DNA from: a virus
Virus record (IMG/VR): IMGVR_UViG_3300005471_000012
Location: 27,149 to 91,148 of that record
Strand: one strand, 5' to 3'
DNA: 64,000 nt
Shown: positions 1 through 64,000 of the stretch, piece after piece
Position numbering within the stretch: position 1 is the first letter of the stretch
How the letters are laid out: the number at the start of each line of letters is the position of its first letter
Made by a program: the position numbers and the translations under genes
Notes under the pieces: model-generated
Database searches by the model: none
What the model was told of the DNA's origin: nothing
What the model saw: the letters and a program-made list of their open reading frames with translations, nothing else

Positions 1-123
1 CGGCTCCCGGGTCACGTGCCGGATGTCAAGGCCGGCGGCACCGATCGAGCCAAGGCCGATCGCCCCGCTGCCGGGGCTGGCCAGCTTGCTGCGCCGTGTC
101 ATCGTCTCGCCGCCTCCCGTCAT
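1..123 (-). CDS. 5' end of an unidentified gene (partial)
   Basis: An ATG at 123 reads left with no stop to the window edge, giving 41 residues that begin MTGGGETMTRRSK and are rich in Gly and Ser. An excellent ribosome binding site (AAGGAGGG on the minus strand, about 134-141) precedes it, and promoter 202-230 points at it with a leader of roughly 70 bases. This supports a real gene, but too little is visible to assign a function. It is the first gene of a leftward unit that continues outside the window. Confidence 0.6.
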   Translation of the reverse strand, partial: MTGGGETMTRRSKLASPGSGAIGLGSIGAAGLDIRHVTREP

Positions 124-201
124 CGCGCCGCCGCCCTCCTTGATCACGATATGCCATCGGGTTAATGGCGTCGGGGCCGACCCGGACGCGCCGCTACGCC
201 G

Positions 202-230
202 ATGATACGCGATTCTGATAACGCTGTCTA
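202..230 (-). promoter_or_regulatory. Repeated sigma70-like promoter, copy 1
   Basis: On the minus strand: -35 TAGACA, 17-bp spacer, -10 TATCAT. It drives the leftward gene starting at 123. The same architecture occurs five more times in the minus arm. The spacer is the most divergent of the set. It lies in the 130-bp gap between that gene and the rightward terminase genes. Confidence 0.75.
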
Positions 231-253
231 GTATCCTCCGAGGAGGTGCCGCC

Positions 254-787
254 ATGCCGCGCAGCCGCACCGTCGCCGATCGTGAACGCGATGCCAAAGC
301 CCTGTCCCTGCGCGCCCGCGGGTACACGCACCGGCAGATTTCCGCGCAGCTCGGCTGGAAATCACCCGCGTCCGCCGTCGGCGCCTGCACCCGCGCCATG
401 CAGGACATGTACCGGGAGGATATAGACAAATGGCGCCAGATTGAGCTGGACAAGCTCGATGACCTGACCCGCGAGGCCTGGGACGCGATGCAGGAAGCCC
501 ACTACCTCGTCTCCCAGGGCAAGGTGGTCAAGGACGACGACGGCACGATGCTCGTCAACGCCGTCGACAAAGTCAGCCAGCTCGGCACGCTTCTGCTGAA
601 GATCAGCGAGTCCCGCCGAAAGCTGCTCGGCATCGACGCCCCGCCGCAGAAGGCGCCGACGCCCGATAATCTTGATGCCGAGATCGAGACGCTGGTCAAG
701 CAGCTTTCGGGTCTGGGCGACGTGCCGAAGCAGGTGGCGGACGGCACGGTGGCCGCTATCGAGAGCGCGGCCCCGCCGGGGGCCTGA
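254..787 (+). CDS. Terminase small subunit (putative)
   Basis: 177 residues, ATG preceded by AGGAGG. The N-terminal 10-45 region reads as a helix-turn-helix (RARGYTHRQISAQLGW), expected for the DNA-recognition domain of a terminase small subunit; the rest is helical with a charged C-terminus. Position directly upstream of the large subunit is the main support. The family itself is too divergent to recognise by eye, so a different DNA-binding protein cannot be excluded. Confidence 0.7.
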   Translation: MPRSRTVADRERDAKALSLRARGYTHRQISAQLGWKSPASAVGACTRAMQDMYREDIDKWRQIELDKLDDLTREAWDAMQEAHYLVSQGKVVKDDDGTMLVNAVDKVSQLGTLLLKISESRRKLLGIDAPPQKAPTPDNLDAEIETLVKQLSGLGDVPKQVADGTVAAIESAAPPGA

Positions 788-794
788 GGCCGCA

Positions 795-3302
795 GTGCCG
801 CAGCCATCGTGGGATCAGCTTCCGCCTCATGCGAAGCAGCAGCTCCGCGACCGGCTCGCGGCTGAGCTGGCGGTGCGGCGCAGTACCACCCCCCGGCCGT
901 GGCGGAAGCTGGCGCGGCCGAAGCAGCTGCCGCCGGACGACCCGCGGCACTGCCTGCCGGATGCGAACGGCTACAAATGCGGGTGCGACAAGCCCGATAT
1001 GACCTTCAATGTCTGGCTCGTGATGGCCGGGCGCGGGCTGGGCAAAACGTGGCAAGGCGCCCAGTGGCTAACGGAACAGGCAATTCGGTATCCAGGGACA
1101 GAGTGGGCCGTGGTGGCCCCAACCTTCAGGGACGTGCGCAAAACGGCTATAGAGGGCACAACGGGCATTCTGGCAGCACTCCAGCCGGGCGAGCTGGCCA
1201 GCTATCACCGCAACGAGCTGATGATCACCCTCGCGGGAGGGTCCCACCTGTTCGGCTACTCGGCCGATAATCCGGAGCGCCTGCGGGGCGCCAACCTGTC
1301 CGGTGCATGGTGCGTCGCCCGGGGGGAACCCGTACTCACATCTCGCGGGCCCGTGCCGATTGAGGACGTGCGACCCGGCATGAGGGTGTGGACGCGGCAG
1401 GGATGGCGCCGGGTGCTCGCGCAGCGGCTGATGGCCCGCGCCGCGCCCGTTGTGCGCGTCGTTACAGACGGAGGGGCGAGCGTCCGGGTCACGGCAGGCC
1501 ACCGGATTTGGACGCAACACGCCGGGTGGATGGAAGCACGAACGCTGGCCCCTGGCGATATTCTTAATGTATGGAATTCGCCTACGGGCCACCGGCCTGG
1601 ATCGAATGGGAGGGCGTCCGCTTCTATCGCCGCAGCAAGAGCGGCCATTACGCGGATCGCACCGGCTGCCTGCTTCACGTCGCCGTCTGGGAGCGCGCCC
1701 ATAAGCGACGGATACCTGACGGCCACGCTGTGCATCACAAGGACGAAGATAAGGTCAACAACGGCGCCGGCAACCTCGAACTGCTCACCAAGGCCGAGCA
1801 CACCAGGCACCATAACCTCACCGAGCCCCGCGGCATTGCCGTCCTCGCCACAGCCGAGCGGTCCGGCATATCGCGCAACTCATGGGCCAACCGGCCGGAG
1901 CGCGATTTCGCCTGTAACGTCTGCGGCACCTCGTTCAAATCCAAGGGCCAGCGGGCCATGTACTGCTCGCCCAACTGCCGCGCCGCCGCCTTCCGCGCTG
2001 ATCACCGCAAACGCGGACAGGACGCGCTGGCCGACCGGCAATGCGAATGGTGCGGCGACAGCTTCACCCCGCCAGACCGGCGCACCGTCTATTGCGGCCC
2101 CGCCTGCCGCCAGAGGGCAGGAGACGGCGCGAAGCGCGCCCGCAACCGCGCACGGCTGGGAATTCCGGCCTGCGCAGCCTGCGGCAACCTGTTCACCCCC
2201 AAGGACGGTCGCCAGCGATTCTGCTCCGGTCTCTGCCGTCAGCGGCATGCGCGTCGCGAGGCTCGAGCCCGCTGGGCGGGCTGACGTATACGACCTCCAG
2301 GTCGAGGGCGTTCACGAGTTCGTCGTCGGCCGCATCCTGGTCCATAACTGCGATGAGCTAGGTTCGTGGCGGTACCCGCAGACCTGGTACGAGGGCCTCA
2401 TGCCCGCCTTGCGGGTAGGCGAGTTCCCCCGGGTGGTCGTCACGACGACCCCCCGACTCGTCCCGCTGATCAGGGACCTGGTCGGCCGCGATGACGGCTC
2501 TGTGCACATTACCCGCGGGTCGACGTGGGAGAACGCCGACAACCTGTCTGCGGCGGCGCTCGCGGAACTCCGGCACCGCTACGGCGGCACGAGGCTGGGC
2601 CGGCAAGAGCTCGAAGGCGAGCTCCTCGAGGACGTTGATGGCGCACTGTGGGCCCGCGATGACATTGACGCGGCCCGCGTGAAGCTCGGCGAGGTGCCGC
2701 AGCTGCACCGCGTCGTCGTCGCGATCGACCCGGCCACCACGTCGGGCGAGGATTCCGACCAGACGGGCATCGTGGTCGTCGGGGAGGGCCCGGGCGGGCA
2801 CGGCTACGTGCTGGCCGACCTGACGTTCCGGGGCACCCCGGATGCGACGATGCGCAAGGCGGTCGGCGCCTACCATCAGTACCAGGCCGACTCGGTCGTG
2901 GCAGAGGTCAACAACGGCGGGGATTACATCCGGTCCCTGCTGCGGACCGTTGACCCGCAGATCCCGTACCGGTCGGTGCGGGCGACCCGCGGCAAGCGGA
3001 CCCGGGCCGAGCCGGTGTCTGCGCTGTACGAACAGCGCAGAATGCACCATGTCGGGGTGTTCCCGGAGCTAGAGGACGAGATGTGCTCGTGGACTCCGGA
3101 TAGCCTCCTGGGCAGCCCGGACCGCATGGACGCACTTGTCTGGGGGTGTACCGAGCTGCGCGGCCTGTCGGTCGGCTCGTGGCGTGAAGCATACGGCGTG
3201 ATCATTTGCGCTACCTGCCAGGAGCCATACATGCCGGAAGGCAAGACGGCCTGCCCGTGGTGCGGCGCCGACGTTCCGGGTGAGGCCGAGGTGCCAGCGT
3301 GA
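795..3302 (+). CDS. terL: Terminase large subunit precursor, interrupted by an intein
   Basis: ATP-driven DNA packaging motor and headful nuclease. The GTG at 795 follows the small-subunit stop by 7 bases and fits the family start better than upstream codons. Precursor 835 residues. Walker A GRGLGKT lies near residues 79-85. The Walker B acids DE follow directly on the intein junction (GAW / CDELGSW). The RNase-H-like nuclease shows VVAIDPATTSGED and later SPDRMDALVW. Residues 173-518 are an intein; removing it gives a 489-residue protein, normal for TerL. The C-terminus carries a CxxC...CxxC zinc ribbon (CATCQEPY...CPWCGADVP), unusual for the family. The stop overlaps the next start (GTGA). 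Confidence 0.93.
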   Translation: MPQPSWDQLPPHAKQQLRDRLAAELAVRRSTTPRPWRKLARPKQLPPDDPRHCLPDANGYKCGCDKPDMTFNVWLVMAGRGLGKTWQGAQWLTEQAIRYPGTEWAVVAPTFRDVRKTAIEGTTGILAALQPGELASYHRNELMITLAGGSHLFGYSADNPERLRGANLSGAWCVARGEPVLTSRGPVPIEDVRPGMRVWTRQGWRRVLAQRLMARAAPVVRVVTDGGASVRVTAGHRIWTQHAGWMEARTLAPGDILNVWNSPTGHRPGSNGRASASIAAARAAITRIAPAACFTSPSGSAPISDGYLTATLCITRTKIRSTTAPATSNCSPRPSTPGTITSPSPAALPSSPQPSGPAYRATHGPTGRSAISPVTSAAPRSNPRASGPCTARPTAAPPPSALITANADRTRWPTGNANGAATASPRQTGAPSIAAPPAARGQETARSAPATAHGWEFRPAQPAATCSPPRTVASDSAPVSAVSGMRVARLEPAGRADVYDLQVEGVHEFVVGRILVHNCDELGSWRYPQTWYEGLMPALRVGEFPRVVVTTTPRLVPLIRDLVGRDDGSVHITRGSTWENADNLSAAALAELRHRYGGTRLGRQELEGELLEDVDGALWARDDIDAARVKLGEVPQLHRVVVAIDPATTSGEDSDQTGIVVVGEGPGGHGYVLADLTFRGTPDATMRKAVGAYHQYQADSVVAEVNNGGDYIRSLLRTVDPQIPYRSVRATRGKRTRAEPVSALYEQRRMHHVGVFPELEDEMCSWTPDSLLGSPDRMDALVWGCTELRGLSVGSWREAYGVIICATCQEPYMPEGKTACPWCGADVPGEAEVPA
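1311..2348 (+). mobile_element. Intein in TerL, inserted at the Walker B motif
   Basis: Block A is CVARGEPVLTSRGPV at the N-terminus. Block B is VRVTAGHRIWT, with the Thr and His of the TxxH motif. Block F is VYDLQVEGVHEFVVGR, and the end is ILVHN followed by Cys+1 of the C-extein. Cys1, penultimate His, terminal Asn and Cys+1 are all present, so splicing competence is expected. The insertion point next to the catalytic Asp-Glu is a typical conserved-site choice for inteins. The 346-residue intein has splicing halves of about 86 and 35-40 residues; the roughly 220 residues between them are Ala/Pro/Ser/Thr-rich, without a recognisable domain. The same DNA encodes an HNH protein in another frame (1571-2284). 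Confidence 0.9.
1571..2284 (+). CDS. HNH homing endonuclease nested in the intein in another frame
   Basis: 237 residues starting ATG at 1571; a TAA at 1565-1567 closes the frame immediately upstream, so it has its own start. Residues about 55-80 contain the HNH core (HAVHHKDEDKVNNGAGNLEL). Three treble-clef-like zinc fingers follow, each CxxC plus YCSxxCR-type (CNVCGTSF...YCSPNCR, CEWCGDSF...YCGPACR, CAACGNLF...FCSGLCR), fitting a DNA-recognition arm. No good ribosome binding site is visible. Its stop lies inside the coding sequence of the C-terminal splicing block. Likely role: cleaving intein-free terL alleles for homing. Confidence 0.88.
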   Translation: MEFAYGPPAWIEWEGVRFYRRSKSGHYADRTGCLLHVAVWERAHKRRIPDGHAVHHKDEDKVNNGAGNLELLTKAEHTRHHNLTEPRGIAVLATAERSGISRNSWANRPERDFACNVCGTSFKSKGQRAMYCSPNCRAAAFRADHRKRGQDALADRQCEWCGDSFTPPDRRTVYCGPACRQRAGDGAKRARNRARLGIPACAACGNLFTPKDGRQRFCSGLCRQRHARREARARWAG

Positions 3303-3598
3303 CGCGAACCCCGGGCACCGGCACCTGGACCGAGGCGTACACGCCCCCTGCGCGGACCTACACGGGCGTCTGCAAGGGCGGCCCGGCGGACGGGCAGCGT
3401 CATACCCTCCCGGCCCGGCTGCCCCCGCAGGTGCGGTTCTACGCCCTCCCGGAGGCCCGCCGCGGCCGGTCCGTGGTCCTGTCCAGGTACGTGCTGATTG
3501 GCATGTTCACGGCCGGGGAACTGACGTACAACTACCAGGGGACTTACGAAAAGCCCGGCCCGGTACTCGGCGACAAGGCCAACCCCGCATGGTCGTGA
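3299..3598 (+). CDS. Hypothetical protein, 99 residues
   Basis: GTG start overlaps the TerL stop by four bases, indicating translational coupling. The sequence alternates short beta-prone segments (RSVVLSRYVLIGMF, ELTYNYQGTYE) without a motif I recognise. It ends inside the start of the downstream HNH gene. Position suggests a small packaging-region accessory, but that is a guess. Confidence 0.75.
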   Translation: MTRTPGTGTWTEAYTPPARTYTGVCKGGPADGQRHTLPARLPPQVRFYALPEARRGRSVVLSRYVLIGMFTAGELTYNYQGTYEKPGPVLGDKANPAWS

Positions 3599-4263
3599 CC
3601 GCCGTGACGGCGAAGACGTGCCCACGGTGCGGCCTCGACAAGCCGCTTAGCTACTTCCACCGCGACGACAGTCGGCGCGATGGCCTGCAGCCCTACTGCA
3701 GGAAGTGCAAGCGGGAACTCGGCAGGGCGCTAGCAGCCGGCCGCGCCGCCCGGCCGGCGGAAGTCGACCTGACCACTACCAAGCGATGCTGTCGCTGCGG
3801 CGAGACGAAGGCGCTAGCCGAGTTCCACCGGAACCGCCGGACTGCGCACGGCGTCCAGACTTACTGCAAGCCCTGCATGAAAACGGTCAACAAGGCATGG
3901 TCCGAAGCTCACCCTCGCCGACGGCAGGAGATCAGTCGGCAGGCTGCCGAGCGGCGCTGGGAGAAACGGCTGCTAGCAGCAGCCGGCCGCCGCGCCGCCC
4001 GCGACGGGATCGCGTTCACGATCACCGAGGCCGACGTCACCATCCCGGAGACCTGCCCCGTCCTGGGCATGCCGCTTGTGATGGGTCACGGCCGGCACGG
4101 ACCTGATAGCGCCAGCCTCGACAAGATCGACCCAATGCTCGGCTACATCCCCGGAAACGTGCACGTCATCAGCTTGCGGGCAAACATGCTCAAGTCGAAC
4201 GCAACCCCCGGCGAACTGCTGAAACTCGCCGAATGGGTCTTGCAAGGAGAATCCCCCAGATAA
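3589..4263 (+). CDS. Zinc-ribbon HNH endonuclease
   Basis: 224 residues. Two tandem zinc ribbons open the protein: CPRCGLDKPLSYFHR...YCRKCK and CCRCGETKALAEFHR...YCKPCM. A basic helical linker leads to a C-terminal HNH-type nuclease with CPVLGMPL, SLDKIDPMLGYIPGN and VISLRANMLK, as in recombination-endonuclease-VII-like and homing HNH proteins. It overlaps the upstream gene by 10 bases, and ATG 3589 is the first start that keeps the whole ribbon. HNH proteins beside terminases are frequent and often assist packaging; a selfish free-standing homing role is equally possible. Confidence 0.88.
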   Translation: MVVTAVTAKTCPRCGLDKPLSYFHRDDSRRDGLQPYCRKCKRELGRALAAGRAARPAEVDLTTTKRCCRCGETKALAEFHRNRRTAHGVQTYCKPCMKTVNKAWSEAHPRRRQEISRQAAERRWEKRLLAAAGRRAARDGIAFTITEADVTIPETCPVLGMPLVMGHGRHGPDSASLDKIDPMLGYIPGNVHVISLRANMLKSNATPGELLKLAEWVLQGESPR

Positions 4264-4279
4264 GGGGGGGCGCTCAGGG

Positions 4280-4429
4280 ATGGGTGTCCGGCCTGGCAAA
4301 CGCTGCGGCGGCAAGGCCGGCGGGCGGCCACAGCCCGGAAGTGGCTCCCTGCCCTCCCGTCGTCACGGTAAAAGCCGGCGGGGCGCCAGCCGCCTGCGCG
4401 GCTGGCGTCCCGTCAGCCACGGCAACTGA
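4280..4429 (+). CDS. Possible 49-residue basic peptide
   Basis: An ATG nine bases after a GGGGGGG tract opens a frame rich in Arg, Gly and Ser (GKRCGGKAGGRP, RRHGKSRRGASR) that ends 12 bases before the next gene. It fills an otherwise empty 180-base gap. Composition could equally come from chance in GC-rich DNA, and an inverted repeat lies inside it. Confidence 0.3.
   Translation: MGVRPGKRCGGKAGGRPQPGSGSLPSRRHGKSRRGASRLRGWRPVSHGN
4384..4407 (+). repeat. Perfect 9-bp stem-loop
   Basis: CGCCAGCCG (4384-4392) pairs with CGGCTGGCG (4399-4407) around a six-base loop. No T tract follows, so a processing or attenuation hairpin is more likely than an intrinsic terminator. Confidence 0.5.
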
Positions 4430-4441
4430 AAGGCTGGCCAG

Positions 4442-4636
4442 ATGGCAGACGCAACCGCCGCGAAGGTGATCGCAGCGCTCCGCACCCGGTCCGACGCCCT
4501 CCTGGCCGGCGCGCAGCATCTTTACGACAGCGAGATCACCGCCGGTGACCTGGCGATGGTGCCGGTCATGCGGGAGCTAGCCGGCGAATTCTCCGCCCTG
4601 GCGCGCGAGATCGAAGGCCTCGCGGACGGGAAGTAA
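4442..4636 (+). CDS. Small helical hypothetical protein
   Basis: 64 residues, ATG preceded by GAAAGG. Almost entirely helical (KVIAALRTRSDALLAGAQHL, MRELAGEFSALAREIEGL) with heptad-like hydrophobics. No known family recognised. It sits between the terminase group and the 126-residue gene. Confidence 0.7.
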   Translation: MADATAAKVIAALRTRSDALLAGAQHLYDSEITAGDLAMVPVMRELAGEFSALAREIEGLADGK

Positions 4637-4665
4637 GCAATGGCCGGCGCCGTGACGGGGGCAAC

Positions 4666-5046
4666 GTGACCTGGGACGGTGACCTGGACGCCACGCCGCT
4701 CAGCGAGGACATGGCCCCGGCTGAGATCAACCGGGTGATGATCGCGACCCGGCGGATCGCGTGGGCCAAAGTCAGCGAGCTGCGGGACCTGGCGGCCCGG
4801 AAAGCTGAGGCGAAACGCGCGGCGAAAGTCGCTTACGCGAAAGCGCTGCTTTCCGCGGACGGCCCGGTGGAGATCCGCAAAGCACATGCGGTGATCGCCG
4901 CGGCGGACGCGCAGTTTGACTACGACGTGGCCGAGGAACTGGTGACGGCGTGCCGGGAGGCGCTGGACGCCGTGCACGACGACTTCGAGGCGGTCCGCTC
5001 GATTAACGCCGACTACCGGGCCGAGCGGTCAGGCCGGGCTTCCTGA
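4666..5046 (+). CDS. Coiled-coil hypothetical protein
   Basis: 126 residues from GTG after GGGGGCAAC. A long charged helix (RKAEAKRAAKVAYAKALL, AVIAAADAQFDYDVAEELV) fits a coiled coil, seen in small phage virion or DNA-associated proteins. Last gene of the leftmost plus cluster; it converges on the minus-strand gene ending at 5097 across a 50-base gap with two 5-bp stems and no clear terminator. Confidence 0.75.
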   Translation: MTWDGDLDATPLSEDMAPAEINRVMIATRRIAWAKVSELRDLAARKAEAKRAAKVAYAKALLSADGPVEIRKAHAVIAAADAQFDYDVAEELVTACREALDAVHDDFEAVRSINADYRAERSGRAS

Positions 5047-5096
5047 GCGCGACCTGCATCCGGCTGGTGGCCGGCCTGACCGCAGCGCGTGCGGAT

Positions 5097-5723
5097 TCAG
5101 CGGTACAGGTTGCCCGGGTTGCGGTCGGTGACCATGCCCAGGATGTCGACCGGCACCAGCGCGGTAAGGTCCGGCGTGTCATCAGCAGCGGCGATGATCT
5201 CGCCGGACGGCCAGCCGCCCATGGGCAGGCTGAACAGGATGTTCCAGCCGGATCGGTCCAGCGGGCTGATCATCTCCACGAACCGCCGGGCCGGGCCCGA
5301 CATCTTGAAGCTGGGCGTCAGCTCCACTGGCGGGCCGCCCCGGCTGACCGGCTTGCCAGCGTCCCAGATGCTGCCGGAACCGTGCGGGCGCAGTTGCATG
5401 GCAATCGCCGGGCCGACCCGGATACCGGGCAGGTGGTCGACGTAGGACCAGATGGTGGGGTCCACGCAGGCCGCCAGCGGGTCATACACGTCATCGCCGA
5501 GGACGATCCATGAATGCTGGCTGCCGACACCGGGGGCGAATCCGCGGGCGATCCGCCCGGGGCCGAAGACGCCGGTGCGGAGAAGCCGCAGGGAGATGTG
5601 GTGGCAGCCATGGGCCCACTTGGCGAACGGGGTGTCGATAAGTTCGGCGAGACGGTCAGTATCGGCCGCGATGGCATGGAGTTGCACGAGCGTCAGGGGG
5701 GTTCTCGCGGCTGGCTGGGTCAT
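5097..5723 (-). CDS. Putative papain-fold-like protein
   Basis: 208 residues, ATG five bases after GGAGG. A Cys-His-His cluster (KWAHGCHHISLRLL) is followed by GVGSQHSWIVLGDDVYDP. A Cys, then a His beside Trp, then an Asp before Pro is the arrangement of papain- or transglutaminase-like catalytic sites. I have not identified the exact family and the enzymatic reading is inference. It is the promoter-distal gene of the unit starting at 10194-10222. Confidence 0.75.
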   Translation of the reverse strand: MTQPAARTPLTLVQLHAIAADTDRLAELIDTPFAKWAHGCHHISLRLLRTGVFGPGRIARGFAPGVGSQHSWIVLGDDVYDPLAACVDPTIWSYVDHLPGIRVGPAIAMQLRPHGSGSIWDAGKPVSRGGPPVELTPSFKMSGPARRFVEMISPLDRSGWNILFSLPMGGWPSGEIIAAADDTPDLTALVPVDILGMVTDRNPGNLYR

Positions 5724-5807
5724 CTTTCCTCCTAGTTAGTCCGGTCCGGGTGGGTCGGGTTCCCTGATCGCAGCGCGCACGGCGGACCCGTGAACGCTGG
5801 CGGCGGG

Positions 5808-6083
5808 TCAGCCGGCTAGGCGGGCCGCCGCGCCTGGTTCGCACAGGCAGCAAAGATCGCCGGGGGCGCGATCCGGATCCCGCCCGCAGCGCCACGAGCA
5901 CGGCTGGGAGATGCAGTCGCCGTAGGTGCGGTGAACGCGCTCGGTCTTCCAGCTCTGGTAGCCAATCCCGCCGGCGGGCGGTATTTTCCACTCCTGGTAG
6001 CGCGTGCCCGGCTCGATCGGCAGCCGGCAGCGGGAGCACCTGTGCCGCTGGCGAGCTGTCCGCTCGCAGACGATGGCGCTCAT
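5808..6083 (-). CDS. Cysteine-rich zinc-binding protein
   Basis: 91 residues; ATG overlaps the stop of the upstream gene (ATGA). CSRCRLPIEPG near the N-terminus and CISQPCSWRCG...CCLCEPG toward the C-terminus give at least four Cys pairs consistent with one or two zinc knuckles. RTARQRHRCSRC resembles small actinophage zinc proteins. No function can be assigned. Confidence 0.8.
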   Translation of the reverse strand: MSAIVCERTARQRHRCSRCRLPIEPGTRYQEWKIPPAGGIGYQSWKTERVHRTYGDCISQPCSWRCGRDPDRAPGDLCCLCEPGAAARLAG

Positions 6084-6637
6084 GGCGCGGCCAGGAGCGT
6101 GTCGATTTCCGCGATGCGGGCCGCGAGGCGCTTACGCTCGGCGGCCAGCGCGGCAATGTCAGCCTGCTCGCCGGTGATCGCGTATGTTCCCGGGTTCACG
6201 ACGCTGAGCGCGGCCCGGGGGATGTCCCGGATCTCGGCGATCACGTTGTAGTCGATAGCAAGCGCGGGGTTTTTCATGCTGCCGCCGCTGGACGGCACCC
6301 GGCCCTCGACGACAACGACGCCGTCCGCGAAGCGGACCCCTTGGTCGCGGCCTGGGCGCTCGGCGATCCGCCGCCCGGCGAACGTCGCGTGCTGATAGTC
6401 AGCGAAGTCCTTCAGCTTGATGCGAACGGTGACCAGGTCGGCCGCGTCGGCGGCGCAGCCGTCAGTGCCGAAGATTTCGCGGGCAAGGTCGCGTACCCGG
6501 TCTTCGTCACGGGCGTCGAACTGCCAGCTGGCCCCGTTCCACGACCCGCCCATGGGCTTGGCACGGTTGATGATGCCGGTGTTGTACGGGCAGGTTAGGG
6601 TGACGGTCGTGCCGTTGTTCTCAACGTTTACGTACAT
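6080..6637 (-). CDS. Hypothetical protein with HARP-like N-terminal motif
   Basis: 185 residues, AAGGGGA upstream. Residues 15-50 (YNTGIINRAKPMGGSWNGAS...WQFDARDEDRV) follow the pattern of the HARP-like annealing-helicase motif: hydrophobic strand, Gly, Trp, aromatic. The C-terminus is a short helical coil (LAAERKRLAARIAEIDTLL). The likeness is by eye only. If right, a single-strand or fork DNA contact would be expected. Confidence 0.78.
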   Translation of the reverse strand: MYVNVENNGTTVTLTCPYNTGIINRAKPMGGSWNGASWQFDARDEDRVRDLAREIFGTDGCAADAADLVTVRIKLKDFADYQHATFAGRRIAERPGRDQGVRFADGVVVVEGRVPSSGGSMKNPALAIDYNVIAEIRDIPRAALSVVNPGTYAITGEQADIAALAAERKRLAARIAEIDTLLAAP

Positions 6638-6652
6638 GGCATTCCCCTTTCT

Positions 6653-6970
6653 CTAGCTGTCGCTCCTGGCTGACTGGTGAGCCGGGCGGACCGAGGCCTG
6701 CCCGAGTGCGGTGAGTTCATAGACGGTATGCGTGCCCTCTGGCGCATGGGCCTCGCGGCAGCTGACGAGTTTCCGGCCGATCAGGTCGGCCAGGATCTTC
6801 TTGACGGCGTCTTCTTTCAGGGGGCTTTCGCCCGGCCGCCAGGCCATCCTGGTAATCTTGCGGGCGCTCGCGGGACGGCGGCGGGAGATGCTGTCAATGG
6901 CATTCATCACCCTCTCCGCCCGTGCGCGGACCACGACCTTGCTGGCATCGTGGTCATCGTTTGCGTACAT
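6653..6970 (-). CDS. Winged-helix-like small protein
   Basis: 105 residues. ITRMAWRPGESPLKEDAVKKILADLIGRKLVSCRE, split by two helices and followed by THTVYELTALGQ, reads as a winged helix with a beta wing, of the sort used in PadR/MarR-like regulators. Upstream AGCGAGGGG is close to the ATG. Role probably DNA binding. Confidence 0.75.
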   Translation of the reverse strand: MYANDDHDASKVVVRARAERVMNAIDSISRRRPASARKITRMAWRPGESPLKEDAVKKILADLIGRKLVSCREAHAPEGTHTVYELTALGQASVRPAHQSARSDS

Positions 6971-6979
6971 GTCCCCTCG

Positions 6980-7573
6980 CTAGCTGCCGGCCAGGTCGCT
7001 GGCACGTACGGTGATCCCCTCTTCGTCCCCGGCCGGGTCGTAGTCCCAGGCGAGCCATCCGGAGCCTTCCCGGAACACGCCGGGCTCGACTTCGCCGCCG
7101 GTCGTCACCTCGTGCTCCCGGTCTTCCGCGGTCTCGCCGTTCTCAAGCGGCTCGGCGAGACGGGCGAGCGCTTCCCGCAGGTTCCTCTCAAGCCGCCGGC
7201 GGATCTTCTGCCGCCCGTCGCGGATCTCTTCGGCGTGCGCGACGGCGAGCGCCTCGGCGCACAGGCTGATCGCCGCGCCGCTCGTGTCCGCCGCGGTGAA
7301 CCAGTCGACGGACAGCCACTCGCCGCAGCCATGTTGCTTGGACCACTCTTCGATCGCGCCGCCTTGCCCGGCGCCGGTGTCGAGCAGCACCGGGCAGCGG
7401 TCGATGACCCGGGCGACCGGCTGACCGCACTGCGGGCAGGTGTCACCGACCCGGTCGGCCCAGACGATCGCGTAGGCGAGATGCCCGCCGGTGACGATGT
7501 CGCGGCCGGCGAGGATCTCGGCGTGGATGCCCGGCGGCAGCTTCACGGTCACCTGATAGTCGTCATCGTTCAT
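6980..7573 (-). CDS. Hypothetical protein with CxxC pair
   Basis: About 197 residues; the second ATG (7573) is preferred because GGAGGGG sits six bases upstream of it and abuts the first ATG (7579). Contains CPQCGQPVARVIDRCPVLL and a later HGCGEW, then a long helix (EEIRDGRQKIRRRLERNLRE) and an acidic C-terminus. No family recognised. Confidence 0.8.
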   Translation of the reverse strand: MNDDDYQVTVKLPPGIHAEILAGRDIVTGGHLAYAIVWADRVGDTCPQCGQPVARVIDRCPVLLDTGAGQGGAIEEWSKQHGCGEWLSVDWFTAADTSGAAISLCAEALAVAHAEEIRDGRQKIRRRLERNLREALARLAEPLENGETAEDREHEVTTGGEVEPGVFREGSGWLAWDYDPAGDEEGITVRASDLAGS

Positions 7574-7591
7574 GATCATCCCCTCCGTTCG

Positions 7592-7810
7592 TTAGGCCGC
7601 GAGCTGGGAGGCGGGATACGGCCACCGCGCACCCTTCCTGCTGTTACAGGGCCAGCAGGCTGGCCGCTGATTCGCGGGCCACGCCGATCCACCGCGGGCA
7701 AGTGGCTTGACGTGATCCATTAGCGTGGCTGGTGCCTGGCACATCCAGCATCGGCCACCGTAGTAAGCCCAGCGAGCCGCCAGTTGCTCTGGCGTTGCGC
7801 TCCCTGCAGC
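7592..7810 (-). pseudogene. HNH endonuclease core without a start codon (frameshifted)
   Basis: Read leftward from 7810 this frame gives TPEQLAARWAYYGGRCWMCQ, then a DHVKPLARGGSAWPANQ segment and CWPCNSRKG, a textbook HNH (CxxC, DHV.PL..GG, N, CxxCN). It ends in TAA at 7594-7592. A TGA at 7813-7811 closes it upstream and no ATG, GTG or TTG precedes the HNH. It lies in the +1 frame relative to the gene starting at 8069, which runs into it. Either an indel broke an originally longer HNH gene, a +1 frameshift joins the two, or there is a sequence error. Confidence 0.7.
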
Positions 7811-8069
7811 TCAGCCGGGAACCGTGCTCGTACCGGACGCAAGTCCACGGGTCACCATCCGGGCCGCCGTCAGAGCAGTGATCGAGCCGGTAGCCGATCT
7901 CGTAATAGTCCCTGTCGCTCCTGGGCGCCTGGACCGCGTACGTGACCGTGAGCAGCGAGCCGGGCAGGTCCGGGCGGATGAACCGGACGCTGAAGGACTC
8001 CCCGGCCTGGATGTCGCCGTCGGGCTGCACGCCCGTGCAGTCAGTGCGCCACTGGCCATCGGGCGCCAT
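7644..8069 (-). CDS. Hypothetical protein, probably fused out of frame to the HNH core
   Basis: ATG 8069 starts one base after the upstream stop. Residues 1-90 look like real coding: beta-prone SFSVRFIRPDLPGSLLTVTY, then a Cys-containing segment (RLDHCSDGG...WTCVRYEHG). After about 7800 the reading becomes Ala/Gly/Ser-rich while the HNH appears in the other frame. The natural protein probably ends near 7800 or continues as HNH by frameshift. Confidence 0.6.
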   Translation of the reverse strand: MAPDGQWRTDCTGVQPDGDIQAGESFSVRFIRPDLPGSLLTVTYAVQAPRSDRDYYEIGYRLDHCSDGGPDGDPWTCVRYEHGSRLSCRERNARATGGSLGLLRWPMLDVPGTSHANGSRQATCPRWIGVARESAASLLAL

Positions 8070-8070
8070 A

Positions 8071-8307
8071 TCAGATCACCTCCAGGAATCTGACCGCATC
8101 CATGCCGTACTGGTCCAGCAGGTCCATAACCTGCGCCGCCTTAAGCCCTCTGCGCTGCGCACCTTCCCAGACCGGCTTGGGCGGAAATCCCCAGTCCGCA
8201 GCCAGTAGCTCAATGGTTACCGCCATAACCGCAGCATTCGCGGTGGCACCATTACGTCCGGCCCGAAGGGCTCTTTCGTAGGTCACGATCCGGCCGTAAA
8301 CGCCCAT
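8071..8307 (-). CDS. Small hypothetical protein
   Basis: 78 residues, ATG 8307 (MGVYGRIVTYERALRAG), with GGGAGG upstream. Helical C-terminus ending QVMDLLDQYGMDAVRFLEV. The start overlaps the stop of the upstream gene (ATGTGATG), so the pair is coupled. No family recognised. Confidence 0.75.
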   Translation of the reverse strand: MGVYGRIVTYERALRAGRNGATANAAVMAVTIELLAADWGFPPKPVWEGAQRRGLKAAQVMDLLDQYGMDAVRFLEVI

Positions 8308-8687
8308 CACATTGCCTCCCTTAGTCCGGCTTCCTCCAGCAGTTGCTCGGTGCGTTCCCAGCGCTCCTGAGCGGCCCCCTCGTCGTCGCCGTAGTACTGG
8401 CACTGGTGCTCAAGGCAGAACAGGTCCGGGTCGTCACCCCCGGTATCGGTGATCTCCCGCCCGCAGTAGATGGCGCTGCCGTCCCAGCCATTGGGCCGGA
8501 TCTGCCACGGGCAGCGGCCCTGCTTGCGCAGGCGCCGCTCAACCTTGCTCGGGCGCCCGTTGTCGATTACCTCGCAGGCAGCGTTGTCGGCCCTGACCAC
8601 GCGCTCGCAGACGGCATGGGCCCAGCCATCGTGGTCACCGGAAAGGGGGTGACCGCAGTACATGCAGTCGTTCTCCGCGGCGGCCAT
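8307..8687 (-). CDS. Zinc-ribbon hypothetical protein
   Basis: 126 residues from ATG 8687 after GAGAGG. CMYCGHPLSGDHDGWAHAVC is a Cys-Cys-His-Cys knuckle, and a second Cys/His group lies in IYCGREITD...LFCLEHQCQYYG. The charged helical tail ends ERTEQLLEEAGLREAM, very like the tail of the neighbouring gene (AAVAALREAM). Confidence 0.8.
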   Translation of the reverse strand: MAAAENDCMYCGHPLSGDHDGWAHAVCERVVRADNAACEVIDNGRPSKVERRLRKQGRCPWQIRPNGWDGSAIYCGREITDTGGDDPDLFCLEHQCQYYGDDEGAAQERWERTEQLLEEAGLREAM

Positions 8688-9019
8688 CACATCGCCTCTC
8701 GTAGTGCGGCTACCGCCGCGTCCTTGTCGTCTGGCCTCACCAGCACCTCGCGGGGACCGGCCCCGTTGTCGTAGACGATCTTGCTCAGCCATTGCGTTGT
8801 GGCCAGGTGCCGGTCGCCGTGCTCGGTGAACTCGACGAAGTGGCGGCCGATGCGGGCGAGGACCGTGCCGTAAAGGCTGAACATCACGTGCTCGTCATCC
8901 CGCCACACGTGCACCGTGGTGCCGATGTCGAGCGTGTCGTGACCCTCAATCCAGGCGGTCAGTCCTTCGTGCGTTAGCTCCGGCGTGTTCTCCGGCATCT
9001 TGAAAATGTACGGTGGCAT
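8687..9019 (-). CDS. Hypothetical protein, 110 residues
   Basis: ATG 9019 with GGAGGG eight bases upstream. Residues 15-60 (LTAWIEGHDTLDIGTTVHVW) and the following strands suggest a small beta barrel, then a C-terminal helix. DAWIEGHDD occurs similarly in the gene at 57627-58286, hinting at a shared module. Stop overlaps the next start. Confidence 0.8.
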   Translation of the reverse strand: MPPYIFKMPENTPELTHEGLTAWIEGHDTLDIGTTVHVWRDDEHVMFSLYGTVLARIGRHFVEFTEHGDRHLATTQWLSKIVYDNGAGPREVLVRPDDKDAAVAALREAM

Positions 9020-9059
9020 CTGATTCCCTCCTGGCTGGTAGTGCGTTAAAGGGGCCGGG

Positions 9060-9302
9060 CTAGCCGCCCGTGATGAGTTCCGCGGCCTGGCCGAAGACCC
9101 TGAGTGCCTCGGCGTGACTGGTCCACGGGGTAAGCGCCCACTTGGCGCTGGCTTCGCGCTGACTGTCCCAGGCGACGACCTGGAACTCGCGCTCGCCTGT
9201 CGCGCTGCGCGGCTTCTCCTGGTCCTCAATGCGGATGTAGGCCACGTGGCGCGGGTTCAGTACCACACGGCCGTTGTCTGCGCTGAGCATGTTCCTGGCC
9301 AT
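9060..9302 (-). CDS. Hypothetical protein, 80 residues
   Basis: ATG at 9302 overlaps the previous stop (TGATG), GGAGGG upstream. A beta-rich first half (VVLNPRHVAYIRIEDQEK, FQVVAWDS) and a C-terminal helix (HAEALRVFGQAAELI). Pattern of small phage proteins of unknown role. Confidence 0.78.
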   Translation of the reverse strand: MARNMLSADNGRVVLNPRHVAYIRIEDQEKPRSATGEREFQVVAWDSQREASAKWALTPWTSHAEALRVFGQAAELITGG

Positions 9303-9544
9303 CAGCCCTCCTGGCTGCCGTCGGCGAAGGTGCGGGCCGCCTCTGCGAGGTGGGGAGCGCAGGCGTACTCGTCAAAGCCGCGCTCGCCCTGATGGCCGTG
9401 CGTGGCCGGGGAATCGCAGGTGGAGTTCCAGCCTGCCCCCGTGCGATCGGCGCGCCCGCAGAGCGGGAGGACCGGCGGGGCCAGGCCGGGGATCACGTAC
9501 CCGGCGGGCAGCGGCTGCCAGCCTTCCGGCATCTCGGTGGTCAT
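9302..9544 (-). CDS. Hypothetical protein with Cys/His pairs
   Basis: 80 residues; GAAGG about ten bases upstream. LPLCGRADRT...STCDSPATHGH...EYACAPH could hold one zinc. Proline-rich N-terminus (PEGWQPLPAGYVIPGLAPP). No family recognised. Confidence 0.75.
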   Translation of the reverse strand: MTTEMPEGWQPLPAGYVIPGLAPPVLPLCGRADRTGAGWNSTCDSPATHGHQGERGFDEYACAPHLAEAARTFADGSQEG

Positions 9545-9567
9545 GGGGGATCAGCCTTCCTGGCCGT

Positions 9568-10149
9568 TCAGGCCCGGGGTGCTTTCGCGGCGATCTCGAT
9601 GATGCGCAGCGCCACGTCGGGGGGCAGCCAGCGCAGTTCGAGGTTGACCGAGTCGGCCCTGTAGCCGATCCGCGCGTTCTTGCCCTGGCCAAAGTCCGCA
9701 TAGCTGGCGGACTGGTCATGGGTCGCCGTTGCGCCTGGCGCGATGCGCAGGATCTTCGCGGCGAAGGCGTCGCGCCGGCGGCGCATCTCCTCTTCCTCGC
9801 CCAGCTCGGCGTGGTACCCGGCAAGGATCTTCCGGTACTCGGGGAGCACCCGGCGTTCGATCTCGCGCGCGATCGCGTCGGGGCCGCGGGAGGCGGCGAC
9901 GGTGATCTCGACCCGCTTAAGCCGGGTTCCTGCGTGCCGGCCGGGAATGTACGGGTAGGTGCCGTGGATGGCGAGCCGCCCGGCTTTGCGGCCGGGCTCG
10001 ATGCAGATCCGCATGCCCTCGGGGCCGTCGGCCATGATGTTGTGCCGGTACTCTTTCGCCCACTCGTGGTCGACAGTCCACGTGCCCAGTGCGACCACGA
10101 TCTCGGTGCCGATAAAGTCCAGTTCGGCGCCTGTCACCCTGTCCCGCAT
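9568..10149 (-). CDS. Hypothetical protein, first gene of its unit
   Basis: 193 residues, ATG 10149, GGGAG upstream. Starts MRDRVTGAELDFIGTEIVVA, has a central basic strand region and a long helix (REIERRVLPEYRKILAGYHA) followed by a coiled stretch. It lies directly downstream of promoter 10194-10222, so it should be among the most strongly expressed of this arm. Function unknown. Confidence 0.82.
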   Translation of the reverse strand: MRDRVTGAELDFIGTEIVVALGTWTVDHEWAKEYRHNIMADGPEGMRICIEPGRKAGRLAIHGTYPYIPGRHAGTRLKRVEITVAASRGPDAIAREIERRVLPEYRKILAGYHAELGEEEEMRRRRDAFAAKILRIAPGATATHDQSASYADFGQGKNARIGYRADSVNLELRWLPPDVALRIIEIAAKAPRA

Positions 10150-10193
10150 GCTGCGTGCTCCCTTGGCTAGGTTAGGCTGTGCCCGATACTTCG

Positions 10194-10222
10194 ATGATAC
10201 GTCATCATCCGAATCTTGTCTA
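10194..10222 (-). promoter_or_regulatory. Repeated sigma70-like promoter, copy 2
   Basis: Minus strand TAGACA, 17-bp spacer AGATTCGGATGATGACG, TATCAT. The stop codon of the upstream gene (TAG, 10220-10222) forms the first three bases of the -35 box. Drives genes 10149 down to 5097. Confidence 0.85.
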
Positions 10223-10618
10223 GCCCAGCCTGGCGTAGACGTATTCGGCGATGACATCGAGCGCCGCCTCGTCCAGGGAATCCCGGCCCGGCCCGCGGAC
10301 GGGCTCCCCGCCGCACGCGAGCGCCTCGCCCTGCCAGCGGTCCCCGATCGGCACGACGTCGCCGATACGCGACGACTGGCCGTCCGGGACCACGCCATGC
10401 ACCGTCACGGGAATGCTGCCCCGGCCGGGCACGAAACGGCGGTCCGCGTAGGCGGGCAGGGCATAGCCGGGCGGGTCAGCTGCTACGGCCTCGCGGATGG
10501 CCGCCTTGCGGGCCTTCTGCGCATCAACCATGCGGCTGATCGCGTCCTGTTCTTCGGCGGTGTAGGGCCGGTCTTTGAATAGCAGGCCCATGAGCTGTTC
10601 CGTGCTGTTGATTTCCAT
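10220..10618 (-). CDS. Hypothetical protein, 132 residues
   Basis: ATG 10618 with AGGAGG nine bases upstream was preferred over an upstream start lacking a site. Helical N-half (TAEEQDAISRMVDAQKARKA), then proline- and glycine-rich strands and a helical C-terminus. Last gene of the unit that begins at promoter 12013-12041. Confidence 0.8.
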   Translation of the reverse strand: MEINSTEQLMGLLFKDRPYTAEEQDAISRMVDAQKARKAAIREAVAADPPGYALPAYADRRFVPGRGSIPVTVHGVVPDGQSSRIGDVVPIGDRWQGEALACGGEPVRGPGRDSLDEAALDVIAEYVYARLG

Positions 10619-10632
10619 GAGACGAGTTCCTC

Positions 10633-10860
10633 CTAGCTGCCCGGCCGGCTGGCCGTGGTCGGCGTGTCGCAGTAGCACGGTGCTAGCCGGCGCTTGCCTG
10701 GCTTGCCGTCCGAGCGGTGGTAGTGCGCTTCCGCCGGGTCCGGCTCATCGTCGTTGACCAGCTGGCCGCTCGTGTAGCCTTGCGCGGCCAGCTCGGCGAC
10801 CCGAGCCCAGTCAGCTTCGGTCGGCTCGCCGAAGTAGGTGATCTCAAACCCTGTGGCCAT
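10633..10860 (-). CDS. Hypothetical protein, 75 residues
   Basis: Starts MATGFEITYFGEPTEADWAR. Contains an acidic middle (VNDDEPDPAEAHYHR) and ends with a Cys pair (APCYCDTPTT). The start lies 17 bases inside the upstream gene, normal for this operon. No family recognised. Confidence 0.75.
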   Translation of the reverse strand: MATGFEITYFGEPTEADWARVAELAAQGYTSGQLVNDDEPDPAEAHYHRSDGKPGKRRLAPCYCDTPTTASRPGS

Positions 10861-11083
10861 CGTCTTGCGCTCCCTTCGTGTCGTCTTCGCGGGCCAGGGC
10901 TAGCGCGGGCCCCGGGGTTGCCGCCGCCCGCTTTCGCTTCAGCACGTACCGCTTCCTGTGCCCCATCTTCTTCGTCAGCCGCTTCCGCTGCGGACCCGTC
11001 AGCCCGCCTTCCGAGCCGAGGGAATGGGTACGCACGCCGCCGGGCTGCGACAGGTAGTTGCGCCTGCGCTCGGCGTGGTTCAA
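10844..11083 (-). CDS. Small basic protein
   Basis: 79 residues from TTG 11083, chosen because GGAAGG lies ten bases upstream and the product then begins MNHAERRRNYLSQPGG, a typical short phage start. Very basic middle (PQRKRLTKKMGHRKRYVLKR) suggests nucleic-acid binding. Confidence 0.65.
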   Translation of the reverse strand: MNHAERRRNYLSQPGGVRTHSLGSEGGLTGPQRKRLTKKMGHRKRYVLKRKRAAATPGPALALAREDDTKGAQDDGHRV

Positions 11084-11271
11084 TCTGTTGCCGCCTTCCG
11101 CGCGCTGCTCGATGCGGATTCGCTGGCCAGCAGGGCTAGCGCTTTCCGCTCCCACTCGCCGCATGCGGCCGTGCCAGGCCTGAGCGACCGGGCGTAACGC
11201 GCCACCCCGGCCGCGGCCTCCTGGCGGCTAACCTCTATGACTTCGCCGCTGTCGGCGTCGTAGACCAGCAT
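11080..11271 (-). CDS. Small hypothetical protein
   Basis: 63 residues, ATG 11271 after GGAGGAG. Begins with strand MLVYDADSGEVIEVSRQEA and continues as a helix (ERKALALLASESASSSARKA). Overlaps both neighbours by a few bases. Confidence 0.72.
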   Translation of the reverse strand: MLVYDADSGEVIEVSRQEAAAGVARYARSLRPGTAACGEWERKALALLASESASSSARKAATD

Positions 11272-11417
11272 CACAGGACGTCTCCTCCGGCCCCGGGCAT
11301 GTGCTTGACGCACGCGATCACCCGGGCCCAGCTCAGGACGTTCGCCGTCCACATGCCGTACTGACTCACGCACCCGCACCGGAGGCGGCGCGTGGTGCCG
11401 ATCAGCAGGCGGGCCAT
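11271..11417 (-). CDS. 48-residue hypothetical protein
   Basis: ATG 11417 overlaps the previous stop, and its own stop overlaps the next start (TGATG). Begins MARLLIGTTRRLRCGCVSQYG; CGC...C..H could chelate a metal. Support is mainly the tight coupling on both sides. Confidence 0.65.
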   Translation of the reverse strand: MARLLIGTTRRLRCGCVSQYGMWTANVLSWARVIACVKHMPGAGGDVL

Positions 11418-11983
11418 CACGCGCCGTCCTTGCTCTGCCCGGACGTCAGGCCGCACGGGCAGTGCGGCTCTACGTGCTGCCAGGGCTTGTCGCTCCGGGT
11501 CCGCTTCACCTTGCCGTTGTCCCAGAGGATGTCTTCGTCGCTGATCCCGGCACGCCAGGCGGCAAAGGACTCATCGTCGTGCACGTGGTGCTGCCCGGTC
11601 ATCCCGGCCAGGATGTTGGTGACGTGGATCAGCCCGTCGCCGTTGCGGGTACAGCAGAACGTCATCCGCGGGGCGAACGGGTCGTAGCGCGGCGTGATGT
11701 CTTTCGCCTGCCATGACTGCATGACCTGCCGTGAGGCTTCCCAGCGCGGATCGAGTTGCAGCCGCCCCGGGTTGCCGTGCTCGTCACCGCGGCCATACGG
11801 CCGGGTGAAGTCGCATCCGGTGGCCAGGAGCTCGGCGCGGAACTGCCGCGCTTCCTTCTGGTATTTCAGCGTCACCCCGGCGCTCAGGCCGGAGCCGTCG
11901 TGCACGACGCGCCACCCGGGCGCGGTACCGGGCGAGCGCCGGACGCTCAGCCCCCGGTCGGTGTCCTCTGGCATTCTGCTCAT
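11417..11983 (-). CDS. Hypothetical protein, 188 residues
   Basis: ATG 11983 with GGAAGG upstream, the first gene after promoter 12013-12041. Contains WRVVHDGSGLSAGVTLKYQ, a central TFCCTRNGDGLIHVTN segment and a C-terminal HCPCGLTSG. Mixed alpha/beta composition; no family recognised. Confidence 0.82.
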   Translation of the reverse strand: MSRMPEDTDRGLSVRRSPGTAPGWRVVHDGSGLSAGVTLKYQKEARQFRAELLATGCDFTRPYGRGDEHGNPGRLQLDPRWEASRQVMQSWQAKDITPRYDPFAPRMTFCCTRNGDGLIHVTNILAGMTGQHHVHDDESFAAWRAGISDEDILWDNGKVKRTRSDKPWQHVEPHCPCGLTSGQSKDGA

Positions 11984-12012
11984 CTGCCTTCCGTGGTCCA
12001 GGTCGCATCTTG

Positions 12013-12041
12013 ACGATACGCCATCATGCGAATTGTGTCTA
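12013..12041 (-). promoter_or_regulatory. Repeated sigma70-like promoter, copy 3
   Basis: Minus strand TAGACA, spacer CAATTCGCATGATGGCG (17), TATCGT. Lies between the ATPase gene ending at 12080 and the gene starting at 11983. The best match to the family consensus. Confidence 0.85.
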
Positions 12042-12079
12042 CTGCGATCCGCGTTCCGTGTAGGTCGTGCAGGTTGTGT

Positions 12080-13324
12080 TTACGCAGGTAGCGCGAGCGG
12101 GCCGCGCGGCGAGGTTGTGTAGCTTGTGCGGGCCGGGATCTCCTCGACCTCGTCCGGGTCGGACATGTCCACGTCTGCGAGATCGGTGACAGTCCCCGCG
12201 GGGGCGCGGCGTTCCCATTCGGCCCGCAGCAGGGCGACGACGTATCCGCGTCCGCGTCGCTGGCCGACGATCCCGGTCCGCTGGCCGTGCTCCGGGGCGA
12301 CCTCGGCCATCATCATGGACAGGGCCCGGTCGGGCAGTGCTTCATACATCGGCTCGCCGAACCGGCGCATTTCGTCACGCAAGTCGGCGCCGAGCGCGAA
12401 CCCGTCGCTGACCAGCCCGGCCGGGATCATGATGTCGCTCGCCCGGCACATGTCCCTGAGAACGGTCTGCCGCGGGGTGAGCACAGGCTCGCTCGCCGCG
12501 TCCAGGGCGAGGTCCAGGAACGCGGCGAGGATGCGCCTCGGCCACATGCCGCCGGCGGCGCCGGCGATCGCGAACAGCGGCTCCCAGATTTCCCGCTTGC
12601 GGCCTTTCAGCTTCGGGTGCAGTCCGCGAGCGCGGAACGCCCGGATCAGCCCGGCGTTCTCTTTTGCCCATTGCCCGAGTGACGCCCGGTACTTGAGTGC
12701 CTGCGGGTCGTGCTCGCGGACAAGGTAATCCTCGGCCGGCTCGCCGGGGGCCATGGTGATCACGACACTCCGGGACCGGACGTCGTTGGGCACCGCGGCG
12801 CCGCGGCCGGCCATCGCCGCGGCGGCGAACACGTTGACGTCCTCCGCGACCAGGCTGGACGCGAAACTATCGGTCGCGCCGTACTTGTAGCCTTCGCGCA
12901 GCAGCGTGCCGAGCGGGTGAGTGGTGCCGGATCTGCCGGACCGGCCGAACACGTCGGACACCTCGTCCACGATGAACGTGGGGCGCTCGGGCTCGTCCAG
13001 TTTCGCGCGGACCGCATACCGGGTGCCCTTCCCGCCGGCCCAGGAGTTGCGTGACAGGTCACGCACCCTGGCCAGGGTCTCGGACTTGCCGGCTTCGGGG
13101 TCCTGGGACGTGATCAGCAGCCGCGGCGTCACCACGAAGCACGCCTCTAGCACGTGCGTGTGAGCGCACCATGCGGCGATCGCGTCGAGCTGCGCGGGAC
13201 TGGCGTCGATGAACCTGGCCAGGAATTCGCGGGTGTCGTCCAGGACTGAGGGGCCCGGCGCTACCGGGCCGGGCATGCTGGCGGGCGGGGCTGCCGCCGG
13301 CTCCCATGCGTGCCGTGTGTCCAC
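12080..13324 (-). CDS. DUF3631-like ATPase, probable replication helicase
   Basis: 414 residues, GTG 13324 with GGGAGG upstream. Walker A is SQDPEAGKSETL (residues about 72-83) and Walker B is PTFIVDEVSD (about 113-122); further conserved features are GTHPLGTLLREGYK and NVFAAAAMAGRG with a following arginine-rich segment. This is the layout of the DUF3631 group, often fused to or placed beside primase domains in actinobacteria and their phages. It is the only clear replication-type enzyme in the window. Last gene of the unit beginning at 16824-16852. A 114-base gap with a GGCCGC/GCGGCC hairpin precedes it. Confidence 0.85.
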   Translation of the reverse strand: MDTRHAWEPAAAPPASMPGPVAPGPSVLDDTREFLARFIDASPAQLDAIAAWCAHTHVLEACFVVTPRLLITSQDPEAGKSETLARVRDLSRNSWAGGKGTRYAVRAKLDEPERPTFIVDEVSDVFGRSGRSGTTHPLGTLLREGYKYGATDSFASSLVAEDVNVFAAAAMAGRGAAVPNDVRSRSVVITMAPGEPAEDYLVREHDPQALKYRASLGQWAKENAGLIRAFRARGLHPKLKGRKREIWEPLFAIAGAAGGMWPRRILAAFLDLALDAASEPVLTPRQTVLRDMCRASDIMIPAGLVSDGFALGADLRDEMRRFGEPMYEALPDRALSMMMAEVAPEHGQRTGIVGQRRGRGYVVALLRAEWERRAPAGTVTDLADVDMSDPDEVEEIPARTSYTTSPRGPLALPA

Positions 13325-13438
13325 TGTTACTGCCTCCCTAGGGGTTGCTGAGGCAGGGCCGTCGCCCTGTCGCGCGCGCCCGGGGCTCGCACCCGGGATG
13401 CCGCTAAGTTCACGCTGGCCGCCCTGCGGCCCGTTCAG

Positions 13439-13750
13439 TCAGCCGTCGTCGCTGCGGAGTGCAGCCGCCCTGGCTCCGGCGGCGTCCTTCGGGGTGCGAA
13501 GGCGCACGGTCAGCCGGTAGGAGTACGGCGCGCTTTCCAGTTCGCGCCTGAGCGCTGCGTACTCACCCGGCACCGCGGGCCGCGTCCGGGACATTACGCC
13601 TGCTAGGTCCGCGGCGCCGTGCTGGCCGAAGTGGATGAATGACTCGCACATCGCCGGGTCGGGTGACGCGGGGAGGTATGGGAACAGGGCGATGACGTCG
13701 CCATCGGCAAACTTGCGGAAGATCACGACGGTGGCGCCCGGCTCGCTCAC
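13439..13750 (-). CDS. Conserved-type phage hypothetical protein
   Basis: 103 residues from GTG 13750, overlapping the upstream stop (GTGA). The pattern VVIFRKFADGDVIALFP followed by CESFIHFGQHGAADL is one I recognise from other phages and mobile elements as a conserved protein without known function. Ends in a basic helix. Confidence 0.85.
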   Translation of the reverse strand: MSEPGATVVIFRKFADGDVIALFPYLPASPDPAMCESFIHFGQHGAADLAGVMSRTRPAVPGEYAALRRELESAPYSYRLTVRLRTPKDAAGARAAALRSDDG

Positions 13751-14037
13751 GACCGCACCGGCCCGTCAATGTCGTAGCCGAGCGCGGGGAACCACTCCGT
13801 CAGGATGTCCACCACGTCACCGCCCGGCCACCCGCCGTCGTTGCGCGCCTCCATGCTGCGAATGCGCGCCAGGAGATCGGTGACCTCGGGCGCCCGCTCC
13901 TGCACGGGCGCCCTGGCGGCCTCCTCGGCGAGCATGACCGCGATCTCCCGCACGCTCATGTCGTCACGGGACAGCGCCTCACCGAGCAGCCCCTTGAAGC
14001 GGTCAGCCAGGTTCTTCGGCCCTTTTTGTCGTGGCAT
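13747..14037 (-). CDS. Small helical hypothetical protein
   Basis: 96 residues, ATG 14037 after GAAGGGA. MPRQKGPKNLADRFKGLLGE is basic; the middle is helical (MSVREIAVMLAEEAARAP) and may form a helix-turn-helix. Coupled to the following gene. Confidence 0.78.
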   Translation of the reverse strand: MPRQKGPKNLADRFKGLLGEALSRDDMSVREIAVMLAEEAARAPVQERAPEVTDLLARIRSMEARNDGGWPGGDVVDILTEWFPALGYDIDGPVRS

Positions 14038-14085
14038 CGTCCTGATTCCCTTCTCTCGCTTGCCGTCAGCCCGAGCGTGGCGCGC

Positions 14086-14475
14086 TCAGCCGCGGGCCCA
14101 GTAGGTAACCCCGCCGAAATCGACGCTCGCGTAGTCCTGCTTGAGCGCATCGGCGTACGCCTGCCAGTCGACATAGGCGGACACGGAGCCTTCGTCCCGG
14201 CAGTCCCCGGTGTCGTCGGCCAGGTCCCGGGCGTAGTCCCCGAAATGCGAGTCGCGGATCAGGGTGACGCTGCCCGGCCAGGACAGCAGGCCGCTGCCTG
14301 CCAGGCCCCGGGCGTCGTCGCGCAACTCGCGCAGCGCGGCTAGTTCTTCCGCGTCCCAGTCCTCAAGGTCGTTGCCATGCCGCCGGAGTCCTTTCTGCGT
14401 GGTCTCCAGGTCGGCGATCCGTGCGTCAACGTCGGTGGCGTTAATGAAGTCCTCGCCGTTGTCGATCGCATCCAC
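14086..14475 (-). CDS. ArdA-like antirestriction protein (tentative)
   Basis: 129 residues from GTG 14475, seven bases after GGGAG. Acidic throughout. The second half reads TLIRDSHFGDYARDLADDTG, then VDWQAYADALKQDYASVDF and GVTYWARG, the signature of a family of short acidic phage and plasmid proteins I associate with ArdA-type DNA mimics. The N-half is a helical coil (DARIADLETTQKGLRRHG). The antirestriction role is inference from likeness and acidity. Confidence 0.75.
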   Translation of the reverse strand: MDAIDNGEDFINATDVDARIADLETTQKGLRRHGNDLEDWDAEELAALRELRDDARGLAGSGLLSWPGSVTLIRDSHFGDYARDLADDTGDCRDEGSVSAYVDWQAYADALKQDYASVDFGGVTYWARG

Positions 14476-14561
14476 GTCCTTGCTCCCTTCCTTCGGTGGT
14501 CCTAGCGTGCATCCCAGCCCTGACGTGACCTGCTGACAGCGCCTCGCCGGCTGGGGGCGCG

Positions 14562-15008
14562 CTAGCGCCTTGACGCGATATGCCCGTCCAGGTCGGCGAG
14601 CAGCTGATTGCCGGCGCTGACCGCCTCGCGGAGCACGGCGAGAGCGGCGTCCGCGCCCCGCCCGGGCTCCTGGCCGCCGAGGTGCCGGATCTTGGAGTAG
14701 TAGGTGAACAGCTTGAGGCTCCCCGGCCCGTCCAGGTAAACCAGCCACGTGTAGCCGATCTCGCCTTCGCTGTCGTCGTCGTAGTCGAAAGCGATCTCGC
14801 CCGGCCCGGTGATCAGCCCGCTCGCCTTGGCCCCGGCGACGATGTCGTACGTCGTCGCCCCGCCGTCGTCCTCGTGCGGGTCATAGCTCGCGCTCAGTTC
14901 CAGCTCGGGTGCCTGGCTGGTCTCACCCGCGGACCGCGGCTCGAACTGCGCTACGGCACGGGCAAGCCATGCGGCGGCGCGCTTCTCGTCTAGCGTGAAT
15001 TCCTGCAT
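14562..15008 (-). CDS. Acidic hypothetical protein
   Basis: 148 residues starting MQEFTLDEKRAAAWLARAVA. Strongly acidic centre (FDYDDDSEGEIGY) and beta strands, then a helical C-terminus. Acidic composition resembles its neighbour at 14086. No family recognised. Confidence 0.8.
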   Translation of the reverse strand: MQEFTLDEKRAAAWLARAVAQFEPRSAGETSQAPELELSASYDPHEDDGGATTYDIVAGAKASGLITGPGEIAFDYDDDSEGEIGYTWLVYLDGPGSLKLFTYYSKIRHLGGQEPGRGADAALAVLREAVSAGNQLLADLDGHIASRR

Positions 15009-15022
15009 TGCGGTGATCCTCC

Positions 15023-15487
15023 CTAGCGCTTGCGCTCAGCGCGCTTGATTGCCTGCCCGGCCGCCTTGAGGTCCGCGGCGAGCGCGGGCAGTTTCGCCGC
15101 CATGTCCGCCCGCGCTTCGGCGATCATCTCTGGCACCGGGTAGCCGGGGTCATCGTCAGGCATCCCGGCGATCATGTAATCCAGGTCGATCATGCGGATG
15201 CCGGTAACGTTGTCGTCCTCATCGGTCAGGGTGACCCGGCCGTGCTCCACCCCGCCGAGCACCTGACGGAAGCGGTCAAGGTCCAGCCCGGCCAGCCGCG
15301 GCGTCACGACAACGATCACGTACTCCCAGTCGCCGGCCCTGAACGCGGCCACCTGGGCCGGGGTGTAGCCGTCGCCTTCGGGCTCGCCCATCGCGTTCAG
15401 CGACTCGTCGGGCTCAAGCTGGACATGCCAGGTCAGTCCGGGCACGTCCTTGTCAGGTATGACCTTGCTCTTGATCACGTACGTCAC
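15023..15487 (-). CDS. Hypothetical protein, 154 residues
   Basis: GTG 15487 with GGAAGG upstream. Residues 1-95 are strand-rich (WHVQLEPDESLNAMG, WEYVIVVVTPRLAGLDLDR); the C-terminus is a long basic helix (LPALAADLKAAGQAIKRAERK). The stop overlaps no gene; the upstream gene ends four bases before the start. Confidence 0.8.
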   Translation of the reverse strand: MTYVIKSKVIPDKDVPGLTWHVQLEPDESLNAMGEPEGDGYTPAQVAAFRAGDWEYVIVVVTPRLAGLDLDRFRQVLGGVEHGRVTLTDEDDNVTGIRMIDLDYMIAGMPDDDPGYPVPEMIAEARADMAAKLPALAADLKAAGQAIKRAERKR

Positions 15488-15490
15488 GGG

Positions 15491-16096
15491 TCAGCCTTCC
15501 TCGCGTAGCTCGCCGGTCACGTGCAGCGCCCGGCTCCTGGTAACGAATGCGTCGTCGTCACTTTCCGGCCAGCCGAGATAAGTGCCGTCCGTGTCGTGAT
15601 CGCACTCGTGCCACTGGTAGCGGTCCGGGTGTACGGCGACGCGGCGCAACATGAATGTCCAGTCAGCCCGCCATCCGGCTGTACCGAAGTCCGCTTGCCC
15701 GCGGTGCGGGGCATCCAGCCACGCGGGGTCAACCTCAATTACGGTGTAGACCAGCACGCCATCCTCGCGCCGGGCGAAGATCAGCCAGTCGTCGGCGCCG
15801 AGCACCCGGAGGATCGCGGGCGGCATCAGGCCAGCGGGGATCGTGTCGGCCCGCACGTCGTAGAAGCTGTCACCGTAGAACGGCAGGCAGCCGTCAGGCT
15901 CGCCCGCTGAGCTGCTCACAGCCGCCCGGCGGCCATGACGCTCGCCGGGCTTGTCCAGCCACCGCGTGATCGCGTAGCACCGGCCGCCCGTCTTCACGAC
16001 CATGCCCGGGGCGAGCTGTAGCGCGTCAACCGAGCGGTAGCGGATGCGGTCGACCTTGACGCCGAGCGCATCGTACTGGGCGGGCTTCCTGGTCAT
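15491..16096 (-). CDS. Hypothetical protein, 201 residues
   Basis: ATG 16096 overlaps the upstream stop (ATGA). Opening VKVDRIRYRSVDALQLAPGM reads as a small beta barrel, and GRCYAITRWLDKPGERHG follows. Trp-rich C-half (WRADWTFMLRRVAVHPDRYQ). No family recognised. Confidence 0.8.
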   Translation of the reverse strand: MTRKPAQYDALGVKVDRIRYRSVDALQLAPGMVVKTGGRCYAITRWLDKPGERHGRRAAVSSSAGEPDGCLPFYGDSFYDVRADTIPAGLMPPAILRVLGADDWLIFARREDGVLVYTVIEVDPAWLDAPHRGQADFGTAGWRADWTFMLRRVAVHPDRYQWHECDHDTDGTYLGWPESDDDAFVTRSRALHVTGELREEG

Positions 16097-16551
16097 GACT
16101 GCCCCGCCTTCGCCGGCTCGTCGTTGTCGTGCGCGTTCGCCCACTTGCGGGCGGCGCTCTTGCTCGCGGTGTACTCGCTGACCCACGGGCACCGGGTGCA
16201 CCGGGCGTAGAACCCGGCGCGGTTAAGTACGATCTCGCAGTTGACCGTGGTGGCCACGACCGCGGAGCCAGGCCACGCCTGGCCCGCGGCATCCGCCGGC
16301 TCTTGCTCGTGCACGGTCAGCTTCACGGCGGCGATGTTCGCCCGGTAGCTTCCCCGGCGCGGCCGGTCATTGATCACGGGCATCCCCTCCAGCGTGATCC
16401 GCTGGCCCTTGACGGGTGCCTCCGTGAAAGACTTGAGGTAGGTCATGGTGACCGGCCCGGCGTCCCCGCGGTCGATCGTGACCGACAGGAACACGGAGCC
16501 GTGCGCAGTCGTGCGGCGCACCACCCGGGTAACCGTCCCGGTGATCGTCAT
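16093..16551 (-). CDS. Possible OB-fold protein
   Basis: 152 residues. MTITGTVTRVVRRTTAHG then SVFLSVTIDRGD...GPVTMTYLK and GQRITLEGMP give five short strands in the spacing of an OB fold, which would suit single-strand DNA or nucleotide binding. A Cys pair (CTRCPW) and a basic helix end the protein. Family assignment not secure. Confidence 0.78.
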   Translation of the reverse strand: MTITGTVTRVVRRTTAHGSVFLSVTIDRGDAGPVTMTYLKSFTEAPVKGQRITLEGMPVINDRPRRGSYRANIAAVKLTVHEQEPADAAGQAWPGSAVVATTVNCEIVLNRAGFYARCTRCPWVSEYTASKSAARKWANAHDNDEPAKAGQS

Positions 16552-16778
16552 GTCTGCCGCCTCGCCCCGGCCTGCTTCTCGTAGAGCAGGCTGGCGACTT
16601 CATCAGCGCTGTCCATCGTCAGGCCAGCCGCATCGGTGATCAGTTCGATCAGCGCCCGGCTGTACTCGGGGTTGTCTTCGGCCGTACCGGGCCGCGCCAG
16701 CCCCGCGCTGTCAGGTCCCAGCTTGCGTGCCAGCCTGATCAGCTCACCGATGGTGACCCTGCGCGTAGTGTCGATCAT
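16548..16778 (-). CDS. Small hypothetical protein, first gene of its unit
   Basis: 76 residues, ATG 16778 preceded by GGGATGGGAC. Helical (VTIGELIRLARKLGPDSAG, ALIELITDAAGLT). Lies directly behind promoter 16824-16852 and overlaps the next gene (ATGA). Confidence 0.78.
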   Translation of the reverse strand: MIDTTRRVTIGELIRLARKLGPDSAGLARPGTAEDNPEYSRALIELITDAAGLTMDSADEVASLLYEKQAGARRQT

Positions 16779-16823
16779 GACCGTGTCCCATCCCTCTGGC
16801 TAGACTTCCGATCCCTACACGAC

Positions 16824-16852
16824 ACGATACGCCATTAGGCGAAACGTGTCTA
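16824..16852 (-). promoter_or_regulatory. Repeated sigma70-like promoter, copy 4
   Basis: Minus strand TAGACA, spacer CGTTTCGCCTAATGGCG (17), TATCGT. Drives 16778 down to the ATPase ending at 12080. Spacer contains CGCCTAATGGCG, the most dyad-like version in the set. Confidence 0.85.
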
Positions 16853-16952
16853 CCTTTTAGCGTGCCGGATGCCTGCCGTGTTCACCGAACACACGCATGC
16901 TGAACGGCGGCGGCCTCGCGCGAGTGGGCTGGCGCCCGCGCGGGCAGCGGAA

Positions 16953-16983
16953 AGCCCCGCCCGGGGGCTGTCCGGGCGGGGCT
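16953..16983 (-). terminator. Hairpin terminator downstream of the resolvase
   Basis: AGCCCCGCCCGG (16953-16964) pairs perfectly with CCGGGCGGGGCT (16972-16983), loop of seven. On the minus strand it follows the resolvase stop at 17000 and is trailed by TT. It also insulates promoter copy 4. Confidence 0.7.
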
Positions 16984-16999
16984 CCTGGTGGCGTGGTGC

Positions 17000-17584
17000 C
17001 TAGCTGGCCGCCCTAGCCCGCGCTATCGTGCGGTACACGGTCGGCCGCGAGACGTCGAACAGCTCGGCCAGCTCGGTAATGTTGTGGCCGCCGGCCCGGT
17101 GCAGGGTGAGCAGGTGCGCTTGCCTGGTAGCGGACAGCTTGGGCGGCTTGCCCCTGAGGTGCCCTTTGGCCCGTGCGATGGCCATGCCCTCGCGGGTGCG
17201 CATGCGGAGCAGGTCGACCTCGAATTCGGCGAAGATCGCGAGTATGGCGAAGAACATCTTGCCCATCGGGTCGGCCGGGTCGTAGATGGTGCCGCCGAGT
17301 GAGAGTTTCACCCCGCGGGCCGTCAGGTCGTCGGCGATGTCCTGGAAATCGCGCACCGATCGCGCGAGCCGGTCCAGCTTGGGCGTCACGAGCGTGTCCC
17401 CGCTTCGCACGGCGGCTAGCGCTTTGCCTAGTTCCGGCCGGTCGCGGTTGGTGCCGGTTAGCCCGTGGTCCAGGTAGATGCGCCCGGGAGTCACCCCCAG
17501 GTCGCGGAGGGCCGCTTTCTGGGCGGCAAGATCCTGCTTTACGGTACTGCACCGGGCGTAGCCCGTAAGCGTGTCGTTTCCCAT
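17000..17584 (-). CDS. Serine recombinase of the resolvase/invertase family
   Basis: 194 residues from ATG 17584. Catalytic Ser in GYARCSTVKQDLAAQK (about residue 12); further family motifs YLDHGLTGTNRDRPEL, KLDRLARSVRDFQDI and FFAILAIFAEFEVDLLRMRT; C-terminal helix-turn-helix NITELAELFDVSRPTVYRTI. The length is that of small resolvases and invertases (Pin, Hin, Tn3 TnpR), not of large serine integrases. Likely role: resolving multimers of a circular element or inverting a segment. An in-frame GTG at 17626 is rejected because the inverted repeat 17592-17633 would then be coding. Confidence 0.92.
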   Translation of the reverse strand: MGNDTLTGYARCSTVKQDLAAQKAALRDLGVTPGRIYLDHGLTGTNRDRPELGKALAAVRSGDTLVTPKLDRLARSVRDFQDIADDLTARGVKLSLGGTIYDPADPMGKMFFAILAIFAEFEVDLLRMRTREGMAIARAKGHLRGKPPKLSATRQAHLLTLHRAGGHNITELAELFDVSRPTVYRTIARARAAS

Positions 17585-17591
17585 GCGGGGA

Positions 17592-17633
17592 GTGTACGGT
17601 AAGCGGGGCTGAGCGGTCAAATCCACCGTACAC
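17592..17633. promoter_or_regulatory. Inverted repeat upstream of the resolvase gene
   Basis: GTGTACGGT (17592-17600) and ACCGTACAC (17625-17633) are perfect 9-bp arms 24 bases apart, starting eight bases upstream of the resolvase ATG. Arrangement fits a recombinase or repressor binding site (autoregulation or crossover subsite). Confidence 0.6.
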
Positions 17634-17805
17634 CCTATCTGAGACGGTCTTTCGGCAGGTCGGCACCTGACGGCAAGTGCATTTGGCGGCGTCCGCTGAA
17701 GGTTCCCCTACCGGACGCTTCGTAAACGGACATACCGGGCGCCCGTGCGCGGGGCTGAGCGGGCCGGTGCCGAGCCGGCGCCGGCAGGTACCCGGGCATA
17801 CGGAA

Positions 17806-17844
17806 AGCCCGCCGATCGACCGCGTACGGCCAGATCAGCGGGCT
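17806..17844 (-). terminator. Terminator of the 20.6-kb unit
   Basis: AGCCCGC-C-GATC (17806-17817) pairs with GATC-A-GCGGGCT (17833-17844). The inner position is a G-U pair only in the minus-strand RNA, and TTT follows on that strand. It lies 17 bases beyond the stop of the gene at 17861. The rest of 17634-17860 shows no gene. Confidence 0.65.
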
Positions 17845-17860
17845 AGTTCCGGGCGGATGA

Positions 17861-17980
17861 TCAGTTTCTGCCCGCGGTGCGCCGCATCTCGCGCGGCAGG
17901 GTGAGCGACACGAGCCACACGACAGGCCACATGGCCGCGCAGAATGCGGCCAGCAGCCGGCCCGGCTTGTCCGGGCTCAC
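17861..17980 (-). CDS. 39-residue single-pass membrane peptide
   Basis: GTG 17980 overlaps the upstream stop (GTGA), so it is translationally coupled. Sequence begins VSPDKPGRLLAAFCAAMWPV and continues VWLVSLTLPREMRR: one hydrophobic helix of about 20 residues followed by a basic tail. Function unknown; size and shape fit small inner-membrane regulators or toxins. Confidence 0.6.
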   Translation of the reverse strand: MSPDKPGRLLAAFCAAMWPVVWLVSLTLPREMRRTAGRN

Positions 17981-18279
17981 GCTTCGGCGCTCTTGGCGAA
18001 CCGCGCGGCCAGCCATGCCGTGTCCGCCTGGGCGAGCTGCGACCAGGCTAGGTAATCGGCGGGGTCGCCGGTAGCCTGCCAGCGGAGAAACATGGCGTGC
18101 TCGGCGTGGCGGGCCCTGATCGAGTCGGCCAGCAGGTTACGGGCCTGCTTTCGCGAGATGCGCCGGCGTCCGATGTACGGCCGTGCGGTCGCCTCCCGGG
18201 CGGCGTCGCCGGCAGGCGCGTATGCTTGGGCGTGGCGCCCGCGGCGGCCTGCGATCACCGGGCTTGGGCTGGTGGTCAT
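17977..18279 (-). CDS. Hypothetical protein, 100 residues
   Basis: ATG 18279 with AAAGGA upstream. Basic first half (YIGRRRISRKQARNLLADSI) and a helical, Trp-containing second half (YLAWSQLAQADTAWLAARFA). Last conventional gene before the membrane peptide. Confidence 0.75.
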   Translation of the reverse strand: MTTSPSPVIAGRRGRHAQAYAPAGDAAREATARPYIGRRRISRKQARNLLADSIRARHAEHAMFLRWQATGDPADYLAWSQLAQADTAWLAARFAKSAEA

Positions 18280-18377
18280 GGGTCTGGTCCTTTCATCCTT
18301 GGCTAGGATTCCGATCGGCCGGCCTGGCCGTCGCGGCGCCGTCCCGGCAGGACCGGGGCGGCACCGTGACAGCCCGC

Positions 18378-18629
18378 CTAGCGGCTGAGCCGCTTGTCGC
18401 GCTGCTCGTTGTTCTCGCACCGCCAGATGTGGCCGTCCGGGGTTGGCACCCGGACTAGCCGTTTCCCGACGTCGCCGGCCTGGACGTAGCCGATCACGTC
18501 GCCAACGGGGATCAGGCCCTCGGTCGTGCGGATGCGGAGCTTGCCGACGTCATCCGCCGTGATCGTGTAGAACACCCGCTCGGCAGGCCGGGGCTCGGCC
18601 TCGGGCTCGGGCTTGAATATTTCCCGCAT
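18378..18629 (-). CDS. Small hypothetical protein
   Basis: 83 residues, GGAAGG upstream. RVFYTITADDVGKLRIRTTE then IGYVQAGDVGKRLVRV and GHIWRCENNEQRDK read as a small all-beta domain. No family recognised. Confidence 0.78.
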   Translation of the reverse strand: MREIFKPEPEAEPRPAERVFYTITADDVGKLRIRTTEGLIPVGDVIGYVQAGDVGKRLVRVPTPDGHIWRCENNEQRDKRLSR

Positions 18630-18676
18630 GGTCTCTCTGTCCTTCCGTGCCGTGGTGCGGTCGGGATGCCGGGCGG

Positions 18677-18862
18677 TTACCGGCTGTACTTGAGATAGTG
18701 GGCGGGCTTCTCGCCCGTGGTGACCTTGCGGATTGCCGCGTCAATCTCGGCGCGGTTCTCCTGAATGAACTTGCGCATCGACAGGCCCGACGACTGCCAC
18801 CAGTCGTAAAGCCCTTCATCGTTGTTAATCCAGCCCTCCCGGCTGTCGCCACCTCGCGGCAT
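18677..18862 (-). CDS. 61-residue hypothetical protein
   Basis: ATG 18862 after AAAGGAC. LYDWWQSSGLSMRKFIQENR and a basic Tyr-rich tail (GEKPAHYLKYSR). Well-behaved start and spacing; no function. Confidence 0.72.
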   Translation of the reverse strand: MPRGGDSREGWINNDEGLYDWWQSSGLSMRKFIQENRAEIDAAIRKVTTGEKPAHYLKYSR

Positions 18863-18953
18863 CGCTGGCCGTCCTTTCACGCTGGCACCCTGCCAGTCAT
18901 CAGCGCGGGTAGGGTGAGGTTCCCGCGGACGCCGGGCGGGCCGGCGTTTCGGC

Positions 18954-19484
18954 TTAGCGCCCGGGCAGGTAGCGCCTGACCATGTCAAGGAATCCGGCGG
19001 GCAGCTCCCGGACCAGCCACGCCGAGCCGTAGCGGTAGCCGGTGACCGGGCACGGCGGCGTTAGGTCCAGGCTCGGCACCGTGCGGCCGTAGCCGTCCGT
19101 TTCCATGACTGGCGCCACGTGATCGCAGCCGGCCGTCATGCCGTTCAGGTGCCATCCGGCCAGCTTGACTAGCGCGGTTGCCTTGCCGGCGTCGAATCCG
19201 GGCGCGTACCCGGTTAGCTCGGCCAGCGGTTCCACAGTCGCGCCGCCTGACACAATGTCGCGCCAGTCCGGGTGCCAGACTGCGGTTGTGATGGAGAAAT
19301 CCAGCGGCCGCCGCACTTTGCGATGGTCGGTCGTCTCGTATTCGTCGCGCCGGTCCAGGCGTTCCATCGTGACCGTCACGGTAACGCGGAGATTCCGCTT
19401 GTATCCGTAGCCGGTGCCGGGCACCGTGCCCACGTAGACATCCTCACGGCTGAGCGCAATCTCGCCGTTTAGCCCTCTGGTCAT
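18954..19484 (-). CDS. Hypothetical protein, 176 residues
   Basis: ATG 19484 after AAAGGA. Strand-rich N-half (NLRVTVTVTMERLDRR, LDFSITTAVWHPDWRDIVSG) and a C-half with two Cys (AGCDHVAP, PPCPVTGYR). No family recognised. Confidence 0.8.
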   Translation of the reverse strand: MTRGLNGEIALSREDVYVGTVPGTGYGYKRNLRVTVTVTMERLDRRDEYETTDHRKVRRPLDFSITTAVWHPDWRDIVSGGATVEPLAELTGYAPGFDAGKATALVKLAGWHLNGMTAGCDHVAPVMETDGYGRTVPSLDLTPPCPVTGYRYGSAWLVRELPAGFLDMVRRYLPGR

Positions 19485-19530
19485 TTCGTGATCCTTTCCC
19501 GTGCCTGTCTGGGCTGGCTGCCGCTAGCTG

Positions 19531-19713
19531 TTACCCGGCGCTCTCGGTGATGCCGTATTCGCCGATCGTGTTCCCGTTGCCGTCAAGGATCTTGCCTGAG
19601 CCGTGGCCGGCCCGGATGCGCCGCGAGACGTTAGCGACGTAATCCGCCACGGCATCGGGCCCCGATTCGGCCGCCTCGGCATTGTCCAGGTTCATCGTCA
19701 GAGTGAAGATCAT
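19531..19713 (-). CDS. 60-residue hypothetical protein
   Basis: ATG 19713 with GGAGG upstream. MIFTLTMNLDNAEAAESGPD then YVANVSRRIRAGHGSGKILD and NGNTIGEYGITES. The GxxGxIxDxNGNxIGxY pattern is common in small phage proteins of unknown role. Confidence 0.75.
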   Translation of the reverse strand: MIFTLTMNLDNAEAAESGPDAVADYVANVSRRIRAGHGSGKILDGNGNTIGEYGITESAG

Positions 19714-19775
19714 TTTCGTCCGGCCTCCGGTCGTTTGCCCTGCCTTCGTCAGTGCCAGGCGGGCAGTCCTGGCAG

Positions 19776-19794
19776 ACACCCGCGCGGCGGGTGT
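19776..19794 (-). repeat. Intercistronic hairpin
   Basis: ACACCCGC and GCGGGTGT around a three-base loop, seven bases beyond the upstream stop at 19801. No T tract; probably an mRNA-stabilising or attenuating stem. Confidence 0.5.
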
Positions 19795-19800
19795 TTCGGC

Positions 19801-20100
19801 TCAGCCCTCGGCCGGGAAGCAGTCCGCATAGGTGAATTCGGAAGCCTCGGACTTCCACGGAATGTCTATCGTGTCGTCGCCGGACTCGATTGAGGCTTCG
19901 AAGTCGGTCACGTTTGAGAAGTCGCCGGCGTGCGTGTCAAGCCACGCCTGCACCGATTCGCGCGTGATCTTGCCATCGCCGTGCTGGCGCACGTTGTCAA
20001 CGTCATGCCCGCTTAGCTCGTACGTCTGGGCAGCGGTAACGCTCGCCATCCATATGGTCCCGATCACCCGGATAACCGACTTGCGGACCGTGTAGCGCAT
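19801..20100 (-). CDS. Hypothetical protein, 99 residues
   Basis: ATG 20100 after GGAAGG. Starts with a basic strand pair (MRYTVRKSVIRVIGTIWMAS) and continues acidic (FEASIESGDDTIDIPW). Phage early-region composition; no family recognised. Confidence 0.78.
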   Translation of the reverse strand: MRYTVRKSVIRVIGTIWMASVTAAQTYELSGHDVDNVRQHGDGKITRESVQAWLDTHAGDFSNVTDFEASIESGDDTIDIPWKSEASEFTYADCFPAEG

Positions 20101-20169
20101 CGTCTTGCCTTCCGTTCGGTTGCCGCTAGAAACTCCGCACCGCGCGCCGTGGCGCGCGATACGCAACCG

Positions 20170-20592
20170 CTAGGGCGTGCTGTCCTCTGCGGCGAACATT
20201 CCAAGCCGCTCATACTCGGCGGCCAGCCATTCCGCCTCGGCCGCGCTGTACTCCGCCTCGCGGGAAGAGTCGCCTGCATACTCGGAAGCCTCGCCGCGCA
20301 ATGCGAACGACTCGCCAGCGGCGGACAGGAACGATGCGAGCGCCCGTGCCATCTCGGCGTGACCGGCGGGCCGGCCCTGGGGTGACCTGAGGTCGGACCC
20401 TTCGAGCACTGTCCGCCCGTCGGCCACGACCAGGTAATCCCATCCGTTGCCGGCGTACGCCTTGCCTACGGTGCCGCCACCGTGCGCCGACAGGTAGAGC
20501 GAGATCTCGCCGGCGCCGGCCATGATCGGCGGTACCTCTACCGCGTACTCATGCTCGCTAGCGTCGTATCCGTAGATTTGCTGTCCGGTCAT
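20170..20592 (-). CDS. Hypothetical protein, first gene of its unit
   Basis: 140 residues, ATG 20592 after GGAGG. N-half beta (EISLYLSAHGGGTVGKAYAG, WDYLVVADGRTVLEG), C-half acidic helix (EYSAAEAEWLAAEYERLG). Directly behind promoter 20623-20651. Confidence 0.8.
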   Translation of the reverse strand: MTGQQIYGYDASEHEYAVEVPPIMAGAGEISLYLSAHGGGTVGKAYAGNGWDYLVVADGRTVLEGSDLRSPQGRPAGHAEMARALASFLSAAGESFALRGEASEYAGDSSREAEYSAAEAEWLAAEYERLGMFAAEDSTP

Positions 20593-20622
20593 GACATCCT
20601 CCGTTGCTCTGCCTATATCGCC

Positions 20623-20651
20623 ATGATACACGGTTAGGCGAATGGCGTCTA
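20623..20651 (-). promoter_or_regulatory. Repeated sigma70-like promoter, copy 5
   Basis: Minus strand TAGACG, spacer CCATTCGCCTAACCGTG (17), TATCAT. The TAG stop of the upstream gene (20649-20651) again forms the start of the -35 box. Confidence 0.82.
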
Positions 20652-20843
20652 GTTGTTAGGCGTGGTGACCAGCCATCGCGCGGCATCGTCGCGCGTGACC
20701 TCATGTAGCCGGCTGTTGCCGTCCGTCACTGTGAGGCGCCGGCCGTGCGCATGCACCGCGGCAACAGTGACAGGCCCGTGAGCTGCCGTCTCGACAGTCG
20801 CGCCTATCGCCGGCTGCCGGACGCGGCGGGTACGTGCTGCCAT
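20649..20843 (-). CDS. 64-residue hypothetical protein
   Basis: ATG 20843, eight bases after GGAG. Strand-rich (IGATVETAAHGPVTVAAVHA, RRLTVTDGNSRLHEV) and basic at the start; could be a small SH3-like barrel. Last gene of the unit from 22758-22786. Confidence 0.72.
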   Translation of the reverse strand: MAARTRRVRQPAIGATVETAAHGPVTVAAVHAHGRRLTVTDGNSRLHEVTRDDAARWLVTTPNN

Positions 20844-20902
20844 GCTGATCACTCCGTTTCGCTGGTCTCGAACGGGCCGGACTGTCCGGCCGGCCCGGTA
20901 GC

Positions 20903-21208
20903 TCAGCCGCGCGGCTGGATCGCGGCGTGATTCTTCCGGTAGGTGAACGCGCGGAAACGCACGATCGGCGGATCATCATCTGTCGCGACAGATGAGCCGG
21001 ACACGGTCTCAACTGACACGTACCCGGTAACAGTCTTGCCGTGCACCTCCACTGCGGCGGGAACACTAAAATACGTGTCCGCCGTTGCCGCTATGCGCTT
21101 GAGCGCGCGAACCTTACCGTCAGCGCATTCCGCCCGCCCGCCCGTGAAAACATCCCACATGCCGCCGGTAGTGAGACTTGTACCGTTCGCATACTGCCTG
21201 ATTCCCAT
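20903..21208 (-). CDS. Hypothetical protein, 101 residues
   Basis: ATG 21208 behind GGAGGTTAGGGCA, a leader shared with three neighbours. Strand-rich, basic C-terminus (IVRFRAFTYRKNHAAIQP). No family recognised. Confidence 0.76.
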   Translation of the reverse strand: MGIRQYANGTSLTTGGMWDVFTGGRAECADGKVRALKRIAATADTYFSVPAAVEVHGKTVTGYVSVETVSGSSVATDDDPPIVRFRAFTYRKNHAAIQPRG

Positions 21209-21283
21209 TGCCCTAACCTCCGGTTGCGTTGCCCGTAATGATCAGTCCGGCCACGTGCCAGCGTTCAGAACGCGGCCGGGAGC

Positions 21284-21550
21284 TCACGGCGAGACGGATG
21301 CGCTATCCGGCAGGTACTGACGTACGCGATTGATGAAAACGCGGTGCGCTTCGGCCTGGTCGGCGAAGATCTTTGCCGGCCACCTCGGGTCGGTTTCGTC
21401 GCCGTGTGCCGTGACGTTGCGAGAGCTGATCTGCACTAGCGCGCGGCCATCGGGATGCACCGCGTAAAAGATCCGCGCGGAACCTCCGCCAGTGTGATCC
21501 TCGAACACGCCAAGGATCTTGAATCCTTGTATCCGCTGGTATTGCTCCAC
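21284..21550 (-). CDS. Hypothetical protein, 88 residues
   Basis: GTG 21550 after GGAGG. Alternating strands (FKILGVFEDHTGGGSARIFY, RALVQISSRNVTAHG) then a helix (DQAEAHRVFINRVRQYL). No family recognised. Confidence 0.76.
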   Translation of the reverse strand: MEQYQRIQGFKILGVFEDHTGGGSARIFYAVHPDGRALVQISSRNVTAHGDETDPRWPAKIFADQAEAHRVFINRVRQYLPDSASVSP

Positions 21551-21578
21551 TGCTCTGACCTCCGTTGCCCTGTACCTC

Positions 21579-21600
21579 GCACCGTACGGTCGGACGGTGC
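21579..21600 (-). repeat. Intercistronic repeat with hairpin, copy A
   Basis: GCACCGT (21579-21585) pairs with ACGGTGC (21594-21600). The flanking sequence TCGCACCGTACGGTCG...ACGGTGCGCCATG recurs almost unchanged at 22001-22030. Confidence 0.55.
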
Positions 21601-21643
21601 GCCATGGCCGGCGCCAGACTGGGGAGGCTGGCGCCCGCCATGA

Positions 21644-21976
21644 TCAGCTTGTGATTTTCCAGAACGATACGGCGTGACGTTCGCCGCCGAGATTGCTGCC
21701 GCACACATCGCAGGCGGACCAGCTGAACGACTCTGTCTCGCAGTCGCACTCGCTGCCAGCCTCGCCGGCCGTCTGGCCGTCAAAGTCGTCCGTGCATGAG
21801 TGCTCGCTGCGGAGTAGCCCTAGCGTGATCCTGTAGCCGGCGTTGCGCGTGTCAATCTCTGCCTGCCAGGCGGTAACGTGCGCCGCGCTCCAATCGGCCG
21901 GCGTCTCGCCGTTTGCCAGCAAAAACAGGCAGTCCGTGCACGCCCAACCGCTGCACGTGTACTCATCTGTTGCCAT
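21644..21976 (-). CDS. Cysteine-rich hypothetical protein
   Basis: 110 residues, ATG 21976 behind GGAGGTAAGGCA. CSGWACTDCLFLLANGETPA at the start and CDCETESF...CDVCGSNLGG at the end form a probable zinc site. RITLGLLRSEHSCTDDFDG in between. Similar small proteins are frequent in actinophages. Confidence 0.78.
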   Translation of the reverse strand: MATDEYTCSGWACTDCLFLLANGETPADWSAAHVTAWQAEIDTRNAGYRITLGLLRSEHSCTDDFDGQTAGEAGSECDCETESFSWSACDVCGSNLGGERHAVSFWKITS

Positions 21977-22002
21977 TGCCTTACCTCCGTTGCCCTGCAC
22001 TC

Positions 22003-22024
22003 GCACCGTACGGTCGCACGGTGC
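22003..22024 (-). repeat. Intercistronic repeat with hairpin, copy B
   Basis: GCACCGT (22003-22009) and ACGGTGC (22018-22024), in the same setting as copy A: just upstream of a GGAGGTAAGGCA leader and start codon. Confidence 0.55.
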
Positions 22025-22073
22025 GCCATGAAGCGCGGCAGGCCTGCCGGACTGTCACGCAACATGATCAGCG

Positions 22074-22358
22074 TTAGGCGTTCGGGTTGGGGCCCGTCCG
22101 CCATGCGTAGGCCGGCGAGATACGGCCAATGCCGGCCCGGTAGTGATGCTTGGAACGCGGCACGATGCGAGCGGCATAGTTGCCGGCGATGACCTCGCCG
22201 CGCCGGTAGGCACCGCGCGTTGCCGTGACCTTAACGGTGATACTGCCGGACAGTTCGTGTCCGGCAGCTCCGGCAACTACCTCGGTAACCTTTACCGGCA
22301 CCATGCCGTTACGCATCGTGTCGATATACGCCAACTCGCCTGCATAGTGGTCAGTCAT
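22074..22358 (-). CDS. Hypothetical protein, 94 residues
   Basis: ATG 22358 behind GGAGGTAGGGCA. Beta-rich: VPVKVTEVVAGAAGHELSGS, ITVKVTATRGAYRRGEVIAG. Looks like a small barrel. No family recognised. Confidence 0.77.
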   Translation of the reverse strand: MTDHYAGELAYIDTMRNGMVPVKVTEVVAGAAGHELSGSITVKVTATRGAYRRGEVIAGNYAARIVPRSKHHYRAGIGRISPAYAWRTGPNPNA

Positions 22359-22393
22359 TGCCCTACCTCCGTTGCGTTGCCGTATCGATCACG

Positions 22394-22418
22394 GCCGGCA
22401 CGTGCGAGACGTGCCGGC
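22394..22418 (-). repeat. Perfect 10-bp intercistronic hairpin
   Basis: GCCGGCACGT (22394-22403) and ACGTGCCGGC (22409-22418), loop GCGAG, between the genes ending at 22426 and starting at 22358. Confidence 0.55.
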
Positions 22419-22425
22419 GAGTCCG

Positions 22426-22725
22426 CTACGCCGACTCTGAGCAGTCATCCTCAGCGCACGACGTAACCCACCAGGCGGTAGGTATGTCATGCGCCGAGTC
22501 GGGGTTCGTCGCCGTGTAGACCAGGAAGTCCTGACCTGCCGTTGCGCCGTGAATCGCAGTGTGCGCTTCGAGGTACTGTTCGTCCGTGCCGTCATCCCAT
22601 GCGCGCTCAAGATCCTCACGCAGAGCTGACAGCGCATCGGACCAATCCGCGTACGGGTAGCCCGCATCATCCGACTCGGGCAGGTAGCCTGCCACGTTGT
22701 GGCCAGCGTGCCAGTGCATCGCCAT
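22426..22725 (-). CDS. Hypothetical protein, first gene of the minus arm
   Basis: 99 residues, ATG 22725 behind GGAGGTAAGGCA. MAMHWHAGHNVAGYLPESDD then an acidic helical stretch (WSDALSALREDLERAWDD) and a C-terminal Cys pair (SCAEDDCSES). Related in style to short acidic antirestriction-type proteins, without a clear family. Confidence 0.78.
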   Translation of the reverse strand: MAMHWHAGHNVAGYLPESDDAGYPYADWSDALSALREDLERAWDDGTDEQYLEAHTAIHGATAGQDFLVYTATNPDSAHDIPTAWWVTSCAEDDCSESA

Positions 22726-22757
22726 TGCCTTACCTCCGTTGCTTGCCGATACTCGGC

Positions 22758-22786
22758 ACGATACAGCATCATGCGAACGCTGTCTA
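22758..22786 (-). promoter_or_regulatory. Repeated sigma70-like promoter, copy 6
   Basis: Minus strand TAGACA, spacer GCGTTCGCATGATGCTG (17), TATCGT. First promoter of the minus arm, 33 bases upstream of the gene at 22725. Confidence 0.85.
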
Positions 22787-23068
22787 GCTATCTGGCGAGG
22801 CAACGTGCGGACGCTGCCGGCCTGGCAGGCAGGTACGGATGCGCAGGGCACAAGGCTTGACCCCCCCCTCGGGGGGTCCCCAATCGCCCGAAGTCGCATA
22901 GGCGAATGCAGAAACCCCGGCTAGCCCGGTCCCTGACGAGCCTCGCGCGCGCGTGCGAGTGGCATTTCGTCCCGGTTTGATTCCCCCTGATTTTTTTGGT
23001 GGCAGTCAGCTGCCGCGCGAGTGGCGGCTGACTGCCGCTGAACGCCGACCTACCGGGGCGGGGGTTGC
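22787..23068. other. Divergent intergenic region between the minus arm and the structural genes
   Basis: 282 bases with no gene. Contains a stem GACCCCCC/GGGGGGTC (22859-22866 with 22871-22878), a T7 tract (22991-22997), and a 14-bp inverted repeat GGCAGTCAGCTGCC / GGCGGCTGACTGCC (23001-23014, 23023-23036, one wobble). The T tract precedes rather than follows the large stem on the plus strand, so this is not a standard terminator. I see no convincing plus-strand -35/-10 pair, so the late promoter may use a phage-specific signal here. Confidence 0.6.
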
Positions 23069-26000
23069 ATGCCGGCCGCCGAGATGACCGCCCGTACCCG
23101 CGAGATCATGCGCGCGCTGAAGTCAACGGCGCAGCCGGGCTCGCAGAGCGGCGGGTTCGGCGCCGTGACGGGCCCGTCTATCTCGCCCGGGCCGAGCCCG
23201 CTGGTCATGTCGTACGGCGAATGGACGTCCGGGCGGGCATCAGGCACCAGGTATTCCCTGCCCCGTGACCCTGAGACGTTCCTGTCGGGCATGTTCGGGC
23301 CGCTCGCGCCTATTCAGACCATCCCGATCGACGTGCCCCGCGAGGGCGAGGAACGGCCCGAGCCGCGGCGGTGGCAGTACCCGGTCGGCTGGAACATGCC
23401 GATGGGCATGCCCGGCACCGAGGGGATCGGGAAACTCGCCGATTTCCAGACGCTGCGCACGATCGCCGACCTCTACTCGGTGGCCAGGGCCTGCATCGAA
23501 CTGCGGAAAGCCGAGCTACGGGGGGTCGGCTGGGACATCGTGCTGACGAAGCAGGCGGCTAAGGCGCTGCGCGGCGACCACAAGGGGATGGCCGACTTCG
23601 CGAAGAGGCGCGCCGAGGCGGTGCGGTGGTGGCGGCGTCCCGACCACGATTACGCCGATTTCAGCACTTGGTTCGATGCGCTGCTGGAAGAGGTGTTCGT
23701 CACCGACGCGCTGGCGCTGTACGCGCAGCCGTCGCTCGGCACCCGCAAGGGACTGCTGGGCAGCAGCCTGGCCGCCCTCGACCTCATCGACGGGACGCTG
23801 ATCAAGCCGCTCGTTGACATCCGGGGCAGCAGGCCGCAGCCGCCGAATCCTAGCTACCAGCAGTTCTCCTACGGGGTTCCGCGCGTCGACCTGATGACGC
23901 TGCTCACCCACCATGAGACCCCCGATGAGCGGGAACTGGTCGCCGAGTACCGCGGCGACCAGCTGTTCTACCTGCCCTACAGCCAGCGGACGTGGACGCC
24001 GTACGGGATGGCGCCGATCGAGCGGGCGATCATCCCGATCATGGCGGGGCTGAACAAGCAGGCCTACCAGCTGAATTTCTTCCAGGAAGGCAGCATTCCG
24101 GGCCTGTTCGTGTCACCGGGCGACATGAACATGACCCCCAGCCAGATCCGCGAGCTGCAGGACGCCCTGAACGCGCTGGCGGGGGACCAGTCGTGGAAAC
24201 ACAAGATCATCGTGCTGCCGGGCGGCAGCAAGGTTGACCCGCAGAAGCCCGCGGCGCTCGCCGACCAGTTCGACGACGTGATCATGGCGCAGACCTGCAT
24301 GGCCTTCGGGGTCATGCCGATGGAGCTGGGCATTTCGCCGCAGGTCAGTTCAAGTCAGTCATCTGCGGCAGCTAACCAGATGGCCAAAGCCAGCCAGGAC
24401 ATCCAGGAACGCAAGTCAACCGTCCCGCTGCTGCTGTGGCTCAAGACCGCGATCTTCGACCGGATCCTGCAGGGCGTCTGCGGCCAGGCAGACATGGAAT
24501 GGCAGTTCGAGGGCCTCGAAGAGGACGAGGACGCCGAGACGGTCACCAGCCTGCTGGTGCAGCAGGTCGGCACCGGCATGCGGTCGATCGACGAGGCCCG
24601 GCAGGAACTTGGCCTGGACCCGTGGAACCTGCCGGTCACCTCCGATCCGGGCTGGTCGACCGAGCGGACCGGGTTCGTGTCTTTCACGGCGACCGGGGCG
24701 TTCCCGACCGCGGGCGGCGCTTCGCAGGGCGACACGCAAACCGACAGCCAGTCTGGCTCGGTGGCGCTGCCTGCCGCCGATCCGCGGCAGGCGATCACCG
24801 CGCCGAAACCACCCGATGACGGCAAGCCGTCCACGCCGGCGCATTCCGCGGCGCATGCCACCCCCGACGCGACCCGGAGCAAGCCGGCATCCGGCAACGG
24901 CCGCGCCGGGAAAGCCGCGAGCCTCGGCCAGTGGCGAGCCCGCGACATCCCCGCGCATGTCATGGCGATCATGGCCGAGGACCTGGGCAAGGGGCTGACC
25001 GCCGATGAGGTGTGCGCCAGCGTCCGGCCGCTGCTCGCCGGCAGCAAGCCGGCGCTCCGCGAACTGGGCCTGATCCGCTCATGGCTGCGCAAGTCGCACA
25101 CGAATGTGACAACCCGGCACGGGCACGGCGACCAGACCCACGAGGTGTACGCCTACCTCGGGCGGCACTACCCGGCGTCGGTACTCGAATGGGTCAAGGA
25201 AGCCCGCTGGGACGAGCCGAGAAAAGTGGCACTGTCGAAAATCGACATGGCACGCCGTCCGGGTGGCGCCCGCGACGAGCAGAAAGTTGCCCTGATCGCC
25301 GCCGCGATCAGGGCAGGCGTGCACCTGCCCCCGGTCGTCCTGGTGAACGTGCCCGGCAAGAACCTGTACGAGATCGCCGACGGATGGCATCGCACCCTGG
25401 CCATCAAGCACGCAGGCGGCAAGACGGCACTGGCATGGGTCGGCAAAGCCGGCGCGAAAACCGGGCCCTGGGACGGCGAGATGAACCGGGCCAAGCTGAA
25501 CAAGGCCGCCGGGGGTGGTGCCGGCCCAAAAGCGGGTAACCCGGCCTGGGACCACGACCAGGTCCTGGCCGCCGAGTTCGCCCGTCAGCTGGCGCGTGGC
25601 CTGCAAGCCTCGGTGCACGCCGGGCCGTTCGCGCACGCGTGGCTGCAAGCCCGCCGGCAAGGCGCAAGCGCGCCGCAGGCCAGCCCAGCGGTCCGGGCGG
25701 CCGTCAGGCACGCTCTGGCGAGCGTGCTGTACGCCCTGTGGGCACGGGCCTGGGGCCTGGGCTGGCGGGCCGCGCTGACCCTGCTTGCCGCGCAGCTGCG
25801 TCGTTTGCTGACCGGTGACCCCGGCGTATCTGCCCGGGGGCTGCGGCAGTTGCTCTTGCAAGCCGAACAGCGCATCGGCGCGATGACGCAAACCCGCATC
25901 GGCCGCCTGGAAAGGCTGCTCGGCGAAACCCCGGAAAACATCAGCGCCGCTGAGCTGGCCTCGCTGATCGACGCCGAGCTCGGCTCGTTTGACGCGGCGC

Positions 26001-26239
26001 TGCTGGTTACCCAGACCGAGACGACATGGGCGGTCAGCGAAGCGATGGTCACCGCCTACCTTGACGCCGGGATCACGGAAGCGCGGTGGCAGACAGCCGA
26101 CGACGACGTCACCTGCCTCAGGTGCCTGGCCAACGAAGCGCAGGGCGCTCTGCCCGTCGGCGATCAGTACGCCAGCGGCGACACCAGCCCGCCGGCGCAC
26201 CCGAGGTGCAGGTGCGGACTACTGCCCGCTGGCAACTGA
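23069..26239 (+). CDS. Portal protein fused to ParB-like and MuF-like domains
   Basis: 1056 residues. Residues 1 to about 530 are a portal: SVARACIELRKAELRGVGWD, TPYGMAPIERAIIPIMAGLN, FFQEGSIPGLFVSPGDMNMT, MAFGVMPMELGI. A Ser/Thr/Pro linker (about 545-620) follows. Residues about 715-795 read KVALSKIDMARRPGG...PPVVLVNV...ADGWHRTLAIKHAGGK, a ParB/sulfiredoxin-like fold. The last 50 residues (WQTADDDVTCLRCLANEAQG...PPAHPRCRCGLLP) are the Cys-rich C-terminus of MuF-type head morphogenesis proteins. Portal-MuF fusions are known; the inserted ParB-like domain is unusual. Start ATG follows GGGGCGGGGG. First gene of the late operon. Confidence 0.9.
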   Translation: MPAAEMTARTREIMRALKSTAQPGSQSGGFGAVTGPSISPGPSPLVMSYGEWTSGRASGTRYSLPRDPETFLSGMFGPLAPIQTIPIDVPREGEERPEPRRWQYPVGWNMPMGMPGTEGIGKLADFQTLRTIADLYSVARACIELRKAELRGVGWDIVLTKQAAKALRGDHKGMADFAKRRAEAVRWWRRPDHDYADFSTWFDALLEEVFVTDALALYAQPSLGTRKGLLGSSLAALDLIDGTLIKPLVDIRGSRPQPPNPSYQQFSYGVPRVDLMTLLTHHETPDERELVAEYRGDQLFYLPYSQRTWTPYGMAPIERAIIPIMAGLNKQAYQLNFFQEGSIPGLFVSPGDMNMTPSQIRELQDALNALAGDQSWKHKIIVLPGGSKVDPQKPAALADQFDDVIMAQTCMAFGVMPMELGISPQVSSSQSSAAANQMAKASQDIQERKSTVPLLLWLKTAIFDRILQGVCGQADMEWQFEGLEEDEDAETVTSLLVQQVGTGMRSIDEARQELGLDPWNLPVTSDPGWSTERTGFVSFTATGAFPTAGGASQGDTQTDSQSGSVALPAADPRQAITAPKPPDDGKPSTPAHSAAHATPDATRSKPASGNGRAGKAASLGQWRARDIPAHVMAIMAEDLGKGLTADEVCASVRPLLAGSKPALRELGLIRSWLRKSHTNVTTRHGHGDQTHEVYAYLGRHYPASVLEWVKEARWDEPRKVALSKIDMARRPGGARDEQKVALIAAAIRAGVHLPPVVLVNVPGKNLYEIADGWHRTLAIKHAGGKTALAWVGKAGAKTGPWDGEMNRAKLNKAAGGGAGPKAGNPAWDHDQVLAAEFARQLARGLQASVHAGPFAHAWLQARRQGASAPQASPAVRAAVRHALASVLYALWARAWGLGWRAALTLLAAQLRRLLTGDPGVSARGLRQLLLQAEQRIGAMTQTRIGRLERLLGETPENISAAELASLIDAELGSFDAALLVTQTETTWAVSEAMVTAYLDAGITEARWQTADDDVTCLRCLANEAQGALPVGDQYASGDTSPPAHPRCRCGLLPAGN

Positions 26240-26263
26240 CACGTCATACGCCGTAATACAGCA

Positions 26264-26458
26264 ATGGGGGTCCGGGTGGACGCATCACAGGAATACGGCC
26301 TGGTTAACACGGCGTGCATAGCGCAGCACGAATGGTACGCGGCGCTCCGCTCAGCCGGGTTCACCCGCTCGGAAGGCCTGTACATCATCACCCGGCCGTC
26401 CGTGGAGTCGTCGCGGCTGGAATGGCTGGCCATGCACCCTGACAGCCAGGCCACATGA
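26264..26458 (+). CDS. Small hypothetical protein
   Basis: 64 residues from ATG 26264, or 60 from GTG 26276, which has GGGG at a better distance. VNTACIAQHEWYAALRSAGF then LYIITRPSVESSRLEWLAMH. The stop overlaps the next start (ATGA), which supports expression. Confidence 0.65.
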   Translation: MGVRVDASQEYGLVNTACIAQHEWYAALRSAGFTRSEGLYIITRPSVESSRLEWLAMHPDSQAT

Positions 26459-26712
26459 AACGGGTCGTCGGCTTCGCGTACTGGCTGACCCGTGACAGCC
26501 GCAAAGTGTCCCCGCTGGACGAATACCTGTGGATGTTCCTGATCTGGTGGCTGGCCACCGCGCATTACGGCTTCGTGGTCAAGATTCAGGTAGCCGTGCT
26601 GGGTTCCGTGGCCGCCGTATTCGGCTCAGAGTTCGCCGCCAGTTTCGTCGCCGAGGCCAGGAAGGACCTGGCTGGCCGGGACCGGAACGGTCGCGGCGTT
26701 GAGGACCTGTGA
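26455..26712 (+). CDS. Small membrane protein
   Basis: 85 residues. LWMFLIWWLATAHYGFVVKI and QVAVLGSVAAVFGSEFAASF form two hydrophobic segments, followed by a charged tail. Located between portal and capsid genes; role unknown. Confidence 0.72.
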   Translation: MKRVVGFAYWLTRDSRKVSPLDEYLWMFLIWWLATAHYGFVVKIQVAVLGSVAAVFGSEFAASFVAEARKDLAGRDRNGRGVEDL

Positions 26713-26718
26713 CGACCT

Positions 26719-27504
26719 GTGTGCCTGAACTGCGGCTGCCTCATGCCCAATGCGGACCACGGTCATCCCGGCAATTTCCTGCTGGCCGAACTGGAGAAGG
26801 CCGCCGCGGCAGGCGGCACCAGCGCCGCTGAGGCAGCCTGGAACATTCCCCGCACCCTCACGGTGGCCACGTCGCCCGCGTGGCCACCTGAGCCGTATCA
26901 CGCGGCCTCGCGGCCCACCCTGGCATGGGACGTGGACGGCATCCTCGCGTTCACCGCCGAAGCGATCGTCGCCGCGCTGAACGCCCGGTTCGACACCGGC
27001 TACGACGCCATGTCGCAAGGATTCTTCCCCGGCACGTTCGTCTCCTCGGCGCTCCCGGCCGAGGAGGCCGCCTGGCTCGGCCAGCAACTCAGCTCAGGCG
27101 AGTTCGGCATCTACGGGGCGTGCGCACCAGACTGGCACGCGATCGACACGATGCTTGACGCGTCTGCGGCGGGCTACCCGACGGTGATCATCACAGAACG
27201 GCCCGCCGTGGTGGCCGACCAGACACGTTCGTGGCTGCGGTCGTGGACCGGGCAGCAACCGCCGCAAGTCGTAGCCGTCGGCCGCGGCAACAAGCCCGCC
27301 TACATGGGAGCCCGGTTCGGGCCCGGCAACCCCGCCATCCTGGTCGACGACAACCCGGCCGTCAGGATGACCATCGCCCGTGAGGGCATCGAGGTGTGGA
27401 CCCCGCAGCGGCCGTACACGCCGGCGCCCGGCCGGCCGCATGCGCGGACATTCGGCAACTGGCCGGCAGCACGGTACTGGCTCGGGATCAGCCCCGCCAG
27501 CTAA
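26719..27504 (+). CDS. HAD-superfamily phosphatase
   Basis: 261 residues from GTG. A short Cys-containing N-terminal piece (CLNCGCLMPNADHG) precedes the HAD core: motif I TLAWDVDGILA (nucleophile Asp in DxD), motif II VIITERP, motif III/IV around NKPAYM and ILVDDNPAV. Hydrolysis of a phosphorylated small molecule or nucleotide is expected. In phages such enzymes sometimes trim nucleotides; substrate unknown. A second, unrelated-length HAD protein occurs at 53295. Confidence 0.82.
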   Translation: MCLNCGCLMPNADHGHPGNFLLAELEKAAAAGGTSAAEAAWNIPRTLTVATSPAWPPEPYHAASRPTLAWDVDGILAFTAEAIVAALNARFDTGYDAMSQGFFPGTFVSSALPAEEAAWLGQQLSSGEFGIYGACAPDWHAIDTMLDASAAGYPTVIITERPAVVADQTRSWLRSWTGQQPPQVVAVGRGNKPAYMGARFGPGNPAILVDDNPAVRMTIAREGIEVWTPQRPYTPAPGRPHARTFGNWPAARYWLGISPAS

Positions 27505-27827
27505 CGCGTCCGGTTCCGCCTGTTTCTCGCCGTGGCGGCTACCGTTTCCGCCCAGACCGGCCGGTTCGGAGAGATCACCATGACGCCCCGCCGGCGGTCT
27601 ACCGGCCGGCCGCCGCACCTGGGACACGGCCTGGTGGCCCACGGGATGAACGGGTGCCTTACTTCGCCGGAACCATGACACCGGCGGCAGCCGGGAGAGT
27701 GCGGGTGCGTCCGCAGTGACAGCAGGTAGACCACCAGGGCGGCGAGCGCCAAGACGACCGTGGCGCCGGCCAGCCCGACCTGGCCGCCCAGCCAGCCATA
27801 TCCGAGCAAGACCAGCAGCCACCGCAT
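27501..27827 (-). CDS. Membrane-anchored zinc-ribbon protein, opposite strand
   Basis: 108 residues. N-terminal hydrophobic block in two parts (LLVLLGYGWLGGQVGLAGAT, VVLALAALVVYLLSL), then CRRCHGSGEVRHP...RPCPRCGGRP, a DnaJ-like CxxCxGxG zinc ribbon, then a basic tail. A lone minus-strand gene in a plus-strand region, overlapping the phosphatase stop by four bases. Weak GGTGG site. A similar CxxCxGxG ribbon is present in the next plus gene. Confidence 0.65.
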   Translation of the reverse strand: MRWLLVLLGYGWLGGQVGLAGATVVLALAALVVYLLSLRTHPHSPGCRRCHGSGEVRHPFIPWATRPCPRCGGRPVDRRRGVMVISPNRPVWAETVAATARNRRNRTR

Positions 27828-27921
27828 GCCACCGATGATGACATTTCGTGGCCGTCGCGGCTAGTCCCGCAGGAAAAGGTTCCTGACCACCGCTTTACCC
27901 CCAACCGCCTACTGGAGGCAT

Positions 27922-30900
27922 GTGGCGACAGCCATTGATGAGCTGACCTACGTCAGTTTCCCCATCGTCAAGTTCGAGAAGACGGACGACGGCGACCTGA
28001 TCGTGGTCGGCAAGGCCACCGATGGCTCCGTCGACTCAGATGAGCAGATCGTAGACCCGACCTGGTCGGCGAAAGCGCTGGGCGACTGGCTGGACACGGG
28101 CGGCAACGTCCGGGTGCAGCACCAGGCGATGCGCGACCCGGCCGGCAAGGGCCTCCAGGTCGAGATCGACAAGGACGGCGACGGGGGGCACTGGGTCCGT
28201 TCGCTCGTCGTCGAGCCCGTCGCCAAGCGGCTCGTGGAAAAGGGCGTCCTCACCGCCTACAGCGTGGGGATCGCACGGCCCGTGATCACCCGTGACCCGA
28301 CCGGGAAGGCACGCGGCGGGATCGTCACCGGCGGCCACCTGGCGGAACTCTCCCTCGTCGACCGGCCGGCGAACAAGAACTGCGGCCTGATGATCGCCAA
28401 GGCCGAGAACGGCGCGAAGGGCGGCATGGAACTGGTGGGCGAAGTGTTCGGCGACCCCGAGTTCCTGGCCAAGGCCGCCGAGGATGACCTGCTGGCCAAG
28501 GCCGACAGCAACGACGACACCGTGTCCGGCAACGACGGTGACGCAGACGATGTCCCGGAAAGCGAGGAGCAGGCTGGCGGCGACGACGTCAACCCGACCG
28601 GCACCGACGAGAAGGCGGAGAAGGCCAGCGAGACGATCGCCCAGTCGGTGGACGCCGAAACCGCGGCACTGTACAAGTCGCAGCGCGCCATGTGGCTGGC
28701 CGCAGAGCCGTCGGTGAAGGGCATCGCCGGAGGCACTGAGTACCTGGCCAGGCGCGCCGACTGGATGCGGTGGCATTCCGAGGGCGAAGCCGCGGGCCTC
28801 GACGGTACCAAGGACGGCGCCGAGCGGTGGCTGGCCAAGCGTGACTTCAGCGCCTCCGAGCGCCGGTCTGCGGCCAGCAGCGGCGCGGCTATGTCCGACG
28901 GGTCTTTCCCGATCAAGAACGGATCGGACCTGGCCAACGCGATCCACCTGGCGGGCCACGCCAAGGACCCGGCGAAGGCACGCGCGCACATCAAGCGCCG
29001 CGCCGCCGCGCTCGGCCTGTCCGACAAGATTCCCGACAGCTGGAAGGCGGTCAGTACCGAAGAACTGGCCAAGATGATCGCTGACGGCGTGATGGCGGTC
29101 CAGGCCGCACAGGCCATGCTCGGCCCGGCCTGGCCTGGCCTGGACCTGGCCAAGGCCGGCTCCGACGGCGACGGCGGTAAGGACTGCCCGACGTGCAAGG
29201 GCACCGGGAAGATCAAGGGCGGCAACGTTAAGTGCCCGGCGTGCGGCGGCAGCGGCAAAATGTCGTCCAAGGCCGATAGCGACGGGGACGGCGACAGCGC
29301 GGCGGTGGAAGACGCCGACGTTGAGAAGACGGCTGCCCGGACCTGCGGCGGCTGCGGCAAGGGCTTCGGCGAGGAGTCGCTGGCCAAGTTCTGCGACGGC
29401 TGCGGAACCAAACTGGCCTCGGCGGACGATACGGCAAGGAAAGCCGCCGCCGAGGCCGTGGCCCTGCTCGCCGAGACGGTCAGCAAGTCCGTCGGCGCCG
29501 GCCTGATCTCCCAGGAGGCAGCCGACGCGATCATCGCGCGGGCCGCGCTCGCTGCGGCCAAGGCCAACGACCCGCCGCCCCCGGACACTAAGCCAGTTGG
29601 CGCGCACCGGGAACCAGACGGCAGCTTCGTTGAGGCATTCGAGCAGGACGCCGGGCTGCCCTCCGACGGTGACGGGACCTCGGACAAGATCCCCGAATCC
29701 ACGGTGGTCAGCGACATGGGCGGCAAGACGGGCAAGCCGGGCAAGACGGGCAAGCCGACGCCGTACGCGGTCGGCCGGCTGCACGACGTCACTTGCGCCG
29801 CATACGACCCCGCCGCCGCCCTGGCCCTGTACCCGACGCTGAAGTCGGCGGCCGACGCCGTGGACGAGGACTGGTTCGCTGCCCGCGCCGCCAAGGCGGT
29901 CGCCGCCGGGAAAACCAAGAAGGCCGCCAGGCTGACCAGGCTGGTCGAAGCCGCGCAGGCGGTCAAGGCAGCCGACCCGGCCGCCGTCGCCGACGGCCAG
30001 GCGCAACTGCGCAAGGCCTTCACCGACCTGTACCCCAACTTGCGCATCTCCCCGTCGGACCCGCCGAAGCCAGGCAGCTACCAGCGGCCGTACCTGACCG
30101 CCGGCCACGCCGCCGAGAACGCCTCAGTGAACGGCGGATCCAACATCCCGCGGTCCAGCCACACCCCAGACGCGGAAGATTTCCGCCGGCCGCTGATCAC
30201 CGCCGGGCACCAGTCCGACTCCCCGGCCAACAAGAACGACATCCGCGGCGGCGCGCCAACCGCAACCGGCGCGGCCCGCACCTACTACAGCAACGCGCAG
30301 CGTGAAGCGGCCAGGGTCGCGCTCGCCTCAATGCACGACCACATCGCGGCCGTCTACCCGCACCTGTGCCCGATGGCCGCCTCGAAGTCAGTGCTGCCAC
30401 CCGACATGGGCACCACGAATGTCCCTGCCGCCGTGCGGCCAGCGGACACCGGCGGCGTCCCCGGCGTTGGCAAGACCACCGTGGCCCCCGCGGTCACCGG
30501 CGGCCAGGACCTGCAGGCCCTCATCGCCGGCGCGGTGGAGCGGTACACCGCCCGCAGCGCCCCGCAGATGACCGCCGAGCAGCTGCAGAAGGCCGCCGCA
30601 GGGCTCGGACTGGCGGTCACGCCGGCGCCCGTCCCGCAGCCAGCCCAGATCGGGCTGTCCCCGGCCGAGATGAAGGCCCTGCTCGCCGAGCAGATCACCC
30701 CGCTCGCAGAGCGGTACGAAACCCAGTTCACAGACCTGCGTAAGCAGATTGACGACATCGGCTCACAGCCCGACCCTGCGATGGCCCCCGTCCGGGGCGC
30801 GCTGGCCCGGGCACCGCTGACAGACACCGTTCCCGTGGAACGCCGGTCACTGGTCGATGAGGCAGCTGAGAACGCACGCAAGATGGCCGCAGACGACGAC

Positions 30901-31011
30901 ACCCGCTACCGCGAGTACGTCCAGCTGCTGGCCAAGTCCCCGGACCCAGGCGTACGCGAGTCCGCCATGGCCGTCCTCGACAAGATGGCCGCGCCCGCGG
31001 CCGCCAGCTGA
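27922..31011 (+). CDS. Very long prohead protease/scaffold protein
   Basis: 1029 residues, GTG behind GGAGGCAT. Residues 1-165 are a HK97-type prohead serine protease (VDSDEQIVDPTWSAKALGDW, VRVQHQAMRDPAG, LTAYSVGIARPV, LAELSLVDRPANKN): catalytic His in VQHQ and Ser in AYSVG are plausible. Residues about 330-375 (FPIKNGSDLANAIHLAGHAK...IKRRAAALG) are a module known from capsid maturation proteins. Two zinc ribbons lie at about 421-446 (CPTCKGTGKIKGG...CPACGGSGK) and 474-494. The C-terminal part is helical and scaffold-like. Typical proteases are 200-600 residues, so this is an expanded multi-domain version. Confidence 0.88.
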   Translation: MATAIDELTYVSFPIVKFEKTDDGDLIVVGKATDGSVDSDEQIVDPTWSAKALGDWLDTGGNVRVQHQAMRDPAGKGLQVEIDKDGDGGHWVRSLVVEPVAKRLVEKGVLTAYSVGIARPVITRDPTGKARGGIVTGGHLAELSLVDRPANKNCGLMIAKAENGAKGGMELVGEVFGDPEFLAKAAEDDLLAKADSNDDTVSGNDGDADDVPESEEQAGGDDVNPTGTDEKAEKASETIAQSVDAETAALYKSQRAMWLAAEPSVKGIAGGTEYLARRADWMRWHSEGEAAGLDGTKDGAERWLAKRDFSASERRSAASSGAAMSDGSFPIKNGSDLANAIHLAGHAKDPAKARAHIKRRAAALGLSDKIPDSWKAVSTEELAKMIADGVMAVQAAQAMLGPAWPGLDLAKAGSDGDGGKDCPTCKGTGKIKGGNVKCPACGGSGKMSSKADSDGDGDSAAVEDADVEKTAARTCGGCGKGFGEESLAKFCDGCGTKLASADDTARKAAAEAVALLAETVSKSVGAGLISQEAADAIIARAALAAAKANDPPPPDTKPVGAHREPDGSFVEAFEQDAGLPSDGDGTSDKIPESTVVSDMGGKTGKPGKTGKPTPYAVGRLHDVTCAAYDPAAALALYPTLKSAADAVDEDWFAARAAKAVAAGKTKKAARLTRLVEAAQAVKAADPAAVADGQAQLRKAFTDLYPNLRISPSDPPKPGSYQRPYLTAGHAAENASVNGGSNIPRSSHTPDAEDFRRPLITAGHQSDSPANKNDIRGGAPTATGAARTYYSNAQREAARVALASMHDHIAAVYPHLCPMAASKSVLPPDMGTTNVPAAVRPADTGGVPGVGKTTVAPAVTGGQDLQALIAGAVERYTARSAPQMTAEQLQKAAAGLGLAVTPAPVPQPAQIGLSPAEMKALLAEQITPLAERYETQFTDLRKQIDDIGSQPDPAMAPVRGALARAPLTDTVPVERRSLVDEAAENARKMAADDDTRYREYVQLLAKSPDPGVRESAMAVLDKMAAPAAAS

Positions 31012-31051
31012 ATCCTCGAACGATTCTCCTAGCACGCAAATTTGGAGGCGT

Positions 31052-32917
31052 GTGACAGGCACTGAAGTCCTGCCTTTCGGCACTGCCGCAAGGCCAGCGC
31101 TCGAGCGCGCGGACGCGAACCCGTCGTGGTACGCCGACGCTGACGCAGGCGCATACCGGGCACCCGACGCGATGCTGTCGGACAAAATGCCCACCCTGGT
31201 CAAAGGCGCCGGCTACTGCCGGCCGGGAGGCAACCGCCCCCTGGACGACGACGACCAGGTTTTCCGCCGCTCGATGAAAGCCGAAGTGGCTTTCCGGTCG
31301 GCGATCAAGCAGGGCATCGAGAACCCCGGCCAGGTCCTCAAGGGCATGTCCCCGGAGTTCGCCGGCCAGTTCGGCGCCTTCATGGCCGCCGCCCCGGCCA
31401 ACCAGGCGATGAACCAGCTGGTCACCCAGCTCAACTCGCAGCTGTCCGACCAGCTCGGCAAGTCGATCACCCTGACATCGCCGCTCTCGACGGGCTTCGT
31501 GCCTTTCGACCTCGTGGCGCCGAGTTCGCTTATCTACCCGGTCTATTCCCCGATCCGCAACAAGCTCCCTCGTAGCCCCGGTCAGGGCACCAGCCGGATC
31601 CGCAAGGTGATCACTGGCGTTTCCGGTTCGCAGACCGGCCCGTCGGGCGGCAAGTTCGTCCGGCTCGCCATCCCTGAACTGGTGCAGTCCGGCGGCGCCA
31701 TTTCCGGTGCAAGCACGGCGGTTAACTGGCCGCTGAACTTGCCAGGAACCGGCACGCAGGACGCCGTCGACCTGACCATCCCTTACCGTTTCTGGGGACT
31801 GTCCGAGAACCTGTCGTGGCTTGCCCAGTTCTCCGGGCAGGGATTCGAGGACATTTCTGCGCTCGCGAATCTCCTGCTGCTCCAGGAGTTCATGCTGAAT
31901 GAAGAGGCAGCCCATCTGGGTGCCACTTCCACGGCACTTACCGCGCCTGCCGCGCCGACGCTTACGGCGCGTGCGGCGAATAGCGGCGAGTCTCCGCTGA
32001 CCGGTATTACCACGAACGTGTTCGTAAAGGTCAGCGCGAATACGTTCTTCGGGGAAACGGCAGTCGTCGCCTCGGGCGCGTCCGTGGCCTGGTCGACCGG
32101 CCAGGTCGTCGACGTGCAGATCGCCCCGGTCGCCGGGGCCCAGTGGTACACGATCTACGCCACTACAGGGTCTTCTGCGGGTACGTATCACCTGTTCGCG
32201 GCCAATGTCGGCGGGCAGATGTACACCCTGCAGGGCGCGCTGCCGACCACGTCGGCGCAGCCGCAGGCCTCGGACAGCGGTACGTCGTCCGCCAACGACC
32301 AGGAGGGCCTGACCTCGGTCCTGTCCGGCCACTCGGCGGGCGGCATCTACCCTTCGAACTGGCAGGCCGGGTACTTCTCCCAGACAACAGGTGACACGCT
32401 TAAGACAAGCGTTCTCAACAACGCATTCCAGCAGCTCTGGGATGGCACCGGGAACGTTTACGGAGCATTCAGGGCGGACCCGGCCGAGATCATCGCCGAG
32501 GGCGGCGACGTCATGCGCCTGTCGAACGACATCGTTCAGCAGGGCGCCGCCACGAACTACCGCCTGTTCGTCGAGCAGTCGGAAGTGCCCGGCGTCCGCG
32601 TCGGCGCGGCCGTGTCCGAGTTCCAGAACCCGATCACACGGTCCGTGGTGCGCATTGTCGTGCACCCCTGGACCCCCCAGGGCTCGGCTTACCTCATGTC
32701 CTACACCATGCCATTCGCATGGTCGAACGTGAGCAACGTTGTCGAATTCGTGGCCGTGCAAGATTACCTCAGCATTAGCTGGCCGGTAATTGACGCGAGC
32801 TTCCGCTACAGCATGTTCCTGTTCGGCAGCCTAGTAGTCAATGCGCCTTTTTATTGCGGGTTGATCCAAGGTATCCAGAAGTCCGACCGCTCCGGGTCTA
32901 TCGGGACCTGGTCGTAA
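31052..32917 (+). CDS. Major capsid protein
   Basis: 621 residues from GTG 31052 (GGAGGC leader). Position after protease/scaffold, size and composition identify the shell protein. N-arm contains RRSMKAEVAFRSAIKQGIEN; the core shows LTSPLSTGFVPFDLVAPSSL, WGLSENLSWLAQFSGQGFED, and near the end FRADPAEIIAEGGDVMRLSN and ITRSVVRIVVHPWTPQG. Residues about 299-400 (APAAPTLTARAANSGESPLT, WYTIYATTGSSAGTYHLF) look like an inserted fibronectin-III/Ig-like domain, not part of the HK97 core. The fold itself is inferred. Confidence 0.87.
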   Translation: MTGTEVLPFGTAARPALERADANPSWYADADAGAYRAPDAMLSDKMPTLVKGAGYCRPGGNRPLDDDDQVFRRSMKAEVAFRSAIKQGIENPGQVLKGMSPEFAGQFGAFMAAAPANQAMNQLVTQLNSQLSDQLGKSITLTSPLSTGFVPFDLVAPSSLIYPVYSPIRNKLPRSPGQGTSRIRKVITGVSGSQTGPSGGKFVRLAIPELVQSGGAISGASTAVNWPLNLPGTGTQDAVDLTIPYRFWGLSENLSWLAQFSGQGFEDISALANLLLLQEFMLNEEAAHLGATSTALTAPAAPTLTARAANSGESPLTGITTNVFVKVSANTFFGETAVVASGASVAWSTGQVVDVQIAPVAGAQWYTIYATTGSSAGTYHLFAANVGGQMYTLQGALPTTSAQPQASDSGTSSANDQEGLTSVLSGHSAGGIYPSNWQAGYFSQTTGDTLKTSVLNNAFQQLWDGTGNVYGAFRADPAEIIAEGGDVMRLSNDIVQQGAATNYRLFVEQSEVPGVRVGAAVSEFQNPITRSVVRIVVHPWTPQGSAYLMSYTMPFAWSNVSNVVEFVAVQDYLSISWPVIDASFRYSMFLFGSLVVNAPFYCGLIQGIQKSDRSGSIGTWS

Positions 32918-32918
32918 C

Positions 32919-32970
32919 ACCATTCTGCGGAATGGCCGTGCAAGTATTGGCGGCCATTCCGCAGAATGGT
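32919..32970 (+). terminator. 19-bp inverted repeat after the capsid gene
   Basis: ACCATTCTGCGGAATGGCC (32919-32937) and GGCCATTCCGCAGAATGGT (32952-32970) pair perfectly around 14 bases, starting one base after the capsid stop. Only TT follows, so partial termination or RNA stabilisation that sets high capsid expression is likelier than full stop. Confidence 0.65.
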
Positions 32971-33009
32971 TTCACCGCATTATTCCGACGCGACTTAGGA
33001 GCGTTTGTC

Positions 33010-33345
33010 ATGCCCTTGAACCCGCCTGCGGGCACCGCAATCCAGGCCGGGCCGATCATCTACACCAACCCGCCGCAGATGCCGGGCATCACGACAGCCC
33101 CGCCAACGGTGACAACGCCAGCATTCCCGAACACGACTGTCGCGGTCGCCAACACAACGGGCGTGGACGTGATGGTTTACGCCCTCGCGGGCGCGGCCGG
33201 GTTCACCGTGATCGCGGTCAACGGGGTCACGACTGGCCTGGTGACCGCTGCCACCGCGAGCGCGAGCATCTACCTGCCTGCCGGGCAGACGATCGCGTTC
33301 ACCTACGCGTCGGGCACGCCTTCCTGGGTGTGGCAGGCGGTCTGA
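33010..33345 (+). CDS. Possible head decoration protein
   Basis: 111 residues, ATG after AGGAG. Thr/Ala/Val-rich beta protein (NTTVAVANTTGVDVMVYALA, ASIYLPAGQTIAFTYASG). Size, composition and position right behind the capsid gene suit a capsid-associated or decoration protein. Confidence 0.7.
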   Translation: MPLNPPAGTAIQAGPIIYTNPPQMPGITTAPPTVTTPAFPNTTVAVANTTGVDVMVYALAGAAGFTVIAVNGVTTGLVTAATASASIYLPAGQTIAFTYASGTPSWVWQAV

Positions 33346-33348
33346 GCA

Positions 33349-33621
33349 GTGGCCGGCGCGCAGCAGTACACCGTTGCCACCACGCCGGTGCTGATCGCCT
33401 CGGCGCCGGCCACCGTCACCAACGGCCCGTCCGGGTGGTTTTACCTGTCGAACACCGGCGCGACCGTCTACCTCGCCGGCAGTTCCGCGAACGCCACCGC
33501 CACCACGGGGGCGGCCGTGGTCACAACTGGCACGTTCACCGGGTTCCTGTTCCCCGGCGACCAGATATGGGCGTTCTGCGCCACCAGCACCGTGGTCACA
33601 GTCCTGCAGACGGGGGCGTGA
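33349..33621 (+). CDS. Small beta protein, head-associated
   Basis: 90 residues from GTG. PATVTNGPSGWFYLSNTGAT then GTFTGFLFPGDQIWAFCATS: same style as its upstream neighbour, four bases away, and perhaps a paralogue. Head decoration or fibre is plausible. Confidence 0.7.
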   Translation: MAGAQQYTVATTPVLIASAPATVTNGPSGWFYLSNTGATVYLAGSSANATATTGAAVVTTGTFTGFLFPGDQIWAFCATSTVVTVLQTGA

Positions 33622-33625
33622 GCCT

Positions 33626-33922
33626 GTGACCACGGTTCAGTTGCCAGACGGCTGCTACGGCCTCGACATGGCCAACGGCCGGCAGTACACCGCAGACAAG
33701 CCCGGCGGCAAAGTCGAAGTCTCCGGCCGGGACGCCCGGTTCATCGACACCTCGTATTACGGCCAGGGCCAGGCCGGGATCATGCGCGGCGGCCCGCAGT
33801 TCACCATCGGCACCCGCAAGGGCCGCTGGTGCGAGCCGTGCCGCCGCCTGTGGAACGCCTGGTCTCATCTCTGCCCGCGCTGCGGCGCGGCCACAACCGA
33901 GCACAACCCAGGAGGCATGTGA
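33626..33922 (+). CDS. Zinc-ribbon hypothetical protein
   Basis: 98 residues. QLPDGCYGLDMANGRQYTAD and ARFIDTSYYGQGQAG, then C-terminal CEPCRRLWNAWSHLCPRCG. The first half resembles small phage proteins that report glycine-rich strands; the ribbon suggests zinc binding. Overlaps the next start. Confidence 0.75.
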   Translation: MTTVQLPDGCYGLDMANGRQYTADKPGGKVEVSGRDARFIDTSYYGQGQAGIMRGGPQFTIGTRKGRWCEPCRRLWNAWSHLCPRCGAATTEHNPGGM

Positions 33923-34488
33923 CCACAGTCGCATACGCAATGACAGACCTCGGGCCGTCCAGTGACGGCCAGGTCGACGCCGGGACGGTCAGCGTCTCGG
34001 AAGCCAACGGCGGCTGCGGGAAGCAGCACAAGGCGTTCCTCAACGAGGACGGCAGGCCGTGCATCGAGTGCGCCGTGTGCGCGCCGGTCCTGATCGGCGG
34101 CCATTACGGCTGGTCGGCGACCCCTAACGGGGTGCCGCTGACTCCAGACGAGATCGCCGAGCGGGAGCTCGCCGAGCGGGACGGCATCGCCATGCAGCGC
34201 GTGATGATGAAGTCTGTCACCGACCATTTCATCGAGTCGATGGCCGCGAAGGGTGCCGCCGGGCCGGCGCTGAGCGCGTCGACGCTGGCCGCGCAACTGG
34301 CCGCGCTGCCAGCCGCCGAGCGGGCCGAGATCGCCAAACTGCTCGCGCCAGGCGGCGTGCCGCCAGCGTCGCACCCGGCCACCTTGGCTGAGGGCAAGCC
34401 GGCCGAGCAGCCCGCGAAGGATCCATCAGTTCCGGCGGGGGCCGCGATGAAACGGCCGCCGGGCCGGCCCCGCAAGACGGCTAACTGA
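33919..34488 (+). CDS. Hypothetical protein with AT-hook-like tail
   Basis: 189 residues from GTG 33919 (GGAGGCAT leader). CGKQHKAFLNEDGRPCIECA...CAPVL could bind zinc; a long Ala-rich helix follows; the tail KRPPGRPRKTA matches the AT-hook core PGRP. Might touch DNA inside the head. Function unknown. Confidence 0.75.
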   Translation: MTTVAYAMTDLGPSSDGQVDAGTVSVSEANGGCGKQHKAFLNEDGRPCIECAVCAPVLIGGHYGWSATPNGVPLTPDEIAERELAERDGIAMQRVMMKSVTDHFIESMAAKGAAGPALSASTLAAQLAALPAAERAEIAKLLAPGGVPPASHPATLAEGKPAEQPAKDPSVPAGAAMKRPPGRPRKTAN

Positions 34489-34492
34489 CCCG

Positions 34493-34675
34493 GTGCGGGC
34501 CCGCCGGCGGTCCCGGCCGCACTGCTCCAGGTGCGGCGGCCCGAAACGCCGTCCCTCGGACGCGTCGATCACCTGCCGGGCCTGCGGCGACCTGATCTGC
34601 CTCAAGCATGCCGTGGAGAACCCCGACTACGGCGGGTGGATCTGCACTCGCTGCGCGCGGTCAGCCGGGGGGTGA
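34493..34675 (+). CDS. Small zinc-finger protein
   Basis: 60 residues from GTG. CSRCGGPKRRPSDASITCRA...CGDLICLKHAVENPDYGGWI...CTRC: three CxxC pairs plus His, an LIM/RING-like spacing. Basic N-terminus. No family recognised. Confidence 0.68.
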   Translation: MRARRRSRPHCSRCGGPKRRPSDASITCRACGDLICLKHAVENPDYGGWICTRCARSAGG

Positions 34676-34678
34676 CGT

Positions 34679-35635
34679 ATGCCCGAACTCAACCCGGGCG
34701 CCATCTCGGCGAGCCCCGGGACGCCGTACGTCACCCCATCGCTGCTGCTCTCGGCGCCTACAGGGATCGTGTGGTCGACGCTCGGACCCGGCGCGCGGCC
34801 GAACGAGCAGCAGCAGTTCGACGAGCAGCTGAACCTGTGCCGCCGCGCCACCAGCATGATCGACGGGTACTGCAACCAGCCGCTGCGGGCCACCCTGGAC
34901 AGCGAGACGCTGTACGGGCCCGGTGAACTGCGTTTTCAGATGCAGCCCAACGGTAATGCGCGGCTGCTGCTGTCCCGTTCCCCGGTCACCGCGGTGCTCG
35001 GCGGCCAGGTGTCGATGGCCGCGTCGTTCCCGGCGCAGAACACCCCGATCCCCGCAGCCAGCTTCAAGATCGCAAATCCGCTGATCGGGGTGTACGGCGC
35101 GACCGTCCCCGGCGGGTCCGACAACTCCGGGCAGGCGGTGTTCCTCGCACCCGGAGTGGTCTCGTGGCTGGCCGGCCGGTTCGGGTACCAGGTGCAGGTC
35201 TCCTACATCAACGGCTGGCCGCACGGCTCCACGCAGGCGGCCGCCGCGGCAGGCGACGCGACGATCGAGATAGACGACTGCACCGGCTGGGGCGTTCCGC
35301 CCGGCGGCACTACCGGCGCGACAGGTACCTTGTATGACCCTGGCGCGCAGGAAACCATCACCGTGCTGGCCGCGTCTGCGACGTCCGGCCCGGGGGTCCT
35401 TGCGCTGTCAGCGCCACTGGCCTACAGCCATGCGGTCGGCGTCATGGCCAGCACGTTGCCGAACACGGTCATCCAGGCCGCGATCTTGTATTGCGTCAGC
35501 CAGGCGCTGGTCCGGGGCACGACGTCGACGAGCATCCAGTCCCTTCCCGGCGGCGCCGCCGGCGGGGGGAAGTCGGGCGAGGAATACGCCACCGAAGCCG
35601 ACCTGATGATCCACCCGTACAAGCGGGTCATATGA
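34679..35635 (+). CDS. Head-tail connector protein (putative)
   Basis: 318 residues. QQFDEQLNLCRRATSMIDGY then CNQPLRATLDSETLYGPGEL is the opening of gp6/gp15-type adaptors (helix, Tyr/Cys, beta). A middle region (IEIDDCTGWGVPPGGTTGAT) looks like a beta insertion. LPNTVIQAAILYCVSQALVR near the C-terminus is a helix typical of connectors. Placement between capsid and tail genes agrees. Confidence 0.75.
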   Translation: MPELNPGAISASPGTPYVTPSLLLSAPTGIVWSTLGPGARPNEQQQFDEQLNLCRRATSMIDGYCNQPLRATLDSETLYGPGELRFQMQPNGNARLLLSRSPVTAVLGGQVSMAASFPAQNTPIPAASFKIANPLIGVYGATVPGGSDNSGQAVFLAPGVVSWLAGRFGYQVQVSYINGWPHGSTQAAAAAGDATIEIDDCTGWGVPPGGTTGATGTLYDPGAQETITVLAASATSGPGVLALSAPLAYSHAVGVMASTLPNTVIQAAILYCVSQALVRGTTSTSIQSLPGGAAGGGKSGEEYATEADLMIHPYKRVI

Positions 35636-35655
35636 CGTATAAGCGGGTCATATGA
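35621..35655 (+). repeat. Tandem duplication at a gene junction
   Basis: AAGCGGGTCATATGA occurs at 35621-35635 and again at 35641-35655 (period 20). The first copy ends the connector gene, the second supplies the ATG of the next gene. A recent slip duplication that made or moved the junction is likely. Confidence 0.7.
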
Positions 35656-36353
35656 AGCCGCCGGGCGTCAACGTCCCGGCGCCGCTGCCAGGGGCAAGGC
35701 GGGGCCACCGGCGGCATCCGAGGATCACCAACCAGCTCGTGCCGGTCCCGCACCATCATGCGCATAAACGCCGTCATCATGCGAAGAAACGCCGTCACCA
35801 GGCTCACGGCCGGCACCACGGCCTGACGTTGCCCGGCCCGCCGGCCGGGTCGTGGATTCTGGGCGGCAACGACCGTTACGGCAACTGCGCGGCGGTGGCC
35901 GCCGCGAACAGCCTGCTGGCCGTGACCGGCCGGCGGGCCTCCGGTCAGGACATCCTGGCGCTGCACCAGGCCGCCTGCCGTGGCCACGACGCCGGCGCGG
36001 CGATAGCCGACGTGCTGCATGCCCTGGTCGCGACCGGGCTGGCCGGCGCGTGGCCCGGCGGCTTCGAAGAACTCGAGGACGGGGAACCGCTGGCCGGGAC
36101 CGGGCTGATCGTCGGCCTGGCACTGGAAGAAGCGCAGAAACAGCAGGCCGTCTGGGATGACGTGCCATCCCCGCCGTGGGGGCCGCACGCGGCCGTGCTG
36201 GCCGGCGGCGCGGTGATCAGCTGGGGCCGGGAGATACCGGTCACCGGCGTGTTTCTCGCCGGGCAGGTCACGTCGGCGTGGCGGGTGCGGTGGCAGGGGG
36301 TGCCCGCCCGGTGCCGCTTAACTCTGTCAGTGAATACGTCCTCGGCTTGCTGA
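35652..36353 (+). CDS. Papain-like cysteine peptidase-like protein with His-rich N-terminus
   Basis: 233 residues. The first 60 are His/Arg/Lys-rich (HHHAHKRRHHAKKRRHQAHG). Then NDRYGNCAAVAAANSLLAVT places a Cys at a helix N-cap after Gly-Asn, as in C1/C39 peptidases, and GPHAAVLAGGAVISWGREI gives the His. This is the order of a papain fold. Such proteins occur in phage head-tail regions. Activity is inference. The C-terminus overlaps the next gene by 43 bases in another frame. Confidence 0.72.
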   Translation: MKPPGVNVPAPLPGARRGHRRHPRITNQLVPVPHHHAHKRRHHAKKRRHQAHGRHHGLTLPGPPAGSWILGGNDRYGNCAAVAAANSLLAVTGRRASGQDILALHQAACRGHDAGAAIADVLHALVATGLAGAWPGGFEELEDGEPLAGTGLIVGLALEEAQKQQAVWDDVPSPPWGPHAAVLAGGAVISWGREIPVTGVFLAGQVTSAWRVRWQGVPARCRLTLSVNTSSAC

Positions 36354-36823
36354 ACGGGCTGCCGTTGCCCGGCCCGGCCGGGGAAGGCGGTGCCCTGCAG
36401 TGCTTCATCACGCCTCCGGATCCGGGCACGCTGACCGTTCCGACCGCCTACCTGTGGCCAGGGACAGGCGCCGAGACACGGCTGACCCCGCCTAGGGCCG
36501 GGGGCCCGAACGTCGTCAAGCCAGGCTGGAAGAAGATCGCCCACCAGTTGCAACTGTGGATCTCGTGGGTCGGCTCGGGCGACGACCCTTCGGCTGACAC
36601 GAATTTCCCCGCCGTAGTCGACGCGATCATGGCGGCTTTGCGTCCGTCTGCCGACGAAGTCACGGTCACCGACCCGATCACGGGGGTGATCACTTCAGTG
36701 ATCCTCGGGGTCGGCGAGCAGATGACCTACGACGTCGCGGTCGTGCACGCCCTCGAAGACCAGCGGTACCTACGGTACGACGCGCGGCTCACCCTTCCCG
36801 TTTCCGAGTATTTCCAGTCCTGA
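36311..36823 (+). CDS. Tail terminator/completion-type protein
   Basis: 170 residues from GTG 36311. SEYVLGLLNGLPLPGPAGEG, WKKIAHQLQLWISWVGSGDD, NFPAVVDAIMAALRPSAD and YDVAVVHALEDQRYLRYDAR; the position just before the tail tube gene and the alpha/beta pattern fit a tail terminator (gpU/gp17-like) protein. Family not certain. Confidence 0.7.
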   Translation: MPLNSVSEYVLGLLNGLPLPGPAGEGGALQCFITPPDPGTLTVPTAYLWPGTGAETRLTPPRAGGPNVVKPGWKKIAHQLQLWISWVGSGDDPSADTNFPAVVDAIMAALRPSADEVTVTDPITGVITSVILGVGEQMTYDVAVVHALEDQRYLRYDARLTLPVSEYFQS

Positions 36824-36841
36824 CCCCCACCACGGAGGCAT

Positions 36842-37141
36842 GTGGCGCAAGCCCGTTACCCCTACCTGGGCCCCGACGCCCGGCTGTACACGCAGTACCT
36901 CGACGTGACTGACGCGCCGCGTCCCCTGGAAGCCGAACTCGGCCGCTCGTACGCAATGACGCCGGTACCGGGCTGGGACGACGGCAAGGGCGGCAGCCTC
37001 CTTCCGGTTCCGCCCGGTGATGGCCGCTGGGGTGACGCGCTCGCCGCAGGCCATCTCCCGGACGTCGGCCAGGCCGAGGCACCGCCGGTGCCTGACCGGG
37101 CAGCCGAGGCCACTCCCGCCAGCAAGCGGAAGGAGGCCTAG
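36842..37141 (+). CDS. Hypothetical protein, 99 residues
   Basis: GTG with GGAGGCAT leader, identical to that of the protease gene. RYPYLGPDARLYTQYLDVTD then a Gly/Pro-rich acidic tail. Short proteins of this type often precede the tail tube gene. Function unknown. Confidence 0.72.
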   Translation: MAQARYPYLGPDARLYTQYLDVTDAPRPLEAELGRSYAMTPVPGWDDGKGGSLLPVPPGDGRWGDALAAGHLPDVGQAEAPPVPDRAAEATPASKRKEA

Positions 37142-37144
37142 GCC

Positions 37145-38410
37145 ATGGCCGGACCAACGGCAATCTTCCCGGTCACCAGGCGGTTCATCGGCATCGCCAA
37201 GGAAGTCACCCCCGGCACCGCCGTAATGCCGACAGCGACACTGCCGATGACCACCTTCGACCCCGAAGACAAAGTTATCTACCTGCCCGATGAGTCGTGG
37301 CGCAACTCCATGGCCGGCGAATACGCCCTGATCCAGGGCGTCGAGTCCGCTGACATTTCGATGGGCGGCCCGTTCTTCGGCGACGGCATCGGCTACCACC
37401 TGCTGAACATCTTCGGCGACTACTGGCAGACCGTCACCGGTAGCGCAGGCACCGCCACCACCGTCGGTGCCACCCCTTACGTGGCGGGCGCGGCGACGCT
37501 GAACGTCACGTCTGGCACCAACCTGACCACCAGCACGACGTTCGCGGTCGGCGCGCTCGGTACCTCGGCGGAAGAGGTCCGCACGGTCGCCTCGGGTGGC
37601 GGCACGACCACGATCACCATGAATGCGCCGTTCTACCAGAACCACGCCTCGGGTGTCGCGGTCACCCCGTACACGTCGGTCACCACCGTCAACCACCTGT
37701 TCAGTCTGCTGAACTCGGGGACCGGCGCCGGCGGCAGCCTGCAAGCACAGCCGCCCGCGTACACGCTGACCGACTACACCGGGCTCACCACCACCGTCGG
37801 CGCCCGCGCCTACCCGTACAGCTGCCTTTCCGAGCTCACCTTCACCGGCGCCGCCGAGGCGCTGCTGATGTGGGAAGCGAAAGCCACGTCGTTCGTGTCG
37901 CAGGCCGCGGCCAGCACCCCGACCGCCTCGGTGTCCACGGTGATCCCGCAAGCCGACTGGCGCAGCCTCGTCGGCATCGGCGGTACGACCGTCGGCTCGC
38001 CGATCAACGACGTCAAAGAGTGGAAGGTCACGCTCAGCCGGAAAGTCGCGCCGTACTGGACGAACGACGGGCAGCAGAACCCGTACACCATCGCCCGTGG
38101 CGCTTTCACCGTTTCCGGCAGCCTGTCCTTCGACCCGTCCTACGACGAGTCACAGCTGCTGAACTTCCTCAACAACACGCAGCCGCAGTTGCAGATCGTG
38201 GCCGCCAACGGCCTGGCCGGCTCGGCTGTGATCTCGCTGACGATCAACATCCAGGCCGCCGCCTACGAGACCGCGAAGATCACCTCCTCGGGTGACCTGT
38301 TCGGCCACGACATCACCTTCAAAGGAATCGCCAACACCACCAACGTCGGCCCGTCCGGGTCGTATTCGCCGTGCCAGATCCAGGTGTCCAACTCGGTCAC
38401 CAACTACTGA
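37145..38410 (+). CDS. Major tail (tube) protein
   Basis: 421 residues. FIGIAKEVTPGTAVMPTATL near the start, and VKEWKVTLSRKVAPYWTNDG, GAFTVSGSLSFDPSYDESQL and DITFKGIANTTNVGPSG later, are the tube-protein pattern (phage major tail protein of siphoviruses). The middle (about 100-190) is a Gly/Thr-rich beta region that may be a surface insertion. Followed by a terminator and then the tail chaperone genes. Confidence 0.85.
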   Translation: MAGPTAIFPVTRRFIGIAKEVTPGTAVMPTATLPMTTFDPEDKVIYLPDESWRNSMAGEYALIQGVESADISMGGPFFGDGIGYHLLNIFGDYWQTVTGSAGTATTVGATPYVAGAATLNVTSGTNLTTSTTFAVGALGTSAEEVRTVASGGGTTTITMNAPFYQNHASGVAVTPYTSVTTVNHLFSLLNSGTGAGGSLQAQPPAYTLTDYTGLTTTVGARAYPYSCLSELTFTGAAEALLMWEAKATSFVSQAAASTPTASVSTVIPQADWRSLVGIGGTTVGSPINDVKEWKVTLSRKVAPYWTNDGQQNPYTIARGAFTVSGSLSFDPSYDESQLLNFLNNTQPQLQIVAANGLAGSAVISLTINIQAAAYETAKITSSGDLFGHDITFKGIANTTNVGPSGSYSPCQIQVSNSVTNY

Positions 38411-38421
38411 CCCCCCGCCCG

Positions 38422-38449
38422 CCCGCCACCCGGTCCGGGTGGCGGGTTT
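38422..38449 (+). terminator. Intrinsic terminator after the tail tube gene
   Basis: CCCGCCACCCG (38422-38432) and CGGGTGGCGGG (38436-38446), loop GTC, followed by TTT. Likely partial, keeping tube protein expression above that of the downstream genes. Confidence 0.65.
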
Positions 38450-38470
38450 CCGCGTGAAAGGGAACACAGG

Positions 38471-38806
38471 ATGAAAGTTGATCTTCCGTCGGGTGGCTGG
38501 GCGGAACTAAGGGACAAGCTGAAAGGCGGCGACCGGGTCGCCGCCATGGAAGCCGTCCGGGTGGAAGTCGCCGACGGCAAGACCACCGTCGACGGGTCCG
38601 TGGAAACACGGGTGTGCAACGCGCTGCTGGCCCGGCTGATCACCGCCTGGTCGTTTGAGGGCGTCCCCGCGCCAGCCACGCACATCAACCCGTCCGCGAT
38701 TCTCGAAGACCTTGACCTGGACGACTACAACGCCCTCTGCGAGGCGATCGAGCCGTACGTGGAAAAGGTGACGCCCCGCCCAAACCGTCCGGCGCGGCGA
38801 AACTGA
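38471..38806 (+). CDS. Tail assembly chaperone, short form
   Basis: 111 residues (MKVDLPSGGWAELRDKLKGG). Equivalent to lambda gpG: a small acidic/helical protein between tube and tape measure genes. VCNALLARLITAWSFEG and ILEDLDLDDYNALCEAI fit the family. It ends shortly after the slippery heptamer 38779-38785. Confidence 0.82.
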   Translation: MKVDLPSGGWAELRDKLKGGDRVAAMEAVRVEVADGKTTVDGSVETRVCNALLARLITAWSFEGVPAPATHINPSAILEDLDLDDYNALCEAIEPYVEKVTPRPNRPARRN

Positions 38807-39051
38807 CCGCCTGGTTCCTCGGCCAGAACGTGGACCTCCCCGCGGACATGCCGCCCGGGATGCTCGGCTACCGGTGGTTCGCCGCCGCCTACCAGTGGAC
38901 TCCGGCCCAGGTAGACGACCTCGACCTAGAGCACGCCGACTGGCTGGTGCTCATCGAGAACGCCGAACGGCACGCCCAGGAGATCAGGAACAAGCGGTCA
39001 GCGCCGCCGGAGTTCCCGGCCGGGCCGGGCGGGTTCGGCGGCAGCCGGTAA
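38471..39051 (+). CDS. Tail assembly chaperone, -1 frameshift fusion
   Basis: Reading CCA AAC at 38780-38785 then slipping back one base gives join(38471..38785,38785..39051), 193 residues. The added part begins PSGAAKLTAWFLGQNVDLPA and includes MLGYRWFAAAYQWTPAQVDD. The extension frame has no good start of its own, while its sequence is clearly coding. The G/GT arrangement is nearly universal in long-tailed phages. Confidence 0.82.
38779..38785 (+). promoter_or_regulatory. Programmed -1 frameshift site CCCAAAC
   Basis: Heptamer in phase C CCA AAC, the X XXY YYZ form that allows both tRNAs to re-pair after slippage. Located seven codons before the short-form stop. Confidence 0.8.
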
Positions 39052-39071
39052 AAGCACAGGGGGGAACGGCG

Positions 39072-39557
39072 ATGGCCGGTTTCGGTGACGCCGAAGCAGC
39101 ACTCGAGCGCTTTGCCGCAAGCGCCCGCGCCGGCGGCGCGGCCGCCGCCGCTAATGCGATGGCCGGCCGTTTCGTTGACCACGAGCAGAAAGTCACCCTG
39201 AACCGCAGCACGCATGCCCGCGGGTCGCGTGGCGCCGCGCCGCGCGGTTCGCCGCCTGCCCGCGTGTCGGGGTGGCTGGCCGCGTCGTTTCAGATCGACC
39301 GGGCCGCGCCCGGTGGCGACTCAGCGTCCGCGCTCGCCGGCCCGACCGCCATCTACTCACGGTTGCAGGAACTCGGCGGCGGGATCACCAAAGACCCGGG
39401 GTTTATGCACTGGGTTGACTACGGCGGCCCGCAATACCGGCATTTCGTCTATGTCGGCCCGCACCCCTACATGCGGCCCGGGGTCGAGGCAGTGATCGCC
39501 GACGGGTCCTTGCGCGCTGCCGCCGCCGAGGCGTTCGCCGCGGCCACCGGCCAGTAG
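39072..39557 (+). CDS. HK97 gp10-like tail completion protein (putative)
   Basis: 161 residues, ATG 39072 after GGGGGGAA. A helical Ala-rich start (AALERFAASARAGGAAAAAN), SGWLAASFQIDRAAP, HWVDYGGPQYRHFVYVGPHP and YMRPGVEAVIADG: the Arg-Pro near the end followed by a helix is typical of gp10-type proteins. Its place between chaperone and tape measure is unusual; normally it precedes the tube gene. Confidence 0.68.
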   Translation: MAGFGDAEAALERFAASARAGGAAAAANAMAGRFVDHEQKVTLNRSTHARGSRGAAPRGSPPARVSGWLAASFQIDRAAPGGDSASALAGPTAIYSRLQELGGGITKDPGFMHWVDYGGPQYRHFVYVGPHPYMRPGVEAVIADGSLRAAAAEAFAAATGQ

Positions 39558-39578
39558 GCACGACGGCGGGGAGGTCCG

Positions 39579-42575
39579 GTGGCCGATTACCTTCCCCCCG
39601 TCATTCAGGAATTCATCGCCCGGGTCGCCGAATACGTCACCCCGGTACTAGAAGCCACGCGGGCGGTCTCCGACTTCGCCGACGAGAACCGGACCGCGGC
39701 GCTCGCCGTCGAGGCGATGGGCCTGGCAGCCGGAGGCGTAGCACAAGGCCTTGACGAAGAGGCCAGGGCCGCCGGGGACGCGCGCACCAGCCTTGAAGAA
39801 GCCGGGATCGCGGCGTCCAGCCTGTCCAGGCGGTTCACCGGCCTGATCGGCAAAAGCGCAGCGCTGGTCACGGCACTGAAAGCCCTGGACCTTGAGCTAG
39901 ACGCAAAAAAGGCGGCGCTCGCTGACGTGGGGGGCAGCGCCGCCGTCCTGGCAGCCGCAATGCGGGTGCTCGGCGACCGGACAGGCGCCGCCGACCGGGC
40001 TGCGGCCAGCGCCGGCAACAGGTGGCGGCTGTGGGGCACCGGGATCCGGCTGACCGGCGCGGCGATCCACTGGCTGATCGCCGGGTTCGCCGAACTGATG
40101 GCCGTCGTCATTCCTGCCACCGTCGCGGCGGGGGCGTGGGCAGCGGCGTGGCTGCAAGGCACCATGAACGTCGCCCGGCATCTCAACGCCGTGTACATAG
40201 CCACCGAGGCCATGGCCAACATGGGGGCCAAGACCGCCGGCCAGGTGCTCGGCCTGGGGAACGCGCTGCAAAAGGCGCAGGATGCCGCGAACCCGAACGT
40301 CTACCAGGCGCTCGGCGGCGCGATCAACATCGTCCGGGAGCATTTCAGCGGCCTCGCCGAAACCGGCCGCCAGGTCGGCCTGGTCTTCGACCGGTTCGTG
40401 GCAAGGCTCGTCTACGACATGTCCGCCGCCGGCGGCGCCGGCGGCAAACTCGACCACGTCCTGTCAGCGATGATCCCCGACCTTGTCGGGCTCGGGCGAG
40501 TTTTCGGGAACCTCGGCCACGCTCTGCTGAACTTCGCGTCCGCGATGCCCGGCCTCGCCGAAGTGCTGCTCGGGATCGTCGCCGGCATCACGAAGCTGAT
40601 CGAGGTCGCTTCCAACCTGCCGGCGCCGCTGATCACCGCGATCTTCGCGTTCGAGGAGTTCAACCGCTGGGGCGGGCTGCTGGTCAACATCCTCGGCCGG
40701 ATGGGCATCGGCATGGACGCCCTGCAAGGCCGGATGTTCAGCCTCGCACGGGGCCGCAGCGTCTTCATGAACCTGTTCAACGCCATTCCGCGGCTGGTCG
40801 GCGCGGCCGGGGTAGCCATCGGCACGCTGGTCGGCAGGCTTGCCGGCATTGTCCCCGCCGCCGGAAATGCCGGCGCGGCAATCGTCAGGTTCGGTGCGCA
40901 GGCCGAAGAGTCTGCGGCAGGCCTGGGATTCCTGCAGGCTGCGGCGGTCACGTTCGGCGCCATAGCGCTCGGGTTCCTGATCTACAAACTCGCCACCGCG
41001 AGGACAGCCGCGCAGCGGCTCGGCGACGCGATGCAGCAGACCGTGGAAAAGGCAAGCAATTTTTCGATCCTCCGCGACGTCGGCGCCAACCTGAGCATCC
41101 TGGCGCAGAAAACCGCGCAGGCGACCGCCGAAATGCGCAAGAACGCCGCAGGCGCCGTTTACGCGGGCGGGGTGGAAGGCCGGCTTACGAACACGGTCAC
41201 CCAGTCGCAGTTCGCCTACCAGTACGCCGCCAAGGCGGTCGCCGATTACAGCGCAGCGCAGGTTCAGCAGATCGGCGACGCCGCGCAGACCGTCAAGGGC
41301 GCGCAGCAGATCGCGTCGGCCTATCACATTTCCATTCCCGCGGCGATGGCGCTCGCCCAGACCGCCGGGGTGAACCTGACCCATGCGCTGAAAACCCAGT
41401 CCGGGGCGTGGAACGCCCTCGGGCTGCAGGTCAAGGACCAGGTCGCCGGTTTCCAGGCGATGGGCCAGTCCGGGGGCGTCGTCGGCCGCGACATGCTCGC
41501 CGTCGCCATCCAGTCAGGGCTGGCCGCGTCGAAGGTCGCGCAGCTGAACCAGGCGTGGGACGAGTTCATGGCCAACATTACCGGGGGCACCAACGCCCTC
41601 GGCGGCCTCGAAACCAGCCTGCAGAACATCGGGCAGGTCGCGGCCAGGCAGTCGAACAACCTGGACCGCTCCACCAAGACGATGAGCCTGTCCACGAAGC
41701 AGTTCGCGAACTCGCTGACCCATTACACCGGCACCGGCGCGCAGGCATGGCAGAACTTCGACCAGGTCATCGGCTCCACCATGCCGCAGCTGGCTGACTG
41801 GCTGCGGACCGCCGGCGCCGAAGGCGCCATCACGTCGAAAAAATTCAACCAGGCCATTCTCGACATGTCGTCGCAGCTGATCCCGTTCGCGAAGAAAAGC
41901 AGGACCGCCCAGGCCGAGCTGGTGGCGTTCGCGCAAAGCCAGGGCCTGAACATCAAGACATTCCCTGAACTGGAGAAAGCGGTTAAGGCCGCCCACGGGA
42001 ACGTCGCAGACCTAGGGAAGATCGTCGGCGCGACGACGGTCAAGATGGGCAACATGGGCCAGGTTGCCCAGAACCTCGGGAACGTGATGAATTCGGCCTT
42101 GTCGTCAGCTATTTCCACGGCGTCGCTGAAAGCAGCCGGGTTTTACAAGGCCACGAACAACCTGACGACGGCGCTGCAGGATTACGGTGCGCATTCGCCG
42201 CAGGCCGAAGCCGCAGCCCGGGCGGTCACCGCCGCGTGGAACCGGGCCCAGGCCATGGCAGCCACGGTTGCCCGGAAAGCCCGCGACGCGCAGGCCGCGA
42301 TTGACGCCATGCACGGCAAGAACATCGACATCACCACCTACTACAGGCAAGTCGGACGGGGCACCGGGATCGGCGCGCCCGGCGGCGGGCCCGGCAGCCA
42401 CAGCCTCGGCGTCAGCGGCACGATGCAGGCAGCCGCCGGCGGCAACGTGACCGTGCACGTGCACGGCTCGGTGGTCGCTACCCAGGACATCGCACGGGCC
42501 GTCCAAAGCGGGCTGAACCGCAAGACGATCCGCAACGGGTCCACCCAGGCGTTCATCCCCGGGCGCCTGCACTAG
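39579..42575 (+). CDS. Tape measure protein
   Basis: 998 residues from GTG after GGGGAGG. Long, Ala-rich, helical, with hydrophobic segments at about 165-200 (IHWLIAGFAELMAVVIPATV) and 465-480 (AVTFGAIALGFLIYKL). It determines tail length and is ejected into the host membrane. At about 1.5 angstrom per residue a tail of roughly 150 nm is expected. The C-terminus has Gly-rich GRGTGIGAPGGGPGSHSLG and VTVHVHGSVVATQDIARAVQ, a common tape-measure ending. No peptidase domain seen. Confidence 0.92.
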   Translation: MADYLPPVIQEFIARVAEYVTPVLEATRAVSDFADENRTAALAVEAMGLAAGGVAQGLDEEARAAGDARTSLEEAGIAASSLSRRFTGLIGKSAALVTALKALDLELDAKKAALADVGGSAAVLAAAMRVLGDRTGAADRAAASAGNRWRLWGTGIRLTGAAIHWLIAGFAELMAVVIPATVAAGAWAAAWLQGTMNVARHLNAVYIATEAMANMGAKTAGQVLGLGNALQKAQDAANPNVYQALGGAINIVREHFSGLAETGRQVGLVFDRFVARLVYDMSAAGGAGGKLDHVLSAMIPDLVGLGRVFGNLGHALLNFASAMPGLAEVLLGIVAGITKLIEVASNLPAPLITAIFAFEEFNRWGGLLVNILGRMGIGMDALQGRMFSLARGRSVFMNLFNAIPRLVGAAGVAIGTLVGRLAGIVPAAGNAGAAIVRFGAQAEESAAGLGFLQAAAVTFGAIALGFLIYKLATARTAAQRLGDAMQQTVEKASNFSILRDVGANLSILAQKTAQATAEMRKNAAGAVYAGGVEGRLTNTVTQSQFAYQYAAKAVADYSAAQVQQIGDAAQTVKGAQQIASAYHISIPAAMALAQTAGVNLTHALKTQSGAWNALGLQVKDQVAGFQAMGQSGGVVGRDMLAVAIQSGLAASKVAQLNQAWDEFMANITGGTNALGGLETSLQNIGQVAARQSNNLDRSTKTMSLSTKQFANSLTHYTGTGAQAWQNFDQVIGSTMPQLADWLRTAGAEGAITSKKFNQAILDMSSQLIPFAKKSRTAQAELVAFAQSQGLNIKTFPELEKAVKAAHGNVADLGKIVGATTVKMGNMGQVAQNLGNVMNSALSSAISTASLKAAGFYKATNNLTTALQDYGAHSPQAEAAARAVTAAWNRAQAMAATVARKARDAQAAIDAMHGKNIDITTYYRQVGRGTGIGAPGGGPGSHSLGVSGTMQAAAGGNVTVHVHGSVVATQDIARAVQSGLNRKTIRNGSTQAFIPGRLH

Positions 42576-42866
42576 GAGGGATTGGCGTTACGAGCGGCGA
42601 AACTCTGCCGTGCGTGACTCTTGATCACGACGTCTAGCCTCTCTACCTGCGGATTCGCCCCGGAAGTCAGATTTATATAGTTCTCTCTTTTTGGTAACGA
42701 ACTATTTGACGCTTCCGAGCCGGGAGGATGAGCCACTTGCCTGAATTCGCTTTTGCCGTCAGGCATGTATGCCACGTAGGCAAGTAGACGCTGGTAGATG
42801 ACATGGTTACGATGTCACCCCGGCACTGCGGAGGAGGGAGCAGCCCAGATGGACGCCAACACCGGC
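42576..42866. other. AT-richer gap after the tape measure gene
   Basis: 291 bases without a convincing gene. Around 42640-42730 the sequence is much richer in A+T than its surroundings (TTTATATAG, CTCTCTTTTT) and contains TAGTTC/GAACTA arms. A 67-codon minus frame here has no good start signal. Together with the following ClpP-like gene and tRNA it forms an islet of foreign character. Confidence 0.6.
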
Positions 42867-43346
42867 CTAGCGCTGGAATACCAGGGCAACTATGGGACTG
42901 CCAGGGGGGATCTGGACGTCCTTGATCTCGTGAACGATCCCAGCGCTAACGGCGTTTGCCGCGTCCTTCGTCCGCTGCTCCCGGAACAGGGCGACGACCT
43001 CGGCATGGTCGAGCTTCGTGCGCTGCTCGATGATGGAGCCGATACGTAGCTCGTCGGCGTCGAGGCCGTCCAAGCGCTCCCGGAGCTGCTTCGCATCGAG
43101 CTGGATCTGAGCGGCGGCCGGCTGGAATACGGCAGCGACGCCGTGGAACATGAACGTCGAGTGCTCGCAGGCGTAGCGCTTCTCCCCGGCCAGGAAGATC
43201 GCGTTGCCGATGGAGTCGACGTTGCCGACGTTGTGCGTCATCGCGGCGATCAGGGATTCCGTGGTGTGCGCGTTGATCTCCGCCGAGAATGAGACATAGG
43301 CCGTCTTCTGCGGATTCCGGGCGCTGGACGCCTGGGTAACTGCCAC
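42867..43346 (-). CDS. ClpP-like protein with an internal deletion
   Basis: 159 residues, GTG 43346 eight bases after AAGGAG. YVSFSAEINAHTTESLIAAM, then THNVGNVDSIGNAIFLAGEK, HSTFMFHGVAAVFQ, RERLDGLDADELRIGSIIEQ, LFREQRTKDAANAV and VQIPPGSPIVALVFQR match a ClpP/SDH-type protease subgroup that normally has some 40 further residues between the first two segments, including the STPGG oxyanion-hole loop. Catalytic Ser (VDSIG) and His (FMFHG) are kept but the Gly-Gly loop is absent, so activity is doubtful. Only protein gene on the minus strand in the tail region. Confidence 0.82.
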   Translation of the reverse strand: MAVTQASSARNPQKTAYVSFSAEINAHTTESLIAAMTHNVGNVDSIGNAIFLAGEKRYACEHSTFMFHGVAAVFQPAAAQIQLDAKQLRERLDGLDADELRIGSIIEQRTKLDHAEVVALFREQRTKDAANAVSAGIVHEIKDVQIPPGSPIVALVFQR

Positions 43347-43428
43347 GGTGATAACTCCTTCTGGACGTCACTCGCTTCCGGGCTGTACCGTGACGGTGCT
43401 GTCCTTGTAAGCACGCTGGTCACGGTCG

Positions 43429-43500
43429 CGCCCTCGGCGGGGATCGGACCCGCGACGCGCCGGTTAACAGCCGGCTGCTCTGCCGTTGGGCTACGAGGGC
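43429..43500 (-). tRNA. tRNA-Asn (anticodon GTT)
   Basis: 72 nt without encoded CCA. Acceptor GCCCTCG/CGAGGGC, anticodon stem GCCGG/CCGGC with loop CTGTTAA (GTT), variable GCGTC, T stem GCGGG/CCCGC with loop TCCGATC. The D stem GCCC/GAGC has one C-A mismatch. 82 bases upstream of the ClpP-like start and on the same strand. Confidence 0.88.
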
Positions 43501-43547
43501 AATGCCGGAAGGAGCGGGTGACCGCCCGCTCATTCCTTACGGTTGAT

Positions 43548-43589
43548 CCTGCGGGTCCCGGCGCCTTGGTCGGCACTGGGACCCGCAGG
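43548..43589 (+). repeat. 12-bp hairpin upstream of the tRNA
   Basis: CCTGCGGGTCCC (43548-43559) and GGGACCCGCAGG (43578-43589), loop 18. A second stem GAGCGGG/CCCGCTC lies at about 43512-43531. No T tract. Possibly insulates the tRNA islet from the tail genes; the remaining 43590-43697 holds no gene. Confidence 0.5.
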
Positions 43590-43697
43590 TGCCGGTGATC
43601 ACGTTATCCCCCTGTCGTTTCGCTGGACCCTCCTAGCCAGCGACCGCAACCACCGTGACCTCAGCACCGCCATGCCATCTGGCCGACGAACAGGGGG

Positions 43698-44717
43698 GTG
43701 GCGGGCCTGAGTAACACGATACCGCCGGACAACGTCGCCTCCGGGGACACCGGGCACATCGCAGCCCACAACAACATGTCCGACCTGTTCACCAACGCCG
43801 TGACCCGCTACAACATCCTGAATACGGCCTGGTCCGGGGGCGCGGACCCGACCGGGGCAGCGGATTCCACGGCGGCGATCAACGCAGCGCTGGCCGCCGC
43901 GCCTGCGGGGACCGTGGTGACCGGCCCGGCCGGGACATATAAGACGACCGCGCCGATAGTCGTGCCGAATTTCGTCGGGTTTCAGCTCAGGCCGATGCGG
44001 GCGATGGGCATCCCGATCGGGAACTACGGCATCGGCGGCCTGGCGCTGAACGGCGGCATCCTCAAGCCCTCATCGTCGTTTTCCGGCGCGGCCGTTGTCT
44101 CGATGATCGGCTCGGCGTCGCAGGGCGGCGGGCAGGACATCCGCGGCGTCACCATCGACGGCACTTCCCTGCCTGCCGGATCGGTGCACGGCATTTACGG
44201 GCATGGCGGCATCGGCGGGGTGACGCTCCGCGACAACCTCGTCTACCACGTCACAGGTAACGGGCTGCACTGCGACAGCGACGGCACCAGCCAGCCGGAT
44301 TTCTGGCATGTGATGGCATGCAAATTCTCCGGGAGTGGCGGCAAGGGCGTCAGCATCAGCGGCCTGGCTGACACGTGGTTCACCGACTGCGAGGCCACCG
44401 GAAATACCGGCGACGGCTGGAATATCACCAACGGGAACAACTGCCGGTATACGGCCTGCAAAGGCGAGGGCAGCACCGCGGGGTTCGGCTGGAACCTGAC
44501 CGGCGCGTCCGGGTACACGGGATTCATCGAATTCAGTAACTGCACCTCGGAACTGAACTCGTCGGGTGGATGGCAGCTGACCGGCACCGGCACCGGCACC
44601 TATTACCTGAATTTCTGTCACGCGAAAGAAACCCCGGCGTGGACGTACACAGGCACGAACAATGTCCGGTCCCCGGCCGCCTACGTCACGTCGACGTCGG
44701 CGCCGACGCTCAGCTGA
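43698..44717 (+). CDS. Parallel beta-helix tail protein (pectate-lyase-like fold)
   Basis: 339 residues, GTG behind GGGGGG. After a short N-arm, NTAWSGGADPTGAADSTAAI followed by NAALAAAPAGTVVTGPAG is the standard opening of right-handed beta-helix tailspikes. Repeated turns (FWHVMACKFSGSGGKGVSIS, WFTDCEATGNTGDGWNITNG, CRYTACKGEGSTAGFGWNLT) form the helix rungs. Probable receptor-binding or polysaccharide-degrading tail component; catalytic residues not identifiable. Confidence 0.82.
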   Translation: MAGLSNTIPPDNVASGDTGHIAAHNNMSDLFTNAVTRYNILNTAWSGGADPTGAADSTAAINAALAAAPAGTVVTGPAGTYKTTAPIVVPNFVGFQLRPMRAMGIPIGNYGIGGLALNGGILKPSSSFSGAAVVSMIGSASQGGGQDIRGVTIDGTSLPAGSVHGIYGHGGIGGVTLRDNLVYHVTGNGLHCDSDGTSQPDFWHVMACKFSGSGGKGVSISGLADTWFTDCEATGNTGDGWNITNGNNCRYTACKGEGSTAGFGWNLTGASGYTGFIEFSNCTSELNSSGGWQLTGTGTGTYYLNFCHAKETPAWTYTGTNNVRSPAAYVTSTSAPTLS

Positions 44718-44748
44718 GCGGGCGGCGAGCCGCAGTGCGGGGTGAGGC

Positions 44749-47700
44749 GTGACCAGCGGCTACACCGACACCTACAGCGACATCTACGCCGGCGGCACTC
44801 CTGCCATCACGGTTGCCGGCTCGGCGTCGTTCGCGGTGCCCGCCACCACCGCGCAGCCGCCGCCCGCCACCCTGTCACTGCCCGTCGCCGTCACTAACAC
44901 GGCAGGCAACTGGATGGTCGCGGTCATCGCCTGGCGGGACCTGACCACCGGGCAGGCGGCCTCGCCGACGTTCACCGTCGCCGACGACGCGCACAACTGG
45001 TGGGAACCGCTGGTACCCGGGTCGTCGACGAGCAGCGCCACGGGCGGCACTCGCTGCTCGATCTGGGTCGCGCCCGCGGCGAAAGCCGCCAAAAGCGTCT
45101 ATGTTGCGCCGACCGGGTTCAGCATGGCGTACGCGGCCACGATCTACGACGTCGGCGGCATGCAGCCCTGGGTGTCAACGTCTGCGGTGACCGCAGTCGC
45201 CAACGCGGGCACCACCATCACGGGAACTCTCGCCCCCGGCGCATCGGCGGTCATTTTCACAGTGTCCGGGTCCGACAACCTGTCCGACACGGTAAGCCTC
45301 ACCGGCAGTGGCTGGTCACCGGTGACCTCGGTCACGGCGAGCAACGGCACCGACCACACCGCTGACATCAACTGCGCGTCGGCCTGGCAGGTCGCCAGCA
45401 GTTCGGTGACCGCGACATGGAACTCGACCGGGGCCCTCAACTTCTCCGAAGCGGTCGGCGCCGCGCTGGTAGCCGCGAACCCGCTCACGCCCGCGTCGCC
45501 GCACTGGCCGGTCACGATCCTCGAATGCGCGCCCGGCGGCGGGGTGCAGACCCCGCCCGATCAGTTGTCATGGACGCCGATGACCGCCCAGTACATGCGG
45601 TTCGACTTCACCCAGGGCCGGCAATACGAAACCGCGCAACTGTCAACAGGCGAGGGCACGCTGCTGCTGGACAACCCGGCCGGCGCGCTGATCCCGCCCG
45701 GCACCGGGGCGTTCTCCGGGATCACCGTCGGCACCCCGGTCCGGTTGCGGACCGCGTGGCAGGGCGGCTCGTGGCAGGTGTCTTTCCACGGCGACGGGAC
45801 GACAGCCGGCCCGCAGATCGACACCGGGCAGATTTTCGCCGTCAGCCCCGGCGCGACGTACAGCGTGTCAGCGTGGCTGGCCTGCTCGCCCGCCTACGCG
45901 TCCGGGGTGACGCTGCAACTCAAATGGCACACCAGCGGCGGCACCCTCATCTCGACCGTGACCTCAGCGGCCGTGACCACGCAGACCGCGGCGCTGGCCA
46001 CCGCAGCCGGTGTGGCACCGGGCACCGCGGCACTGGCCAACGTCATCATCGGCGCGGCCGGGACCCCGCCGGCCGCCACCACGTTCTACGCGGCCGCCGC
46101 CCAGGGTACCCCGGCGGTGAGCGGCTACCTGACGATCCCGGCCGGCGTCTCGTGGGCAGCCGAAAACGGGGCCACCCGGGCCGCGCTCGGCTCCTGGCAG
46201 CCCGACCCGAACGGGCCACCCGACGTGACGCCCTGGTACCTGCCGTTCTCCGGGTTCATCGAGCGGCTGCCGCAAGGCTGGGACGACCAGTACCGCGGTG
46301 TCACCGAGGCGTCGGTCACCGACGCATGGTTCGGCGCCAACTACGTACCGCAGCCCATCCTGATCACCGAGATCCTCAACGATCAGCCGTACGCGTACTG
46401 GCCGTGCACGGACCAGGCCGGGGCCTCGGTGGCGTCGAACCTCGCACCGGGAAACAGCAGCACGCTGAACGTCACCCAATCCAAATACGGCGCGGGCGGC
46501 GCGACGGAAACCTTCGGGCAGAACGGCAGCGCGCTGCTCGGCGCCCAGTCCACCACCCTGATCACCACCGGATTCCGGATCACGCACGAAGGCGGCATGT
46601 GGGGGCAGGCACTCGCCGGAGGAACCCCGACTGGCACCCAGCTTGACCAGGGGTACGCGCTCACCTGCACCGACACCAGCTTCCCGGCGGTCAGCGCCGG
46701 GGTCACCATCGAAGGCTGGTGGCAGGTCGACGTCATCAACAACAACACGAACAACTCGGCGCTGCTGTGGGCGGTCAACTACGCCCAGACCGTGCCGAGC
46801 CTTGCCACGCCCGGCTTCCTGTACCTGCAGGCCAATGGCAGCGGCGGCGGCCCGGCCGCCAGCCTTGAACTCGACTACGTTGACGCCGCCGGGACATTTC
46901 ACGGCGCCAACATCGTTGCCAGCAGCCTGGCAACCGGGGTCCACCACGTAGCGGTCGCTTTCACGCAGGCTGCCTACACCGTCTACGTTAACGGCGTTTC
47001 CTCCGCATCCGGGTCGTTCGCCGGCGGCGGCCTGAAATCAGGCCGGTTCACCACCCTTGTCGTCTCCGGGGCGAACGTCCTGAACACCACCGTCACCATC
47101 CCCGGATTCGGCGGATCCACCGGCCACATCGCCGTTCATTCCCGCCTGCTGCCGCAGCCCCGGATCCTCACCCACTACCAGGCCGGGATCACCGCGCTGG
47201 CCGGCGAGCCGGCGCACTACCGGATCGAGCGGATCCTCGACGCAGGCAACGCCACCGGCCGCCGTCTCATCATGGCCGAAACCGGGAACTCGGTCACCGC
47301 GGTCACGTCCTGCCAGGACATCCCCGGCCAGCCCGCCTCCGCGTCGGTCAACAACATCGTCGGGGACCTGCTGCCCGGCATCTTCGCGATCACCCCGAAC
47401 GGCGACATGTTCCTGCTCGCCCGCCAGCAGGCCTGGGACCAGCCGGTCCCGTGGACACTCGGCGACAGCGTCGCGGCGGGCGAGATCCCGTACGAGAACG
47501 GCATCGCGTTCGACTACGACCCGTCCCGGGTGCAGAACCAGATCCAGCTCACCCAGCTCGACAACCAGGACACCATCGGCCCGTCCGACATCGCCGCCGA
47601 GAACGCCTCCCAGGCGCAGATCGGCACCATCTCCAACCTGGCCACCGGGTACCTCGAAGGCGACGCCCTGTCAGCGCTCACCGCCGGGCCCGGTTTGTAT

Positions 47701-48036
47701 GACCTGGCGAACTGGCTGGCCACCACCTACGGCCAGCCGGCGCTGCGGCTCACCCAGGTCACCGTCAACGCCGCCTCCCAGCCGGCGGCGTGGCCGTTCG
47801 TGCTCGGCGCCTCCGCAACCGACATGGCCACCGTGAACCGCCGTCAGTTCGGCGGCAGCCCGCTGATTTCCGTCACCGGCCGGATCACCCAGGTGCAGCG
47901 CAGCTTCCAGTTCTCCGAAGCCGGGTTCACCGGGACACTGCAATGCATCGTCGACTCGGCACCCGAGGAGAACGCGCTGACCGCCGACGACCCGGCTCGC
48001 GGGCAACTGACCGGAAGCAACGTCCTGGCGTGGTAG
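44749..48036 (+). CDS. Large tail tip protein with LamG-like domain
   Basis: 1095 residues from GTG. First 240 residues beta-rich and Thr/Ala-rich with NWMVAVIAWRDLTTGQAASP, an Ig-like pattern. Residues about 250-500 include MRFDFTQGRQYETAQLSTGE, seen in distal tail proteins. Residues about 640-800 (VTIEGWWQVDVINNNTNNSA, HHVAVAFTQAAYTVYVNGVS) form a concanavalin-like LamG domain. C-terminal VNRRQFGGSPLISVTGRITQ and YLEGDALSALTAG suit a tail hub/tip. Likely binds host surface sugars. Confidence 0.8.
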   Translation: MTSGYTDTYSDIYAGGTPAITVAGSASFAVPATTAQPPPATLSLPVAVTNTAGNWMVAVIAWRDLTTGQAASPTFTVADDAHNWWEPLVPGSSTSSATGGTRCSIWVAPAAKAAKSVYVAPTGFSMAYAATIYDVGGMQPWVSTSAVTAVANAGTTITGTLAPGASAVIFTVSGSDNLSDTVSLTGSGWSPVTSVTASNGTDHTADINCASAWQVASSSVTATWNSTGALNFSEAVGAALVAANPLTPASPHWPVTILECAPGGGVQTPPDQLSWTPMTAQYMRFDFTQGRQYETAQLSTGEGTLLLDNPAGALIPPGTGAFSGITVGTPVRLRTAWQGGSWQVSFHGDGTTAGPQIDTGQIFAVSPGATYSVSAWLACSPAYASGVTLQLKWHTSGGTLISTVTSAAVTTQTAALATAAGVAPGTAALANVIIGAAGTPPAATTFYAAAAQGTPAVSGYLTIPAGVSWAAENGATRAALGSWQPDPNGPPDVTPWYLPFSGFIERLPQGWDDQYRGVTEASVTDAWFGANYVPQPILITEILNDQPYAYWPCTDQAGASVASNLAPGNSSTLNVTQSKYGAGGATETFGQNGSALLGAQSTTLITTGFRITHEGGMWGQALAGGTPTGTQLDQGYALTCTDTSFPAVSAGVTIEGWWQVDVINNNTNNSALLWAVNYAQTVPSLATPGFLYLQANGSGGGPAASLELDYVDAAGTFHGANIVASSLATGVHHVAVAFTQAAYTVYVNGVSSASGSFAGGGLKSGRFTTLVVSGANVLNTTVTIPGFGGSTGHIAVHSRLLPQPRILTHYQAGITALAGEPAHYRIERILDAGNATGRRLIMAETGNSVTAVTSCQDIPGQPASASVNNIVGDLLPGIFAITPNGDMFLLARQQAWDQPVPWTLGDSVAAGEIPYENGIAFDYDPSRVQNQIQLTQLDNQDTIGPSDIAAENASQAQIGTISNLATGYLEGDALSALTAGPGLYDLANWLATTYGQPALRLTQVTVNAASQPAAWPFVLGASATDMATVNRRQFGGSPLISVTGRITQVQRSFQFSEAGFTGTLQCIVDSAPEENALTADDPARGQLTGSNVLAW

Positions 48037-48060
48037 GAACCGGCAGGGGGCTGGCCTGAC

Positions 48061-49209
48061 ATGCCCCTGCCGGTCCTGCCCGCCCCGGTCACCTGGTCAG
48101 CGGGCGTCATCCCCGCGCCGCAGCTGCGCGCCGACGTGTCCGACTGCGTGGCGCTGCTCAGGTCACGGCCCATGTTCGTCGGCCAGCAGACCACCGGCCA
48201 GTCCATTGCCACGTCGGCGGAGACCGCGGTCACCCTGGACGCCGAGCTTTTCGACAACTGGAACGGCCACCAGGTCAGCACCGCCTCCTCCAAGTATTTC
48301 GGCATGTTCGCAGGCTGGTACCTCGCCGAAGGGTCCGTGCCGCTGAGTTTCACCGGCGGCACCAACACGATGAGCGCCCTGATAGGCGGCGTGCAGAATG
48401 CCGGCACGGCAACGAACTTCGGCGGTCAGCGGCTCGCCAACGACTCCGGCCGGCAGACCGTGGCCACCGCCGCGAAACTGATGAAAATGCAGCAGGTCGG
48501 CACCTTCAACGGCGCCGGCAACGACTACGTGCAGCTGATCGCATACCAGGGGACCGGGTCTAGCCAGACCCTGTCCAGCGACGCCACCAAATTCCCGTAC
48601 CTGCACGTCCGGTGGGTGTCGGCCCTGTCGGGCACGCAACCCCTCGCAGTGCCCGCCAACCCCGCCTGGCCGCCGCCGCCGTCCTATATCACCAGCAGTT
48701 TCCTGAACGCGAACATCCGGGACACGATCAGGTTCCTGGTCTACCCGCCGGTTTTCGAATGCGCGCAGAACTCGGCGCAGAGCCTTGCCTCGGCCACCAG
48801 CGTCCCCGCGACCGGCACGACGATCACCATGGGCTCCGGGGTCGTCGTCGACAACTACGGCGCCTACAGCACCAGCACCAGCACCTGGACCGCGCCGGTG
48901 GCCGGCGTCTACTACTGCTACGGCGTCGTCGGGCTCACCGTCGGCGCCAACACCGTGTCGATGGGCGCCGGCCTGACGGTCAGCAGCGCGAACTACAACA
49001 ACGGGACGGCGTTCACGATCTGGGGCGGCACGATGAACACCCTCGCGTCCGCGGTCCAGGCCAATAACGTGCGCCGGCGGCTGCGGCTCAACGCCGGGGA
49101 CACTATCAAACTCGCCGGTTTCCAGCGTGACAGCACGTCGGCGGCCGCGACAGTCAACAACTCCGGTGACTGGCAGCCGAGGCTGATCATCGTCTGGGAA
49201 GCCGCCTGA
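48061..49209 (+). CDS. Minor tail protein with C1q-like domain
   Basis: 382 residues. The C-terminal part (VVVDNYGAYSTSTSTWTAPV, AGVYYCYGVVGLTVGANTVS, RRRLRLNAGDTIKLAGFQRD) is the C1q/TNF-like jelly roll common in phage fibres: aromatic strand, AGxY, then Ala/Gly-Asp turn. N-half is also beta and may be a second copy. Head fibre or receptor-binding role expected. Confidence 0.75.
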   Translation: MPLPVLPAPVTWSAGVIPAPQLRADVSDCVALLRSRPMFVGQQTTGQSIATSAETAVTLDAELFDNWNGHQVSTASSKYFGMFAGWYLAEGSVPLSFTGGTNTMSALIGGVQNAGTATNFGGQRLANDSGRQTVATAAKLMKMQQVGTFNGAGNDYVQLIAYQGTGSSQTLSSDATKFPYLHVRWVSALSGTQPLAVPANPAWPPPPSYITSSFLNANIRDTIRFLVYPPVFECAQNSAQSLASATSVPATGTTITMGSGVVVDNYGAYSTSTSTWTAPVAGVYYCYGVVGLTVGANTVSMGAGLTVSSANYNNGTAFTIWGGTMNTLASAVQANNVRRRLRLNAGDTIKLAGFQRDSTSAAATVNNSGDWQPRLIIVWEAA

Positions 49210-49210
49210 C

Positions 49211-50353
49211 ATGCCGTTCGGCACCCCTTACCTGCTCGGCTCCGGCACCCCGGCCGCCACTGCGGCCATCATCGTCACAGTCACCACGGCGTCGCTGGCC
49301 GGGGACATCATCAGCGTCCACATCGGCCAGTCATCCGGGTCCGGGGAAACCGTAGCCTCGGTCACCGACAGCGCCGGGAACAGTTACGGCCCGATCACCA
49401 GCCAGTCCACGCCGCAGCCGGCGGCGTTCTGGCAGGCATCCACCGGGACCGCGCTGCCCGCCGGCGGCACGGTCACGGTCACGTTCACCGGGGCGGCGTC
49501 CACGAAGCTGATTGCCGTCACCGGCGTGCCCGGCGGGGCGCTGCTCGACCAGGTCAACCCGGCTGGCGGCACTTCGGCCACGCCGTCCGTGTCCACCCCG
49601 GCGGCGATGGCAGCCGTTCCCGAAATCGCGCTGGCAACGTTCTGCAGCGCGAACGGGGGCGGTTCGCCGGCGCTGGCCGCCGGCTGGACGTCGCTGGCCC
49701 TGGTGCACACCGGGACCACGCCGTACCTGCAAGTGGCGTGGAAGAAGACTGTCAGCCAGGCCGTGATCACCGCATCGGAGACGATCACCAGCGCGGCCTG
49801 GGGCGCGCTGATCACCACTATTGTCCCGGCGACCCTGCCGCCGCCGCAGATCCCCGTCTTCCCGGCCGGGTTCGGGCCGCTGCCCGCCGACTTCAACAAC
49901 TGGGTCCAGGCGACCCTCGGGTTCTGCACCGCGGGACTGCTCCTGCGCGCCGAACAGCAAGCAGGCGGCGGGCAGGCCATCACCGCCAGCACCTTTACGT
50001 CGATCACGTATGACACGGTCCTCGAAGACCCCTACCAGGGCTGGGACCCGGTCAACCACAAGTACGTGGTGCCGTACACCGGCTGGTACGAGATCACCAT
50101 GGGCTACAGCATCGTCTCAGCTAGCGCGACCATCGAGGCCGTGCCGATCATAAGCGGCACCACCCGGTATGAGTTGTCCGAACTGACCTGCGTGTCGAAC
50201 ACTCTGGGCGGGGCCGGCGCGTCCCTGGTCGTGCCGCTGATCGGCGGCATTGATTCCGTCCGGGGGCAGGCGTGGTCCTCGGCGAACGTGACAACAGACA
50301 CCACCGCCGCCGGCCGGTTCCCGTGGCTGGAAGTCACTTACATCTCCCAGTAG
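49211..50353 (+). CDS. Minor tail protein with C-terminal C1q-like domain
   Basis: 380 residues; start two bases after the previous stop. N-half VTDSAGNSYGPITSQSTPQP with TKLIAVTGVPGGALLDQ resembles the N-terminal domain of the 44749 protein. C-half DPVNHKYVVPYTGWYEITMG, RYELSELTCVSNTLGGAG, GIDSVRGQAWSSANVTT is jelly-roll-like. A paralogous fibre set with its neighbours. Confidence 0.75.
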   Translation: MPFGTPYLLGSGTPAATAAIIVTVTTASLAGDIISVHIGQSSGSGETVASVTDSAGNSYGPITSQSTPQPAAFWQASTGTALPAGGTVTVTFTGAASTKLIAVTGVPGGALLDQVNPAGGTSATPSVSTPAAMAAVPEIALATFCSANGGGSPALAAGWTSLALVHTGTTPYLQVAWKKTVSQAVITASETITSAAWGALITTIVPATLPPPQIPVFPAGFGPLPADFNNWVQATLGFCTAGLLLRAEQQAGGGQAITASTFTSITYDTVLEDPYQGWDPVNHKYVVPYTGWYEITMGYSIVSASATIEAVPIISGTTRYELSELTCVSNTLGGAGASLVVPLIGGIDSVRGQAWSSANVTTDTTAAGRFPWLEVTYISQ

Positions 50354-50381
50354 CCGCAGCCCGGCAGGAGGCGAACTCCGG

Positions 50382-50861
50382 TTGAAATGGCTGACGCGTG
50401 CCTCCTACCCGATGGTGGCAGGGAAACTCAACCTGTCCGTCATGTCGGCCGCGTTCACCATCTTCGGCCTGTCCCTCATCTTCCAGGCGCACCGCTGGGG
50501 TTCCACCCCGGCATACCATGTCCTGCTGCTCATCTTCCGGGCGCAGGCATGGGGTGCGCTGTTCCTGCTGTCCGGGCTCGCCATGGGCCTGGCCGTATGG
50601 CAGTTCGAGCGGCGCCCGGTGGTCGTCGCATCGCTGACGCTGGCGTTCTGCCTGACCACCGGCTGGATGCTGGCCTTCATCGTCCGCTACCTGACCAGCC
50701 CTAACACCACCCCGGAAACCTGGGTCTCGTGGGCAGTGTTCGAATTCCTCCTGCTAAAAGTGTCGATAAGCATTGACCGGATCCCGGACGCTGTTCCCCC
50801 GGCAGAGGAGGCTTACGCGCGGCCGGCAGGCCAGCCCGCGCAACCCCCGGACGGGCAGTGA
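50382..50861 (+). CDS. Four-helix membrane protein
   Basis: 159 residues from TTG after AGGAGGCGAAC. Hydrophobic segments LSVMSAAFTIFGLSLIFQ, ALFLLSGLAMGLAVW, VVVASLTLAFCLTTGWMLAF and WAVFEFLLLKVSISI, then a Pro-rich tail. Placed at the head of a run of small membrane proteins before the lysin; may be part of the lysis or superinfection module. Confidence 0.75.
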   Translation: MKWLTRASYPMVAGKLNLSVMSAAFTIFGLSLIFQAHRWGSTPAYHVLLLIFRAQAWGALFLLSGLAMGLAVWQFERRPVVVASLTLAFCLTTGWMLAFIVRYLTSPNTTPETWVSWAVFEFLLLKVSISIDRIPDAVPPAEEAYARPAGQPAQPPDGQ

Positions 50862-51196
50862 CCGTCATGGCGGCCGGCGGCGGCCCGGACGCCGTCACCC
50901 TGGTCACGGGCATCGTCCTGGCGCTCGCCGCGATCGTCTCGTCGCTGACACCGCTGGTCCTGGCCCGCCGCCGCGCCCGCAAGGAGGCCATCGCCGCGTC
51001 CGCAGCGGCCGCGGTGAACAGCAGCGACCTCACCCTGGCCAGCTGGACGGCGCTGAACGCGGCCCTGCAGAAGGAAATCTCGCGGCTGCAGAGCGTCATC
51101 GACCGGATGCAGTCGCGTATCGACCTGCTCGAATCGGAGATCAAGGAACTGCAGAAACTGGCCATGGGGGCCCGTAAGGATTCCCGCGGTGCCTGA
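50858..51196 (+). CDS. Membrane-anchored coiled-coil protein
   Basis: 112 residues from GTG overlapping the previous stop. One hydrophobic helix (LVTGIVLALAAIVSSLTPLV), a basic patch (RRRARKEA), then a coiled coil (KEISRLQSVIDRMQSRIDLL). This layout is frequent among small holin-associated or spanin-like phage proteins. Confidence 0.75.
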   Translation: MTVMAAGGGPDAVTLVTGIVLALAAIVSSLTPLVLARRRARKEAIAASAAAAVNSSDLTLASWTALNAALQKEISRLQSVIDRMQSRIDLLESEIKELQKLAMGARKDSRGA

Positions 51197-51515
51197 TCTT
51201 GCGTTCGTTTTCCTGCTCGTGTCCTGCCTGTCCCTGGTTTTCCAGTTGCTGGCGTTCATCCGCCTGGCCGCCCGGCGGGCGCGGACGCCGGCAGAGGAAC
51301 TTGTCGGCGGCGGGTACCTGCGCACCGTTGCCTGCCGTGTCCTCGCGGCAACGATTTACGTGGTCGTGGCCGCGATCCAGTTCGCCGGAGCCGGGACGCT
51401 GTCCGCCGAGGCCCTGATCGTCTTCACGTCGGTGCAGGTCATCTGGCAGGTGAATTCAGTGCTTGACATACGGATCCGCCGCAGCCTGAGCCAGGGGCCG
51501 CCAGATGGCCGCTGA
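51189..51515 (+). CDS. Small three-helix membrane protein (holin candidate)
   Basis: 108 residues. Hydrophobic segments FVFLLVSCLSLVFQLLAFI, VLAATIYVVVAAIQFAGAG and ALIVFTSVQVIWQV with a basic C-terminus. Size, membrane topology and position favour a holin, though four other candidates are present. Confidence 0.72.
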   Translation: MPDLAFVFLLVSCLSLVFQLLAFIRLAARRARTPAEELVGGGYLRTVACRVLAATIYVVVAAIQFAGAGTLSAEALIVFTSVQVIWQVNSVLDIRIRRSLSQGPPDGR

Positions 51516-51657
51516 CGAAACCCGGCAGCTGGCCAGCATTGCCGCAGTCGCCGAGGACCTGGACAAACTGCTGGACAGGCTGTTCGAGAACGTCGCCGAG
51601 CTGAAAACCATTCTCGCTCGCGCTGGGTCCGGGAAGGAACAGGAGGGCGGTAAGTGA
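51505..51657 (+). CDS. 50-residue helical protein
   Basis: ATG 51505 lies inside the end of the previous gene; stop overlaps the next start (GTGA). LASIAAVAEDLDKLLDRLFE with NVAELKTILAR is one amphipathic helix with heptads. Overlap on both sides supports it. Confidence 0.62.
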   Translation: MAADETRQLASIAAVAEDLDKLLDRLFENVAELKTILARAGSGKEQEGGK

Positions 51658-52163
51658 GCGAGAGCGAGCCACGCCCCTGGCCGCAACTCGGCGAGACAGG
51701 CGAGTCGCTGGCACCCGCCGGGGATGCCGTCTCTGCCGCCGAGGGCCTCACCGGCGCGCTGGGGCAGATGCGGGACGAGTTCCAGAGCATGCGCGGTGAG
51801 CTGACGGCCACCCGCCAGGCCAGCGAGGAACGCGACGCGAACCTGCGCAAGGGTGCTCGCCGCACCCGGAAAATGATCATCGGGCTGGTGCTGTCGCTGA
51901 TCCTCGACGTGACGCTGACCGTCGTGGTCAGCGTGATCGTCGCCCAGCAGCACAGCGCCCAGGTCGCGGCATGCCGGATAGGCAACCAGGCCCGGACGCA
52001 GCAGATCCAGCTGTGGACCCACCTGGTCGCCATTTCGAAGGCGCCCCCGGGCGAGACCGCGGCGCAGCGCCGGGCCCGGGAGGAAACCATCACCGGGTTC
52101 CTTGACTACGTGAAGCGCTCGTTCGCGCCGCGTAACTGCAGCCGTATCTACCGGCTGCCGTAG
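51654..52163 (+). CDS. Single-pass membrane protein with coiled coil
   Basis: 169 residues. Helical N-half (QMRDEFQSMRGELTATRQAS), basic patch RKGARRTRK, one membrane helix (IGLVLSLILDVTLTVVVSVI), then an external Cys-containing domain with two Cys (AACRIGNQAR, PRNCSRIY) that could form a disulfide. A type seen among phage exported or lysis accessory proteins. Confidence 0.75.
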   Translation: MSESEPRPWPQLGETGESLAPAGDAVSAAEGLTGALGQMRDEFQSMRGELTATRQASEERDANLRKGARRTRKMIIGLVLSLILDVTLTVVVSVIVAQQHSAQVAACRIGNQARTQQIQLWTHLVAISKAPPGETAAQRRAREETITGFLDYVKRSFAPRNCSRIYRLP

Positions 52164-52186
52164 GCGGCTCACCGGCCCGCCCGCCC

Positions 52187-52211
52187 GGCCCCGCCACCCG
52201 GCGGGGCCTTT
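52187..52211 (+). terminator. Intrinsic terminator
   Basis: GGCCCCGCC (52187-52195) and GGCGGGGCC (52200-52208), loop ACCC, then TTT. Ends the 50382-52163 group. Confidence 0.65.
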
Positions 52212-52239
52212 CGCTTGCCAGATTCGGGAGGTCGTCTCC

Positions 52240-52407
52240 TTGTTCGCAGTTCTCGCAGTGGTCGCATTCGCGATCGCATTTATTTTGCGCGTCGTCGCGC
52301 ACAACGACGCCCGCATCGTCACCGACGCCCTGATCCTCGGCTTCCTGCTCATCGCCGCGCACCTGGCCTGGGGCGTCTCGGTGCCGTGGCGACGGCCGCC
52401 GGCCTGA
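52240..52407 (+). CDS. 55-residue two-helix membrane protein (holin candidate)
   Basis: TTG 52240 nine bases after GGGAGG. MFAVLAVVAFAIAFILRVVA and LILGFLLIAAHLAWGVSV are two membrane helices with a short charged loop, and the C-terminus is basic (RRPP). Class II holin-like topology. Confidence 0.65.
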   Translation: MFAVLAVVAFAIAFILRVVAHNDARIVTDALILGFLLIAAHLAWGVSVPWRRPPA

Positions 52408-52441
52408 CATCCCTGTCCGCACCCCCCCGGAAGGGGCAGCT

Positions 52442-52990
52442 TTGGCAACCCCGGAAATTACCAGGCCCGAGGCGCTGCGGCTGGCCGTCCAGCTGCACGC
52501 ATCGCAGGACCACGGTTTCCCGTTCGACCGCCGCTCGATCACCGAGCGGGTCATCGAGACCGCCGGCCAGTTCTCTGCCTGGCTGCTCGCCGCCCCGGCC
52601 CGGCTCGTGCTCCGGGCCGCTCCTTTCACCTTCGAGCAGGGGCCGCCCGGTCCCGGCACGCCCACCAGGCATCACCAAACAGGAGGAACAGTGTCCGTAA
52701 CGATGACCGACAGCCAGCAGGTCACTTACACCGTCGAGCCGGAAGACAGCAAGGGCTTCGCTGTCTCCGACACCATCACATGGTCATCCGACGACGCCGG
52801 CGCCGTGCTGACCGTCACGGTGTCCGACGACGGCCTGTCGGCGACGTTCGCGGCCGTGGCACCGGGCACGGCCACCATCTCGGCGACCGACGGCACCCTG
52901 TCCGCGTCGGACCTGATCACGGTCACGGCCGGCGGCGTCGCGTCGCTGGTGCTCACGCCAGGCACCCCGGCAGACGAGCCCGCTGCCTGA
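52442..52990 (+). CDS. Ig-like domain protein with N-terminal helical part
   Basis: 182 residues from TTG 52442 (GGAAGG upstream). Residues 1-60 are helical (PEALRLAVQLHASQD, ERVIETAGQFSAWLLAAP). Residues 84-182 form a BIG2/Ig-like domain (TITWSSDDAGAVLTVTVSDD, GTATISATDGTLSASDLITV). A strong internal start at 52691 could make the Ig domain separately. May be a capsid or tail surface adhesin. Confidence 0.7.
   Translation: MATPEITRPEALRLAVQLHASQDHGFPFDRRSITERVIETAGQFSAWLLAAPARLVLRAAPFTFEQGPPGPGTPTRHHQTGGTVSVTMTDSQQVTYTVEPEDSKGFAVSDTITWSSDDAGAVLTVTVSDDGLSATFAAVAPGTATISATDGTLSASDLITVTAGGVASLVLTPGTPADEPAA
52691..52990 (+). CDS. Internal in-frame start: Ig-like domain alone
   Basis: AGGAGGAACA sits directly before GTG 52691, the best ribosome binding site in the vicinity and better than that of the full-length start. 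The product would be 99 residues (VSVTMTDSQQVTYTVEPEDS). Either a second product or two genes joined in frame. Confidence 0.55.
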   Translation: MSVTMTDSQQVTYTVEPEDSKGFAVSDTITWSSDDAGAVLTVTVSDDGLSATFAAVAPGTATISATDGTLSASDLITVTAGGVASLVLTPGTPADEPAA

Positions 52991-53006
52991 CCCAGGCGTG
53001 AAACGT

Positions 53007-53052
53007 GGTGTCCCGGCCCGCGGCAGCCTCCCTTGTCGCGGGCCGGGACACC
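53007..53052 (+). terminator. 16-bp perfect hairpin
   Basis: GGTGTCCCGGCCCGCG (53007-53022) and CGCGGGCCGGGACACC (53037-53052), loop of 14 bases, beginning 17 bases after the Ig-protein stop. No T tract; attenuator or stabiliser rather than a sharp terminator. Confidence 0.6.
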
Positions 53053-53070
53053 CGCCCGGGGGAGGGCTAC

Positions 53071-53301
53071 TTGACCGTAATGGGCGGCCCGTACATCAGC
53101 GCCGGAGCCCGGCACGCGTTCATCCGCGACACCTGCCTGGCCGAATGCCTGGACACCGGCTGCGGCTGGCATGCCAGGGGCACCCCGGGCGCGCTCGCCG
53201 GGCAGGCCGGGAGGCACGCCGACCAGGCCGGGCATCTGGTGCAGATCACCCGCACCCATGTCACCGAAGTCCGGCCGCGCCGCTGGGCGGGTGAATGGTG
53301 A
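53071..53301 (+). CDS. Small Cys/His protein
   Basis: 76 residues from TTG 53071 (GGGGGAGGG upstream). CLAECLDTGCGWHARG...RHADQAGHLVQITR has Cys and His in zinc-finger spacing. Stop overlaps the next start. Confidence 0.65.
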   Translation: MTVMGGPYISAGARHAFIRDTCLAECLDTGCGWHARGTPGALAGQAGRHADQAGHLVQITRTHVTEVRPRRWAGEW

Positions 53302-53948
53302 TGCCTTCTGTCGGAGTGGACTTCGACGGCGTGATTCACTGCTACGGCAAAGGCTGGCAGGACGGCAGCATTTACGACGTGCCCGTGGAAGGCGCGTTCG
53401 ACGCCCTGCGCGAGCTCATGGCCGCATATTCGGTGTTCATTTTCACCACCCGCACCCCGGTCGCGGCGGTAGCCGGGTGGATCACCGCCCAGTCGGGGAT
53501 CCCGTGCACCACTGAAGGCGGCGAGACCGGGTTCTGGAATACGCGCGGCACGGTCCTGGTCACCGGCCGGAAACTCGCCGCGGTCGCCTACATCGATGAC
53601 CGGGGGATCCGGTTCCGGTCCTGGCCGCAGGCACTCGGCGACCTTAGCGCTTACGAAGCCGAATACTGGACACGGCCCGCGGCCGAGGCTGAAGCCGCGC
53701 CTGGTCACATGAAACGGTTCGTCTGCTACCGGCCGCGGCCGCCGCAGGAATACACCGCGAAAGGGCTGGCCAACCCGCCCGGCGAACCGCAGTTCGAAGG
53801 GGTCGTGTTCTCCGACGGGACCTGCAGCGTGCGGTGGCTCACCGCGCAGGCCTCCCATTCGGTATGGGGATCGTGGGCCGACCTCGACCGCGTGCACGGC
53901 CACCCCGAATACGGCACCGTCATCAAATGGCTGGACGGTGAACCGTGA
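53295..53948 (+). CDS. HAD-like phosphatase with an extra C-terminal domain
   Basis: 217 residues. Motif I VGVDFDGVIHCYGKGW (DxD), motif II VFIFTTRTP, motif III/IV around VAYIDDRGIRF (DD). The last 85 residues (KRFVCYRPRPPQEYTAKGLA, VRWLTAQASHSVWGSWADLD) form a separate domain found alone in other phages. Fusion suggests that the two act together; substrate unknown. Second HAD protein of the window. Confidence 0.82.
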   Translation: MVMPSVGVDFDGVIHCYGKGWQDGSIYDVPVEGAFDALRELMAAYSVFIFTTRTPVAAVAGWITAQSGIPCTTEGGETGFWNTRGTVLVTGRKLAAVAYIDDRGIRFRSWPQALGDLSAYEAEYWTRPAAEAEAAPGHMKRFVCYRPRPPQEYTAKGLANPPGEPQFEGVVFSDGTCSVRWLTAQASHSVWGSWADLDRVHGHPEYGTVIKWLDGEP

Positions 53949-54445
53949 CCCTGTTCCGGCACAGGCCGCATCCGCGGATCGCGGAGAGACACGCCGAAGG
54001 CGCGGTGAAGATCAGCGCGCACCTGCCCCGGCACACCTCGTTTGCCCGGTTCAACACCACGGTCGGCCTGCGGATCACCGCGGCGGTCGGCACCATGATA
54101 TGCGCCTACATATTCACCGGGATCGCGCTCGTGTCGCTGCCCTCGGCGCTGTCGTCGGGGAACCTGACGGTTATCATTGCGTGGCTGTCATCGAACTTTC
54201 TGCAGCTAGTGCTACTGGCCGTCATCGGGTTCGGGCAGAACGCGCAGGCCACCGCCGCCGATGCCCGCGCCGAGGCCACCTACAAGGACGCCGAAGCAGT
54301 CCTGCACGAGTGCATGGAACTACAGCGGCACCTCGCCGCCCAGGACGAGATCATCCAGCAGATATATGACCGGGCGGCAGGCACCAGCCTGGCCAGCGAG
54401 ATCCGCGCAGCTGAAAGGCAAGCGAAACCGCATGGCAGCATCTGA
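53945..54445 (+). CDS. DUF1003-like membrane protein
   Basis: 166 residues, overlapping the upstream stop (GTGA). Two membrane helices (TAAVGTMICAYIFTGIALVS, WLSSNFLQLVLLAVIGFGQN) followed by a helical charged domain (AEAVLHECMELQRHLAAQDE). This is the pattern of DUF1003 proteins, frequent near phage lysis genes in actinophages. Confidence 0.72.
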   Translation: MTLFRHRPHPRIAERHAEGAVKISAHLPRHTSFARFNTTVGLRITAAVGTMICAYIFTGIALVSLPSALSSGNLTVIIAWLSSNFLQLVLLAVIGFGQNAQATAADARAEATYKDAEAVLHECMELQRHLAAQDEIIQQIYDRAAGTSLASEIRAAERQAKPHGSI

Positions 54446-54890
54446 CCGGGTCGGCGCCGCCGACCGTGACTACGAGGCCGGGGAAGCGGCACTGGCCGTC
54501 GCCGCGTACGCCCGGTCAGCGGACGACGCCCTGCGGCTCCTCGACATTCTCGGCCTGCAGCGCGCCGGGCACCGCTGGGACCTGGCCAGGGTCATGCTGG
54601 TGATCCTGGAACGGTTCCGGCACGGCCGCGAATTCAGCGCCAACACGCTACGCGGCTACCTGCCCCGCCGCGCACTGCATCTCATCGCCCCGGCGCTGAC
54701 CTGGATGCAGCATGATCACCTGATCTGCCCGACGGGCCGGTCCGTGGTGTCCGCGTCACCCGGGGCCCGGCACCGGCGGGTCCGCTGCTATGCCCTGACC
54801 CTCGCAGGGGAAAGGGCCAGCCGGGAACTCGCGCCGCTGCCCGGGCAGGATGCCCGGCCGCTGGATAACCTGAACAGGATGTCCGCCTGA
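54432..54890 (+). CDS. Winged-helix-like hypothetical protein
   Basis: 152 residues from ATG 54432. DYEAGEAALAVAAYARSADD; then VMLVILERFRHGREFSANTL, LTWMQHDHLICPTGRSVVSA and RCYALTLAGERASRELAPLP fit a winged helix with wing. The start lies 14 bases inside the membrane gene. Confidence 0.7.
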   Translation: MAASDRVGAADRDYEAGEAALAVAAYARSADDALRLLDILGLQRAGHRWDLARVMLVILERFRHGREFSANTLRGYLPRRALHLIAPALTWMQHDHLICPTGRSVVSASPGARHRRVRCYALTLAGERASRELAPLPGQDARPLDNLNRMSA

Positions 54891-55867
54891 TGCTCCGCGG
54901 CGTCGACGTTTCCAGTTTCCAGGGCCCGCCAGGCGCGTGGAAAGCCGAGGCGGGGCGAATCGACTTCGCCGCGGTCAAGTTCACCGAGCTCAGCGCCAGC
55001 GGCAGGTATGTCAACCCTGACGCGGACACCGACTGGGCCTACCTGAAGTCGGCGGGGCTGGGCCGGGTCGCTTACCTGTTCGGCCACCCCGGTGTCTCCT
55101 CCGCCGCGTCTGCGGCGTTCTTCGCCGGTGCCGTCGAGGCGGCGGGCCTCGAGGACGGCGACGGCGTCGCGCTGGACCTGGAAGCCGACGACGGGCACCG
55201 GCCGCCGGCAGTGGCCGCATGGGGCCTCGAAGTGCTCACCGGCCTGCATTCCCGGCTGCACCGGACCCCGTTGCTGTACACGTTCCTGTCGTTCGCGTGG
55301 GCCGGGTGCTGCCAGGGCATGGGCCGCTACCCGCTGTGGATCGCCGACCCGTCCAGCCCGGCCGGGCATCCGCGGGTGCCCGCGCCGTGGAAGACGTGGA
55401 CCGTGCACCAGTACCAGATCAGCGGCGGGATCGACCGCGACGTCGCCGCGTACCCGGACCTGGCGGCGATGCGGGCCGCGCTCGGCGCCACCGGTCATGC
55501 GGCGCCGAGGCCACCGGAACAGCCCCGGCGAGGAGAGGACGACATGGCAGACCTTTACATACCGCTGACCGCTGCCGCCGGGCGGGCCGTGTTCTGCCCG
55601 TGGCCGCACGCGGGCCAGGTGAAAGCCAAGCCGCCCTACACCCATGTGACGATGGTTCTCGCCGGTGACGGCGGCGCGCAGGTCACGGTCACGTTCAGCC
55701 GCGGCGGCGCCACCGGGCATGAGGTCCGCACGGTCATGCTCGCCTCCGGCACGGCGGTCCCGGTCAACCCGGCCAGCGGGTGGGCCGGGGTTGAGACCGT
55801 CACGCTGGCCCGCACGGACGCGGCTGCCAGCGGGGCAGTGGCGAGCGCCGTGGTAACCCGCTGGTAA
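54890..55867 (+). CDS. Endolysin: GH25 muramidase
   Basis: 325 residues; ATG overlaps the previous stop. GH25 motifs: MLRGVDVSSFQGPPGAW, FAAVKFTELSASGRYVNPDA, and the catalytic acid in GVALDLEADD; TWTVHQYQISGGIDRDVAAY near the end of the catalytic domain. It cleaves the beta-1,4 link between MurNAc and GlcNAc. Residues 219-325 form a beta domain, probably cell-wall binding, that can also start internally at 55544. Confidence 0.9.
   Translation: MLRGVDVSSFQGPPGAWKAEAGRIDFAAVKFTELSASGRYVNPDADTDWAYLKSAGLGRVAYLFGHPGVSSAASAAFFAGAVEAAGLEDGDGVALDLEADDGHRPPAVAAWGLEVLTGLHSRLHRTPLLYTFLSFAWAGCCQGMGRYPLWIADPSSPAGHPRVPAPWKTWTVHQYQISGGIDRDVAAYPDLAAMRAALGATGHAAPRPPEQPRRGEDDMADLYIPLTAAAGRAVFCPWPHAGQVKAKPPYTHVTMVLAGDGGAQVTVTFSRGGATGHEVRTVMLASGTAVPVNPASGWAGVETVTLARTDAAASGAVASAVVTRW
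55544..55867 (+). CDS. Internal in-frame start in the endolysin
   Basis: CGAGGAGAGG eight bases before ATG 55544 (MADLYIPLTAAAGRAVFCPW), in frame with the lysin. Independent synthesis of the C-terminal domain (107 residues) is expected; such internal starts are known from several endolysins where the C-domain joins the full-length enzyme. Confidence 0.6.
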   Translation: MADLYIPLTAAAGRAVFCPWPHAGQVKAKPPYTHVTMVLAGDGGAQVTVTFSRGGATGHEVRTVMLASGTAVPVNPASGWAGVETVTLARTDAAASGAVASAVVTRW

Positions 55868-55920
55868 CGGCGGGCTCCTGACGATCAGGGCACCCAGAAG
55901 GACACGGTTGCTGCATCAGC

Positions 55921-55976
55921 GGCGCCCCCGGGTACTTAGCGTTCCGGCGCTAAGTACCCGGGGGCGCCGTTCTTTT
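55921..55976 (+). terminator. Strong terminator of the late operon
   Basis: 21-bp perfect stem (55921-55941 with 55948-55968, loop TTCCGG) followed by GTTCTTTT. Begins 53 bases after the lysin stop and separates it from the converging minus gene ending at 55981. Confidence 0.9.
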
Positions 55977-55980
55977 GCGT

Positions 55981-57042
55981 TCAGCCACCGCTGAACGCCG
56001 GCACTGGCACGTCCCGCGGCTCTTTCCCGTTCGGGATTGCCACGAGACCGCTGGCCGCGACAATTTCCGGGAACTCGCCCTTGTAACCGCCTTTCGGCCG
56101 CATCAGCCGCTCGACTTCCTCGCCAGCCTGGAACGCCCTCCAGGTCCTGGCCAGGAACCACAGCTGCGTCGGCTGGTTCAGCAGTTCGCCGCCCGTGTCG
56201 GCCTGCCGGGACAGCCGTGCCCGGAACGCGAGGATCTGGCTGCCGGGGCTGCCGCCGCCGATGCCCTCGCCGTCGACAACCCGTTCCATGAACCATCTGC
56301 CCGTTTCGGCGTCACGCATGGTGAACAGCCAGTACGCCGCAGCGAACGCGACCCTGTTCATCTTCACGGGCCGCCGCGGATCCTTGGCGGCATCGCAGGC
56401 GAACGCGGCCGCCTCGATCAGCTCCGGATGCGTTTTGATGGTCGCCAGGATCTCCGATGTGGTGGCCTGGGTCTTGGACGAGCCCGCCTTGCCCCGCTCG
56501 CCGGGTGATGTTATCTGGACATGCATGAGCTTGGCCACCGCTGCAGTCGTGCCGGGGTTGGCCACGCCCTCCCGCGCGAGCTCGTCGGCGGCCCTGCGGA
56601 CCGCGTTGGAGTCGATGGTGTACCACGCCAGCGGGTCAGTGCCCCGCACGATCGTGACCCACAAAGGGATACCCGTCTCGGCGATGACCCAGGCGCGGTG
56701 CTGCCCGTCATCCATCTCCCCGAGCCAGTTGAATACCCACGTCGAGCCGTTGTACAGGAAGTCGTCGTGCTCGACGTCACGCCGGAGCGCCGCCTCAACC
56801 CGGCTTTTCTCCGGCCGGTTGTTGACATTGCAGGCCAGTGCCTGGTTGGCCAGGTCCCGGTCTGCCAGCACCAGTTCGACGGTGACGCCGGGCAGGCCCG
56901 GGTGCTCCGCGACGGTGCCGCCGCCGCAGGGAACTGTTGCGATGGAGTCCGGTATTTCCGGGCCGGGCGGCTTATTGCGGGGACGGCCCGCTGAATGCTT
57001 CTGCTTCTGATCTGGTGGCTGTTCTTTCGTTTTCGTGGTCAT
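55981..57042 (-). CDS. ParB-like phage protein
   Basis: 353 residues from ATG 57042 (GGAGG upstream). Basic Pro/Lys-rich N-terminus; then VELVLADRDLANQALACNVN, NWLGEMDDGQHRAWVIAETG, in which DGQHR is the ParB-like signature, followed by VTIVRGTDPLAWYTIDSNAV and a helical domain. Similar proteins occur widely in actinophages; the role (DNA binding or nicking) is not established. Convergent with the lysin operon. Confidence 0.78.
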   Translation of the reverse strand: MTTKTKEQPPDQKQKHSAGRPRNKPPGPEIPDSIATVPCGGGTVAEHPGLPGVTVELVLADRDLANQALACNVNNRPEKSRVEAALRRDVEHDDFLYNGSTWVFNWLGEMDDGQHRAWVIAETGIPLWVTIVRGTDPLAWYTIDSNAVRRAADELAREGVANPGTTAAVAKLMHVQITSPGERGKAGSSKTQATTSEILATIKTHPELIEAAAFACDAAKDPRRPVKMNRVAFAAAYWLFTMRDAETGRWFMERVVDGEGIGGGSPGSQILAFRARLSRQADTGGELLNQPTQLWFLARTWRAFQAGEEVERLMRPKGGYKGEFPEIVAASGLVAIPNGKEPRDVPVPAFSGG

Positions 57043-57457
57043 CTGCGGCTTGTCCTCCTGGCATCGGGGATAGGGCACCTTCCCGCTGCCCGGGCAGCGT
57101 GCGAACCCCCTGCATGTGGCATGTATGCCCGCATGATACAGATTCGCAGCGCACTGTCGACTGGCAGTAGCCCAGCAGGCAGGCCGGCGACACGGTCAGC
57201 AGGGTGCCGGACGGCGCCCGGGCAGAGGTTTCGGCGTGCCCCGCGAGCAGGTCTATGAGGACCACCGCGGCGGGCAGCAGCCGGGATGCGGCGATCGTGC
57301 CGGGCACCCCGGCGAGCATCTGCCGGGCGTAGCCTGCGTCGTATTGCAGGACTGCGGCGAACGCTGTCACGGCCGCCGATTCGGCTTCCGGGCAGGCAGC
57401 ATGCGTACCTGCCCGGTGACGGCGGCGCCTGCGGGGTCTCACCGCCGCGCCTGTCAT
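56972..57457 (-). CDS. Hypothetical protein overlapping the ParB-like gene
   Basis: 161 residues; ATG 57457 overlaps the stop of the upstream gene. AVTAFAAVLQYDAGYARQML is convincing helical coding; after about 57150 the sequence becomes less so, with promoter 57133-57160 inside it. It runs 71 bases into the next gene, more than usual. The N-half is likely real; the C-terminal part is uncertain. Confidence 0.5.
   Translation of the reverse strand: MTGAAVRPRRRRRHRAGTHAACPEAESAAVTAFAAVLQYDAGYARQMLAGVPGTIAASRLLPAAVVLIDLLAGHAETSARAPSGTLLTVSPACLLGYCQSTVRCESVSCGHTCHMQGVRTLPGQREGALSPMPGGQAADDHENERTATRSEAEAFSGPSPQ
57133..57160 (-). promoter_or_regulatory. Variant of the repeated promoter
   Basis: Minus strand TCGACA, 16-bp spacer GTGCGCTGCGAATCTG, TATCAT, 90 bases upstream of the ParB-like gene. 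Resembles the six copies in the left arm but with a shorter spacer and a different -35. Confidence 0.5.
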
Positions 57458-57630
57458 GCCGTGCCTTTAAGCAGCGCGCCGAACTTGTCGGCGAGGCGCA
57501 TCTGGTCGGCCCTGGGCAGGGTCCGCTCGACGGCAGCCAGGTGCTGGCGTACCTCTTCGAGGTCACGTTGCAGGTCACCTGACAGCAGGTACCGCATGGC
57601 CGCTTCGGCGACCGGGTCCGGCGCGGTCAT
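57454..57630 (-). CDS. 58-residue helical protein
   Basis: ATG 57630 with AGGAGG eight bases upstream; overlaps stop and start of both neighbours (ATGA twice). AEAAMRYLLSGDLQRDLEEV continues as one long helix (RADQMRLADKFGALLKGT). Small dimerising helix protein; no family recognised. Confidence 0.75.
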   Translation of the reverse strand: MTAPDPVAEAAMRYLLSGDLQRDLEEVRQHLAAVERTLPRADQMRLADKFGALLKGTA

Positions 57631-58286
57631 GCCACGGCCTCCTGCGGTGCCCCGTCCCCGGCAGGCTCGTATAGTTCGCGGTAGTTCCTGGTGATCACCG
57701 CGACCACGGGATTGGCGGCCGGTTCATGCTTAGTCTTGCGCCGGGCGCAGTTCGGTTTCCCGTCGGCGCTGACCCATGTCATGCCGGGCGGCCGTTTCGT
57801 GTGGATCCGCGCCTGGCAGCGGGAGCATGATGGCTGCGGGAACACCTCGGCGGGCACTTCGTGCGCGGCCAGGGCCCGGGTGAGTGCTTCCATGTCCATG
57901 CCCGACGTCGACCTGTAGAACGACTGCGGCAGGTGCACGGCGGCTGGCAGGTCCGCGTACGGCAGGCCCGCGGCGATTGGCGCAGCTGCGAATTCTGCCC
58001 GGTGCGGGGTGCATCCGGCCTGTGCCAGGTATTCCAGGTACCCGTCCTCGGGGGCGGCCTGGATGACGGTGCCGGTGGCGGCCAGGCCGCAGCCTGCGGC
58101 GGCGCATGACGGGATGCACAGCACCTGCGGGGCGCCGATTTTCAGTTCGTCGCGGATGAGCGCGTTCAGGGCTTCCGGGCCGTCGACGCGGAACGAGTCA
58201 TCGTGTCCTTCAATCCAGGCGTCCAGGCCTTTGGCGGCCGGGTCGTGCCCGGTGCCTGCCTCGTGGACGATTACTCGCACTGGCAT
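57627..58286 (-). CDS. Hypothetical protein with zinc ribbon
   Basis: 219 residues, ATG 58286 behind GGGGGGAAA. GLDAWIEGHDDSFRVDGPEA, IGAPQVLCIPSCAAAGCGLA, and a C-terminal CSRCQARIHTKRPPGMTWVS...CARRK ribbon. Shares DAWIEGHD with the protein at 8687-9019 (LTAWIEGHDT). Confidence 0.75.
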   Translation of the reverse strand: MPVRVIVHEAGTGHDPAAKGLDAWIEGHDDSFRVDGPEALNALIRDELKIGAPQVLCIPSCAAAGCGLAATGTVIQAAPEDGYLEYLAQAGCTPHRAEFAAAPIAAGLPYADLPAAVHLPQSFYRSTSGMDMEALTRALAAHEVPAEVFPQPSCSRCQARIHTKRPPGMTWVSADGKPNCARRKTKHEPAANPVVAVITRNYRELYEPAGDGAPQEAVA

Positions 58287-58302
58287 GCTGTTTCCCCCCG
58301 GT

Positions 58303-58578
58303 TTAATCATCGCCGGCTAGCACCCCCGTGTAGCCGTATGCTTCGAGCAGCCGCCCGATGCGCCCGGTGAACTGCGGGCCGGCGCCGATTAGCCTCGCGA
58401 CTTTCAATGATGCTTCCTGTAGCCGCGCCGTGGCAAGGTCTTCTGTGCTGCCGGGTTGCTCGGATGCGGCACATTCCTGCAGAATTGCCGCAAGTGCCTC
58501 GTCGTCGGCGGCCAGTATGTGTGCTATGTCGCCGACGTTGCCGTCGACCCACTGCGACAAGCGCGTACTCGTGTCCAT
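58303..58578 (-). CDS. Hypothetical protein, 91 residues
   Basis: ATG 58578. Helical and acidic (VGDIAHILAADDEALAAILQ, ARLQEASLKVARLIG). Coupled by 16 bases to the next gene. No function assigned. Confidence 0.72.
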   Translation of the reverse strand: MDTSTRLSQWVDGNVGDIAHILAADDEALAAILQECAASEQPGSTEDLATARLQEASLKVARLIGAGPQFTGRIGRLLEAYGYTGVLAGDD

Positions 58579-58771
58579 TGGCCCCCCCCGGGGCGTTCCG
58601 GTGACTTTCACGGTCGCTCATGGGCCACCGTAATGACATCAAAGGTAGCGCGGAACGGGCAGAGGCGGCCGGGTTTCCTGACCTGGCCGCCTCGGTTCGC
58701 CGTCGCGGTTGTCCGCGCCCCCGAGGCGGGCACAGTCGCTTCGGTGTCCTCGGTGGCGTCCGGGTGCGGAC

Positions 58772-58799
58772 GGGGCTGGCCGCCCCCACGGCCAGCCCC
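58772..58799 (-). repeat. 11-bp hairpin between operon parts
   Basis: GGGGCTGGCCG (58772-58782) and CGGCCAGCCCC (58789-58799), loop CCCCCA, 79 bases beyond the secreted-protein stop. No T tract. The rest of 58579-58877 shows no gene on either strand that I trust. Confidence 0.5.
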
Positions 58800-58877
58800 G
58801 AACCTGCCCCCCCGGATCATTGGTCTCAGCCGGATTATCTCGTTTCCCCCACCCCGGCCGAGACCAGATTCCTCAGA

Positions 58878-59570
58878 TCAGCCCAGCAGGCTCACCGGGC
58901 TGTCCTCAGCGTCCCAGGACTGGCGGTTGATGGTCTGCGGGTCATGGATGGTCACCCGCGCGTCCTCGCCGTTGCCCTGAAGGGCGTCGTGCCCCGCGGG
59001 ACTCGTCACGTCCGGCACCAGGCTCAGTCCCCAGACGCCATCACTATCGGGATTCGGCTGGGTGTTGACCACGGAAGCCGCGATGAAATTCTGGTTGGCG
59101 TTCAGGGCGCAGTGCCGCAGCCGGACGCCCTTCAGCGCCGTATTGCTCAGGCAGACATCCGTGCTGGTGGACCCGAACGGCGTCTTCCGGAGCTGGAAAA
59201 CTTCATCATTGCCGTAAGTGGCAACGTCCTGCGAGGTGATCCCGTACGGGTTCACGCCCTCATTGAACAGGGCCCCGACCGTGCCGTGGAAGATGAATTC
59301 CCAGTCCTGCCGGGGCGACGTGCCATCCTTCACCCTGGTCCAGACCCTGGCATTCCGGAACGTGCCAGCGTCCAGTGCCAGCTCGTCATTGGCGACGTTG
59401 TCGGTGCTGTTGAGCACGTCCGGGGTGACGCAGTTCAGCGCGGCGCGGCACTGCGCGGTCGTGTTCTTGGTGGTCTGCGGGGGCGTCGACGCGCCTGCGG
59501 CGCCTGCGCCGAGCGCGACGATCGACGCTACGGCGGCTGCGCCGGCGAGCGTGCGGATGATATTCCTCAT
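58878..59570 (-). CDS. Secreted protein with signal peptide
   Basis: 230 residues. N-terminal signal peptide: MRNIIRTL, hydrophobic AGAAAVASIVALGAGAA, cleavage near AGA-ST. The mature part has Cys pairs (CRAALNC, DVCLSN...RHCALN) and beta strands (WEFIFHGTVGALFNEGVNPY, EVFQLRKTPFG) like host secreted proteins. Starts four bases after the BldC-like stop, so the two form an operon. Export by a phage-encoded gene suggests a lysogenic or superinfection role; speculative. Confidence 0.8.
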   Translation of the reverse strand: MRNIIRTLAGAAAVASIVALGAGAAGASTPPQTTKNTTAQCRAALNCVTPDVLNSTDNVANDELALDAGTFRNARVWTRVKDGTSPRQDWEFIFHGTVGALFNEGVNPYGITSQDVATYGNDEVFQLRKTPFGSTSTDVCLSNTALKGVRLRHCALNANQNFIAASVVNTQPNPDSDGVWGLSLVPDVTSPAGHDALQGNGEDARVTIHDPQTINRQSWDAEDSPVSLLG

Positions 59571-59574
59571 TCTG

Positions 59575-59808
59575 TTACTTCTCCTCCTGGTGCGGGGGGT
59601 GGCTTCCGGGGACCGTTTCCCCGGTCTGCCAGTCGAAAAATTGACGTACCTCGGATTCCTTGTACCGCCGGTGCCCGCCAGGCGTGCGGATCGACGACAG
59701 CTTTCCCGCCTTCGCCCACCGGGTCACCGTTTTCGGGTCGACGCGAAGCATCGCGGCAACCTCAGACGGCGTAAGGAGCGCTTCTTCGATGTGCGGGCGT
59801 GTCGCCAT
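59575..59808 (-). CDS. BldC-like MerR-type regulator
   Basis: 77 residues from ATG 59808. LLTPSEVAAMLRVDPKTVTR, WAKAGKLSSIRTPGGHRRYK, ESEVRQFFDW matches the BldC/excisionase-like winged-helix HTH almost throughout (Streptomyces BldC has LLTPAEVATMFRVDPKTVTR). A small DNA-binding protein that in Streptomyces controls development by binding direct repeats cooperatively. Could alter host development or act as a phage excisionase/regulator. Confidence 0.9.
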   Translation of the reverse strand: MATRPHIEEALLTPSEVAAMLRVDPKTVTRWAKAGKLSSIRTPGGHRRYKESEVRQFFDWQTGETVPGSHPPHQEEK

Positions 59809-60228
59809 CCCCCCGGTCCTCCCTGGTCGTGCCCGCACAATCCACGGCTACGTTCTGTAACCGGCTACGTGCGGAGTCTAGCCTTTCACGTTCGGTAACG
59901 CCCGTGCTGCTGGCATCCCGGTTTCCGCTGGCAGGTGCCCCTGACAGCCACCGGGTACTCTCCGCATGATTCCTTAGACGCGACCGGGTTGCTGCCGGTT
60001 TACGCAGCCTGGCGGATATGTTCTGCCACCATGCCGCGCTTACGTCACAATCACCATATACGCAGAGTAATTACCCGTCCGGGCCGGTGCCGGTCGTCTC
60101 GCCTGTAACGGCTTAATCAGCGGGGAAGCTGCACCACACCCGAACGTGCGTCACCATAGTGCGAAGGAACGCGAAGGGTCAAGAGCTTCGCGCAGGTCAT
60201 CTAAGATCACCAAAACAGGGGGGGGCAC
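59809..60228. other. Regulatory gap between BldC-like gene and plus genes
   Basis: 420 bases, no gene. ACGTTCTGTAAC (59850-59861) and ACGTTCGGTAAC (59888-59899) are direct repeats 38 bp apart flanking TAGACT (59875-59880 on the minus strand), a possible -35 for the BldC-like gene. Around 60040-60075 the sequence is A+T-richer (CCATATACGCAGAGTAATTA). On the plus strand TAAGAT near 60205 could be a -10 for the gene at 60229, with only a weak -35. Both are tentative. Confidence 0.5.
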
Positions 60229-60552
60229 ATGGACACCGTCGAGGCGCCATTCACCGCCGACCAGGCCGCCAGCATCCGCGGCTACCAGCAATCAGGAGTC
60301 CTGCGCCCGTTCGCCTGCGCCCGGGACGACTGCCCGGCGCACACCTGGCGTGGGCGCTCCTGGCTGCTGTGCGACGAAGACGGCCTGTTCTGCCCGGCCC
60401 CCGGCTGCGGCTACCGCCAAGCGTGGGCACTGGCTTTCATGGCCGACTGGGCCTGGCAGGGCATGCGGCGCGCCGGACGCGACCGGCGGCGTGTCCGGCG
60501 GCTCATGCGCGGTGCCTGGGGCAAGGCACGCCGCGTCCAGGCCCCGTACTAG
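60229..60552 (+). CDS. Zinc-binding hypothetical protein
   Basis: 107 residues, ATG behind GGGGGGG. CARDDCPAHTWRGRSWLLCD and GLFCPAPGCGYRQAW place Cys and His for a zinc site. Basic C-terminus (RRAGRDRRRVRRLMRG). No family recognised. Confidence 0.75.
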   Translation: MDTVEAPFTADQAASIRGYQQSGVLRPFACARDDCPAHTWRGRSWLLCDEDGLFCPAPGCGYRQAWALAFMADWAWQGMRRAGRDRRRVRRLMRGAWGKARRVQAPY

Positions 60553-60563
60553 CCTCGGCTCGC

Positions 60564-60860
60564 ATGAACGCCTGCAACGGCGGGCGGGCAGGCACGCGCT
60601 GGACTACCAGGAACCGCATTGAAGCCTGTGGCAACTTTGCGCTCTACGACGTGCACGCCGGCCGCGAGCACGAGCACGTCGAAACGTGCCATCTGTGCGC
60701 CGGGTGCATGGACAAGGCGCTAGCCACCCTCGCCGTCGGCTTCCTGCGGTGTAGCTGGTGTGATCACTTCTGCCGGCTGCTCGTCCGGCACCAGCCCATC
60801 GAGGAACGCGGCAACGGCGGCGGCCTGGACTTCCCACAGTTTCACCGTTCCGGGCAGTAG
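60564..60860 (+). CDS. Cys-rich hypothetical protein
   Basis: 98 residues from ATG 60564. CGNFALYDVHAGREHEHVET then CHLCAGCMDKALATLAVGFL and RCSWCDHFCRLL, a double zinc ribbon. The last 141 bases overlap the converging gene ending at 60720. Likely real up to the second ribbon. Confidence 0.62.
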   Translation: MNACNGGRAGTRWTTRNRIEACGNFALYDVHAGREHEHVETCHLCAGCMDKALATLAVGFLRCSWCDHFCRLLVRHQPIEERGNGGGLDFPQFHRSGQ

Positions 60861-61457
60861 CCGCAGCCCGGCGCCGAGCCGGTCCATGGCCGCCCGGACG
60901 TCCTGGTGTGCCCGGTAACCAGACCCCGCGGTGGCGTGGCCGTCGCCGCGATGCGCCCGCCGCCACGCCATGCCGAGCCCGGCAGCCCGTCCCGGCGCGG
61001 CCGGGACCGTGGCCAGTGCCGCGCTAACGTAATGGCCGACGGCCAGGCCCTTGCCGCCTGGCCGCTGCCGGTCGGCGGCCCACCTGGCTTTCAGTGCCAT
61101 GGCCAGCGCGGCGGGCAGCCGGACCCCCAGTTGCCCCCACTCTTCCGGTGAGTCCTGGGCCGAGTTCCGGGCAGCCATGACCTGCTCCCATGCGTCCCCG
61201 GCAGGCGCAACGTCAGCGGATGTTACGCGGCGGCTTTTACGGGCCGGCGCCTTGCGCGCGATGGCCCGGTCGTCGGCACGGTCGCCGCGGGCTTCGTCGG
61301 CGGCCCGCCGGTTCTGCCGGAATTTGTCAGCGACGCGGGCAGCGGCCGCGGCTGGAGTCGCTTCGGGAACGGCGGTCAGCAGCGCCGGGCTGTCGGCGGC
61401 GTCTTCTGGCTTGGCGGCGGCGACGTAGGCCTCCAGCCCGCGCCGGGCCGGGCTCAT
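60720..61457 (-). CDS. ParA partner protein (putative ParB/RHH-type)
   Basis: 245 residues; ATG overlaps the ParA stop (ATGA). Ala-rich and basic at the start (RKAPARKSRRVTSADVAPAG); the second half, QLGVRLPAALAMALKARWAA...VGHYVSAALATVP, has a ribbon-helix-helix look. Adjacent to ParA, it probably is the centromere-binding partner. Family uncertain. Confidence 0.68.
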   Translation of the reverse strand: MSPARRGLEAYVAAAKPEDAADSPALLTAVPEATPAAAAARVADKFRQNRRAADEARGDRADDRAIARKAPARKSRRVTSADVAPAGDAWEQVMAARNSAQDSPEEWGQLGVRLPAALAMALKARWAADRQRPGGKGLAVGHYVSAALATVPAAPGRAAGLGMAWRRAHRGDGHATAGSGYRAHQDVRAAMDRLGAGLRLLPGTVKLWEVQAAAVAAFLDGLVPDEQPAEVITPATPQEADGEGG

Positions 61458-62206
61458 CCTGCCGCCATCGGCGTCGCGAGGGCACCCGTTTCGGCGTCTC
61501 CGAACAGGCCGGGCCGCAGCTGCCCGATTTCCGTCAGGACTGCGCGGAGTTCCTGGCGTGCTAGGTCCGCGACATCGCCCGGGTACTCGGAGATGGGGAT
61601 GCCGTCACGGATGGCGTGCTGGTGCACCGCCCGGCGGGTAATCATCGGCTCGAAGACCTGGATTGCCTTTCGGGCCAGGAACAGCCGCGCTTCCAGTTCC
61701 ACCCGGGACGCCCCGGCCGGGAGCCCGTTCAGCAACACTCGCGGACGGCAGCCATGCCCGGTGACGTAGTCGACGGTCTCCACGGTTTCCGTTGCCGACA
61801 GCACCGTCATGTCGGATGGGATCACTGCCATGTCGGAGTATTCCAGCACCTTGGCAAGAACCTCGTTGGTTGTGATGTTACCGGGAGTGTCCACGATGAT
61901 GAGCCCGAACCCTTCAACGTCGCCGATCCGGGCGAGTACGCCCGGGTCAAGTTCGGCGACGAACTCGTAGCCGGGGTTCCGCAGCGCGGTGCTGGCCTTG
62001 ACGGCGCTTGATTGCGGGTCGGTGTCTACGACCAGGGTCCGGATGCCGTGCTTGCCGGCCGTGGCGGCGAGCCCGAGTACGTCTGTCGTCTTGCCTACGC
62101 CGCCCTTCCCGTTGCCGACTGCCACAATGAGCGGGCGAGGCGGCCAGTCGGGGTCTGTCAGCGGGTCCCCTCGCCTGCCTGGCCGCCTGTGCATGTCGGT
62201 TGTCAT
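61454..62206 (-). CDS. parA: ParA-type partition ATPase
   Basis: 250 residues from ATG 62206, chosen because it keeps a short N-terminal extension; no strong site marks the start. Deviant Walker A NGKGGVGKTTDVLGLAA, A' TLVVDTDPQSSAVKA, Walker B GLIIVDTPG, then AVIPSDMTVLSATETVETVD. Typical of plasmid and phage-plasmid ParA proteins, which position DNA copies by ATP-dependent nucleoid binding. The iterons at 62431-62470 lie upstream. Confidence 0.9.
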   Translation of the reverse strand: MTTDMHRRPGRRGDPLTDPDWPPRPLIVAVGNGKGGVGKTTDVLGLAATAGKHGIRTLVVDTDPQSSAVKASTALRNPGYEFVAELDPGVLARIGDVEGFGLIIVDTPGNITTNEVLAKVLEYSDMAVIPSDMTVLSATETVETVDYVTGHGCRPRVLLNGLPAGASRVELEARLFLARKAIQVFEPMITRRAVHQHAIRDGIPISEYPGDVADLARQELRAVLTEIGQLRPGLFGDAETGALATPMAAG

Positions 62207-62430
62207 GGCGCCGGATGCTATACCAGGCAGTCTGCCGGGCGGAAGCCCTCCCGGTGCTATGGGCGTGTCACTTTCCGTTCTGCTCGTCTGCCTGCCGCGC
62301 GGGCGCACGAGCGCTTCCGCCGTTTGCCTGCTACCTGCCTTGCCCTGCTGTCGGCCGACTCGGCGGACCATCGTACGGCCCGTCCGGGGCCGGTGCGGGC
62401 ACATGCTCGCAGGGCTGCGCGCGTGTACAG

Positions 62431-62470
62431 CTGTTCGACTGTTCGACTGGCTGTTCGACTGTTCGAGCGG
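62431..62470. promoter_or_regulatory. Iterons upstream of parA (operator or centromere)
   Basis: Two 20-bp units, CTGTTCGACTGTTCGACTGG and CTGTTCGACTGTTCGAGCGG, i.e. four copies of CTGTTCGA at 62431, 62439, 62451 and 62459. Location 225 bases upstream of parA and 23 bases from the neighbouring gene end suits a parS/operator. Confidence 0.75.
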
Positions 62471-62492
62471 ACAAGTTCCGCGGCGGGCGTCT

Positions 62493-62990
62493 TCAGTCCC
62501 ACAAGTGCCCGAACCATGCGGCCATCAGCCGCAGCGCGTCCCGCTGGGCAGCATACTCGGCTTCCACCCGCACCTTGTACTCTTCGCGTGTTTCTCCGTC
62601 AATGTCCCGGTCCAGATCCACGGCCAGCGGCCCGGCGATGTCGGTCAGGATGGCATGCCATGCCTCGACGGTCAGTTCGCCACCGGGCCAGGTGTGCCCG
62701 TGGTCACGCAAGTGGATGGCCATGCCCGCGATGAGCGGCGCCAGGTAGCCGTGCATGTTCCACACGTCCCGCTCAGACCAGCCCCGCCGGGAGCGCTGCC
62801 ATCGCCACCGCAGCCGCGCCCACGGCGGCACGGAACGCAGGTCCCGCAAGGTACGCCGCAGCTGCCACCAGCCGTCTATCCCGCGACGCAGCGGCCAGGG
62901 CCGCGCGGCGTGCCGCCGCGCCCGCTCGGCGATGCGTTCCTCGACTTCTTCCAGCGTCGCGAAACCGGCGGCACGTGATCTTCTGCTCAC
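62493..62990 (-). CDS. Hypothetical protein upstream of parA
   Basis: 165 residues from GTG 62990 (GGAGGGGAA upstream). Very Arg/Trp-rich N-half (WWQLRRTLRDLRSVPPWARL), then WNMHGYLAPLIAGMAIHLRD and a helical acidic tail. Seen as an uncharacterised protein in actinophages. May belong to the partition or replication group. Confidence 0.75.
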   Translation of the reverse strand: MSRRSRAAGFATLEEVEERIAERARRHAARPWPLRRGIDGWWQLRRTLRDLRSVPPWARLRWRWQRSRRGWSERDVWNMHGYLAPLIAGMAIHLRDHGHTWPGGELTVEAWHAILTDIAGPLAVDLDRDIDGETREEYKVRVEAEYAAQRDALRLMAAWFGHLWD

Positions 62991-63068
62991 TTCCCCTCCC
63001 AAGTTACTACCTGTGACCGGCCGGGTGCGCTACGGTATCCGCATTCACCGGGGGAGCGGAAGGAAACC

Positions 63069-63809
63069 ATGCGCATGTCCGAGACCGAATTTGAACTGCG
63101 GCCATTCGCGGCGTCGATGTCCCGGATCACCGAACTGGTAACTTGCCTCGCCCGCGCGATCACGCAGCTGGCCCCGCGCAAGCCGCAACCGCAGCCGCTG
63201 GTCAAGAACGCTGCCCTGTATCAGCAGATCCTGGACTGGGCTGCGGGCCAGGTCCCGGGCACGGGGGCGCTCGCCGGCGTGGCATGGGACAACTCGGGCT
63301 GGTATTACCACGACATGGTTCACGGCCTGCGCACGTACTGCTGCGCGGGAGGGGCCGCGATCATCCTGTCGGGCGGCACTTTCAGTGACCCTAGGCCGGT
63401 ACCCGGCGCTGTCGTGTACCGGCGTGTGCGCACGCCAGACGGCCAGGTCGCCGATGCACCGTCCCCGGTTGCCGCCGCCCTGCTCGGGCTCACCGCAGAC
63501 GAGGCCCAGATCGTGTTCGACCCGGATAGGACGCTCGGCGACCTCAAGGCGATGCTGCCGTGCTTCACCGGCAACACGCCGATCACGAACGCGGTCACCG
63601 CAGCCGCCGTGCTGGCCGCCGAGATGGCCGACCGCGACCATGAGGTCCTTGCCTGGCATGACGAGATCCTCGCCGAGCGGGCCGAGTCGCCGGGCGTGCC
63701 CTGGGAACCAGGGGCGCTGCCCTTCGGCCTGTACCTTGACGACGGCGGCCTGCTCGGCGGCGTGCCCGTGCCCGCACCGCGGGTTAGCGCGGAAGCGGTA
63801 TCCCGGTGA
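63069..63809 (+). CDS. Hypothetical protein, 246 residues
   Basis: ATG after GGAAGG. ELVTCLARAITQLAPRKPQP then WDNSGWYYHDMVHGLRTYCC and AAIILSGGTFSDPRPVPGAV. A mid-part helical domain and a Pro/Gly C-terminus. No family recognised; divergent from the gene at 62990 across a 78-base gap. Overlaps the next gene (GTGA). Confidence 0.75.
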   Translation: MRMSETEFELRPFAASMSRITELVTCLARAITQLAPRKPQPQPLVKNAALYQQILDWAAGQVPGTGALAGVAWDNSGWYYHDMVHGLRTYCCAGGAAIILSGGTFSDPRPVPGAVVYRRVRTPDGQVADAPSPVAAALLGLTADEAQIVFDPDRTLGDLKAMLPCFTGNTPITNAVTAAAVLAAEMADRDHEVLAWHDEILAERAESPGVPWEPGALPFGLYLDDGGLLGGVPVPAPRVSAEAVSR

Positions 63810-64000
63810 CCGCATCCTGGGGGCCACCGCCTGCCCCCGCGCAGGAAACCGATCCGGCCGCCGACGCGGCCGCAGCGCTGGCCCTGCTGCGCGAAACCAG
63901 GTGGATCAAGTACGCGCTGCACAGGCTGACACCGGAAAGCTACTGCCTGGTAGGCGCACTGTACAAGGTGCAGGGGCACCCGATGGTTACTCCGTGGGCG
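63806..64000 (+). CDS. Unidentified gene, cut by the window edge
   Basis: GTG 63806 overlaps the previous stop and reads without stop to the end (65 codons). Ala/Pro-rich start, then LRETRWIKYALHRLTPESYC and LVGALYKVQGHP. Not enough to identify. Confidence 0.7.
   Translation, partial: MTASWGPPPAPAQETDPAADAAAALALLRETRWIKYALHRLTPESYCLVGALYKVQGHPMVTPWA

What the first reader, a model, noticed from the sequence alone, without database searches (positions are those of the whole stretch)
1311..2348. Intein in the terminase Walker B site with its homing endonuclease encoded out of frame
TerL carries a canonical split-looking intein (Cys1, block B TxxH, HN/Cys+1 end) in one frame. The roughly 700 bases between the splicing halves encode a complete zinc-finger HNH endonuclease with its own ATG and stop in another frame, while the intein frame stays open through it as Ala/Pro/Ser-rich sequence. 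Normally the endonuclease is fused in frame; the layout would let one RNA make an intact spliced TerL and a free nuclease. I do not know a described example of an intein with a nested out-of-frame HNH.
Basis: partly seen in the sequence, partly recalled or inferred. Interest (0 to 1): 0.92.

Follow-up and report, generated by a model that had tools for sequence, protein, structure and literature searches.

The report
Intein with overprinted homing nuclease
A phage DNA-packaging gene carries a self-excising protein insert whose selfish DNA-cutting enzyme is written in a second, overlapping reading frame of the same DNA, and at least 68 other phage loci have the same two-proteins-in-one-stretch layout, so it is a real and widespread design, not a sequencing slip.

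Summary
TerL (795-3302, +) is one open frame interrupted by a class-1-type intein, exactly 1311-2348 (346 aa). A 237-aa HNH nuclease gene (1571-2284) lies inside it in the -1 frame. Two TerLs 62-63% identical show the uninterrupted site (GAW|CDE).

It is not unique. I found 69 distinct loci with both splicing halves in one frame and an HNH in the -1 frame, all tested hosts being TerL, at several active-site positions; isolates include Tetrasphaera phage TJE1 and Acinetobacter phage Highwayman. The intein frame has 0 stops across the HNH in all 69, against about 103-120 expected from synonymous shuffles. Free-standing relatives and relatives where TerL is broken in two match the neutral expectation. 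Substitutions fall at the HNH wobble position; the intein-frame spacer is predicted disordered. HNH starts are enriched for Shine-Dalgarno sites, though the window's own is weak. In one subgroup, near-identical TerLs with and without the element differ by a ~54-nt tract beside the insertion that also changes Leu+1 to Cys, as homing would leave.

[quoted passage not shown] New variant of a known kind; one unread preprint might describe it. Splicing and cleavage are untested.

The parts
795..3302 (+). TerL precursor gene (N-extein, intein, C-extein), one open frame, 835 aa; spliced product 489 aa
795..1310 (+). N-extein of TerL (Walker A GRGLGKT at 1029-1049), 172 aa, ends ...LSGAW
1311..2348 (+). 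Intein, 346 aa, Cys1 to HN; +1 residue is the native Cys of the Walker B CDE
1311..1574 (+). N-terminal splicing half (IN, residues 1-88), blocks A-B, T61xxH64 at 1491-1502; pLDDT 87-98
1575..2240 (+). Spacer of the intein frame, Ala/Pro/Ser/Thr-rich, predicted disordered (pLDDT about 45); the DNA here is the HNH gene in the other frame
2241..2348 (+). C-terminal splicing half (IC, residues 311-346), blocks F and G, ends VHN
1571..2284 (+). Nested HNH homing-type endonuclease gene, 237 aa, frame -1 relative to TerL; own ATG and TGA; all residues invariant in the family are present (H36, H55, H56, D58, N63, N68, H77, H81, C115, C118, C132, C136)
1670..1807 (+). HNH_3 catalytic core (residues 34-79)
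1913..2235 (+). Cys-pair zinc-finger-like region of the HNH (C115-C136, C158-C179 and a third CxxC pair)
1565..1567 (+). TAA in the HNH frame just before its ATG: blocks entry into the HNH frame from the upstream intein half
2349..3302 (+). C-extein of TerL, begins C-D-E (Walker B acidic pair), includes the RNaseH-like nuclease domain

Best explanation
This is a mobile intein in TerL whose homing endonuclease is not fused in frame but overprinted in the -1 frame between the two splicing halves. Ribosomes reading TerL pass through the nuclease DNA in the other frame, giving a long disordered linker; the two HINT halves fold together and splice the whole 346-aa segment out, restoring the Walker B site of TerL. 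Ribosomes that start inside the message at the nested ATG make a free 237-aa HNH nuclease. The nuclease cuts intein-less terL at the insertion site, and repair from the occupied copy inserts the element and converts the adjacent codons, supplying the Cys+1 needed for splicing. Shown here by computation: the architecture, its conservation, constraint on both frames, empty sites, and co-conversion in a related subgroup. Inferred: splicing, internal initiation, and cleavage at the empty site.
For: Same layout and same frame offset in 69 distinct loci with IN and IC in the +1 frame of the HNH; Pfam Intein_splicing, an independent model, spans the HNH in many of them. Intein frame: 0 stops observed, 103 expected; other HNHs with no intein (10 ORFs): 67 observed, 62 expected; broken-TerL relatives match expectation. 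HNH under selection: differences per codon position 0.26/0.22/0.53, aa identity 68% in the HNH frame, 39% in the intein frame. Shine-Dalgarno enrichment at the nested ATG, p = 3e-11 against shuffles. HINT fold confident (IN and IC pLDDT 87-98), nearest PDB the gp41-1 intein; spacer disordered. HNH nearest I-HmuI by sequence profile (E 1.5e-4) and weakly by fold. Empty sites. In a freshwater subgroup 16 of 159 TerLs carry the element, always with the -1 HNH and Cys+1; empty sites have Leu 92, Cys 41, Ala 10. L223 differs from four empty TerLs (98% identical C-extein) at 13-15 of the first 54 nt but 20-38 of the next 846, p 3e-6 to 9e-11. HNH and splicing-domain distances correlate, Mantel r = 0.90.
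Against: No experiment. The window's own start has a weak Shine-Dalgarno match (-1.9 kcal/mol) and its openness alone is p = 0.054. Only one close relative of the window (L002/L116) was found. Co-conversion was seen in a related subgroup, not for the window's own element. The loci are related, so the combined probability overstates independence. IN/IC models were built from these loci, although Pfam agrees.
Confidence: 0.86

Rival explanations
1. The HNH is made as an in-frame intein domain by programmed frameshifting (-1 into the HNH, then back), so it is really an ordinary HNH intein with a recoding step.
For: Frame offset is constant, and in-frame HNH_3 inteins exist (L164, L120; cyanophage CL131, PMC6293099).
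Against: In 39 of 69 loci, the window included, a stop in the HNH frame lies between IN and the HNH. The HNH ends at its own stop before the end of IC. The start is SD-enriched in the family. No slippery site was searched for.
Confidence: 0.05
2. The HNH is a DNA-packaging cofactor (like the HNH proteins beside TerL in HK97-type phages) that happens to be stored inside the intein, not a homing nuclease.
For: Free-standing relatives lie beside terminase genes, several between TerL and portal.
Against: Two empty-site TerL contigs (L215, L216) have no relative of the window's HNH in the DNA held. Presence follows the intein. Co-conversion tract beside the insertion. Related HNHs sit out of frame in DNA methylases (L166, L173).
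Confidence: 0.07
3. Assembly or sequencing artefact: two compensating indels hide an ordinary in-frame HNH intein.
For: Single metagenomic contig for the window.
Against: Same offset in 69 loci and in isolates TJE1, Highwayman and MD07. Wobble-position substitution pattern.
Confidence: 0.01
4. The nested HNH is a decaying relic; only the intein is functional.
For: Weak start signal in the window; homing endonucleases often degenerate (general knowledge).
Against: All invariant catalytic and Cys residues are intact in the window. HNH frame 68% conserved against 40% in the intein frame between the window and L116/L002.
Confidence: 0.06

Closest known systems
ShiLan domain and Pacc40 gp60 insertion (Arsenault, Gosselin, Gogarten 2025, PMC11855218; also Applejack, PMC12613952)
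   Same: HNH or DNA-binding ORF hidden out of frame inside a phage gene whose own frame stays open; patchy distribution as expected of homing
   Different: Host is a DNA methylase and no intein splicing domain is present, so the insert is thought to stay in the protein. Here a complete HINT intein surrounds the HNH and the host is the essential TerL.
Fractured genes: split inteins flanking a free homing endonuclease (Dassa et al. 2009, known to me from citations and memory; MIJ3 PolB split intein with HNH, PMC6892783)
   Same: IN, endonuclease gene and IC in that order, the nuclease free-standing
   Different: There the host gene is broken and splicing must be in trans. Here the host frame is continuous through the nuclease gene. 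Some relatives (L047, L008, L003/L004, L131, L133, L136, CL2, BL3) are in the fractured state.
In-frame HNH inteins (e.g. cyanophage CL131 dCTP deaminase, PMC6293099; L164 and L120 here)
   Same: HINT plus HNH_3 composite element in a phage gene; CL131 shown to self-excise
   Different: HNH fused in the intein frame
Mycobacteriophage TerL inteins, e.g. TerL1-e in Walker B (Kelley et al. 2016, PMC5050341)
   Same: Intein in TerL near Walker B; some TerL inteins shown to splice and cut DNA
   Different: No out-of-frame nuclease was found in the parts of that paper I read
I-HmuI (PDB 1u3e), HNH homing endonuclease of a group I intron
   Same: Nearest solved structure to the HNH
   Different: Carried by an RNA intron; no Rfam match in the region 1000-2700

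Membership tests
Class 1 intein | Cys/Ser/Thr at position 1 and block A | tested here: met
   C1 in the window and nearly invariant in the alignment; Hint_2 match
Class 1 intein | Block B TxxH | tested here: met
   T61 and H64 invariant in 32 sequences
Class 1 intein | Terminal HN and Cys/Ser/Thr +1 | tested here: met
   VHN then C; TIGR01443 above cut-off
Class 1 intein | HINT fold | tested here: met
   pLDDT 87-98 over IN and IC; gp41-1 intein E 6.4e-6
Class 1 intein | Insertion in a conserved site, with intein-free alleles | tested here: met
   L215, L216; many empty TerLs in a related group
Class 1 intein | Protein splicing activity | not testable with these tools
   needs expression
Canonical endonuclease-bearing intein | Endonuclease domain in the same frame as the splicing domain | tested here: not met
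   HNH in the -1 frame with its own start and stop
HNH homing endonuclease (I-HmuI-like, HNH_3) | HNH catalytic motif and zinc-binding Cys pairs | tested here: met
   Pfam HNH_3 6.6e-12; all invariant columns present; profile match to 1u3e
HNH homing endonuclease (I-HmuI-like, HNH_3) | Site-specific cleavage of the empty allele and homing | tested here: inconclusive
   Co-conversion tract in a related subgroup; no cleavage assay
ShiLan-type out-of-frame HNH insertion | Out-of-frame HNH in an open host frame | tested here: met
ShiLan-type out-of-frame HNH insertion | No splicing domain | tested here: not met
   Full IN and IC present
Fractured-gene split intein | Host gene broken so that IN and IC are on separate ORFs | tested here: not met
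   Window frame open 795-3302; met instead in L047, L008, L131, L133, L136, CL2
Group I intron with ORF | Conserved ribozyme core | tested here: not met
   No Rfam match at E <= 0.5 in 1000-2700

The most novel reading that the evidence does not exclude
A widespread, undescribed class of mobile intein in phage terminases carries its homing nuclease as an overprinted -1-frame gene. Because the nuclease needs only its own frame, a single stop in the intein frame turns the cis-spliced gene into a fractured gene with a split intein, so this arrangement would be a natural source of split inteins. The open state (for example L011), the fractured state (L008, in the same supported HNH clade) and free-standing relatives are all present today.
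Probability: 0.45. Interest if true: 0.87.

Novelty: new variant of a known kind. Interest (0 to 1): 0.8.

Why it matters
Inteins are described as carrying their endonuclease as an in-frame domain. Here two proteins with separate jobs, a splicing element inside an essential packaging motor and a selfish nuclease, share one stretch of DNA, and the stop-free intein frame is kept exactly where cis-splicing needs it and lost where TerL is already broken. That is a clean natural experiment on overlapping coding. It suggests how free-standing HNH genes can become part of inteins without a fusion step, and how split inteins, which are widely used tools, may arise. It also means that many TerL annotations in phage databases hide an unannotated nuclease gene.

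Tried and rejected
(1) Paired indels: rejected by replication across loci. (2) Group I or II intron: no Rfam match. (3) Frameshift fusion: mostly excluded by stops between IN and the HNH; I did not search for slippery sites. (4) Single origin of the nested state: the HNH tree intermingles nested, free-standing and fractured copies (at least 5 changes forced by supported branches), but many branches are long and unsupported, so direction and number of origins are unsettled. (5) Fold search with the HNH gave only weak matches, I-HmuI first at E 0.02. (6) Bacterial genome scan returned few members: L197, L198, L202 nested. (7) Literature: nine searches found the ShiLan papers but no intein with an out-of-frame nuclease. 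The preprint most likely to contain one (Gosselin et al., bioRxiv 2025.01.02.630785, Actinobacteriophage inteins, non-canonical architecture) and Dassa 2009 are not held, so priority cannot be settled here.

Full report
WHAT IS THERE. The window is part of a 91,148-base IMG/VR virus record. TerL is one open frame, 795-3302, 835 codons; Pfam finds terminase ATPase and nuclease domains at its two ends and intein domains between. The intein is 1311-2348. Two relatives with 62-63% identical TerL, L215 and L216, run straight through the site (GAW|CDEL, GAW|ADEL), which fixes both boundaries. The +1 Cys is the residue before the Walker B D-E. Cys1, TxxH of block B, block F, HN and Cys+1 are all present. 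Inside lies a 237-codon ORF, 1571-2284, in the -1 frame, with an HNH_3 core and Cys-pair fingers. Every residue invariant in its family is intact.

STRUCTURE. AlphaFold2 on the intein frame gives a confident HINT fold from residues 1-88 and 311-346 (pLDDT 87-98) and a disordered stretch between (about 45); the best PDB match is the gp41-1 intein. The HNH frame folds well (mean 84); its nearest solved relative is I-HmuI (E 1.5e-4 by profile; weak by fold). The Ala/Pro/Ser character of the linker follows from the frame offset: codon position 2 of the intein frame is the wobble position of a GC-rich HNH gene.

NOT ALONE. Scans of IMG/VR, GTDB genomes and phage records with HNH queries gave 119 distinct HNH ORFs with the motif. 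Models of IN and IC built from these loci were searched in all three frames around each. In 69 both halves are in the +1 frame of the HNH and that frame has no stop. Pfam Intein_splicing independently spans the HNH in the representatives tested. All host proteins tested match TerL; the exteins fall at the Walker B site, just past it, and near the nuclease aspartate. Three contigs (L007, L016, L072) carry two such inteins in one TerL. Named isolates: Tetrasphaera phage TJE1, Acinetobacter phage Highwayman, Rhodobacteraceae phage MD07, each annotated only as TerL. About 29 of the 69 belong to one freshwater clade. One TerL, L015, has the HNH in the other alternative frame, hence probably an independent event.

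CONSTRAINT. Shuffling synonymous codons of the HNH predicts 103 stops in the intein frame of the 69 (120 when the whole HNH match is used); none is seen. The third frame has 907 against 960 expected. Ten HNHs without an intein have 67 against 62. Six relatives whose TerL is broken match their expectation. For the window alone p = 0.054. The loci are related, so the combined value is a description, not a probability. Over 435 pairs, differences per HNH codon position are 0.26, 0.22, 0.53; identity is 68% in the HNH frame and 39% in the intein frame (window against L116, the same contig as L002: 68% and 40%). So the nuclease is under purifying selection, and the spacer of the intein frame is constrained mainly to stay open.

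EXPRESSION. First candidate ATGs of the nested genes have stronger anti-Shine-Dalgarno pairing (-5.8) than shuffles (-3.4, p 3e-11) or internal ATGs (-1.6). The window's is weak (-1.9). In 39 of 69, the window included, a stop in the HNH frame lies between IN and the HNH, which argues for internal initiation over frameshifting.

MOBILITY. Among 159 TerLs related to the L061 and L029 subgroup, 16 have the intein, every one with the HNH in the same offset and Cys+1; empty sites have Leu (92), Cys (41) or Ala (10). L223, with the intein, and L224-L227, without it, are 98% identical in the C-extein. Yet they differ at 13-15 of the first 54 nucleotides after the insertion, and L223 matches the other intein-bearing allele L222 exactly there. 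That is what copying from an occupied allele after a cut would leave, and it brings the Cys+1. HNH and splicing-domain distances correlate (Mantel r 0.90), so the two parts travel together. This is evidence for the subgroup; for the window's own element it is inference.

FRACTURED RELATIVES. In L047 (Vibrio 1.238.A), L008, L003/L004, L131, L133, L136 and Lactobacillus CL2, IN ends TerL, an HNH ORF follows, and IC begins a separate ORF. BL3 shows a remnant HNH with IC in the next gene. These are fractured genes with presumed split inteins. L008 groups with the open L011 and L090 (100/96), so the two states interconvert within a clade; the direction is not resolved.

KNOWN AND NEW. The out-of-frame HNH idea is published for the ShiLan domain in phage methylases, without an intein (PMC11855218). 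Two IMG/VR methylases here, L166 and L173, are of that kind. In-frame HNH inteins and fractured genes are also known (PMC6293099, PMC6892783). I found no paper describing an intact, cis-spliced intein with the nuclease overprinted, but one likely preprint could not be read. Hence: new variant of a known kind.

Noticed in passing
L210 (Lactobacillus phage CL2) 506-1954, 1967-2590, 2586-2687; L213 (Brochothrix phage BL3) 727-2607: Annotated TerL ends in an intein N-half; an HNH or its remnant follows; the C-half with the last TerL residues is in a separate, unannotated or hypothetical ORF. Probable natural split-intein terminases.
   Followed up: partly
L047 (Vibrio phage 1.238.A) 245-3973: TerL with a LAGLIDADG intein plus a second, fractured intein; the 'hedgehog/hint domain protein' CDS is the C-half carrying the TerL C-terminus.
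   Followed up: partly
L166 2517-4550; L173 2757-4550: HNH nested in the -1 frame of a DNA methylase with no intein detected: further ShiLan-like elements in IMG/VR contigs.
   Followed up: partly
L015 1570-4746: TerL intein with the HNH in the other alternative frame (host frame +2 relative to the HNH), probably an independent origin of the same layout.
   Followed up: no
L134 (same contig as L007) 1155-4373; L151 (same contig as L016) 1-2832; L072 3279-6428: TerL genes with two inteins, each with its own out-of-frame HNH.
   Followed up: no
L020 102-4718 (same contig as L090): 1539-codon ORF holding a LAGLIDADG intein and an out-of-frame HNH intein.
   Followed up: no
window 3592-4260: ORF with several CxxC pairs just downstream of TerL; only weak Pfam matches (Stc1, DUF6510); looks to me like a free-standing endonuclease.
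   Followed up: partly
L179 1589-2005 and L122 3899-4327: Close HNH relatives, one nested in a TerL intein and one apparently free-standing: a recent change of state.
   Followed up: no

Follow-up and report, generated by a model that had tools for sequence, protein, structure and literature searches.

A large tailed actinophage (about 155–160 kb) probably carries a type Ib or type Ib-like parA–parB–parS partition locus, making it a putative phage-plasmid that most likely keeps its prophage as a low-copy plasmid. The locus lies in a stretch of 64,000 nucleotides (the window), positions 27149–91148 of a 91,148-base IMG/VR virus record (G000), and comprises a gene for a deviant Walker ATPase, a gene for a putative DNA-binding partner and an array of four octamers (Table 1). 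The initial annotation had proposed a partition system in a phage-plasmid, a proposal now well supported by plasmid homologues of the gene pair, by conserved octamer arrays and by an analogous locus in phage RedRock. Extrachromosomal lysogeny itself is likely but unproven.

Table 1. Features of the window that bear on the partition locus and on the identity of the phage.
Feature	Position in window	Strand	Remarks
Terminase large subunit, C-terminal part after intein end	2247..3302	+	Phage marker
Small serine recombinase, invertase/resolvase type, 194 aa	17000..17584	-	Resolvase E 9e-38; phrog_125 DNA invertase
Probable major capsid protein	31052..32917	+	phrog_13692; weak SU10_MCP; phage marker, query for relatives
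phrog_5931 protein, DGQHR motif	55981 to about 57078	-	Collinear in G022; family without assigned function
BldC-family HTH protein	59575..59808	-	NF033787 99.5 bits, cut-off 77
Partition partner, putative centromere-binding protein, 245 aa	60720..61457	-	Family in G005, G022 and actinobacterial plasmids
parA, ParF/ParA-type deviant Walker ATPase	61454..62206	-	AAA_31, CbiA and phrog_164 matches
Putative parS/operator, four octamers CTGTTCGA	62431..62466	-	About 225-260 bp upstream of parA
Upstream gene without assigned family	62493..63002	-	Ends just upstream of repeats

A group of large metagenomic actinophages

G000 carries phage virion and packaging genes, namely a terminase large subunit, a capsid candidate and large tail-region genes. 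The contig is linear and incomplete and has no direct terminal repeat, and a comparison of 24.9 kb of it with 50,697 phage records found no near-DNA relative. Relatives were sought with the capsid protein as query, which retrieved 23 IMG/VR records of up to 154 and 160 kb, all with metagenome-style identifiers; no lysogen, plasmid or isolate carrying this capsid was found. The 160-kb relative (G022) has a gene that continues in frame across the joined contig ends (772 aa joined, compared with 783 aa for the G000 homologue), indicating that this record is most likely complete as a circle; the molecule itself may be circular, or the virion DNA circularly permuted. Because the left and right ends of G000 map to about 7 kb and about 73 kb of G022, about 66 kb is missing from G000. 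The corresponding stretch of G022 encodes a DnaB helicase, an SSB-like protein, a sliding clamp, 37 predicted tRNA genes (one unclear) and a tyrosine recombinase. A WhiB-like reading frame at the start of the record, a BldC homologue, the GC content and the plasmid matches described below point to an actinobacterial host, perhaps one of the Streptosporangiales.

Several further features of these genomes were recorded. The terminase large subunit gene is apparently split by an intein (window about 787–3302), its C-terminal gene opening with the splicing end VHNC. G022 and the 154-kb relative G019 each have about 37 predicted tRNA genes, which together serve most amino acids (L137, L138, L047, L036); a lone tRNA-Asn gene in the window (43428–43500, minus strand) lies amid rightward tail-region genes, and the large tRNA cluster of the relatives sits elsewhere. 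The 783-aa protein, encoded at the left end of the record (L001:6317-8668, G000:C1), has N-terminal membrane segments, a Walker A motif (GMPGRGKT) and the sequence FDEWAKL, and its gene is conserved in G022 together with the preceding membrane-protein genes. It is possibly a DNA translocase; it has no Pfam, PHROG or NCBIfam match, and an assignment as FtsK was dropped when Pfam gave no confirmation.

An operon of probable type Ib architecture

The ATPase was correctly recognized as ParA by the initial annotation: it contains the deviant Walker A motif GKGGVGKTT, matches AAA_31 (E = 1.3e-11), CbiA (5.4e-11) and the ParA family phrog_164 (3.2e-21), and finds ParF (4dzz, E = 7e-11) in the PDB. 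Its start codon is ambiguous (ATG at 62206 or GTG at about 62125). The adjacent alanine-rich partner is likewise present as annotated, with a 4-bp overlap between its start and the parA stop. A deviant Walker A motif of the KGGxGKT form, no detected N-terminal HTH and short direct repeats upstream of parA fit type Ib. Such systems, exemplified by TP228 parFGH and pSM19035 delta–omega, combine a ParF-like ATPase without an HTH, a small downstream DNA-binding partner and an operator or centromere of short direct repeats upstream. The phage locus has the ATPase type, the downstream partner and the upstream direct repeats in common with both, but its partner is larger, with a predicted tandem ribbon–helix–helix (RHH), and its repeats are octamers rather than tetramer boxes or heptads.

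Type I partition is also used by the Streptomyces linear plasmid SCP1, in which the ParBs of dual ParABS systems are HTH-CTPases acting on inverted-repeat parS sites of 13 and 19 bp (PMC13245405), whereas G000 has a direct-repeat array and no ParB_N domain (PF02195, no match in G000 at E ≤ 1), and thus no sign of an HTH-ParB (CTPase) system. The ParB-like protein listed by the initial annotation was thus not confirmed; the protein meant there was probably that of phrog_5931. A gene for a small resolvase, also listed there, does exist in the form of a serine recombinase, but 43 kb from the par locus; it was found in none of the 23 related records and could encode a multimer resolvase or an invertase.

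G000 and G022 are collinear over endolysin, phrog_5931, BldC, partner and parA, in that order, which argues that the par locus is not a chimera. A homologue of BldC, a developmental regulator of Streptomyces, adjoins the par genes in G005 (98 kb) as well as in G022. Neither parA nor the partner gene has a match in the collection of 50,697 phage records, and single-sequence scans of IMG/VR with ParA or the partner returned zero relatives.

Octamer arrays upstream of parA

The four repeats reported in the initial annotation are exact copies of CTGTTCGA starting at 62431, 62439, 62451 and 62459, forming two tandem pairs separated by 4 bp; read on the parA strand, the octamer is TCGAACAG. An unbiased scan of all 8-mers in the 91-kb record identified this as the sole cluster of four copies inside 60 bp; in 60 simulated records (third-order Markov), such a cluster was never seen. 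Autocorrelation upstream of G000 parA (17 of 24 matches) reached the 95% level of the simulations; because this is only moderately significant on its own, we place weight on the exact copies and their conservation.

Elsewhere, octamers occur with the same 8-bp phase and orientation upstream of parA in G005, G022 and a linear Nonomuraea plasmid, the core on the parA strand being TCGAA in G000 and TCGCA in G005 and G022. From the upstream regions of these three phage records, with the Nonomuraea plasmid left out, we derived the phased pair TCGMA-N3-TCGMA and counted it over whole records. All four occurrences in G022 lie upstream of parA, as do two of three in G000 and two of five in G005, where the other three form a second intergenic array. 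On the Nonomuraea plasmid (198,862 bp), 5/5 occurrences are upstream of parA and in the parA direction. The pair is absent upstream of the parA of G019, which has no partner gene, and the reversed pattern, used as a control, matched three times across four records (548 kb). The second TCGCA array of G005 (L151:1583-1611; G005:C1:35083-35111) occupies an intergenic gap 55 kb from parA and directly precedes a gene homologous to window 27922–31011; by analogy with RedRock, it is possibly a second parS. A 9-bp lag maximum upstream of G005 parA came from a distinct repeat, CGCAGCGCC, and was set aside.

A close precedent comes from the extrachromosomal cluster A mycobacteriophages. The parS of RedRock, experimentally proven, consists of eight 8-bp direct repeats (PMC7157519), which the scan used here recovers at lag 8 (20 and 19 of 24) as a positive control; its units, such as TAGTCGAG (AGTCGAG-type), lie upstream of parA in the same orientation. 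RedRock, Alma and Miko (PMC7157519) have a small deviant-Walker ParA with 27–32% identity to ours (E about 1e-12 to 1e-14), and the cluster A parABS loci share with the present one an adjacent overlapping DNA-binding partner and a parS of 8-bp direct repeats that contain a TCG core, lie upstream of parA and point the same way; at times there is a second array. The two systems differ in the core (TCGAG in RedRock, TCG(A/C)A in G000 and relatives) and in the partner, the 245-aa protein being a predicted tandem RHH and the 89-aa RedRock ParB a single one. The phage type of G000 is also about three times larger than cluster A phages, and its relatives add a tyrosine recombinase. At the DNA level, no relatedness to cluster A was seen in the phage collection, and no cluster A capsid matched.

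These observations bear on two other meanings of the octamers. Short tandem direct repeats in an intergenic region, as found here, are what iteron origins look like, and the initial annotation had called the repeats iterons. We consider it very improbable that they are replication iterons of a plasmid origin. No Rep-like gene adjoins the repeats among the neighbours scanned, no initiator gene was recognized beside the arrays of G000, G005 or G022, and the array tracks the partner gene and the orientation of parA, disappearing in G019 together with the partner; RedRock, moreover, provides a proven parS made of 8-bp direct repeats (PMC7157519). No plasmid replication initiator was recognized among the proteins scanned, in a G000 that is without most of the replication region. 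Since the repeats behave like a parS or operator and have no rep gene beside them, the term 'iterons' probably does not apply, and the octamers are probably better read as a parS centromere/operator. An extremely improbable alternative is that they are sites for the nearby BldC-family regulator, whose gene lies about 2.6 kb from the array: BldC does bind direct repeats head-to-tail, but these are 9-bp AATTNNNN(C) repeats with an AT-rich core, and binding is lost on changing AATT to GGCC (PMC5859096). The octamers are phased by 8 bp and have no AT-rich core, and on the Nonomuraea plasmid the annotated neighbours of the array include no BldC gene. We rejected a BldC site on the basis of that 9-bp, AT-rich-core consensus.

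A partner with a predicted tandem RHH fold

The partner comprises an alanine-rich N-terminal part followed by a C-terminal part with a predicted tandem RHH. AlphaFold gave no confident fold for the G000 protein itself (pLDDT 39), but modelled its shorter G005 homologue (138 aa) from a three-sequence alignment with a pLDDT of 76.7 and a pTM of 0.75. In this model, a strand–helix–helix occurs twice (two beta-alpha-alpha units), and a Foldseek search with it returned as top match chains E–G of the F-plasmid relaxosome (E = 8.6e-3, probability 1.00). Judging by chain size and entry titles, we take these chains to be TraY, which is a tandem RHH protein. Viral matches of the model also include RHH proteins.

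Sequence comparison did not recover this relationship. Pfam RHH_1 (PF01402) did not match the partner, a PDB sequence search with partner profiles gave nothing useful and no detectable relation to RHH proteins there, and HHalign did not recognize the two RHH halves as an internal repeat in sequence, so that one model and its fold match are the basis of the tandem fold. We therefore predict a tandem RHH with medium confidence, and for the relative only. RedRock ParB, which has a weak RHH_1 match, shows no full-length homology to the partner; over the predicted RHH strand, 14 residues align at 50% identity, with a non-significant E of 0.57. A short literature search, of partial coverage, found no description of this type of partner.

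The gene pair on actinobacterial plasmids

Seven actinobacterial plasmids or megaplasmids carry a member of the partner family after ParA. In plasmids of Nocardiopsis exhalans (circular, 91 kb), Nonomuraea sp. NBC_00507 (linear, 199 kb), two Streptomyces (linear) and Amycolatopsis, this member immediately follows an annotated ParA. The parA–partner order also appears, in gene calls made here, on two giant linear replicons, those of Embleya sp. NBC_00888 and Streptantibioticus (S. cattleyicolor pSCATT). The par operon of the phage is thus homologous to plasmid operons, giving it the plasmid maintenance module of a phage-plasmid. The Nonomuraea locus combines an 8-bp phased GTCGCA array with a homologous partner downstream of ParA; the Nocardiopsis plasmid has TCGCA repeats at about 12-bp spacing, and five more distant plasmid loci have no TCGMA array. 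The Nonomuraea partner homologue had no match in the 50,697 phage records.

These replicons differ from the phage in being annotated plasmids, and the phage capsid has no match on actinobacterial plasmids. In a ParA tree with weak support and long branches, uninformative on origin, the phage ParAs did not group with the ParAs of the partner-sharing plasmids, which fall on a different branch.

Recombinases and the mode of lysogeny

ParA was found in three of the 23 relatives (G005, G019 and G022), and exactly these three have a tyrosine recombinase. The ParA–partner pair of G000 is shared by G005 and G022, whose tyrosine recombinases are orthologous (45% identity) and begin 4.8 and 14.4 kb beyond parA, respectively. 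The initial annotation had argued for extrachromosomal lysogeny from the lack of an integrase. A PF00589 integrase is indeed found neither in the window nor in the 91,148-base record, but the argument fails: G000 is a fragment whose contig ends 1.8 kb beyond parA, before the recombinase position of G005 and G022, and the absence is uninformative.

We thus considered a temperate phage that integrates by means of a tyrosine recombinase encoded in the missing part, with par as an accessory stabilizer (for example, of circular or excised stages) or as a leftover of plasmid recombination. The orthologous enzymes accompanying the same par pair in G005 and G022 would fit this arrangement and may integrate; PHROGs lists the recombinase as an integrase, and a phage with ParA, ParB and an integrase together has been reported (PMC4490671). 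Other properties of the enzyme make such a phage rather unlikely. The recombinase is Xer-like, matching XerC/XerD models below their cut-offs, and is matched far better on plasmids than on phages: 2,767 plasmid records match, and in 1,929 the match covers 80% or more of the enzyme, compared with 53 phage records, none over 80%. The best plasmid matches (43–45%) are from Nonomuraea and Thermobispora. The G005 and G022 enzymes have no detectable arm-binding N-terminal domain, no attP-like T-arm motif was seen near the gene, and a dyad/attP search gave no conserved site. It is plausible that this recombinase resolves multimers. An integrase with an attP elsewhere in the same genome had been named in advance as evidence against the plasmid state; the record has no PF00589 match, and the tyrosine recombinase that does occur in G005 and G022 does not refute a plasmid lifestyle, being an Xer-like enzyme whose matches come mainly from plasmids.

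G019 differs from the other two. Its ParA gene (L036:7389-8051) has neither partner nor upstream TCGMA array and lies 7 kb from a different tyrosine recombinase, an independent arrangement inside the same phage group. G019 also has a gene for an FtsK in which alpha, beta and gamma domains are present (FtsK_SpoIIIE E 6e-66), next to one for a DUF2637 membrane protein (G019:C1, L139:13660-15681 and 11031-12230); this module resembles actinobacterial plasmid transfer genes and is comparable to the membrane-gene module of the G000 783-aa gene. FtsK gamma domains activate Xer recombination.

The replication genes and tRNA genes of G022 count against a phage-plasmid, as a phage's own replication proteins and many tRNA genes are content often seen in virulent phages. 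It is nonetheless improbable that the phage is virulent and uses ParA and its partner otherwise, for example to position phage genomes or regulate transcription during infection. That no repressor was positively identified agrees with virulence, but the operon and octamer arrays resemble plasmid partition loci and the parS of the RedRock prophage, and a recombinase and a BldC homologue are present too.

Discussion

Taken together, the gene pair, the conserved repeats and their occurrence on plasmids favour partition of a low-copy prophage plasmid, from which we infer the following mechanism. The partner, as a predicted RHH DNA binder, would coat the octamer array upstream of parA, where it would both repress its own operon and assemble a partition complex. 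Nucleoid-bound ParA-ATP would then pull or tether these complexes so that each daughter cell receives a copy, and multimers would be resolved by a recombinase, of the serine type in G000 and of the Xer-like tyrosine type in the relatives.

Actinophages with partition-based lysogeny were already known (PMC7157519). What appears new here is the phage group, the partner family common to actinobacterial plasmids and the tandem-RHH fold predicted for it. More tentatively, we suggest that the partner may represent a new class of single-chain, tandem-RHH (TraY-like fold) centromere-binding proteins that read GTCG-core octamer arrays, are common to large soil actinophages and to linear and circular actinobacterial plasmids, and work with interchangeable ParAs; in the phages, they would form a complete plasmid-stability kit with an Xer-like recombinase.

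The phage locus is now linked to linear and circular plasmids of actinobacteria, on which the partner gene is still annotated as a 'hypothetical protein'. A partition-based, potentially extrachromosomal phage life is thereby extended from mycobacteriophages of ~50 kb to tRNA-rich actinophages of ~160 kb that are represented only in metagenomes. The octamer array is a candidate centromere, and as such predicts incompatibility between phage and plasmid.
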